Of a stretch of 35,191 bases of DNA, positions 1 to 35,191 are shown one piece after another. This DNA is from Candidatus Tayloriibacteriota bacterium (GTDB lineage Bacteria; Patescibacteriota; Minisyncoccia; Phycocordibacterales; UBA10002): the NCBI GenBank assembly GCA_009694955.1, contig SIBZ01000006.1, positions 1 to 35,191 on the forward strand. The letters are read 5' to 3'. The translations under genes were made by a program, and so were the position numbers. The notes under the pieces were generated by a model. That model saw nothing but the letters and a program-made list of their open reading frames with translations, was not told where the DNA came from and did no database searches. Position 1 is the stretch's first letter. Every line of letters starts with the position of its first letter.

Positions 1-373
1 GTTTTGCGAAATCCTTTCCCCAAAAAATAGTTTTCGCAAAACCGAGTCCGCATTAGTCCCGCCGAGGCTCTGCGAGGCGGTGGCGGGGCTGATTCATTCG
101 TTCAGTTTCCGCTCGAAAAAAGTTCGCGCAAAGTGTATAATTACAGCACCAAAATAGAACTAGACGGTTTTTTAGAAGCCAAAATGCGGGACGCGCGAAG
201 CGCGTCCCAAGGATTCCCGCCGAATTCCCCAAACGAATTCAGAATTTTTGGCGCGCTTGCGCGCACTGATTTTTCGCCAAGGAGGAGGTTCGAAATCAGA
301 AGCTAGGAATTTGCTTTGTCCGAAAATACAAAAAGAATTTTTGTTGCGGAAATATTTTTGGTATACTAACTTT
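1..373. other. Intergenic region with hairpins, no convincing gene
   Basis: No reading frame here looks real. Visible structure: a 10-bp inverted repeat (1-10 with 33-42, GTTTTGCGAA / TTCGCAAAAC) and a perfect 9-bp hairpin with GAA loop at 188-208 (GGGACGCGC / GCGCGTCCC). A TATAAT hexamer occurs at about 137-142 without a good -35. A TATACT hexamer at 362-367 is a possible -10 for the recombinase downstream. This may be the flank of a mobile element; no end could be fixed. Confidence 0.5.
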
Positions 374-466
374 GCACACAATTATTAGTAGTTAATCGGC
401 AGGAATAGCTACATTGGTAACAATTTGATTAACGTTAAATTGTGTGCACCAGTGTAGCTATTCCTG
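374..466 (+). repeat. Nested inverted repeats in the recombinase leader
   Basis: Two nested inverted repeats end 14 bases before the recombinase ATG. The outer pair is GCACACAATT (374-383) with AATTGTGTGC (438-447). A second pair is 19 nt long with one mismatch: 400-418 (begins CAGGAATAGCTACA) and 448-466 (ends TGTAGCTATTCCTG). A short GTTAATC/GATTAAC pair lies between. The repeats interleave, so the arms are mutually exclusive in part. Serine recombinases often recombine at, or are regulated through, sites beside their own gene, so this could be a crossover site, an operator or an RNA switch. That role is inferred. Confidence 0.6.
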
Positions 467-480
467 TTCCAAAAATATAT

Positions 481-2037
481 ATGCAAAAATTCTTTTTGTA
501 TGCTCGCAAGTCCACTGATGTCGAGGACAAGCAGGTGTTATCTATCGAAGCGCAACTCACCGAATTGCGGGAGTATGCCAAGCGAGAGAATATCGAAATC
601 TCCGCCGAATTAGTGGAAAAACAATCTGCCAAAGTTCCAGGTCGTCCTATTTTTAATAAACTTCTCAATGACATCGAAAAATTCGGCGGAAGTATTCTCG
701 CATGGCATCCAGATCGTTTAGCCCGCAATTCGGTGGATGGTGGTCGGGTGATTTATCTCCTCGACACAGGGAAACTTGCGAGCCTGAAGTTTCCAACCTT
801 TTGGTGTGATTCCACATCACAAGGTAAATTTATGTTGAACATGGCTTTCGGGCAAAGCAAATACTATGTGGATTCTCTTTCCGAAAATACCAAAAGAGGA
901 CTTCGCCAAAAAGTTAGAATGGGTATATTTCCGAGCCAAGCGCCTTTGGGGTATCTCAACGATTCGAGAACAAAGACAATCGTGGTGGAAAAGAAAAAAT
1001 CTCGTATAGTGCGCTTGGCTTTTGAGAAATACACAAAAGGTAATATGCGATTGGAAGATGTGTCAAACTTTTTGGCGAAATCCGGCGCTACAACAAGAAC
1101 CGGAAAGAGAATCTCAAAAACAAAAGCGTCTTTTATCCTCTCAAATCCTTTTTACATCGGACTATTCAAATATGGTGGTGAAATCCACGAAGGAAAGCAC
1201 GAGCCAATCATTTCAAAGAAACTTTTTGATGAAGCACAGGAAATGTTGAAGTTTCGCGGACAACCCGAACGAAAACCACAGAACGAACCTCAACCATATT
1301 GCGGACTTATTTCCTGTGCTTCATGCGGAATGATGATAACTGCTGAAAACAAAACGAAGCGACAGAAAAATGGTAATGTTCATCACTATGTGTATTACAG
1401 ATGTACCAAGAAATCTAAAACGGTTAGATGTCCCGAAATGTCGCTTCGTTCTGAAAAACTAGATGAGCAGTTATCATCCTTAATCAAAAAAGTTTCTTTG
1501 CCCAAAGACTGGGCGGAGGAATTAAATCGTCTTGCTTTGCAAGACCACAAAAACTCCGCCCCGTCTTTGACTGCTTGTGTGGAAGAAAAAAAGAAAAAGA
1601 TTTCTTCTTTGTCGGAAAAGTTAGAGCGACTTCTTACGGGGTATCTTGACCAAGTAATTGACCAGCCAGACTACTGTTTACAAAAAGCTAAACTGCTTTC
1701 CGAAAAGAAGTCGCTCGAAGAAGAAATCTTTAACTTTTCACACAAGCAGAATGATTGGCTCGCACCTTTCCAAAACTGGCTAAAAGACGCTCAATCATTG
1801 GACAAAATTGCTTCTGATTCAGACCTTTTTGCGAAAAAGGTCTGTGCCAAAGAAATCTTTGGCTCGCACCTGCTTCTTGGCGAAAAAACAATCCGTCCCG
1901 CCGAAGGCGGGAATCCGAATTCATTGGCGAAAACGGACGAAACAGCGTGGGCGTGCCTACGGCACGCCCACTCCTTGGTTGGTTCTCAACCGCTAAGTTC
2001 CATTCTGGTGCCGAGGGAGGGACTTGAACCCTCATGA
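481..2037 (+). CDS. Large serine recombinase (resolvase/invertase family)
   Basis: DNA recombinase of the large serine family, which cuts and rejoins DNA through a covalent phosphoserine. The N-terminal catalytic domain has YARKS with the likely nucleophile Ser11 and the DRLARN motif at about residues 78-83. A recombinase domain follows (about 160-260), then a zinc ribbon with Cys pairs (CASC, YRC, RCP; about 280-330) and a Lys/Glu-rich coiled coil. I chose the ATG at 481 because family homology starts at MQKFF; an upstream ATG at 442 would add 13 unlikely residues inside the inverted repeats. No Shine-Dalgarno sequence is visible. Family-like sequence ends near FGSHLLLGEK. The last roughly 50 residues read through a perfect 11-bp palindrome (1947-1971) and 32 bases antisense into tRNA-Leu, ending REGLEPS, a typical antisense-tRNA translation. 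The frame therefore looks extended after insertion beside the tRNA. About 518 residues. Confidence 0.92.
   Translation: MQKFFLYARKSTDVEDKQVLSIEAQLTELREYAKRENIEISAELVEKQSAKVPGRPIFNKLLNDIEKFGGSILAWHPDRLARNSVDGGRVIYLLDTGKLASLKFPTFWCDSTSQGKFMLNMAFGQSKYYVDSLSENTKRGLRQKVRMGIFPSQAPLGYLNDSRTKTIVVEKKKSRIVRLAFEKYTKGNMRLEDVSNFLAKSGATTRTGKRISKTKASFILSNPFYIGLFKYGGEIHEGKHEPIISKKLFDEAQEMLKFRGQPERKPQNEPQPYCGLISCASCGMMITAENKTKRQKNGNVHHYVYYRCTKKSKTVRCPEMSLRSEKLDEQLSSLIKKVSLPKDWAEELNRLALQDHKNSAPSLTACVEEKKKKISSLSEKLERLLTGYLDQVIDQPDYCLQKAKLLSEKKSLEEEIFNFSHKQNDWLAPFQNWLKDAQSLDKIASDSDLFAKKVCAKEIFGSHLLLGEKTIRPAEGGNPNSLAKTDETAWACLRHAHSLVGSQPLSSILVPREGLEPS
1947..1971. terminator. Perfect 11-bp palindromic hairpin near recombinase end
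   Basis: GTGGGCGTGCC (1947-1957) and GGCACGCCCAC (1961-1971) flank a 3-base loop. It lies inside the recombinase frame but after the conserved domains, and 34 bases past the 3' end of tRNA-Leu on the minus strand. On the minus strand an interrupted T-rich stretch follows (GCTGTTTCGTCCGTTTT). It may end transcription of the tRNA unit, but the T-run is weak. Confidence 0.4.
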
Positions 2038-2092
2038 GATTGCTCTCGCTGCGACCTGAACGCAGTGCGTCTGCCAATTTCGCCACCTCGGC
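2006..2092 (-). tRNA. tRNA-Leu (anticodon CAG)
   Basis: A complete class II tRNA of 87 nt with encoded CCA. The acceptor arms GCCGAGG and CCTCGGC pair fully, the anticodon stem CTGCG/CGCAG encloses loop TTCAGGT (anticodon CAG), and there is a long variable arm and a T-loop TTCAAGT. It decodes CUG. The recombinase frame overlaps its 3' end by 32 bases in antisense, which suggests that the tRNA 3' end served as an integration target. It is last in a minus-strand unit behind tRNA-Ile and a structured spacer. Confidence 0.95.
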
Positions 2093-2193
2093 AAATTACA
2101 CGGGGTAACTATACCAATTCGCTATCTGCCCGACTAAAAGAGTATAGCTTTTTAGGGCCAATAATCAAACGAGGAGAAATTCATTCAGGTAAT

Positions 2194-2329
2194 GTGAGCG
2201 TGCCAGGACATTCGACTCTTACAGAGTCAGTACCCTGTTTGGATTTTTTCTTCGTTTAAGAAACTCGAAAAAATTCTCAAACAGGCTTCGAGTCCTGGAC
2301 GGAAGCGTCCCACGCTTCCTCACGCCCAC
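2194..2329 (-). ncRNA. Candidate structured RNA between two tRNAs
   Basis: This stretch folds almost completely on the minus strand. A 9-bp closing stem (GTGGGCGTG with CACGCTCAC) contains a G-U pair that would be an A-C mismatch on the plus strand, favouring minus-strand RNA. Inside lie an 8-bp hairpin GGAAGCGT/ACGCTTCC, a CCAGGAC/GTCCTGG helix extended by TCGA/TCGA, a CCTGTTTG/CAAACAGG helix, an A/T-rich helix, and a 6-bp hairpin GACTCT/AGAGTC at 2214-2228. It sits 21 bases after tRNA-Ile and would be co-transcribed with both tRNAs. I do not recognise SRP RNA, tmRNA, RNase P or 6S signatures. It could be a novel RNA, a decayed tRNA-like copy or a processing structure. Confidence 0.5.
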
Positions 2330-2350
2330 ACTCCTCACTTCGTTCGCCGG

Positions 2351-2424
2351 TGCGCGTGCCAGGACTCGAACCTGGGACCTCGTCATTATCAGTGACGCGC
2401 TCTAACCACCTGAGCTACACGCGC
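2351..2424 (-). tRNA. tRNA-Ile (anticodon GAT)
   Basis: A class I tRNA of 74 nt: acceptor GCGCGTG/CACGCGC, D arm TAGCTCAGGTGGTTAGAGCG, anticodon loop CTGATAA (anticodon GAT) and T arm CCAGG TTCGAGT CCTGG. The discriminator is A. The next bases are CCG rather than CCA, so CCA must be added after transcription. It is first in a minus-strand unit with a promoter 26-54 bases upstream. Confidence 0.95.
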
Positions 2425-2449
2425 GAATATGCACTATAAGCGCCCAAAG

Positions 2450-2478
2450 AATATAGCAAAAAGAGAGCATTACAGCAA
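2450..2478 (-). promoter_or_regulatory. Promoter for tRNA-Ile / structured RNA / tRNA-Leu unit
   Basis: On the minus strand TTGCTG (2473-2478) and TATATT (2450-2455) are 17 bp apart, which fits a sigma-70-type promoter. The predicted start lies about 19 bases before tRNA-Ile. Confidence 0.6.
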
Positions 2479-2497
2479 CAAAAAAGGTGGTGCGGAC

Positions 2498-2537
2498 AAA
2501 AAATTAGGCGTCGAGCGGACCGTAGTCGCTCGACGCC
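2498..2537 (-). terminator. Intrinsic terminator after the 98-residue gene
   Basis: An 11-bp stem, GGCGTCGAGCG (2507-2517) with CGCTCGACGCC (2527-2537), is followed on the minus strand by TAA and a run of six T. It stands 7 bases beyond the stop of the small membrane protein gene and supports that gene being transcribed. Confidence 0.85.
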
Positions 2538-2543
2538 GTAAAG

Positions 2544-2840
2544 TCATCCTCGAAAGTGGCAATACGCCGATATGACGACCATCATGACCATTGCTGAAGA
2601 TAACACAATGGCCATTCCGCGTTCAAACGGCGAGAGTTCTTCCCGCCAGAACTTTTTCCATTGAAACCAAGGCCACTTTACCTTGGGGAGCGGAGTTCTC
2701 GGCTGTTGGAGATGAAGAGGTACGGACAAGAACTCCGAACCTTCTTCTCGTCTCAAACCGGTAACTCGACGCTGTCCGTTCAGCCCGTGGGCCGAACCAT
2801 TCGTCTCTTCTGCCCTCACTTTGTGCACTTGTAAGTGCAT
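2544..2840 (-). CDS. Small protein with C-terminal membrane segment, unknown
   Basis: I do not recognise this 98-residue protein. The first 55 residues are polar and Arg-rich. A Trp/Lys-rich amphipathic stretch follows (KWPWFQWKKFWREE, about 54-67), then one hydrophobic helix (MAIVLSSAMVMMVVISAY, about 75-92) and a short HFRG tail, so it is probably a tail-anchored inner-membrane protein. It has a promoter about 80 bases upstream, AAAGGG 8 bases before the ATG, and a strong terminator just after the stop. An overlapping frame at 2623-2907 lacks this support. The gene stands alone between the tRNA unit and 16S. Its role is not known. Confidence 0.6.
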   Translation of the reverse strand: MHLQVHKVRAEETNGSAHGLNGQRRVTGLRREEGSEFLSVPLHLQQPRTPLPKVKWPWFQWKKFWREELSPFERGMAIVLSSAMVMMVVISAYCHFRG

Positions 2841-2899
2841 AGGTTTTACCCTTTCGTTTGGGGTTGCGGTTGAGCACTGTTTTTCTGTGCTCTCGAGAG

Positions 2900-2926
2900 A
2901 GTATCATATAAAGTAGTACGTGTCAA
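2900..2926 (-). promoter_or_regulatory. Promoter upstream of the 98-residue gene
   Basis: The minus strand carries a perfect TTGACA (2921-2926). The best -10 candidates are GATACT (2900-2905, 15-bp spacer) or a closer TATGAT. It lies directly after the 16S terminator and drives the small membrane protein gene. Confidence 0.55.
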
Positions 2927-2941
2927 TGTTTAGAGCACAGC

Positions 2942-2971
2942 AAAAAAACCGCCCATCTGGGCGGTTTTTTT
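2942..2971 (-). terminator. Terminator of the 16S rRNA transcript
   Basis: CCGCCCA/TGGGCGG stem with a 2-base loop, flanked by seven A and seven T, so it can act in both directions. It lies just beyond the 16S processing stem. Confidence 0.9.
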
Positions 2972-2984
2972 GCTCTACTATTCT

Positions 2985-3002
2985 CTATTCTGTTCCGTTC
3001 GC
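2985..3002 (-). repeat. 3' arm of the 16S precursor processing stem
   Basis: This arm (CTATTCTG then TGTTCCGTTCGC on the plus strand) is complementary to 4716-4727 and 4733-4740 on the other side of the 16S gene, with a 5-base bulge. Such stems bring the ends of pre-16S together for nuclease processing. The arms show that the 16S is transcribed on its own, without 23S. Confidence 0.75.
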
Positions 3003-3137
3003 ACGGCTCGTCACCCTTACGGGCAAGCGGCCTTTTACCAAGTCTTCCCTTAGTGCCAATCTGTTTAAGGTACCAGACAAACCATTGCACGCTCTATAGA
3101 GACGCACAATATCGACTCGTTCACCCCCAACCGAAGT

Positions 3138-4687
<1,550 letters not shown>

Positions 4688-4915
4688 ATCGTTCAAACTT
4701 GTGATTTGAGCAATCGCGAACGGAACAAAATACAGAATAGTATTACTACATTCTCTACAAAGTTCCTTAATGAGTTTGACCTTTCGCTAACTTGCCCGTC
4801 CCTTGATTAGAGGTCCGGGTGGAATTACTTTCAAATTAATAGACGTTAACTTGCGTTAACGTTCTCTACATTTCAATTGTCAAAGACCGCACTCTCTCTT
4901 TGTGAGTGCTGGACT
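4688..4915 (-). other. 16S rRNA 5' leader
   Basis: Transcribed spacer between the rRNA promoter and 16S. It carries the 5' arm of the processing stem (4716-4740) and an alternating TTAACG/CGTTAA segment near 4846-4862. No reading frame is credible here. Confidence 0.6.
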
Positions 4916-4943
4916 ATTATACTTATATAGAGAGCGGTGTCAA
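4916..4943 (-). promoter_or_regulatory. Consensus promoter of 16S rRNA
   Basis: Minus-strand TTGACA (4938-4943) and TATAAT (4916-4921), both perfect, 16 bp apart. It directly abuts the terminator of the gene upstream. Confidence 0.92.
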
Positions 4944-4973
4944 ACAAAAAGGAGGCTGTTCTGAACAACCCCC
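4944..4973 (-). terminator. Terminator of cimA
   Basis: On the minus strand an approximately 10-bp stem with two G-U pairs (GGGGGTTGTTC with AACAGCCTCC) is followed by TTTTTGTTT. It lies 25 bases after the cimA stop and touches the 16S promoter. Confidence 0.85.
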
Positions 4974-4997
4974 TTCTGAAACCACCTTTTCTGCCTC

Positions 4998-6569
4998 TTA
5001 GCTCAAAAGCGCATATTCTAGGCCGTCAATTAAGGCTTTGAGACTTGCCTTAATGACGTTCGGACCAACACCTATCGTAGTCCATCTACGATGACTCAAC
5101 CGGAACCCGATAAGGACCCTCGTTTTCGCGGCAGAACCAAGGCGATCTTTAATGATCCGGACTTGGTAATCCACCAACTGAACTTGCTTCAATTTAGGGA
5201 AACTGCGAGCGAGAGCTTTACGAAGCGCACTGTCGAGCGCGTTCACCGGCCCGTCACCGTCCGCAACGGCATGAAACTCCTTCTTTCCCATTCTGAGTTT
5301 CACCGTAGCAGTACATTCATCAGACGTACCTGTTGCAGCCAATGAACCGTCCCCTGCAAGTACGACGTTGTACTTTGATACAGTGAATGGCAGCGTACGT
5401 TTTGAAACGGCCTGCCGAAACAAAAGAAACAGTGACGCACCTGCTTCCCGATAACTGTACCCGAGCGCCTCCTGCCGTTTAACCGCATCAAGCACCAAGC
5501 CGAATTTCTCTTTGCGAATCCGAAGACCTAAGTTTTTCGCCATGAGGGCAATGCTGGCTTTTCCTGATTGTCCGCTCACGATAATGGTACTCCTGTTTCC
5601 CACGTGTTCGGGATCAATATGTTGGTAGCTGTTCGCGTTGAGGCCGACTGCATGCGCGTGCCGACCACCGTTGTGGCTGAAGACTAAGTCCCCGAAGAAA
5701 GGACGGCGAGGGTTGCTTTGCATATCGCCAAGTTCATCCACAAACTGTGACAGTTCCGTGAACCTACGAAGTGAACGTGCCGGAAGACAGTGATATCCCA
5801 TTTTCAATTGCAGATTGGCAGCCGCTTCAAGCAAAGACAGATTGGTTCCACGCTCACCGTAACCGTTGATGGTCCCTTGCACCTGCCTCGCCCCTGCTTC
5901 TACCGCCGCAAGAGCGTTGGCCGTTGCAATACCGCAGTCGTTGTGCGGATGAATTCCAACCTCACAGCCGGGAAGTAACTGCACAGCCTCTCGTGTAACC
6001 TTGGCGATTTCCCGAGGAAGTGTGCCACCGTTGGTGTCGCAGAGAATAACTGCCTCCGCTCCGGCTTCCCGAGCCGCACACCACGTTGCGCGAGCATATT
6101 CAGCGTCGTACTTGAATCCATCAAAGCCGTGTTCAGCATCATAGAAGACCGTCCTCCCTTTTGCTCGTAGGTAGGCAACCGTATCCGTAATCATTCGCAG
6201 ATTTTCCTCGGGAGAACAACGAAGCACATTCTGCACCTGCCAAAGCGAGGACTTGCCGTAGATGGTAATAATCGGCGTCTTGGCACGAAGAAGCGCTTGT
6301 ACCTGCGGGTCACTTTCCACTTTCAGATTTTTACCCCCCGTCGAACCAAATGCGGCCACCTTGATACGACTGAATGTGTGTCGAGCTGCAAGGGTAAAGA
6401 ATTCATCGCTTTCCGCATTTGCACCCGGCCATCCCCCTTCGAAGTAGTGGAAGCCCATCGCATCCAAACGTACTGCGAGCTTAAATTTCCTTTTGCCGGG
6501 AAGTTTAAACTCCGCATCTTGCGTCCCATCCCGCCCTGTCACGTCATAGAGTTTGACTAAGATTTTCAT
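4998..6569 (-). CDS. cimA: Citramalate synthase
   Basis: An acyltransferase of the LeuA/CimA/homocitrate synthase family. CimA condenses pyruvate with acetyl-CoA to citramalate, the entry to the threonine-independent isoleucine route. The TIM-barrel domain shows the metal and catalytic features of the family: TGRDGTQ (11-17), EGGWPG (44-49, typical of CimA), the HPHND metal motif (207-211) and GYGERG (236-241). The C-terminal part from about residue 390 fits the LeuA dimer/regulatory domain that binds the feedback inhibitor. The 523-residue length is normal for the family. No Shine-Dalgarno sequence precedes the ATG. Upstream lie an Ile-rich leader peptide and a terminator, so Ile-tRNA supply probably controls it. 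CPR genomes usually lack amino-acid synthesis, which makes this gene notable. Distinction from 2-isopropylmalate synthase rests on the CimA-like N-terminus. Confidence 0.9.
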   Translation of the reverse strand: MKILVKLYDVTGRDGTQDAEFKLPGKRKFKLAVRLDAMGFHYFEGGWPGANAESDEFFTLAARHTFSRIKVAAFGSTGGKNLKVESDPQVQALLRAKTPIITIYGKSSLWQVQNVLRCSPEENLRMITDTVAYLRAKGRTVFYDAEHGFDGFKYDAEYARATWCAAREAGAEAVILCDTNGGTLPREIAKVTREAVQLLPGCEVGIHPHNDCGIATANALAAVEAGARQVQGTINGYGERGTNLSLLEAAANLQLKMGYHCLPARSLRRFTELSQFVDELGDMQSNPRRPFFGDLVFSHNGGRHAHAVGLNANSYQHIDPEHVGNRSTIIVSGQSGKASIALMAKNLGLRIRKEKFGLVLDAVKRQEALGYSYREAGASLFLLFRQAVSKRTLPFTVSKYNVVLAGDGSLAATGTSDECTATVKLRMGKKEFHAVADGDGPVNALDSALRKALARSFPKLKQVQLVDYQVRIIKDRLGSAAKTRVLIGFRLSHRRWTTIGVGPNVIKASLKALIDGLEYALLS

Positions 6570-6648
6570 ATGTAAAAGACCAAACGTCTCTTCTCGTCCC
6601 CTGTTTGCTCAGTACCGTTATTGAATCGTCTCCACACGGAGCATCCAT

Positions 6649-6685
6649 AACGAAAAGTGAGCGCTTCGGGGCGAAGAGCTCACTT
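6649..6685 (-). terminator. Attenuator terminator 1 (before cimA)
   Basis: AAGTGAGC pairs with GCTCACTT (6655-6662 with 6678-6685), and CTTCG with CGAAG above a one-base mismatch. TTTTCGTT follows on the minus strand. The 5' arm can alternatively pair with leader 1: GGAGA (6735-6739) with TCTTC, and GCTCGT (6725-6730) with GTGAGC, 11 pairs in all around a TTTT bulge. That would be the antiterminator. Confidence 0.85.
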
Positions 6686-6712
6686 GTATTCGTTTCTTAC
6701 TTTTGGGATTAG

Positions 6713-6793
6713 TTAGAAGCGCGCACGAGCAAAATCTCCACCGGTTGAGCCGGTAATAATAATGCTAATAGCGATAATCGCGCTTTGTGTCAT
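6713..6793 (-). CDS. Ile-rich leader peptide 1 (attenuator of cimA)
   Basis: A 26-codon open frame from ATG to TAA that starts MTQSAIIAISIII and ends GGDFARARF. Six of residues 6-13 are isoleucine, matching the isoleucine route of the downstream cimA. In classical attenuation the ribosome stalls at such codons when the charged tRNA is scarce, which frees the following segment to form an antiterminator. Here the codons for GGD can pair with the terminator arm. An ACCGG/CCGGT hairpin inside the frame could be the competing pause hairpin. The promoter predicts transcription to start about 3 bases before the ATG, so translation would be leaderless. Three similar leaders lie upstream at 7975, 11522 and 12034. 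Confidence 0.85.
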   Translation of the reverse strand: MTQSAIIAISIIITGSTGGDFARARF

Positions 6794-6802
6794 CGTTCTT
6801 GT

Positions 6803-6830
6803 ATCCTACACCCGCCGAGAAAACTGTCAA
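6803..6830 (-). promoter_or_regulatory. Promoter of leader 1 / cimA
   Basis: Minus-strand TTGACA (6825-6830) and TAGGAT (6803-6808), 16-bp spacer. The expected start of transcription is near 6796, 3 bases before the leader ATG. Confidence 0.8.
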
Positions 6831-6831
6831 C

Positions 6832-6862
6832 AAAAAGCCGCCGATTCACGATGAATCGGCGG
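6832..6862 (-). terminator. Terminator of the 319-residue gene
   Basis: A perfect 11-bp stem CCGCCGATTCA/TGAATCGGCGG with a 3-base loop and CTTTTTG after it on the minus strand, 22 bases past the stop. It isolates the cimA unit from the gene upstream. Confidence 0.9.
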
Positions 6863-6884
6863 TGGTGAAAGAACTCTGTGGGAA

Positions 6885-7844
6885 TTACTGTCCCTCAAAC
6901 ATCTGTTCTTCTAGCAAGGAGTGTTCGAGTTTGTCAGGGTCGAACTCGTCTCCTTCGAAGCGTCTGCGACCGCCAAAGAGCCGCGACATTTCGTTGAAGG
7001 CTCGTTTCCATGTGGTGACTTCATCGCACTCGTTCAGAATCTCGGCAACATGATTTATTCTTGCAGCCCTTCTCGGACGAAGCCATACTTCCTTTCGCAC
7101 AGCGGAGATAAAAATGGCGCTCTTGTTCCCGCGAGCCAGCCATACCTCAATGGTAGGAATGGGGCCACAATTTCTGCGCTCCGCGTTCAGGGCGTCCGGA
7201 GTAATATCCTCCTCACCTTGTTTTTTCGCTCTATTTTTCATAAGAGTAGGAAAATGTGCAAAGGTGTTCCAGTAATCACAGAGTAAGAGTTCCGGTTCCG
7301 GATAGAGCGGCTCAAGTTCCCAGTACGTCTGGAATAAGAATGAGAGTGGCTTCTCGTTCCAATTGATTTCTCTCTCGTCATCAAGATTCCAGACATCCAG
7401 GATGACTTTCCCCGCGGCTGTTTTTTCGAGAACAAACACCGCCGCGTATAGGCCATCGGCTATATCGCAAGGGGTATGCCCGATGATGATTCGGTCTCCT
7501 GCTTCGAGCCTAGAGGCGTATTCGATAGCGAACTGCACTCCGACCTGCACGTCGGTGAGGGAAAGCATTTTTTGAACTGCCTGCTTTGTAATCTCTCCAT
7601 ACGTCGGATAGCGAGACCCACTATGTAAGAACCAAATATCCAGCCTTTCAGGAAGGATTATGGCGAATCTTCGCTCATAGATTGGAGGCCTGATAACCAG
7701 TTTCGGTGAACTGATAAGCTTCCGTGAGTCTTCGGTAAGCTCAATAGAATGCTCTGCGAGCTTACCCATGATGGTGAGCGGTAGAAGCGGTTGTACACTT
7801 CCATGCCGAAGCCTTATCGGTAATCCGATTGTTGGTAGTTTCAT
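6885..7844 (-). CDS. Unknown protein under a branched-chain attenuator
   Basis: I do not recognise this 319-residue protein. It has no signal peptide or clear membrane segment and looks soluble, with a mixed alpha/beta pattern (IIIGHTPCDIADGLYAAVFVLE, residues about 118-140, then VILDVWNLDD). The C-terminal part is basic then acidic (SRLFGGRRRFEGDEFDPDKLE). It has its own attenuator, with leader 2 (Leu, Ile and Val codons) and terminator 2 upstream, and its own terminator. It therefore forms a single-gene unit between leuA and cimA, and a role tied to branched-chain amino acid supply is a fair inference. The ATG at 7844 has CAACGAAACAACGGAA before it, similar to the leader of the 440-residue gene. 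No enzyme motif was found. Confidence 0.75.
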   Translation of the reverse strand: MKLPTIGLPIRLRHGSVQPLLPLTIMGKLAEHSIELTEDSRKLISSPKLVIRPPIYERRFAIILPERLDIWFLHSGSRYPTYGEITKQAVQKMLSLTDVQVGVQFAIEYASRLEAGDRIIIGHTPCDIADGLYAAVFVLEKTAAGKVILDVWNLDDEREINWNEKPLSFLFQTYWELEPLYPEPELLLCDYWNTFAHFPTLMKNRAKKQGEEDITPDALNAERRNCGPIPTIEVWLARGNKSAIFISAVRKEVWLRPRRAARINHVAEILNECDEVTTWKRAFNEMSRLFGGRRRFEGDEFDPDKLEHSLLEEQMFEGQ

Positions 7845-7921
7845 TTCCGTTGTTTCGTTGTCAAAGAGCTAACGCTCTTTCATCCCCTATTCCTTTTTCC
7901 TCGCTTCGTTATGAAGTAAAA

Positions 7922-7950
7922 GAAAACCAACTCCCGGGGTGGAGAGTTGG
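7922..7950 (-). terminator. Attenuator terminator 2 (before the 319-residue gene)
   Basis: CCAACTC/GAGTTGG stem, extended by T-G and C-G pairs, then TTTTCTTTT on the minus strand. Its 5' arm contains TCTCCACC (7938-7945), a perfect 8-nt complement of GGTGGAGA in leader 2 (8012-8019). A further hairpin AAAGAGC/GCTCTTT follows at 7863-7880. Confidence 0.88.
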
Positions 7951-7974
7951 CTTTTGCTTACTTAAAACTGTAAT

Positions 7975-8073
7975 TTACTGATTTACATTTTTTAAATATG
8001 CACAGGCAAAATCTCCACCGTTTTTTAGAACGAGGATAATTAGCCCAATCAGATTTTGTATTTTGTTTTGCAT
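7975..8073 (-). CDS. Leu/Ile/Val leader peptide 2 (attenuator)
   Basis: A 32-codon frame with the central run NLIGLIILVL, then GGDFACAYL and a polar tail. The control codons mix Leu, Ile and Val, unlike the Ile-only leader 1. Bases coding GGDF (GGTGGAGATTTTGC, 14 nt) are identical to those in leader 1. GGTGGAGA pairs perfectly with the 5' arm of terminator 2, and a CGTT/AACG hairpin inside the frame could compete. Start MQ is shared with leaders 3 and 4. A weak AAGAAT -10 lies 10 bases before the ATG, with no good -35, so the promoter is uncertain. Confidence 0.82.
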   Translation of the reverse strand: MQNKIQNLIGLIILVLKNGGDFACAYLKNVNQ

Positions 8074-8124
8074 ATATTTCCGCATTCTTTTTCGTCCCGA
8101 CAAATCGGAACGAAATTCGATAGA

Positions 8125-8171
8125 AGAAAAAATCGTATCCAGCAGAGAGTCGCTTGCGCGAACCTCTCTGC
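8125..8171 (-). terminator. Probable terminator of leuA
   Basis: GCAGAGAG (8142-8149) pairs with CTCTCTGC (8164-8171), with an inner TCGC/GCGA. A T-run (GATTTTTTC) follows about 10 bases later on the minus strand, a longer gap than usual. It lies 22 bases past the leuA stop. Confidence 0.6.
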
Positions 8172-8193
8172 CAGACCGATGTGTTTTGTTCCC

Positions 8194-9909
8194 CTATAAC
8201 CCTTTTTCTTTAGATGCGTCAGAACGCCTTATCCTCTCTGCACGATTGAGCGCGCTGAAGGTCGCTTTAACTGCGGCTTGCGTGATGTCTGTGTCTATTC
8301 CGACACCCCACGCGACATCATTCCGATTACGAATCTTCACGTAGGATATAGCCGATGCTTCAGCACCATATCCAAGTGAATGTGTATGATAATCCAAGAC
8401 TTGGAAAGGCACGTACTCATCGAAGGAACGTACCAAAGCCTCAATGGGTCCATTTCCCTCCCCGACAAACTCATGAGGAACGACGTTATTACGGCCACAG
8501 TCTTCCTCAAACCTCACCTTACAGCTTGTTCTGATGCCCGAATCAGTGATGGTAAAGTCTTTAAGCTTCCACGGAAAACGATTATTGCCCTCCAGATAAT
8601 CGTATTCTCCAAGGAACATCGTTTTCAGTTCATCCGAGGTTGCTTCGCACTGTTGTTCGTCAGTGTGTTTTTTGACAAGCAGACTAAACTCTTCGAGAAG
8701 TTCTTTTGGTGGATTAATATGCTCCTGTTCAAGCAGAAATGCCACTCCGCCTTTCCCGGATTGAGCATTGACCCGAATCGAAGTTTGATACTCTCGGCCC
8801 AAATCAGTGGGATTGAATGGAAGATAGGGTACTTCCCATACTTTCTTCTCTCCAGCTTCCCAATCACGTAACCCCTTTCTGATAGCATCTTGGTGTGAAC
8901 CGCTAAATGCGGTGCACACGAGTTTACCGACATAAGGGTGACGCGGATGAATGGGCATTCTGGTACACCGCTGGTACTCCTCGGCAATTGCGGGGAGATT
9001 GTGCAAGTCGAGTTTGGGGTCCACTCCTTGCGTGTACATATTGAGGGCAAGGGTGACGAGGTCGGCATTCCCTGTCCGCTCTCCATTGCCAAACAGAGTT
9101 CCTTCCACCCGCTCCGCACCTGCGAGAAGCGCGAGTTCTGTTGCGGCAATTCCTGTCCCTCTATCATTATGCGTATGCACGCTAATGATAGCGCTCTCAC
9201 GGTTTTCCAGATGTCGGATGAACCACTCGATTTGGTCGGCATATCGGTTCGGTGTTGAAACCTCGACGGTAGCCGGAAGATTGAGAATGATTTTGTTGTC
9301 GGGAGTCGGCTTCCACAAATCCATGACTTGCTGGCAGATGTGCAAAGCGAAGTTGGTCTCCGTAGCGGAAAAGCTCTCGGGAGAATACTCGAGAATGAGT
9401 TCTGTACCACTCACGATTTCCTGATGCTTTTGAATCCACTCTACTCCTCTAGCCGCTATGGATATCGTCTGATGCATGTTGTGATCAAACACGATTCTCC
9501 TTTGCGCGGGCGAAGTCGAATTGTACAAGTGGATTATCGCCCGCCGCGCGCCCACAAGCGATTCAAGAGTTCTGATGATGAGGTCCTCTTTCGCCTGTAC
9601 CAAGACCTGAATAGTCACATTGTCCGGAATTCGCTTCTCCTCAATGAGCTTCCGGCCAAAGTTAAACTCGGTAGGCGATGCTGAAGGAAAGCCGATTTCG
9701 ATTTCCTTAAAACCGCAACTCACCACCGTTTCAAAGAAGTACAACTTGCGAAGAATGTCCATTGGCACCGGAAGCGACTGATTCCCGTCTCGTCCGTCGG
9801 TACTGACCCAGATTGGCGGAACAGTAATTGTCTTATCGGGCCACTTGCGGTCTTTGAGTGTAATAGTTGGTTTGAACGGATGGTATTTTTTCAGTGATTC
9901 AGTATTCAT
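8194..9909 (-). CDS. leuA: 2-isopropylmalate synthase
   Basis: Condenses acetyl-CoA with 2-oxoisovalerate, the first committed step to leucine. The N-terminus (KYHPF, DRKWPDKTIT, PPIW) is typical of the longer LeuA type seen in actinobacteria and fungi. Motifs: DGRDGN (38-43), metal-binding HTHND (245-249) and GNGERTGN (274-281). A C-terminal dimer/regulatory domain from about residue 430 would bind leucine. The 571-residue length fits. The gene lies 27 bases after the 440-residue gene on the same strand, so the two probably form an operon behind the Leu-rich leader 3. AAACGAAAAAAATA precedes the ATG; no Shine-Dalgarno sequence. It and cimA are homologous but clearly distinct. Confidence 0.94.
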   Translation of the reverse strand: MNTESLKKYHPFKPTITLKDRKWPDKTITVPPIWVSTDGRDGNQSLPVPMDILRKLYFFETVVSCGFKEIEIGFPSASPTEFNFGRKLIEEKRIPDNVTIQVLVQAKEDLIIRTLESLVGARRAIIHLYNSTSPAQRRIVFDHNMHQTISIAARGVEWIQKHQEIVSGTELILEYSPESFSATETNFALHICQQVMDLWKPTPDNKIILNLPATVEVSTPNRYADQIEWFIRHLENRESAIISVHTHNDRGTGIAATELALLAGAERVEGTLFGNGERTGNADLVTLALNMYTQGVDPKLDLHNLPAIAEEYQRCTRMPIHPRHPYVGKLVCTAFSGSHQDAIRKGLRDWEAGEKKVWEVPYLPFNPTDLGREYQTSIRVNAQSGKGGVAFLLEQEHINPPKELLEEFSLLVKKHTDEQQCEATSDELKTMFLGEYDYLEGNNRFPWKLKDFTITDSGIRTSCKVRFEEDCGRNNVVPHEFVGEGNGPIEALVRSFDEYVPFQVLDYHTHSLGYGAEASAISYVKIRNRNDVAWGVGIDTDITQAAVKATFSALNRAERIRRSDASKEKGL

Positions 9910-9936
9910 TATTTTTTTCGTTTCTGAATTTTCAGT

Positions 9937-11259
9937 TTAGGTTTGTTCTGGTTGTTGAGGCATAAGTCCCGCTGCTATACGAGCAGCTTCCTCCCGAGCA
10001 TTCGTGCCGGGTGTTCCTTTGCATCGGATAACCTCCTGCATAAAGAGACATTGGGTTAACTCCTCTAGGAAACGTTTCCAGAAAAGCTCCGTTCGGTCTC
10101 CCAGAGTGAACGACTCTGCAGGCCACCCACAGATAGTAGGTCCGTTTAGGCTTTCATAGGAAGTCGCAATTGCCTTCGCATAAAGGGAAGCGATTCTGGA
10201 CCAACTATTTTGCAACGCTTCGGCAACCGATGTTTGCAATATATACTTGAAGCGCTCATCTCCACATCGCATCGCCACAGAGAAGTCGAAAGACGGCAGA
10301 TCCGATGTTTCTACAAGCATCAGTGAATCTGCAAGTCCGTACTCAGACGAACGTCGCATGACTTCCCCGCATCTAAAGCGGGGAGAAATAAGTACGACCG
10401 GCCGGCCTATATGCAGCTTCGCAGATCTCTGAAACATCTCGACAGCGGCCTCGGGTGTATCAGCATCATAGGACGTGATGAACTCTGGTGCATGCCAACT
10501 ACGGAGATACTTTGCATAGAGTTTGTTTGCCACGAACATCGGCTGCCTTGGAGTATCGCTCGACTCTAGAATACTTCCTTCTGTGGGACATACAGTGCCC
10601 CCAGTCCCCCGCCACCAAAGGGCAGCGAGCTTAAACTTCCACCCTGGGACCGAGACAAAATCCACTCCCTCGGTCATCAACTGAACCATGTCGGGCAAAC
10701 CAAGGATGATGTCATATTGCGGCAGAGCGGGCGAATACTGTAGTCCTTCTAACGCCGTTTCCGGTGTAATGTTCGAGGTGATAGTAACTCTTCCAAAAGG
10801 ACTAAATGTTCCGGCTAGTATCTGGGCGAAACCTTCCAACATCTCCGAAAGGTAGTGAGGAAGCACTACGATACCAACAGAAACCTTTTGCCGTTTGGTG
10901 ATCGTCGTAAGCGTACCGGCCTGTGCAGCCTTTCGCATACCGACTTCATCTGCTTTACGCAACTCGAAATTAAGAGCTGACTCTACATCAGAATTCAGGA
11001 TCAAGCCTAGGGAGGTACAGACAGATTTAGGTTCCAGACTAAGCAACACAGCTATTCGTGTGAGGGTGCGGACCCATGCACGAATCTGACGGCGAGACAT
11101 AGAGTCCTGTCCGTCTCCCCACGGGAACTTCTTCTCCAAAATCGTTTGGAACGTCTCTGTAGCAATGCGAGCATCTTTTATAAGCTTGTTCCGTCCATGT
11201 GTGTAGGCATATTCCTGTAGCTTCGTGTAGAACTCGGCTTTTTCGACTTGTTCGTTCAT
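9937..11259 (-). CDS. Unknown protein in operon with leuA
   Basis: I do not recognise this 440-residue protein. The first roughly 120 residues look helical and charged, with a possible helix-turn-helix-like stretch (about 55-90). After residue 125 an alpha/beta region begins with VSVGIVVLPHYLSEMLEGF and continues past YDIILGLPDMVQLM. This weakly recalls periplasmic-binding-like folds, or a regulator with a ligand domain. No signal peptide, membrane segment or catalytic motif is evident. It is the first gene after attenuator 3, with leuA 27 bases downstream, so it is probably co-regulated by leucine supply. AACGAAAGAAATGCT precedes the ATG. A ligand-sensing regulator or accessory protein are both possible; this is inference only. 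Confidence 0.75.
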   Translation of the reverse strand: MNEQVEKAEFYTKLQEYAYTHGRNKLIKDARIATETFQTILEKKFPWGDGQDSMSRRQIRAWVRTLTRIAVLLSLEPKSVCTSLGLILNSDVESALNFELRKADEVGMRKAAQAGTLTTITKRQKVSVGIVVLPHYLSEMLEGFAQILAGTFSPFGRVTITSNITPETALEGLQYSPALPQYDIILGLPDMVQLMTEGVDFVSVPGWKFKLAALWWRGTGGTVCPTEGSILESSDTPRQPMFVANKLYAKYLRSWHAPEFITSYDADTPEAAVEMFQRSAKLHIGRPVVLISPRFRCGEVMRRSSEYGLADSLMLVETSDLPSFDFSVAMRCGDERFKYILQTSVAEALQNSWSRIASLYAKAIATSYESLNGPTICGWPAESFTLGDRTELFWKRFLEELTQCLFMQEVIRCKGTPGTNAREEAARIAAGLMPQQPEQT

Positions 11260-11312
11260 AGCATTTCTTTCGTTGCGGTATTTCTGTAATCGGACATCCG
11301 AATTGTGTAAGG

Positions 11313-11430
11313 CTAAATCAATTCACGGTGAATTGATCGCCCGAATCTGCATATGCAGATTCTAGGGTTATAGGTTTTCAAAGAGCCTAACCCCGATGGT
11401 TAGCCATACTCTTCTTCGTCCTTCAGGACT
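11313..11430 (-). promoter_or_regulatory. Series of palindromic hairpins in the operon leader
   Basis: Between attenuator terminator 3 and the 440-residue gene lie four hairpins: ATCAATTCA/TGAATTGAT (11317-11337), a perfect 20-nt palindrome GAATCTGCAT+ATGCAGATTC (11343-11362), CTAACC/GGTTAG (about 11389-11405) and GTCC/GGAC (11419-11430). They could protect the mRNA, bind a protein or occlude the start. The function is unknown. Confidence 0.55.
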
Positions 11431-11447
11431 GGTTTTGTTCGCTTACT

Positions 11448-11485
11448 AAAGAAAAACAAAACCAGCGCTTCGGGTGAAGAGCTGG
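11448..11485 (-). terminator. Attenuator terminator 3 (before the 440-residue gene and leuA)
   Basis: CCAGC/GCTGG (outer) and CTTC/GAAG (inner) form the stem, followed by TTTTGTTTTTC on the minus strand. The 5' arm CCAGCTCTTCACC (11473-11485) can pair at 12 of 13 positions with GGTGGAGCGCTGG in leader 3 (11536-11548). This is the strongest antiterminator of the four. Confidence 0.9.
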
Positions 11486-11521
11486 ATGATAGTTGTAAGT
11501 TACAAGCGAGAAGTTTGTAAG

Positions 11522-11596
11522 TTACCAAACACGAGCCAGCGCTCCACCTTTTTGGAGGGTTAGAAGCGCTAGGTTGTTGTGATTTATCTTTTGCAT
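11522..11596 (-). CDS. Leu-rich leader peptide 3 (attenuator of leuA operon)
   Basis: A 24-codon frame with NNLALLTL in the middle and GGALARVW at the end. Four Leu codons (CTA, CTT, CTA, CTC) fall within six codons, matching the leucine pathway enzyme downstream. CTAGCGCT over the Leu codons pairs with AGCGCTGG in the same frame to form a competing hairpin. The GGTGGAGCGCTGG segment can switch to the terminator 5' arm. This gives the full set of alternating helices of a classical attenuator. A TTTAAT hexamer 8 bases before the ATG is a possible -10; no clear -35 is seen. Confidence 0.85.
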   Translation of the reverse strand: MQKINHNNLALLTLQKGGALARVW

Positions 11597-11621
11597 GATT
11601 TTGAATTAAAGAAATTGATTG

Positions 11622-11667
11622 AAAAAATAGGTTGCCTTGGGAATACTTTTTCGTATATTCCCAAGGC
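11622..11667 (-). terminator. Terminator of the 71-residue gene
   Basis: A perfect 12-bp stem GCCTTGGGAATA (11634-11645) with TATTCCCAAGGC (11656-11667). A run of six T follows after AACCTA on the minus strand, 23 bases past the stop. Confidence 0.85.
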
Positions 11668-11690
11668 TACCGTGATACTCTGCGCAAGGC

Positions 11691-11906
11691 CTATGCCAAC
11701 TCCTCGCCAGTAGGCCCGCCTACATATTTCAGTTGTTCCTGCCTGCGTTCAGTCAGCGGTTCTTTTCTTGTGAGACCCTCTGGTTCGGCGGGATTAGGTG
11801 AATCAGTCTTCATAATCTTCGCCAATCGACGGCTGTCGGCGGTGCTTGCTCGCTTGTTGCGTTCATCAATGATCTTCTGATTGTGTGTGCGCTCTTGTGC
11901 ATTCAT
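11691..11906 (-). CDS. Small charged protein behind attenuator 4, unknown
   Basis: A 71-residue polar protein rich in Arg, Glu and Pro (MNAQERTHNQKI at the start, GGPTGEELA at the end). No membrane segment, no Cys, and probably largely disordered or helical. I chose the ATG at 11906 because AAGGAG stands 11 bases before it; a TTG at 11915 would be too close. It lies behind leader 4 and terminator 4 and ends in a strong terminator, so it is a single-gene unit under a Leu-type attenuator. The function is unknown; a small adaptor or regulator of the pathway is one possibility. Confidence 0.6.
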   Translation of the reverse strand: MNAQERTHNQKIIDERNKRASTADSRRLAKIMKTDSPNPAEPEGLTRKEPLTERRQEQLKYVGGPTGEELA

Positions 11907-11962
11907 AAAGAACAAACTCCTTCATCCGCATAGTTTCAACATCGTCTTCGTACGCCCGTACG

Positions 11963-12001
11963 AAAACAAAAAGCCCAGTCCCTGCGGTAGTGGAGACTGG
12001 C
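11963..12001 (-). terminator. Attenuator terminator 4 (before the 71-residue gene)
   Basis: CCAGTC/GACTGG with additional T-G, C-G and outer pairs, then TTTTTGTTTTCG on the minus strand. CTCCACT in the 5' arm (11989-11995) is a perfect 7-nt complement of AGTGGAG in leader 4 (12066-12072). A CGTACG palindromic hairpin follows the T-run at 11948-11962. Confidence 0.82.
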
Positions 12002-12033
12002 TTCCTTATGCTTACTATCCTTAGATTGCCTAG

Positions 12034-12120
12034 TTAGGCCTTGTGAGAATAAGCACGAGCAAACGCTCCACTTGTGGTGGATAGCGCTAGACCTAGAAGG
12101 TTTACGTTGCTTGATTGCAT
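12034..12120 (-). CDS. Leu-rich leader peptide 4 (attenuator)
   Basis: A 28-codon frame beginning MQSSNVNLLGLAL and ending in SGAFARAYS plus a short tail. Four Leu codons (CTT, CTA, CTA, CTA) fall within six positions. CGCT and CCAC in the Leu region pair with GTGGAGCG further on, a competing hairpin with a 2-base bulge. AGTGGAG can switch to the terminator arm. The GTTTGCTCGTGC bases closely match TTTTGCTCGTGC in leader 1. The promoter predicts a start about 3 bases before the ATG, so translation would be leaderless. Confidence 0.82.
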   Translation of the reverse strand: MQSSNVNLLGLALSTTSGAFARAYSHKA

Positions 12121-12129
12121 AGTGTTTTT

Positions 12130-12158
12130 ATACTAATCCACACCCCAAAAGCTGTCAA
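12130..12158 (-). promoter_or_regulatory. Promoter of leader 4
   Basis: Minus-strand TTGACA (12153-12158) and TAGTAT (12130-12135), 17-bp spacer. It places the transcript start near 12123, next to the leader ATG. Confidence 0.78.
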
Positions 12159-12167
12159 GCGGGCAAC

Positions 12168-13994
12168 CTAGTGCCTCTCTTTGGTGAGTATGGCTTTGAT
12201 TTCCTTAAATTGCGGGCTTTCTGTTTGATTTTGCGACCACTTTCCCGTTACAAACTCGGGGTCGAAGTAAATGGAGTTTCCGAGCTCCATAAAACGAGAG
12301 TAATCACGTCTGTCGAAATAGGCTCCGAACATTTGCTCAAACAACTTTAAGTCCCGCCTGAAATATATATCAAGCAGTCTTTCAACAGGAATTCTTGATT
12401 CGAGAAGGTCGATGGTTTTAATCGACGCGACATACGCTTGTGCGTCATAGTCGGCTATGCTCATATTCAAATGGTCCTGAAGCGCCAGCTTGTCAAACCA
12501 CTCTGTCATCCCCTCATCAAGGAACGGGGGAAATGTCCCGGGGCCGAACGCGTAGTAATGCAACATCTCATGCATCACGACTTTGAGATAGTCGATGAAA
12601 GAAGCGCTTCCTCCCTCTTTGATATAAATCGTATCGGGAGAGATAAAGACTCCCGCCTCCTCGGTTCCGGTTATCGGGGATTTATCAAGTTTATCCAGCA
12701 CGCTCTGCAGTTCGCGGATACTCTTCTCCCACGATGCGATCGAGGAAGCAATCTCCTGGTTAAAGCGCGGGATATTTGTCCGATTTTCTTCAATAATAGC
12801 TTTATTCCGCTCAAGCTCCTGTATGTTCTTCTCCAATGTCCCTTGCAACTCTTTGCAGTTTGAGATGAGCTCTCTCCCCATCTGGCATTTTTCCTGATAT
12901 TCGCTCTGCAGGTCGGTGACGTATGTGCGATAGTCCGCTTGGTATTTTTCGTCAGTCTGGGAAGTGAGGAGCTTCTCATTACTCGCCCGCATGACAGACG
13001 CGTCGGCAATACTTTGCCTGACCGACACGATGTACTCCCGGATGTTTTTCTTCATCGCTTCCATACGCGTATTCCTGAGTGACACATATAAGTCGGGAGC
13101 ACTCGTAAGAATCGAGGGTGTCTTTTTTGTTAGGTATGTTCCAAAACGAGCGCGGAGGTATCTGTCCGCGAGTACGGGAACAAGCGTGCGCACAACGGGG
13201 ATTGTGGTAGTGCCAATCACAAGCGTGTGGTCAGGAAACCACAGCGCCTCAAATGCTATCGTTTCCAACTGCTTCTCCTGAGCACCGCTCGGATGTTCAA
13301 TGGCGTACGGAACCATAACCGCGCGATACAAGGTGGTGGTAGCGGCAGGGTCAATACCGTGCGCAAGCATTACCGCCGACTCCTTCCCCTCCCAAAACGA
13401 AGGAGCTCCGGAAGTGTCGCGTATCATACGTGCTATGTCATCCAAAGAACGCTCCGACGTGCTATTTACCTTGAAAGCGAGCTGTTCCAGAGCCGTTTGC
13501 GCGTCTTCGTATGCCTGCGCGGTACCGAATTGAGCCACTACAGCGAGTGGGCCGAGAAAGGCAATGCCCCACGCGACCAGAAAAAAGACTTGCGCCACGA
13601 TGAAATACCCCGAAAGCCGGAACCACCGGAATTCGGCTCTCCGGCGGAATATCCGCCAGACAAGCACGAGCTCGAATAGAAGTAGGACTGCAAGTTGCGT
13701 CAAAACTCCTTTTTGAAAACCGGAACTCTCTTCAGCCCGCAAATCCAATTCAAGAAGTTCTGTCACCATCGAAATATGCGAATCGGGGACAATGACGACC
13801 GGAGAAAAATCAGACGTATTGAGGGGTATCCACAATGAATACGCCGCGACACTTCCAATGGCCAGAAGGAGAACGAATAAGACGCACGCGTACACCACAT
13901 TGCGGAGCGAAAAGACGAGCCGAGTAGGCTTAGGGACCTCAACCGGAATAGCAACCGGCGGTACTGCTTCAATAGAAGCGTTTGGCTCTTCCAT
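12168..13994 (-). CDS. Membrane-anchored zinc metallopeptidase (gluzincin-like)
   Basis: A 608-residue protein with three N-terminal membrane helices (about 33-54, 97-115 and 129-155), a long Glu/Lys/Gln-rich coiled coil (about 310-435), and a metallopeptidase-like domain. The zinc motif HEMLH (475-479) is followed by DEGMTEW with the likely third ligand Glu494, the HExxH...E layout of gluzincins. After it the sequence is helical, as in peptidase MA-like domains. It probably acts on the outer face of the membrane, but the substrate is unknown. It lies 45 bases after secF. No Shine-Dalgarno sequence is obvious. A second unrelated HExxH protein occurs at 23161. Activity is predicted from motifs only. 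Confidence 0.8.
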   Translation of the reverse strand: MEEPNASIEAVPPVAIPVEVPKPTRLVFSLRNVVYACVLFVLLLAIGSVAAYSLWIPLNTSDFSPVVIVPDSHISMVTELLELDLRAEESSGFQKGVLTQLAVLLLFELVLVWRIFRRRAEFRWFRLSGYFIVAQVFFLVAWGIAFLGPLAVVAQFGTAQAYEDAQTALEQLAFKVNSTSERSLDDIARMIRDTSGAPSFWEGKESAVMLAHGIDPAATTTLYRAVMVPYAIEHPSGAQEKQLETIAFEALWFPDHTLVIGTTTIPVVRTLVPVLADRYLRARFGTYLTKKTPSILTSAPDLYVSLRNTRMEAMKKNIREYIVSVRQSIADASVMRASNEKLLTSQTDEKYQADYRTYVTDLQSEYQEKCQMGRELISNCKELQGTLEKNIQELERNKAIIEENRTNIPRFNQEIASSIASWEKSIRELQSVLDKLDKSPITGTEEAGVFISPDTIYIKEGGSASFIDYLKVVMHEMLHYYAFGPGTFPPFLDEGMTEWFDKLALQDHLNMSIADYDAQAYVASIKTIDLLESRIPVERLLDIYFRRDLKLFEQMFGAYFDRRDYSRFMELGNSIYFDPEFVTGKWSQNQTESPQFKEIKAILTKERH

Positions 13995-14039
13995 ATTGGT
14001 ATCGATGACACGTCCCCTGCTCTTATCCGAGTGGCGACG

Positions 14040-14942
14040 TTATACCTTATGTTGCCACTTTTCTACCGTCACGAGAAGTGGAGAACCGATGAAGATAGAC
14101 GAGTACGTTCCGGCAACGATGCCGATAAGGAGCGCGAGGGAGAAATGTTTGGTGATTTCGGGACCGACAACATAGAGCACGACGAGGGCAATAACGGTTG
14201 TGAGCGAGGTATTGATGGAACGAACAAAGGTTTGCTGGATGCTCTCGCCGACGATAGTCGCGAAATCTTTCTTGTCCCGCACTTCGTGCGACACACGGAG
14301 GTTCTCGCGCACGCGGTCAAAAACGACAATCGTGTCGTGTACCGAGAAACCGAGTACAACAAGAAGCGCGGTGACGAACAGCGTATCGACTTCATATCCC
14401 GCATAGTGCCCGAGAATGGCGAACGCTCCGGTGGGGATGAATACATCGTGGAGGAGAGCGACAATGGTAATCACCCCGTACTTCCACGAAGCAACCGGTA
14501 AGGAGACCTTGCGGAACGCGAAGGTGATAAAGAGAACAATACAGAGCATGACCATGACGATAGCAACCAACGATTTGCCTATCGCTTCTTTCCCAAGAAG
14601 CGGACCGATGGTATCGAACCGTTCCTCAACTATTTTAACTTTGCCGTTCAATGACACCGCTGTCCTGACTTTTCCCTGTTCAACCTCGGAAAGGTCTTTC
14701 ATACGAATGATGTAGCTCTTCTCTTTCGTGGGGCGCACCGACGCGTCAACATTCAAAGGTTTTAGTGCTTCTTCCACCTGCACCTTTTCCGGCCGGCCGT
14801 CGGGATAGGTCACTTCAAAGAGTGAACCGCCTTTGAAATCGATGCCCGGCTTCAATCCCCAAAGTGCGAGTGCGGCGAGAGAAGCCGCGAAGAGTAGCGC
14901 GGAGAGTGCGTAAAATATTTTTCTGTGTGTAACGACGAACAT
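14040..14942 (-). CDS. secF: Protein translocase subunit SecF
   Basis: A component of the SecDF complex, which uses the proton gradient to pull exported proteins through SecYEG. The 300-residue length is normal. One N-terminal helix (YALSALLFAASLAALAL), then the SecF signature GIDFKGGSLFEV, a periplasmic domain, and five further helices. The conserved VLGFSVHDTIVVFDRVRENLR motif carries the Asp residues of the proton path. It lies 6 bases after secD and is surely co-transcribed with it. Confidence 0.97.
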   Translation of the reverse strand: MFVVTHRKIFYALSALLFAASLAALALWGLKPGIDFKGGSLFEVTYPDGRPEKVQVEEALKPLNVDASVRPTKEKSYIIRMKDLSEVEQGKVRTAVSLNGKVKIVEERFDTIGPLLGKEAIGKSLVAIVMVMLCIVLFITFAFRKVSLPVASWKYGVITIVALLHDVFIPTGAFAILGHYAGYEVDTLFVTALLVVLGFSVHDTIVVFDRVRENLRVSHEVRDKKDFATIVGESIQQTFVRSINTSLTTVIALVVLYVVGPEITKHFSLALLIGIVAGTYSSIFIGSPLLVTVEKWQHKV

Positions 14943-14948
14943 ATATAT

Positions 14949-16310
14949 TTATTTAATTCCGGAACCGAATAGAAACTTGGCAAACTTACTATCTCCTCTT
15001 GCGCCGACTGCCTTCAGTAATGTTCGTGACGCGGTAATGGCGGTGAACATGCTGGTGACGACGCCGATGAAAAATACCAGCGCGAAGCCTCTGATAACCG
15101 GGGTGGAAGCAAAGTAGTAGAGAATAATCGCGGTGATGATGCTGGATGTGTTGGAGTCGCGGATGGATGTCCATGCTCGATGGAACCCTTCCTGAATCGC
15201 GTCAGAAAGTACACGCCCACGTCGGAGTTCCTCTTTCATACGTTCAAAGATGAGGATATTCGCGTCCACCGCCATACCTAAGCTGAGGATGAACCCGGCG
15301 ATGCCGGCGGTCGTAAGCGTGACGGGGATGAGCTTGAACAGCGCGAGGTTCAGCGCCACATAGATAGCGAGCGCGATGGTGGCAAGAAGTCCCGGCAATC
15401 GGTACCAGATGATAAGAAAGAGCGCGATGATGGCAAACGACCAGAGTCCCGCGCGAACGCCGGCCACGGTCGCTTCGTCACCGAGCGATGCTCCGACTGT
15501 CTGCGTGGACGCAAGCGTAATGGGTACCGGAAGCGCGCCGTAGTTTAAGTTGCGTACGAGGTCACGCGCCTCGGTCGGGGTAAATCCTCCCGAAATCGTC
15601 GCCGTACCCCCTTTGATTTCCTGCCGGATAACCGGCACCGAAATCGGTAGGCCGTCGAGGAAAATCGCGAGCACACGCCCGACATTGTCCTTCGTGAGTT
15701 TCGCGAACAGCTCTTCGCCTTCGGTATTGAACTTCAGCAACACTTGCGGTTCCCTTGTTGTTTGATCAAACACCAATTGCGACTTCTCCAAGTAACGTCC
15801 GGTAAGTGCTGTCGGCACAAACACTTCACTCAGCTTTTTCTGATTGAGCTCTTCTTGCGGAAGTTTCTCCGCTTCCGCGGTCATCAACTTAAATTCGAGA
15901 AGTGGTGTCTTGCCGATGAGGTCTGTCGCCACTTTGAGGTTGGTAACACCGGGAAGCTCAACGATAAGACGTTGTTCCCCGCCCCCAAGCACGCCTCCTT
16001 CCTCTGTTTGTACAATCGGTTCCGAAACGCCGAACATATTGACGCGCCGTTCAATCACCTCGCGAAGGCTGTCCATTGCGCCCTTGACGTCGCCTGCGCC
16101 AAGCAGGCTTGTGTCGGCGCGGTAAACGAGGTGTGAACCGCTTCGAAGGTCAAGCCCGAGTTTAAACGCGTATTTGGACTGCATGGCGACGGAGGGTGTC
16201 GAAGTGCTGACGCTTGCCGTTTCTACCGGCAGTTCAGTTGTATACACAAAATAGCCGACAAGCGCGGCTATGACGAGGATGAACAAGGCGCTAAAACGGT
16301 ATTTCCACAT
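14949..16310 (-). CDS. secD: Protein translocase subunit SecD
   Basis: Partner of SecF in the RND-type secretion motor. Features: one N-terminal helix, the KLGLDLRSGSHLVY signature (about 50-63), a reduced periplasmic P1 domain, the DGLPISVPVI and GGFTPTEARDL motifs, and five C-terminal helices with GMAVDANILIFERMKEELRRG. At 453 residues it is shorter than E. coli SecD (about 615), as in many small genomes. The start ATG follows CTCCCCCTC, so no Shine-Dalgarno sequence exists. It is the first gene of the secD-secF pair. Confidence 0.97.
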   Translation of the reverse strand: MWKYRFSALFILVIAALVGYFVYTTELPVETASVSTSTPSVAMQSKYAFKLGLDLRSGSHLVYRADTSLLGAGDVKGAMDSLREVIERRVNMFGVSEPIVQTEEGGVLGGGEQRLIVELPGVTNLKVATDLIGKTPLLEFKLMTAEAEKLPQEELNQKKLSEVFVPTALTGRYLEKSQLVFDQTTREPQVLLKFNTEGEELFAKLTKDNVGRVLAIFLDGLPISVPVIRQEIKGGTATISGGFTPTEARDLVRNLNYGALPVPITLASTQTVGASLGDEATVAGVRAGLWSFAIIALFLIIWYRLPGLLATIALAIYVALNLALFKLIPVTLTTAGIAGFILSLGMAVDANILIFERMKEELRRGRVLSDAIQEGFHRAWTSIRDSNTSSIITAIILYYFASTPVIRGFALVFFIGVVTSMFTAITASRTLLKAVGARGDSKFAKFLFGSGIK

Positions 16311-16393
16311 GAGGGGGAGTATAAGGTATTAGGTATGAAGTATCAAGGCATGCCAGCGTTGCAATATACAGGAGGAAGTTAGGCAACAAGTGG

Positions 16394-16725
16394 CTACTTC
16401 TTTTTGCCGAATTGAGCTTTGATCCCGGTCAATCCCGCGAGTGTCAGAGGAAGCAGAAGAAGCGATAGAATGAGAAAACCAACCAACCACCACACATTTT
16501 CGTCATAGGTTACTACTGCGGCATAGAGAGCGAATGCCATCCAAAATAATCCCGGAAGAAACAGCGCGAAAAAGCAAAAAAGCAAAAAAGCACAGACATA
16601 ACCCTAACCCAAGTCGGTTTGTTTGGGTTGCTCATTCCCCGATAAAAATCTCCCTCCATTCTGACAATACCTATCGGGGTATTGTCAGGCTGAGGAACTC
16701 CGAAATCTTTTCTATTTTCGTTCAT
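16394..16725 (-). pseudogene. Small two-helix membrane protein split by a frameshift
   Basis: Two overlapping frames make one plausible protein of about 109 residues: a soluble start (MNENRKDFGVPQPDNTPIGI) and, in the -1 frame, two membrane helices (LFLPGLFWMAFALYAAVV and WWLVGFLILSLLLLPLTLAG) ending AQFGKKK. The frames meet at three GCTTTTT-type units; two have six T and the third has five. One extra T in the third would restore the frame. So this is a real one-base deletion, a sequencing error, or possibly a programmed slip on T6. The family is unknown. A perfect 10-bp inverted repeat (TGACAATACC/GGTATTGTCA) lies within the soluble part. Confidence 0.65.
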
Positions 16726-16736
16726 AACAAATATCT

Positions 16737-16961
16737 TTATAACAAATCTAAAAACTGTTCAATGGAAAGTCCTGCATCCTGAATAATCTTCCGCAAGAGG
16801 CCACGACCGATAGTTTTATGCCGAGGAACGGTAACCGGCCATTGTGGTCGCGCCAGACTTGCCATCCGAATATGACTGCCACGTTGTCGGACAATCTTAT
16901 ACCCTCCCCGCTCAAGAGCTTTAACCACTTCTCTACCGGATAAAATCGGGAGTTGCGGCAT
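16737..16961 (-). CDS. hicA: HicA-family toxin (mRNA interferase)
   Basis: A 74-residue double-stranded-RNA-binding-like fold protein. The pattern LSGREVVKALERGGYKIVRQRGSHIRM is typical of HicA/YcfA, with the catalytic His in GSH (about residue 30), then VTVPRHKTIGRGLLRKIIQDAGLS. HicA cleaves mRNA when free, and HicB binds and neutralises it. It starts 6 bases after the hicB stop. The antitoxin-first order and tight spacing fit a toxin-antitoxin unit. Confidence 0.9.
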   Translation of the reverse strand: MPQLPILSGREVVKALERGGYKIVRQRGSHIRMASLARPQWPVTVPRHKTIGRGLLRKIIQDAGLSIEQFLDLL

Positions 16962-16967
16962 CGAAGG

Positions 16968-17216
16968 TTATAAAGAAATAGTATGCAAGCTCAATTCCCG
17001 CGGCCGATAGGAGGCGAGTAAATCGCGATTTTCTTTTTCTTCCAAGCAAAGCCCGATAACTTCACGGATATTTTTGAGTGCCTCGTCAAGCGTCTTACCT
17101 TGCGTAAAGCAACCATTCAGAACCGTACACTGCACGACATAAAAACCGTCCTCGTCGCGCTCAACGATGACCGGAAATTTTTTATTTTTGGCTATGCGTA
17201 CAATGGCCTTTTTCAT
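16968..17216 (-). CDS. hicB: HicB-family antitoxin
   Basis: An approximately 82-residue HicB-like protein (MKKAIVRIAKNKKFPVIVE at the start). The partly degraded RNase H-like fold is seen in VERDEDGFYVVQCTVLNGCFTQG, followed by KTLDEALKNIREVIGLCLEEKE. I chose the ATG at 17216 rather than 17234 because homology starts at MKKAI. There is no evident C-terminal DNA-binding domain, so autoregulation may be weak or need HicA. It starts 18 bases after the epimerase stop. Confidence 0.88.
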   Translation of the reverse strand: MKKAIVRIAKNKKFPVIVERDEDGFYVVQCTVLNGCFTQGKTLDEALKNIREVIGLCLEEKENRDLLASYRPRELSLHTISL

Positions 17217-17233
17217 GACCAAATCATACCACA

Positions 17234-18163
17234 TTATTTCAGCCCGTACAATTTTTTGAGCTCGGCTATCCCTTCCTCCAGCGTCACCTCCGGTTTCCAG
17301 CCGAGGAGCTTCTTCGCAAGTGAATTATCCGCAAGCGTATCGTGCGGTTCTATTTTCGGAGGCTCTCGCCTGACGGGTCCGCCGATAAGTTTCGCCAGTT
17401 CATTAACCGAAAAATTCTTCCCCGCGCCGATATTGATGACTTCTCCCTTCCCCACTTTTTTGCTCTCCATCGCAAATAGATTTGCCCGTACCACATCGCG
17501 TACGTGGGTGAAATCGCGCGTCTGCGAACCATCGCCCCAAATGGTAAGGGGCTTCCCTTCCTTCCGCTGTTTTAGAAACTTACCGATGGCGAGTGCGTAC
17601 GCACCATCCGGATTAAGTCTCGGTCCATACACATTGAAATAGCGGAGGGAGACCGTCTCAAGCCCGTATATGTCACTCCACACCTTGCAGTATTCTTCCC
17701 CGATATACTTTTGGAGACCATATGGGCTTTTCGGCATCGGCGTCATCGTCTCTACCAAGGGCATTGTTTTCTGGTCGCCATAGGCTGAACTGGACGCGGA
17801 ATACACAACGCGCTTCACTCCTCCTTCTCTTGAAGCGATGAGTACATTAAGCATGCCTGTCACATTCACTTCATGCGTTTCCGCCGGATGTTCAATAGAG
17901 TACTGCACGCGCGGGAGCGCCGCGAGATGAAAGACGTATTTCGCGCCGCTCACAATCGGTGCAATCTCGGCGAGATTTCGGATGTCTGCTGTATGCAATA
18001 CCGCTTCCGGATTGATGTTCTCCCTCTTTCCACCCGAAAGATTATCAATGACGTGTACGTCATATCCTTTTTTAACAAGCGCGTCGGTAATATGCGAGCC
18101 GATAAAACCCGCCCCGCCAATAACGACAACCTTAGTCTTTTTATTTGAGTTCTGTTTAGTCAT
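17234..18163 (-). CDS. NAD-dependent nucleotide-sugar epimerase/dehydratase
   Basis: An extended short-chain dehydrogenase related to UDP-glucose 4-epimerase (GalE/WbpP type). The Rossmann motif GGAGFIGS (16-23), VIDNLSGGKREN, the Ser-rich YSASSSAYG (121-129) and catalytic Tyr148-x3-Lys152 (YGLQK) are all present, as is the substrate-side RYFNVYGPR. The 309-residue length is typical. It would make a UDP-sugar for the envelope glycans produced by the sugar transferase and glycosyltransferase nearby. GCAGGAGTTATAGAAAG precedes the ATG by several bases, one of the few recognisable GGAG sequences here. The exact sugar cannot be read from the sequence. Confidence 0.93.
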   Translation of the reverse strand: MTKQNSNKKTKVVVIGGAGFIGSHITDALVKKGYDVHVIDNLSGGKRENINPEAVLHTADIRNLAEIAPIVSGAKYVFHLAALPRVQYSIEHPAETHEVNVTGMLNVLIASREGGVKRVVYSASSSAYGDQKTMPLVETMTPMPKSPYGLQKYIGEEYCKVWSDIYGLETVSLRYFNVYGPRLNPDGAYALAIGKFLKQRKEGKPLTIWGDGSQTRDFTHVRDVVRANLFAMESKKVGKGEVINIGAGKNFSVNELAKLIGGPVRREPPKIEPHDTLADNSLAKKLLGWKPEVTLEEGIAELKKLYGLK

Positions 18164-18209
18164 GATACTTTCTATAACTCCTGCCCTACACCTGAGGTTA
18201 TGTCGTTGG

Positions 18210-18311
18210 AATTATCAATTTTCAAGTCTCAATTTTCAGTGAATCTCCAATGATTTAATTTTCAACATTAAAACATTTCGGGCTTTGATTGAAAATTGTA
18301 AATTGATAATT
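18210..18311. repeat. A/T-rich inverted repeats
   Basis: AATTATCAA (18210-18218) pairs with TTGATAATT (18303-18311), and CAATTTTCAA (18216-18225) with TTGAAAATTG (18289-18298). The arms overlap, so alternative folds exist. It lies between two minus-strand genes and resembles in style the repeat at 22191-22311. Confidence 0.6.
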
Positions 18312-18330
18312 GAAAATTCTCTCGCGGTTC

Positions 18331-19704
18331 TTAGACCCCTGAGCGCGAGAGTAGCACTTTGACGGTCTTCAACGCTATTTTGAGGTCGAGCCACACCGAA
18401 CGGTTTTTCAAGTAGTAGAGGTCATACGAAAGCTTAATCGCGGTCTCGTTCGGATTCGCGTCCACTTTCGGCGGATTTTTGTGATAGAGCTGGGCCCAGC
18501 CCGAAAGTCCTGGTTTGATGAGATGGCGGGTGCCGTAATACGGCACTTCGCGTTCGTAGATTTCCACCAGTGAAGGGAGTTCCGGACGCGGGCCGATAAG
18601 CGACATATCTCCGCGGACAACATTCCAGAGTTGCGGAAGTTCATCGATGCGTGTCCGCCGGAGAAACGCGCCGACGCGCGTCACTTTATTTCCTTGCTTC
18701 AACTCTTCCCGTCCCGCGTCATCACGCGACATTGTCCTGAACTTGATGGTGCGGATACTTCGGTTGTTCTTCCCCACGCGTTTCTGGTGGACAAAAATAG
18801 GTCCTCCGTCGTCAAGCTTAATGGTAACGTACAGAAACGGGTACAGAACGAGAGACAGAAGCCCAAGCACGGACGAGATAATGATATCCATCAGGCGCTT
18901 CAGAAAATCATAGGTAAAGCGCGACGAGACGGGCGACAGGTTTTCGAGAAACCAGTTGTGCTGTACGAGCGAGAGCGGAATGCGGTCGAACATATCTTCA
19001 TATACCTTGTGCATATCGGCGAACCTGACACCTTTCGTCAAGAGCTCGAACAAGCGCGGTAACAGATGATGGGCCGTCCCGGCATGCAAGTCGACAACAA
19101 TCAGACTAACTTCTTCAGCCGTGACACGTCGCATAAAATCGGTGGTGTCTGCGTCCGAAAGCGAATCCGGGTCCACGGAAAACACAAACCGTATGCGATA
19201 ACGCGGATTGTTATTGATTTCGCGGGAGATTCTCTCCATCTCCTCCCCGCTTCCGATAATGACTGCCTGCTCCTTGTCCGCGGTCTTGCCTACGCTGAAG
19301 TTGTATCGTCTCCACAGAAAGAGAAAAATCGATGAAACAAAGAGACACAAAAAGAGGTTAACTTTAGGAGCTATCTTGAACGCCGGAAGGAAATAAAAGA
19401 AGACGATGGCAATGACCACATTGACGAACAACGCCTTAGTAAGAAGCTGGGGAAGTTGTTTTTGGAGAAACAGCGTATGTTTCTCATAGAGACCTGCAAT
19501 GAAAAAGACGAGGAGCCACAAAACAAACAGAATTGAAAACGGAAACATATGGAGACCGACCATTTGGCGGAAGTCGAACTCCGAGGAAGCGGGGTAGCGG
19601 AAAAACAAGGTGAGGAACAGCGACCCGTACAAAATAAGCACATCCCCCAAAAACAGAAAGACCGCTTCAGCTCGGTTTGAGATTGACATAGTCCTGGATA
19701 GCAT
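18331..19704 (-). CDS. Polyprenyl glycosyl-phosphotransferase (undecaprenyl sugar transferase)
   Basis: An initiating enzyme that moves a sugar-phosphate from a UDP-sugar to undecaprenyl phosphate at the membrane, starting exopolysaccharide or O-antigen-like glycan synthesis. Four N-terminal helices (about 12-33, 48-70, 83-103 and 110-130), a Rossmann-like middle (AVIIGSGEEMERI), a fifth helix (about 273-293) and the bacterial sugar transferase domain with GGPIFVHQKRVGKNN, KFRTM, LRRTRIDELPQLWNV, GDMSLIGPRPE and KPGLSGWAQ. The 457-residue length fits the WbaP/CpsE class. The start could be the ATG at 19704 or 19689. It is divergent from the glycosyltransferase at 19781. Confidence 0.94.
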   Translation of the reverse strand: MLSRTMSISNRAEAVFLFLGDVLILYGSLFLTLFFRYPASSEFDFRQMVGLHMFPFSILFVLWLLVFFIAGLYEKHTLFLQKQLPQLLTKALFVNVVIAIVFFYFLPAFKIAPKVNLFLCLFVSSIFLFLWRRYNFSVGKTADKEQAVIIGSGEEMERISREINNNPRYRIRFVFSVDPDSLSDADTTDFMRRVTAEEVSLIVVDLHAGTAHHLLPRLFELLTKGVRFADMHKVYEDMFDRIPLSLVQHNWFLENLSPVSSRFTYDFLKRLMDIIISSVLGLLSLVLYPFLYVTIKLDDGGPIFVHQKRVGKNNRSIRTIKFRTMSRDDAGREELKQGNKVTRVGAFLRRTRIDELPQLWNVVRGDMSLIGPRPELPSLVEIYEREVPYYGTRHLIKPGLSGWAQLYHKNPPKVDANPNETAIKLSYDLYYLKNRSVWLDLKIALKTVKVLLSRSGV

Positions 19705-19780
19705 ACAATAAAAATCGGATTTGACAACCCGTATCTCTCTATAACCGATGCGGATATACTTATGCTACAGGGCCACCACC

Positions 19781-20962
19781 ATGCCTACTGCAAAGAAAAA
19801 AATCATTTACATCATCACCAAAGGCAATTGGGGCGGCGCGCAGCGCTATGTTTTTGACCTTGCCACAGCACTCCCCCAAGAGAACTTTGACGTCGTTGTC
19901 GCTTGCAGCGAATCAAAGAAAACAGAAGGAGGGTTGCCAGGGATACTCGTACAAAAATTGCTTGAACTCGGTATTAAGGTAATTCCGATCCATTCATTTA
20001 CACGCGACATTTCAATATTAAAAGAATTTTCGGCGTTGAGGGAACTCTACTCTGTCATCAAAATAACAAACCCTGATGTTGTGCATCTCAATAGTTCCAA
20101 GGCTGGCGGCATAGGAGCCTTTGCGGCTCGCGTTTGTAGAACCAAAGAAATTATTTTTACAGTGCATGGTCTTCCGTGGGATGAAGACCGTAACATACTA
20201 TCTCGCACCCTTATATTTCTCAGCTCGTACCTTACATTTCTGCTATGTCACAAAGTAATTCTTATCTCTAAAAACAATTTTGAAAGAATAAGAAGACTGC
20301 CGTTCTGCGGTAGAAAAGCAGTCTTAATTCATAATGGTGTCGCACCGATAGATTTCCGGCCTCGAGAAGAAGCGCAGCGAGAGATTATGGGAACACCCAT
20401 ACGAAAAACACCGTGGGTAGGAGTCATTGCAGAATTTACTAAGAACAAGGGTCTTTTATATCTCATCGAGTCCGCCGCAATACTTAAAAAGCATGGTGTG
20501 GCCTTTCGAATGTCCATCATTGGGGATGGGGACATGCTTCCAGAAGTTAAAAAGCGAGCTATAGAATATGGCCTCTATAATTCTCCAAACTCACCCGTAT
20601 ACATTGACCTCCCTGGTTTTGTAAGTGACGTTGCCACAAATTTAAAAGCATTTGATATGCTTGTGCTCCCTTCAACAAAAGAGGGTTTGCCTTATGTGCT
20701 TCTTGAAGCCGGATTAGCGTCACTGCCGGTTATTGCAACTTCTGTTGGTGGTATTCCGGACATCATTCAAAATGGAAAAACTGGACTTATTGTTCCTCCT
20801 GGGGATAGCCAACGTTTGGCTGAAGAAATGCAGAAACTCCTTGGACAACCGAATATGCAGGCAGAACTTGGAACAACACTCAGGAAACATGTGGAGCGGG
20901 AGTTCTCATTCGAAGCTATGCTACAAAAAACATTTGCGCTCTACGCGAGCGCTAGAGAGTAG
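19781..20962 (+). CDS. GT4-family glycosyltransferase
   Basis: A GT-B fold retaining glycosyltransferase, probably extending the lipid-linked glycan begun by the neighbouring transferase. The N-terminal domain starts KKIIYIITKGNWGGAQRYVFDLA (GGA-Q loop typical of GT4). VIHLN-like donor and acceptor segments follow, and the C-terminal nucleotide-sugar site is LPSTKEGLPYVLLEAGLASLPVIATSVGGIPDII with the E-x7-E pattern. I chose the ATG at 19781 (MPTAKKK); an upstream frame from 19748 adds 11 unlikely residues. It is one of only three plus-strand protein genes and looks more A/T-rich than its neighbours, which may mean transfer. Its stop overlaps the rodA stop by 11 bases tail to tail. Confidence 0.94.
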   Translation: MPTAKKKIIYIITKGNWGGAQRYVFDLATALPQENFDVVVACSESKKTEGGLPGILVQKLLELGIKVIPIHSFTRDISILKEFSALRELYSVIKITNPDVVHLNSSKAGGIGAFAARVCRTKEIIFTVHGLPWDEDRNILSRTLIFLSSYLTFLLCHKVILISKNNFERIRRLPFCGRKAVLIHNGVAPIDFRPREEAQREIMGTPIRKTPWVGVIAEFTKNKGLLYLIESAAILKKHGVAFRMSIIGDGDMLPEVKKRAIEYGLYNSPNSPVYIDLPGFVSDVATNLKAFDMLVLPSTKEGLPYVLLEAGLASLPVIATSVGGIPDIIQNGKTGLIVPPGDSQRLAEEMQKLLGQPNMQAELGTTLRKHVEREFSFEAMLQKTFALYASARE

Positions 20963-22184
20963 TCACGCCGACAAACTCGTTTTGTGCGGCTTCTTTGTGT
21001 GCGACCCTTCTGTACCTCCGCATCCCCATAAGAATGCCGAGTCCGGCAAACATAATGAGGAGGTTCGTACCTCCATAGCTCATAAACGGGAGCGTAATTC
21101 CGGTCACCGGAAGCAGTCCTATGTTCATACCGACGTGGATGAGAAAGTGACTCATAATGAGCACCGCGAGTCCGAGTCCGTAGAGTATTTCAAAATTTGA
21201 GAGACCATAGAGCGAATTGCGCAAAATGCGCCAAATCACAACCGCGTAGCAGAGACAGAGTACGATAATACCCATAAAACCCCACTCCTCGGCGAACGCC
21301 GCGAATATGAAATCAGTCTCGTATTCTGGGAGAAATTGCAGGCGTGACTGCGTACCGTATCCCACTCCCTTTCCGAACAGTCCTCCCGAACCGACCGCAA
21401 CCATCGATTGATACGCGTTATATCCGGACCCTCGGATATCGGTAAGCGGATGGATAAACGTAATGAGACGCTGTTTCTGATAGTCCTTAAACACATACGT
21501 CCAAAGGAACAGCCCCGAAAGCGCGCCAATGAGAAACACCGTGAGTAAATGCCGTTTCGAAATGCCGGAGAGCATCACCATACCGAACCAGATGCACGCG
21601 ATGACGAGCGCTCCGCCGAAATCTGGTTGCAGAAGTACCAGCAAGAATAAAATAAACGCATACACGCCCGACACGAGGATGTGCCGTATGTGGGCGATTT
21701 CAATGTGCCTCCGCGAGAAATATTTCGCCAATACGAGTATTAAAATAAGTTTAACAGGCTCGACAGGCTGGACGTTAAACGCACCGAGCCTCAGCCACCC
21801 GTGAATGCCTCTCGTCGTCCCGAGGAGAAAGAGGACGAGGAGAAGCAGACAACCAAGCACAAAGAGGCCGAACAGGACGTCGCTCCGCCGGAGAAAACGC
21901 CAGTCAATAAAACTTCCCGCGAAGAAAGCGATAAACGAAACGACTATCCAGATGAGTTGCCGAGAGAAAAACGGGTTCTCCACTGGACTTCCTTCCGTGC
22001 ACGACTCCGACGAGAGTGATGCAGAAACCTCTGTGGTGTTAAGCACGCAAGAAGCGGAGTCTGTCTTCTCAAAGGAATACATTGTCACGAGTCCCGCACC
22101 AAGAATAGGAATGAGCGCGAGAAAGAGCACCCAATCGATTGAGCGTGGTGTAGCTATTGCGACTGGATTTTTAGCGAGAGACAT
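20952..22184 (-). CDS. rodA: Rod-shape peptidoglycan polymerase RodA (SEDS family)
   Basis: A membrane glycosyltransferase that polymerises lipid II for side-wall growth with a partner penicillin-binding protein. About ten helices; signatures WLRLGAFNVQPVEPVKL, LLQPDFGGALV, GYNAYQSMVAVGSGG, FLPEYETDFIFAAFAEEWGF and LPVTGITLPFMSYGG are all clear. The 410-residue length is slightly long because of a polar loop between helices 1 and 2 (about residues 40-70) with two Cys (SASCVLNTT and SESCTEG), which could form an extracellular disulfide. RodA fits better than FtsW on the central signatures. Confidence 0.94.
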   Translation of the reverse strand: MSLAKNPVAIATPRSIDWVLFLALIPILGAGLVTMYSFEKTDSASCVLNTTEVSASLSSESCTEGSPVENPFFSRQLIWIVVSFIAFFAGSFIDWRFLRRSDVLFGLFVLGCLLLLVLFLLGTTRGIHGWLRLGAFNVQPVEPVKLILILVLAKYFSRRHIEIAHIRHILVSGVYAFILFLLVLLQPDFGGALVIACIWFGMVMLSGISKRHLLTVFLIGALSGLFLWTYVFKDYQKQRLITFIHPLTDIRGSGYNAYQSMVAVGSGGLFGKGVGYGTQSRLQFLPEYETDFIFAAFAEEWGFMGIIVLCLCYAVVIWRILRNSLYGLSNFEILYGLGLAVLIMSHFLIHVGMNIGLLPVTGITLPFMSYGGTNLLIMFAGLGILMGMRRYRRVAHKEAAQNEFVGVTTL

Positions 22185-22190
22185 ATTTTA

Positions 22191-22311
22191 AATTTCTAAT
22201 TCACCTAAGTACCTAATTTCTAATGAAATCCCAAATGCACAAATCTGGTTTCACCCTTTTATTAGGTACTGCCTGTCCTAACGTGGTTTAAGGATTAGAC
22301 AATTAGAAATT
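22191..22311. repeat. Nested inverted repeats between genes
   Basis: AATTTCTAATT (22191-22201) pairs with AATTAGAAATT (22301-22311), and AGTACCTAAT (22208-22217) with ATTAGGTACT (22261-22270). The element fills the gap between rodA and the next gene and may be a remnant mobile repeat or a transcript end structure. Confidence 0.6.
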
Positions 22312-22317
22312 CCCTTC

Positions 22318-23073
22318 CTAGAGTCTCCCCGGCACCGCGTAGAGTACCTCGGTCCTCGCGGGAAGAGGAAGTTTGCTAGGCCATGTAAACGTGAGAACGG
22401 ACTGCGCTTCTCCGGCGAGTGTCTTAACGGTGGTGGCTGAAGCACCAATTACATTCCCGTCTCTGCCGTAAAGGAGCGCGGTAAGCTCGATGCCTTCTAT
22501 GGGAACGCGAGACAGGTTGGAAAGCGTCGCCTCAAGGAATGAACCTCTCTCGTCCGCCGTAAAGCCTTTCGTAACAACCGAAAGCGCCGGTTCACTCATA
22601 CGCACAAACTCCGGCTCCGCTTCAAACTCAAAGGTGGCGCGCGTCGGTGTACGGCTACCACTCTGCATCTGTCCCTCAAATATCGCGAACACTTTTCGAG
22701 GCGGGATAAATGCCAAACCGTGCCGTTCATAGAGAAGGAGGTTCTCTGCGTCATAGAGTTTGAATACATACGGTACGTTCCGTGACCCCGCTCCCGTGTT
22801 CCGGTTCTCTCCGGATGCGACGGCACCCCAGACACCTTTGCTCACCTCAAACGTACGGGTGAAATGCACAATAAGTGGGACTGTGTCGGCCCTGCATACC
22901 CGAAGACACGACCCTCCGCAGTCGACTCCCCTCTCATCGCCGTCCCGTGAGCCATTCCGGCAGTCGGGCGCGTTGTAGAACGCAAAAAGACCATAGATGC
23001 CGAATACCACCAGAAGGAAGAGCAGTACCCCTCCGATGAAAAAAATACGACGCTGTTGTGCCCACGAAAGCAT
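22318..23073 (-). CDS. Membrane-anchored protein with DCGG Cys motif, unknown
   Basis: A 251-residue protein with one N-terminal helix (IFFIGGVLLFLLVVFGIYGLF) and an outer part. Just after the helix is a Cys-rich motif, CRNGSRDGDERGVDCGG then SCLRVC, a pattern seen in many secreted proteins of CPR and archaea. The rest is beta-rich (VIGASATTVKTLAGEAQSVLTF), suggesting an immunoglobulin-like fold. I chose the ATG at 23073 (MLSWAQQRR), since the upstream MLYTIS segment is not hydrophobic in the usual manner. The function is unknown; a surface protein is likely. Confidence 0.7.
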   Translation of the reverse strand: MLSWAQQRRIFFIGGVLLFLLVVFGIYGLFAFYNAPDCRNGSRDGDERGVDCGGSCLRVCRADTVPLIVHFTRTFEVSKGVWGAVASGENRNTGAGSRNVPYVFKLYDAENLLLYERHGLAFIPPRKVFAIFEGQMQSGSRTPTRATFEFEAEPEFVRMSEPALSVVTKGFTADERGSFLEATLSNLSRVPIEGIELTALLYGRDGNVIGASATTVKTLAGEAQSVLTFTWPSKLPLPARTEVLYAVPGRL

Positions 23074-23160
23074 AGAAATAGTATATAGCACTTACGCTCT
23101 GGAAAACAGACAAGCAAAAGTGCCTCGCCGTAACAGCACTGCAAATCCCACACCAGAGGT

Positions 23161-24945
23161 CTACTTCTTGAACCACCCTTTCATCTTCTGAATGATGCCT
23201 GGTTTTTTCTTTGGCTCGATAGGTTTGGTCACAACAGGAGCGGGTTTTGCAATTGTTGAGGTGGCGATTGTCTGCTTCGTCTGTGTTTGTACGGCAGGAG
23301 TCCTTGTCTTTGGCTTCGTGACTATCGGGATATCCTTTTTTGACGTATCGAGTATTCGTTGAATGTCCGAGGTTGGCTTTTGGGGCAAGGATGGTTTGGG
23401 CGTTGAAACAGCCGTTGTTGTCGCCGGCACCACCGCGGGTTTTGATATGTCGGTTAGAGTGGCAGGGGGCAGGTTCACTGGTTTCAGATTCACACCAGTT
23501 TCGGTGAAATACTGTGGAATTTGTTCCTTGATGTAGGAAATAATGACAGCATCCTCTTCTCCCTCTTCCCTCTTTTCTTGTGTAAGTCCCGCTACTTTTT
23601 CAGCGAAGTGAGCATCACCATTAAACGGAAAGAGTACTCCGTCAGGCACATTCGTCCCGACAATTTTGCCGATAGTTCCCACAATAGGGTCAGAGTCGCA
23701 GTTATTGCAAATCTCGTTCCATTCTGCATCTTTGAGTCGCGCATAGAGTTGCCTCATACCATTTCTCCCTTTTTCATGATACAGACGCCGGAGAACAAGT
23801 GCTCCATGAGCGTACGAAGTGTAGGTTGGGTAGTATGCAGTCCCTGAAAGGTCGAAATCAAACGGTTTTGCATATTTGTTTTTCAGTTCAGGAACGGAAA
23901 AAAGATGCCCGCTGTAGCTTCCGGTAAGGTCGTACGACATACGGGCCGTGTGGGTGGTGAGCAGTCGGTCACGCATCTCGAGCTCGACTGCGGTGGCGAT
24001 ACCTTCCGCAAACCACGATGCATCAAAGACCGCCCCTTTGAAAAGGGATTTCCCCATTTCGACAAGATGTGTACTCTCATGAGAAAGGAGGAGTTTAAGG
24101 TCAATATCGGTATGCGTGGCGATAAGCGATCGATTGAGAAGCATCGTGTTGGGAGGAATTGCCAGACCTGAAGCTTCAAACGAAAGGTGTACTGGATCAA
24201 GGTCGGCTATCATCACGTATATATCCGAAGGGAGCGAAGTGTCAAGGAGTTCCTGCACCACGCTATCGAGTTCGCCTAGACCCTTGGCCGCCTCTGCAAC
24301 CCTTCGTACGGACTCTTTGTCTCCGGCAATAGTAAAGCGCCCTTCCTTTTGAAGCACCGTACCATTCGGGAGTGGGTCAGGCATAAAGAGTAGGACTGCC
24401 TGAGGCGCGTACACAGTACTTGTAGGATAGGTTATCTCAACAGGACTTGTTTTCTCTGGAGGAGGCCACGACGAGATAAATTTGAGATTGCTCGGATAGC
24501 TCACGGAAAGCTTCGGACTCCGGAAGAACGCTCCGCTGAAGATGGGAAACTCATAGAGGATGAACGGCGCTCGGAACGGCGGTTTAAAATCGTAGTCCAG
24601 ATAGAGATTGCGGATAAAACGCCCGGATTTATAGCCTGAATTCACATACGCAAAATCCTCGGGCTCATGGGAAAAAGTGATAGGACCATTCTCGTTCGAT
24701 GCCCCCACAAGCGTATAGGAAAACGCTCCGCTGAAGCCGAAATTCTTATACTCGGGCAGAGTGTAGATATCGGTTTCCGCAGTGAACGCGGGAAGCGTCC
24801 ACCGTGCTTTAACGCTCCAATCCGGAGAGATGACAACGTCTACTTTTTGATTCTTGAATGTGTCTTCCGTCGGTTCGGCAGCGATGGTAATCAGTGGCCC
24901 CGCGGTCAATACGCATACAAGCATTGTGGCAAAAAGTCGTTTCAT
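23161..24945 (-). CDS. Secreted gluzincin-like metallopeptidase
   Basis: A 594-residue exported protein. A signal peptide occupies residues 1-22 (MKRLFATMLVCVLTAGPLI then AAEP). A beta-rich domain follows (about 30-200), then a peptidase-like region with HESTH (289-293) and WFAEGIA, giving likely third zinc ligand Glu314. The C-terminal 100 residues are Pro/Thr/Lys-rich and low complexity, ending KMKGWFKK, perhaps a wall- or membrane-binding tail. It overlaps the upstream 213-residue gene by 4 bases (ATGA), so the two are translationally coupled. The substrate is unknown. Confidence 0.78.
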   Translation of the reverse strand: MKRLFATMLVCVLTAGPLITIAAEPTEDTFKNQKVDVVISPDWSVKARWTLPAFTAETDIYTLPEYKNFGFSGAFSYTLVGASNENGPITFSHEPEDFAYVNSGYKSGRFIRNLYLDYDFKPPFRAPFILYEFPIFSGAFFRSPKLSVSYPSNLKFISSWPPPEKTSPVEITYPTSTVYAPQAVLLFMPDPLPNGTVLQKEGRFTIAGDKESVRRVAEAAKGLGELDSVVQELLDTSLPSDIYVMIADLDPVHLSFEASGLAIPPNTMLLNRSLIATHTDIDLKLLLSHESTHLVEMGKSLFKGAVFDASWFAEGIATAVELEMRDRLLTTHTARMSYDLTGSYSGHLFSVPELKNKYAKPFDFDLSGTAYYPTYTSYAHGALVLRRLYHEKGRNGMRQLYARLKDAEWNEICNNCDSDPIVGTIGKIVGTNVPDGVLFPFNGDAHFAEKVAGLTQEKREEGEEDAVIISYIKEQIPQYFTETGVNLKPVNLPPATLTDISKPAVVPATTTAVSTPKPSLPQKPTSDIQRILDTSKKDIPIVTKPKTRTPAVQTQTKQTIATSTIAKPAPVVTKPIEPKKKPGIIQKMKGWFKK

Positions 24946-25583
24946 TGCGGTATGTACCGTTTTTCGCTATCGGTTAACAGTCGCATCTCCGACACCATAT
25001 CTTCCAGAACAGCTTTGCTTTCCTGGCGTGAAGCAATGTATGAAGATGTGATGCGATACACACTGTCGCCGTTGAACACAAATCGGTCCGTCGTGTATTC
25101 ATCGTAGTGGTCGTACGCTCTGCTTTTATATTCAAGAACAAGCGATGGCAAACCAAGGTCCTTCCCTCTTCGCACACTGAGCACCTTAAACGCATTCGCT
25201 GTGCGCGCAAGCCGATCGATATAGAAGTTTACCAAATCCGCATCGGAGAGTTTGGTTCTGAGCCGCGCGGGGATATCAAACACGCCTTCGATAGTGGAGA
25301 TATATACTGAAATGGAAGAACCGATACGGCTTCCTTTCTCGGCACGGGGATAGATAAAGAGGTAGCGTGCCTTGGGACCACGGAGCGTCTCCTTCACCAC
25401 GGGTTCGGTGACGAGCCACTGTTTTGGAATGAGGAGACGGAGACCAGTTTCGAAATTTCTTGACTCCACCGCGTTCTCGAAGAGAGGGTTGCCCAGCGCC
25501 ATAAGAGTCGGCGCAACGGCAAAAAGCGCACCCACCGACAGGCACGCTCCGACGATTCCCCGGCACAGTGAGGATATGCGCAT
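24942..25583 (-). CDS. Exported protein of unknown function
   Basis: A 213-residue protein with an N-terminal hydrophobic segment (IVGACLSVGALFAVAPTLMA) that fits a signal peptide or anchor. The mature part has alternating beta strands (YLFIYPRAEKG, SISVYISTIEG, LPSLVLEYKSRAYDHYDEYTTDRFVF, VYRITSSYIA), similar in style to PsbP/DUF1795-like single-domain proteins; I cannot assign it. It precedes and overlaps the metallopeptidase gene, so it may work with it. The ATG at 25583 is 27 bases from the 5S gene. Confidence 0.75.
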   Translation of the reverse strand: MRISSLCRGIVGACLSVGALFAVAPTLMALGNPLFENAVESRNFETGLRLLIPKQWLVTEPVVKETLRGPKARYLFIYPRAEKGSRIGSSISVYISTIEGVFDIPARLRTKLSDADLVNFYIDRLARTANAFKVLSVRRGKDLGLPSLVLEYKSRAYDHYDEYTTDRFVFNGDSVYRITSSYIASRQESKAVLEDMVSEMRLLTDSEKRYIPQ

Positions 25584-25610
25584 ATGAATAGTATAGATTG
25601 AAGACTTTGT

Positions 25611-25721
25611 TCTGGCGACTAGCTACTCTCCCCCGCTCGCGCGAGGTACCATCGCCTCTACAAGGCTTAACTTCCGAGTTCGGAAAGAGATCGGGTGTGA
25701 CCCTTGCGACAAATCACCAGA
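25611..25721 (-). rRNA. rrf: 5S ribosomal RNA
   Basis: About 111 nt. The terminal stem TCTGGTGA/TCGCCAGA pairs fully, and the inner CCCGATCTC, CCGAACTCGGAAGTTAAG and GATGGTAC blocks are typical of bacterial 5S. It lies after 23S and two tRNAs in the same direction. Confidence 0.95.
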
Positions 25722-25790
25722 ACAAAATGTTCAAACTATTTTCTTGAAGACGGGGTAATGGATCCCGATTACAGCGACGTAATCAGGAGT

Positions 25791-25865
25791 TGGCGGAGAG
25801 AGCAGGAATCGAACCTACGTGGCCGGATCTTTAGCCCGGTGCCTTAACCACTCAGCCATCTCTCC
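25791..25865 (-). tRNA. Atypical tRNA, anticodon loop CTAAAGA (AAA by position)
   Basis: 75 nt with encoded CCA and fully paired arms: acceptor GGAGAGA/TCTCTCC, discriminator G, a class II-like 3-bp D stem, anticodon stem CCGGG/TCCGG, T arm GTAGG TTCGATT CCTGC. The acceptor and D arm resemble bacterial tRNA-Ser, but the variable region is only four bases (CCAC). The loop CTAAAGA puts AAA at positions 34-36 with G37, an anticodon not normally used in bacteria (Phe uses GAA). Its amino acid is therefore uncertain. It lies in the 23S-5S transcript. Confidence 0.8.
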
Positions 25866-25974
25866 ACCGAAAGGAACAAAGGATTGATCGGGAAACGCAA
25901 TCTGAAGCAAGGAGGTCGAATGCGGAAAACGACCCCCCGATTCTACCATTGCGTCCCCCAAAAATGCGGAAATT

Positions 25975-26049
25975 TGGAGCGGGCGAAGGGAATTGAACCC
26001 TCGACCCATGCGTTGGAAGCGCAAGGCTCTACCGCTGAGCTACACCCGC
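25975..26049 (-). tRNA. tRNA-Gly (anticodon TCC)
   Basis: A class I tRNA of 75 nt with encoded CCA: acceptor GCGGGTG/CGCCCGC, anticodon loop CTTCCAA, T arm GAGGG TTCAATT CCCTT. It reads GGA/GGG. It lies between 23S and 5S on the same transcript. Confidence 0.95.
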
Positions 26050-26300
26050 CCAAAAATCCTAAATCCATTATCCAGTCTTCAAGATTGCATCCGCCTAAAT
26101 TTGCAAAGCAAATTTGTGCGGATAAACAGATATCAATGTTCACATGGCTCTCTCGCGAATCGCAAAGCGTGAAGCGCATAACGTCAGAAAATTCTGGCGA
26201 TACACGTTGCGCGTTTTACGATACACGTAAAGATTCCATGGAGCAGGATTAATTTTCGTAGTTTACCCACATCCGCTGTTACCAGCGAACGGGGGCTTAC
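26050..26300 (-). other. Spacer between 23S and tRNA-Gly with processing stem
   Basis: Contains the 3' arm of the pre-23S processing stem (26231-26270), complementary to 30027-30065 for nearly 40 bases with few mismatches. A hairpin with AAATTTGC/GCAAATTT is found near 26097-26115. No coding frame. Confidence 0.7.
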
Positions 26301-29999
<3,699 letters not shown>

Positions 30000-30452
30000 A
30001 TATACCCGCTCCGACTTACAATCAGAGTGGGTAAACCACTTAATTAATCCTGCTCCATAGAATCTATGAAGCAATGTATCTGTTGTATCCTCACCTATCT
30101 CTCAATAGGTTTGGATACGCCCAAATGGACTCTTGAACATCCATTTGAGTTTGTTCTCGCAAACGTTACTCACGTTTGTCCAAACGTCCGACTCCGAAGC
30201 TAAAAGACCCCTGAATCTATGCCTAAAGAAACATAGACCCAAAAGCGCTTCGTGACGGGATGGAGTTTTCAAAGTGTCAGTCGTTCCGAATTTCGACCGT
30301 TCTGTGTCCGCGGGAACGAATGAAATTCACTCATTCCCGTAAAAACAGAAACCCCGCCTTTCAAGCGGGACTCACTAAATACGCAAAATGGCTCTGCGTC
30401 TAGGTTTTCCGCTGTGAAATTAGGGTGATTTTTGACATCGGTTGTAGCGGTA
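30000..30452 (-). other. 23S rRNA 5' leader with terminator-like hairpin
   Basis: A leader of about 450 bases between the promoter and 23S. It carries the 5' arm of the processing stem (30027-30065). CCCGCTT/AGGCGGG at 30353-30369 is followed on the minus strand by GTTTCTGTTTTT, which looks like an intrinsic terminator inside the rRNA leader. A second imperfect hairpin (GGGAA/TTCCC) lies at 30312-30338. No gene is seen. Confidence 0.6.
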
Positions 30453-30480
30453 AGTATAGCCATCGGCGAGTTTTTGTCAA
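30453..30480 (-). promoter_or_regulatory. Promoter of the 23S-tRNA-5S transcript
   Basis: Minus-strand TTGACA (30475-30480) and TATACT (30453-30458), 16-bp spacer, the same spacing as the 16S promoter. Confidence 0.88.
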
Positions 30481-30529
30481 ACACCGTAGTAGATTTTCGC
30501 ATTGCTTCAACGGAATGAATTCTCAATGT

Positions 30530-30737
30530 GTCAAAATAGGGCGAATTATAAGAGTTTTATGTCTATTATTTCTGTGCATGCTACAGAGCAACGATGCGAA
30601 AATTCACTACGGGGTCAAATCTATCCCGTATCTAACTGTGTATTACCTGTGGATAGCGCGTAAACTCCGCTCGCCCTATCCCTGTGCAGGAGCGCGGGGA
30701 GTTCTGGCGGAAGTCTTAAGATAGCCTTGTACATAAG
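30530..30737. other. Intergenic region, nothing assigned
   Basis: About 200 bases between the 23S promoter and the terminator of the next gene. Two words resembling DnaA boxes (30637-30645 and 30648-30656) are present but imperfect and isolated. No gene, RNA or clear promoter was found. Confidence 0.4.
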
Positions 30738-30767
30738 GAAAACCGCTCCAGATAGAGCTGGAGCGGT
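30738..30767 (-). terminator. Terminator of the MscS-like gene
   Basis: ACCGCTCCAG/CTGGAGCGGT, 10 bp with a 6-base loop, then TTTTCC on the minus strand. It lies 32 bases after the stop. Confidence 0.88.
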
Positions 30768-30798
30768 GCTTTTCCTTTTCTACGTATTACGTAACTTC

Positions 30799-31491
30799 TT
30801 ATTTCTGAGGCTTCATCTCGTCGCGCATCTTTTCGATGAACGAAGCTGCCGCCTGCTGGCCACCGAGGCCGAACGAGAGGCCGAATGCGAGCGAAAGCGC
30901 TACCACGATACCCTGGAAGAGTGTCTGAATGAGCGGACCCGCGATGTTAAGCTGGAAGAGCGCCATAAGGACGGCGAAAATCCAGATTGCCCACTTGGTG
31001 ACGGAACCGAGGAAATTGGCGGACTTCACGCCGGCTGCCAATGCCGCGCCAACAACAATGCGTTGCATTGCCGAAGCGATGACCGCGGCCACGAGAAGTA
31101 TAAGGATAGCTACAATCACCTGAGGCAAGTACATCACCACCTCATTGAGGAATGCAGTTACTTGCGTGAGTCCGAAGACATCAAGCGAGGCGACGAGGAA
31201 AACGATAACAACGAACCATTCGACGATATCTCCGAGGAAGCGACCGAAGTCAAGGTTAAAACCGGCTCGTTTCAGCACATCATCCACCTTTACTTGCCTA
31301 AGAAGATTATCTACCTTGAGCGACTTGATAATCTGGGAAACAACAGAGCCGAGAAAACTCCCAATTGCCCACCCGATAACGAAGATAACAAGCGCGATAA
31401 GCAATTTCGGGAGAAACTGAACCGCTCCCGCTCCTATATCATAAAAGGACTCTCGTAGTCCTTGACTGAGACTGGAAAAGAAATCGTACAT
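30799..31491 (-). CDS. MscS-like / conserved TM-helix repeat membrane protein
   Basis: A 230-residue membrane protein with about four or five helices (ALVIFVIGWAIGSFLGSVV, WFVVIVFLVASLDVFGL, VIVAILILLVAAVIASAM and AIWIFAVLMALFQLNI). The C-terminal ALSLAFGLSFGLGGQQAAASFIEKM matches the glycine-rich pore-lining helix and end of the MscS/TM-helix family. The cytoplasmic domain of full MscS is missing. It is probably a small channel or osmotic protein. I chose the ATG at 31491 (MYDFFSSL); an upstream ATG at 31521 would add ten residues. Confidence 0.8.
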   Translation of the reverse strand: MYDFFSSLSQGLRESFYDIGAGAVQFLPKLLIALVIFVIGWAIGSFLGSVVSQIIKSLKVDNLLRQVKVDDVLKRAGFNLDFGRFLGDIVEWFVVIVFLVASLDVFGLTQVTAFLNEVVMYLPQVIVAILILLVAAVIASAMQRIVVGAALAAGVKSANFLGSVTKWAIWIFAVLMALFQLNIAGPLIQTLFQGIVVALSLAFGLSFGLGGQQAAASFIEKMRDEMKPQK

Positions 31492-31639
31492 AACGTATAT
31501 AAGTGCTCCCGTTTCGTACATACGTACGGAACAAAGAGATTACGACTAATTGATAATGAGGAACCAAACAGCAGCGCGCCCTCTGCGAAAAGAGTGCGAA
31601 GCTTCTCCGACCTTATTTGGCTTTAAGTTCCACCGCTAA

Positions 31640-31648
31640 ATTATACCA
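31640..31648 (-). promoter_or_regulatory. Extended -10 promoter upstream of MscS-like gene
   Basis: The minus strand reads TGGTATAAT, an extended -10 (TGn plus perfect TATAAT). No -35 match at the usual distance, which extended -10 promoters do not require. The transcript would start near 31633. Confidence 0.55.
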
Positions 31649-31692
31649 CCTGTACAAAGGAGCGTTGTGGATATCTTTAAAGGAAGTGGCGT

Positions 31693-32340
31693 TTATCGCC
31701 TGCCGGTGTCGAGAGGAGGAAGTCCGAGTCTGTCAAATATGATTTGGTGGGGATAATCAAGCACATCTCGCACGAGTTTGTCGTACAAGCCAAGACGATA
31801 GTTGAATTCACCTGTTTCGAACGCGGTATACCGGAGCTCTTTGCCGATTTCGGACTCAATCGCTTTCATCTTGTTCTCGACGACCCCCTTCTTCAAATGG
31901 TCGCCGACCACCAGAATATCGAGACGGCTCTCGGAATCCTGAATAAACAGTCCCGCGATAATGACGAGCTTCAGCCGGCCGGCGGAAGAGAGTCGTTTTG
32001 TTATCTCTTCGCCCTTCAGCAAGCTGACGTCGAGAAGCAACCGCTGTAATTCCTTTAGGTACGGGAAAGAGGTGTCAAGAATAAAACCGGAAACCTTGCG
32101 CTTGATAAGCTTCGCGGACTCCTTCCCTTTCTTCCGGACCGCCACGCGAGCAACAAACGACTTCTGCTTGACGAACTTCATCTGCCGGAGCGTCGCAAGT
32201 TCTTGCCGTGTGGAGAAGAGTCCCGCCTTGATACGGTCAGCGACAGCCTCGGCCGAAAAAGGAGTATCTGAATTGAACAGGAAAAGACGCATCATCTTCA
32301 CCTTGTTTTCGGAACCGAATAGTTTGCCTAAAATATCCAT
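31693..32340 (-). CDS. Winged-helix protein with nucleotidyltransferase-like domain
   Basis: A 215-residue protein. The N-terminus MDILGKLFGSENKVKMMRLFLFN begins a winged helix-turn-helix (SAEAVADRIKAGLFSTRQELATLRQMKFVKQ, about 28-60). The second half (LKLVIIAGLFIQDSESRLDILVVGDHLKKGVVENKMKAIESEIG) resembles a nucleotidyltransferase-fold core with D-x-D-like SRLDILVVG. Proteins of this architecture are common in CPR genomes, but their role is not known; a regulator that senses or modifies nucleotides is an inference. I chose the ATG at 32340 because family similarity starts there, although the frame stays open to 32481. Confidence 0.75.
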   Translation of the reverse strand: MDILGKLFGSENKVKMMRLFLFNSDTPFSAEAVADRIKAGLFSTRQELATLRQMKFVKQKSFVARVAVRKKGKESAKLIKRKVSGFILDTSFPYLKELQRLLLDVSLLKGEEITKRLSSAGRLKLVIIAGLFIQDSESRLDILVVGDHLKKGVVENKMKAIESEIGKELRYTAFETGEFNYRLGLYDKLVRDVLDYPHQIIFDRLGLPPLDTGRR

Positions 32341-32396
32341 ACGAAAATACGAATTATGCGAATATACGAATGGCTGCGAATAAGGAAAATCTTTCT

Positions 32397-32435
32397 GCCT
32401 CCTCACCTCTTTAGAGGGGAGGATTGAGGTGGGGT
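32397..32435. repeat. Short C/T-rich inverted repeat
   Basis: CCTCACCTCTTTAGAGGGGAGG followed by TTGAGGTGGGG can fold in two ways: CCTC with GAGG nearby, or CACCTC with GAGGTG. Such elements often recur between genes, but no second copy is present in this window. Confidence 0.4.
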
Positions 32436-32504
32436 GTTTGTTTTTCTTAAAAGCTAAAAGCTGTGTTCTGCATTCTAGCACTCGCGAAAAATTGCGCTAG
32501 GGAG

Positions 32505-32536
32505 TTGACAGATTACATATAGCATGATTAGATAAT
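32505..32536 (+). promoter_or_regulatory. Promoter of the 110-residue gene
   Basis: TTGACA (32505-32510) with TTAGAT at a 17-bp spacer, or GATAAT (32531-32536) slightly further. It faces the plus-strand gene at 32576. Confidence 0.6.
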
Positions 32537-32575
32537 TTCTGCGAATGCACTCAACTAAATTCAGACAGGAAGAAT

Positions 32576-32908
32576 ATGGAAGAAAGAATGATAGGTTGTA
32601 AAAGTGAGAAAACCGGAACTGCTCTTTGGAAACTTCCCCCAGACTTAGCCGAACAGATTCTTCAGGATGAGAGCGAAATTCGGGAGTTGATACGAGGATT
32701 TCCGGCAGACGAAGGGGAGATTAGGCTAATTGAATCGGTCGCCTCCGACGGCACCGATGAGACGGTCAGACAGGTCCAATCGGTCATGCAGACTTTCTTT
32801 GGGCTTGTAGCGAAAGCGAGTCGTGAGAAAAAACCTCTTTATCTGATCTCGCAGGGGTTGATAGGTATCGCAGAGGAGTTGTTTGGACCCCCTCCATCCG
32901 CGAGATAA
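32576..32908 (+). CDS. Small soluble protein, unknown
   Basis: A 110-residue, Glu-rich, largely helical protein (LPPDLAEQILQDESEIRELIRGF, then DETVRQVQSVMQTFFGLVAKASREKK and a hydrophobic C-terminal helix LISQGLIGIAEELFG). No family recognised. It has its own promoter, an AGGAAG just before the ATG and a strong terminator, so it is a single-gene unit. It is one of the few plus-strand genes and one of the few with a Shine-Dalgarno-like sequence. Confidence 0.65.
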   Translation: MEERMIGCKSEKTGTALWKLPPDLAEQILQDESEIRELIRGFPADEGEIRLIESVASDGTDETVRQVQSVMQTFFGLVAKASREKKPLYLISQGLIGIAEELFGPPPSAR

Positions 32909-32934
32909 TCGCCGTGCTGATCAAACGCAAACCG

Positions 32935-32968
32935 CCCGCAGGGAGACATCCCTGCGGGTAATTTTTAT
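32935..32968 (+). terminator. Terminator of the 110-residue gene
   Basis: A perfect 10-bp stem CCCGCAGGGA/TCCCTGCGGG with a GACA loop, then TAATTTTTATT. Confidence 0.9.
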
Positions 32969-33020
32969 TCACCACTGCCCCATCTTCACAAGTAAAACCG
33001 GTAGGTTCTACGTGCGAAGA

Positions 33021-33054
33021 TAACAAAACTGCTCCATGTGGAGCAGTTTTGTTA
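33021..33054 (-). terminator. Terminator of rplJ-rplL
   Basis: A perfect 15-bp stem TAACAAAACTGCTCC/GGAGCAGTTTTGTTA with a 4-base loop; the T-run is within the stem end (TTTTGTTA). It can act in either direction and lies 53 bases after the rplL stop. Confidence 0.85.
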
Positions 33055-33106
33055 TGTCCTATACTGGGTCCCCACTTTCGTGGGGATGACTTTGAAGTAA
33101 TTCTTA

Positions 33107-33502
33107 TTACTTCAAAGTCACTTTCCCTCCGGCCGTCTCAATATCTTTCTTGAGTTTTTCGGCATCATCTTTCTTCAAACCTTCCTTGAGCATCTTCGGG
33201 GCGGCATCAACGAGGTCCTTCGCCTCCTTGAGACCCATCGCGAGGGCTTCCTTGACTACCTTGATGACGGCGATCTTTTGCGCGCCAGCATCGGTAAGTT
33301 CGACATTAAACAGGGTTTTCTCTTCCCCTGCTGAAACCGCTCCCGCTGCCGGTCCCGCGACCGCAACTGCGGCTGCCGAGACGCCGAATTTCTTCTCAAG
33401 CGTCTTTACGAGTTCATTGAGGTCCATGACCGACATCTGCTCAACCGCATCAATGATTGATTTGAACTTCGCCGGGATTTCTACTGGTGTTTCGTCTGCC
33501 AT
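33107..33502 (-). CDS. rplL: Ribosomal protein bL12 (L7/L12)
   Basis: The stalk protein that recruits translation factors to the large subunit. The N-terminal dimer domain ([25 protein letters not shown]), an Ala/Gly/Pro-rich hinge ([20 protein letters not shown]) and the C-terminal domain ([58 protein letters not shown]) are all standard. 131 residues. It lies 22 bases after rplJ. Confidence 0.98.
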
Positions 33503-33524
33503 AATACTACTGATTAATGAGTAA

Positions 33525-34022
33525 TTATTGCTTTTTCTTCGCTACTTCACTAAGCCCTATCACGAATCGCTGTATCGGAGAATTCACGAGGTTCGCGAAC
33601 TGCGCGTAGAGCGTCTGTCGTGGCGGGATGGTCGCAAGCGCCATCACCTGCTCTTCTTTGATGAATGCACCCTCGAAGATGCCTCCAATGAGTTTTACCG
33701 CCTTTTCAAGCTTCTTTTCGAAACCGAACACTTCGCGTGCCGGAGCGGTAATGTCGTCTCCCGTCTCAAGATAGGCCACGGCGACTTCCCCGCTGAGTTC
33801 CGGGAGTTCCCCCGTCACCTTCCCTCCTTCAAGCGACTTCCGAATGAGGGTCTTCTTGGCAACAAAGTAACCGGTGCCCGCCTCACGAAGCTTTCTGCGG
33901 AGGGCCTGCGCGTTTGCGACCGTGAGCTTGTTAAACTGCACGAATGCAACTGCCGGTGATTTCGCAAAGATATCTTTGAGTTTCTCGACGATTTCTACTT
34001 TCTTTTGTTTGCTTATAGCCAC
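33525..34022 (-). CDS. rplJ: Ribosomal protein uL10
   Basis: Anchors bL12 dimers to the ribosome and regulates its own operon by binding its mRNA leader. The start [41 protein letters not shown] and [11 protein letters not shown] match uL10, followed by the C-terminal helix that binds bL12 ([21 protein letters not shown]). 165 residues. The start codon is GTG at 34022, with no Shine-Dalgarno sequence. Upstream is an L10-type leader with a terminator. Confidence 0.97.
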
Positions 34023-34065
34023 AATTTTAGCTTTCTAGCTTAAGAGCTGACCAGCTTCTTAGTAA

Positions 34066-34089
34066 ATAAAAACGACCTTTATTCAGGTC
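34066..34089 (-). terminator. Attenuator-like hairpin in the rplJ leader
   Basis: On the minus strand GACCT-GAATAA-AGGTC is followed by GTTTTTATTT, an intrinsic terminator about 44 bases before rplJ. The stem is only 5 bp. Surrounding sequence offers competing pairs: AGCTTCTTAG with CTAAGAAGCT, and TTAGCTTTCTAG with CTAGAAAGCTAA (about 34026-34062 with 34101-34130), which enclose the terminator. Confidence 0.6.
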
Positions 34090-34094
34090 TTGAG

Positions 34095-34200
34095 ATCCCC
34101 CCTAACGAACTAGAAAGCTAAGAAGCTAACAGCTGTTGGGTTGTCTCGGTAGGCCCCTTTCGAGATTAAAGCTTTCGCTACCATACTGTCTTTGACCTTG
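34095..34200 (-). promoter_or_regulatory. L10 leader (ribosomal protein autoregulatory RNA)
   Basis: The 5' part of the rplJ mRNA has AGACAGTATGGTAGC, then a CTCGAAAGG loop, then CCTACCGAGACA, which resembles the L10(L12)4-binding leader RNA found in many bacteria. Binding of L10 there would control the downstream terminator and/or rplJ translation. The assignment rests on pattern and position. Confidence 0.6.
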
Positions 34201-34208
34201 TGCTGAAA

Positions 34209-34236
34209 AGACTATCACATACTTTAAAAATGTCAA
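34209..34236 (-). promoter_or_regulatory. Promoter of rplJ-rplL
   Basis: Minus-strand TTGACA (34231-34236) with TAGTCT (34209-34214) after 16 bp, preceded by TGTGA. The -35 adjoins the T-run of the upstream terminator. Confidence 0.6.
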
Positions 34237-34266
34237 AAGAAAGTGCCTCGCATCCGGCGCGAGGCA
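34237..34266 (-). terminator. Terminator of the 72-residue gene
   Basis: TGCCTCGC/GCGAGGCA stem (34244-34251 with 34259-34266) followed by CTTTCTTTT on the minus strand, 23 bases after the stop. Confidence 0.82.
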
Positions 34267-34289
34267 GTTTGACGTAAGGTAATCGATTT

Positions 34290-34508
34290 TCACGATTTTC
34301 CCGACACATAAATCTTGAGCTGCTTGAACAGACGAGAAAGCCCGAGGCTCTCGGCAAACTCTTCCAGACTTGCTCCGGAAGGGGCGAGAACGGTTATTTC
34401 TGCTCCTCCATCAACGGCGCGTTTGATTTCAGCCCAACTGCGTTTTTCAAACGCGAGGTGTATGGGCAGATAACCTCGTTTGTCTTTTATATCGGCTGCG
34501 GCTTGCAT
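34290..34508 (-). CDS. Small ankyrin-like protein
   Basis: A 72-residue protein with one ankyrin-like unit (KRGYLPIHLAFEKRSWAEIKRAVDGGAEIT) followed by a partial second helix pair (LEEFAESLGLSRLFKQLKIY). A single repeat cannot form a stable ankyrin stack, so it may be a remnant of a longer gene or a different small fold. GAAAGGGAAGGAA lies 6-18 bases before the ATG, and a terminator follows the stop. It is probably expressed. Confidence 0.55.
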   Translation of the reverse strand: MQAAADIKDKRGYLPIHLAFEKRSWAEIKRAVDGGAEITVLAPSGASLEEFAESLGLSRLFKQLKIYVSGKS

Positions 34509-34556
34509 GTGTATTCCTTCCCTTTCTGAAAGTATTGTTCATGCCGTTTTGACACG

Positions 34557-34584
34557 AAAAAAGCCCATCCGCCTGTGAATGAGC
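34557..34584 (-). terminator. Terminator of the 54-residue gene
   Basis: On the minus strand GCTCATTC pairs with GGATGGGC (two G-U pairs), followed by six T. It lies about 55 bases after the small gene at 34640. Confidence 0.75.
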
Positions 34585-34639
34585 CTCTAAAATAGCAGTA
34601 TGACATGGGAATCCCGGCAAGCATCTGGGGATAGTCGAT

Positions 34640-34804
34640 TTAACGACTATCCAGCCCATTTGTAAATGCTTCCATAAGCGCGGCGTAATTCGCTTTGGTC
34701 TCGCGCCAAGCGCCAAAAATAGTAAGCAGGGAAAAACTGACAAGGAGGATAAGCACGAATCCCGAAAGGAATTTCCAAAAGGCTTTATCGAGCAGTTTAA
34801 ACAT
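34640..34804 (-). CDS. Small single-helix membrane protein, probably leaderless
   Basis: A 54-residue frame beginning MFKLLDKAFWKFLSG with one hydrophobic helix (FVLILLVSFSLLTIFGAW, about 16-33) and a polar tail ending TNGLDSR. Its promoter (TTGTTA, 17 bp, TATACT) puts the transcript start at about the ATG itself, so it would be leaderless. A terminator follows. The function is unknown. Confidence 0.6.
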   Translation of the reverse strand: MFKLLDKAFWKFLSGFVLILLVSFSLLTIFGAWRETKANYAALMEAFTNGLDSR

Positions 34805-34810
34805 ATACAA

Positions 34811-34839
34811 AGTATACAGGTGACAGATGCTCGTAACAA
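34811..34839 (-). promoter_or_regulatory. Promoter of the 54-residue gene
   Basis: Minus-strand TTGTTA (34834-34839) and TATACT (34811-34816), 17-bp spacer. Only six bases separate the -10 from the ATG. Confidence 0.65.
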
Positions 34840-34911
34840 GCTGTGGAATTGACTGTCTTGTAACACATAACTGCCCGCCTGGGCAGGCAGGAACGCAGAC
34901 AAAGAGAAACT

Positions 34912-34944
34912 GAAAACAGGTAACCGGCGTGTGCCGATTACCTG
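34912..34944 (-). terminator. Terminator of the partial gene at the right edge
   Basis: CAGGTAA/TTACCTG with an inner CGGC/GCCG, then CTGTTTTC on the minus strand, 25 bases after the stop. Confidence 0.8.
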
Positions 34945-34969
34945 TTCCAGTTATGCGTTACTGTCCTTC

Positions 34970-35191
34970 TTACTGTCCGAGTTGTCCCTGCAATACCTTT
35001 ATCTTCTGCATCGAATCCTCGATTTGCTGGTCTGGATTCCCCGCCTTCCCCGCAAGCGAATTCAGAATTGTCCGGGTCATTGGACCGACATTTCCGTATC
35101 CGCTGTCTCCTGGCTTCGAAATACCGTACTTGACCTGGAATTTCTGTACTGCTTTGAGCGTCGACGGACCGAAGTAGGTACTCTCGCTTCC
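34970..35191 (-). CDS. Peptidoglycan-binding domain protein (C-terminal part)
   Basis: The last 73 residues of a gene that continues past the window. YFGPSTLKAVQKFQVKYGI then GNVGPMTRTILNSL is a peptidoglycan-binding (PG_binding_1-type) repeat: two-helix wall-binding module with the F-G-x-x-T-xx-A-V-x-x-F-Q signature. A Gln-rich helix ends the protein (QQIEDSMQKIKVLQGQLGQ). Such proteins sit in the cell wall; any catalytic domain would be upstream, out of view. Confidence 0.82.
   Translation of the reverse strand, partial: GSESTYFGPSTLKAVQKFQVKYGISKPGDSGYGNVGPMTRTILNSLAGKAGNPDQQIEDSMQKIKVLQGQLGQ

Follow-up and report, generated by a model that had tools for sequence, protein, structure and literature searches.

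A tRNA-like structure that is cut by tRNase Z has been described in the pre-5S rRNA of Haloferax volcanii (Holzle et al. 2008, as presented in PMC3296008 and PMC7714728). Also known are t-elements, tRNA-like sequences that serve as substrates of RNase P and tRNase Z and that have been built into Haloferax constructs (PMC4946936). Bacterial rRNA operons, such as those of E. coli, carry spacer and distal tRNA genes (PMC5179076).

Here, we describe tRNA-shaped elements in the spacer between the 23S and 5S rRNA genes of a Candidatus Tayloriibacteriota bacterium and of other members of its order, which is made up of very small bacteria of the Parcubacteria type. As far as the H. volcanii system is portrayed in the two sources above, the likeness lies in a tRNA-like shape that closely precedes 5S in the precursor; however, that system is archaeal and its tRNase Z cut was seen in vitro, whereas this one is bacterial and we infer cutting from sequence. 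The spacer elements here are also full cloverleaves with an acceptor stem, often with CCA and one to three in tandem, and most genomes of this order are without a clear RNase Z, unlike the archaeal case as portrayed there. Like t-elements, which plant mitochondria also have, they are proposed to offer a tRNA shape as a cutting signal without decoding; t-element cleavage has been demonstrated, whereas cleavage of the spacer elements is predicted and would take place in a bacterial rRNA operon spacer. With the E. coli operon tRNAs they share a site among rRNA genes and, presumably, excision by tRNA enzymes, but the operon tRNAs function in decoding and have standard anticodons, whereas about half of the loops here depart from the standard form and close relatives carry different anticodons. 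No earlier report of such elements in bacteria was found in the open-access literature that was searched, a corpus that leaves preprints and most subscription papers outside.

The window, by which we mean the whole stretch of 35,191 nucleotides that was analyzed (contig SIBZ01000006.1), carries the 23S rRNA gene at 26306–29992 (minus strand; RF02541) and, downstream in the transcript, the 5S rRNA gene at 25610–25721 (minus strand; RF00001). The element of interest (herein referred to as element 2; 25791–25865, minus strand) lies between them, 69 nt from 5S and on the same strand, and is preceded in the transcript by a Gly(UCC)-like tRNA (element 1; 25975–26049, minus strand; found by ARAGORN and Rfam), which has U73 and an encoded CCA. 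The original prediction stated that element 2 is transcribed with 23S and 5S; position and strand agree with this, and it is from position that we infer co-transcription of the three. In a 421-nt fold of the spacer, a hairpin (GGGACGCAAU ... AUUGCGUUUCCC; 25890–25959, minus strand) stands between the two elements, and a stem about 20 bp long (UCUUGAAGACUGGAUAAUGGAU paired with AUCCAUUACCCCGUCUUCAAGA; 5' arm in the transcript at 26061–26084, 3' arm at 25742–25765, both minus strand) encloses the hairpin and both elements (z = -6.0). The 5' arm also occurs in the congeneric genomes G008, G004, and G002, and a scan of genome contigs for the enclosing-stem motif returned only three congeners that were already known, together with unrelated genomes.

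The rRNA genes of the window have other peculiarities. The 16S gene (3150–4686, minus strand) lies on the same strand as 23S and about 21.6 kb away, so that the rRNA genes are unlinked, and the 23S gene is 3687 nt long with a long AU-rich insertion near 29390–29300; group I intron matches with sub-gathering scores occur in or near the 23S genes of three relatives (G011, G006, and G003; L073, L077, and L079). Separately, a serine recombinase-like open reading frame of 531 residues (442–2037, plus strand) overlaps the 3' end of a tRNA-Leu(CAG) gene (2006–2092, minus strand), an arrangement suggestive of integration there.

Element 2 (GGAGAGAUGGCUGAGUGGUUAAGGCACCGGGCUAAAGAUCCGGCCACGUAGGUUCGAUUCCUGCUCUCUCCGCCA) is called by ARAGORN as tRNA-Phe(AAA) at exactly 25791–25865 on the minus strand and matches the tRNA family RF00005 with 59.2 bits (E = 1.6e-10). 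Its anticodon loop, CUAAAGA (C32 U33 A34 A35 A36 G37 A38), bears out the originally predicted AAA at 34–36 followed by G37, as does the ARAGORN call, and the encoded CCA (after G73) and the four-base variable region (CCAC) are likewise as predicted. The further statement that all stems pair holds for the acceptor stem (7/7), the anticodon stem (5/5, with G31.U39), and the T stem (5/5), but the D stem is 3/4 paired (G13.A22 mismatch). The element is well folded in the sense of a cloverleaf alignment but not of thermodynamic stability; of its four arms, the minimum free energy fold (z = -0.87) preserves the acceptor and T arms but neither the D arm nor the anticodon arm, and folding of the isolated element is uninformative in this respect. 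The resemblance to tRNA-Ser is real in the 5' half, where positions 1–29 share up to 97% identity with tRNA-Ser(CGA) from other families. A shifted anticodon or an intron was considered and rejected: there is no intron-sized insert, and the 5-bp anticodon stem leaves a loop of exactly 7 nt, so the AAA call does not arise from a shift. A normal isotype with a shifted anticodon, the outcome named beforehand as one that would overturn the prediction, was looked for and not found.

The isotype of element 2 fits neither amino acid that its parts recall. A tRNA-Phe has a GAA anticodon, where element 2 has AAA and its orthologue in G008 has UUA, and its discriminator base is A73, where element 2 has G73. 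A tRNA-Ser has a long variable arm, where element 2 and the G008 orthologue have 4 and 5 nt, and an NGA or GCU anticodon, where element 2 has AAA. Two features of a t-element are present, namely a tRNA-like shape in which the acceptor and T arms are intact and a place at the border of mature RNA between 23S and 5S, with which it is probably jointly transcribed.

The source genome (869 kb in 52 contigs, 89% complete) encodes tRNA-Phe(GAA) outside the spacer and five Ser tRNAs (ACU, CGA, GCU, GGA, and UGA), all with a long arm, and therefore has no need of an AAA tRNA for decoding; Phe(GAA) is likewise encoded in the 99% complete genome of G008. That AAA fills a decoding gap was rejected because Phe(GAA) is encoded in the source genome, and this comparison with the genome's tRNA set favors a non-translational role over the unusual decoding task, both of which the original prediction had offered. 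One member of that set is itself unusual in bacteria, the long-arm tRNA-Ser(ACU) with A34, which is found in the source genome and in G008 (L026:2232-2323 and L101) and which coexists in the source genome with the ordinary Ser(GCU). Element 2 could nevertheless be a working tRNA that reads UUU as Phe or mistranslates it with another amino acid; it has a standard 7-nt loop with U33 and an encoded CCA, and its siting with rRNA genes would imply abundance. Against this stand the Phe(GAA) already present, the UUA and C33 of the G008 orthologue, and the identity elements: G73 and A34 are ill-suited to PheRS, and SerRS requires the long variable arm that is missing here. We regard this reading as highly improbable, and consider it very probable that element 2 does not decode.

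Ten genomes of the genus, including the source genome, have a 5S gene together with its spacer. G008 retains elements 1 and 2 between the same flanks, and its orthologue of element 2 is 86% identical over the body, with a CCUUAAA loop and C33, and is called as a stop tRNA with anticodon UUA; element 2 as a conserved isoacceptor is thus rejected, since the orthologue carries another anticodon. Between the two genomes, element 2 has changed at 1 of 40 stem bases (with the pair kept), at 4 of 7 positions of the anticodon loop, and at 4 of 5 of the variable loop. Element 1 shows the reverse, with three pair-breaking stem changes and an unchanged anticodon loop. Conservation in the flanks of element 2 equals that in its stems, so this pair of genomes by itself is no proof that the stems are under selection; what it shows is an anticodon loop that evolves fast, rather than stems that evolve slowly.

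Elsewhere in the genus the spacer is labile. A full-length orthologue of element 2 occurs in 1 of the 9 other spacers, and one more has the 3' part only; absence in close relatives had been named as evidence against the original prediction, and the element is indeed absent from most of them. In G004 (spacer L070), an element with a GAU anticodon stands where element 1 would be, and there is an additional one, a cloverleaf with a branched extension of about 70 nt in the anticodon arm (133 nt in total, z = -4.1), that went undetected by both ARAGORN and the covariance model. G002 has a fusion of an element 1-like 5' half with an element 2 3' half, and G003 has an "AAU" element with C33. No element was found in the other five of the ten genus spacers (G001, G005, G006, G007, and G011).

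To the 10 genus loci we added 59 from other families of the order and searched the resulting 69 5S loci with a covariance model built on 29 ordinary class-I tRNAs; genus, family, and order kinship follow the labels given by the search tool, the genomes are largely metagenome assemblies, and one locus (L138) was positioned by motif. The survey found 36 elements in 24 of the 69 spacers, one to three in tandem and all on the rRNA strand within the 23S–5S spacer; the weakest two are fragments. By this search the remaining 45 spacers, 5 of the 10 genus spacers among them, have no element, so none is essential. The stems are 96.6% paired (98.3% in the ordinary tRNAs of the source genome and G008) and covary strongly (220 double-changed cells, compared with 64 after shuffling), and the T loops are TTCRANN-like in nearly all elements. 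The anticodon loop, however, is not 7 nt long or lacks U33 in 20 of the 36, whereas ordinary class-I tRNAs never show this (0 of 51). Across the order these loops look unconstrained, and the elements therefore probably mark cut sites in pre-rRNA rather than read codons, although the other 16 have a normal loop and some of these may be working tRNAs. The abnormal loops are unfit for a standard anticodon and, with the anticodon change in G008 and the absence of a visible decoding need, they tell against an unusual decoding task and in favor of the non-translational alternative.

Intact stems could also reflect mere youth, if tandem tRNA genes captured in the spacer were functionless, decaying pseudogenes whose shape has survived so far. 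The patchy presence and fusions in the genus, the stem decay of element 1 in G008, and the two fragment-like matches of the survey are all in keeping with this. Such pseudogenes would not be expected to combine paired, covarying stems with abnormal anticodon loops in half of the elements, and simulated neutral decay did not produce this excess: under one indel per eight substitutions, and with the ordinary tRNAs of two genomes as ancestors, at most 14% of the ARAGORN-detected descendants had abnormal loops at any divergence tested, against 13 of 27 observed (p ~2e-5). The distribution is also at odds with recent capture, as the elements are confined in our sample to one order yet spread across about 20 families of it. 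We also examined 50 loci from other parts of the phylum, a non-random draw chosen mostly by best 5S scores, of which 32 had both rRNA ends delimited; no spacer element was found there (p = 3e-7 for the order against the rest of the phylum, or 2e-5 with delimited spacers only). We consider decay without function unlikely, though a serious alternative to a retained signal.

A charged element could in principle serve a purpose other than translation by donating its amino acid in aminoacyl transfer, to the cell wall or elsewhere, which would fit an unconstrained anticodon beside an intact acceptor–T half with CCA. Indeed, CCA is encoded in 18 of the 36 elements; however, N73 varies among them, so no single synthetase identity is kept, and we think this use extremely improbable.

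Returning to a role in pre-rRNA processing, we examined the enzymes that could act on the spacer. RNase P RNA was found in the source genome and most relatives (in the source genome at L217:1501-1869, where by eye the expected L15 loop region is without the GGU motif for CCA pairing), and RNase III has a strong match in nearly all genomes of the order that were searched. In 41 genomes of the order, RNase E/G had no match above the cut-off and RNase Z had only weak matches below it, except in G039, the one genome with a clear RNase Z; M5 likewise had no match above the cut-off in genomes of the order. Many of the weak RNase Z matches fall in frames of 630–740 residues that look like RNase J, and in most genomes of the order tRNA 3' maturation may proceed without RNase Z. 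RNase J, RNase III, and PNPase are reported to be retained in CPR bacteria by a survey of ribosome biogenesis factors (PMC12641178).

We hypothesize, with a probability of roughly 60%, that element 2 is a non-decoding tRNA-shaped RNA that is kept as a cutting or end-protection signal for pre-rRNA between 23S and 5S. Its shape would be retained through recognition by RNase P and by the agent that trims tRNA 3' ends. Cleavage by RNase P would generate the 5' end of the element, RNase III might cleave the stem around it, and the final trimming to the 3' end of 23S and the 5' end of 5S would fall to exonucleases or RNase J, so that the element would serve as a cut site or an end-protecting block that parts 23S from 5S. 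One cut among several elements would suffice, leaving single elements free to decay, fuse, or be replaced; the decay of G008 element 1 in its stems while its loop is kept nevertheless speaks against this reading. For the 23S–5S spacer elements in general, a processing role through cutting or end protection would be shared, and they most likely work like t-elements, as judged by their shape, their place, and indirect evidence against decoding. That the order as a whole uses fast-evolving tandem tRNA mimics that do not decode to cut or end-protect pre-rRNA between 23S and 5S, substituting for 5S maturation by RNase E/G or M5, neither of which was found there, is a broader proposal that we advance tentatively and with somewhat more doubt than belief.

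If this reading is true, reduced bacteria may employ tRNA enzymes in rRNA maturation, as archaea and organelles are known to do. Automatic tRNA annotation would then yield false isotypes at these loci, including the apparent stop-codon suppressor "UUA", and the spacer elements would provide a natural comparative set for what RNase P needs of a substrate once the constraints of decoding are lifted.
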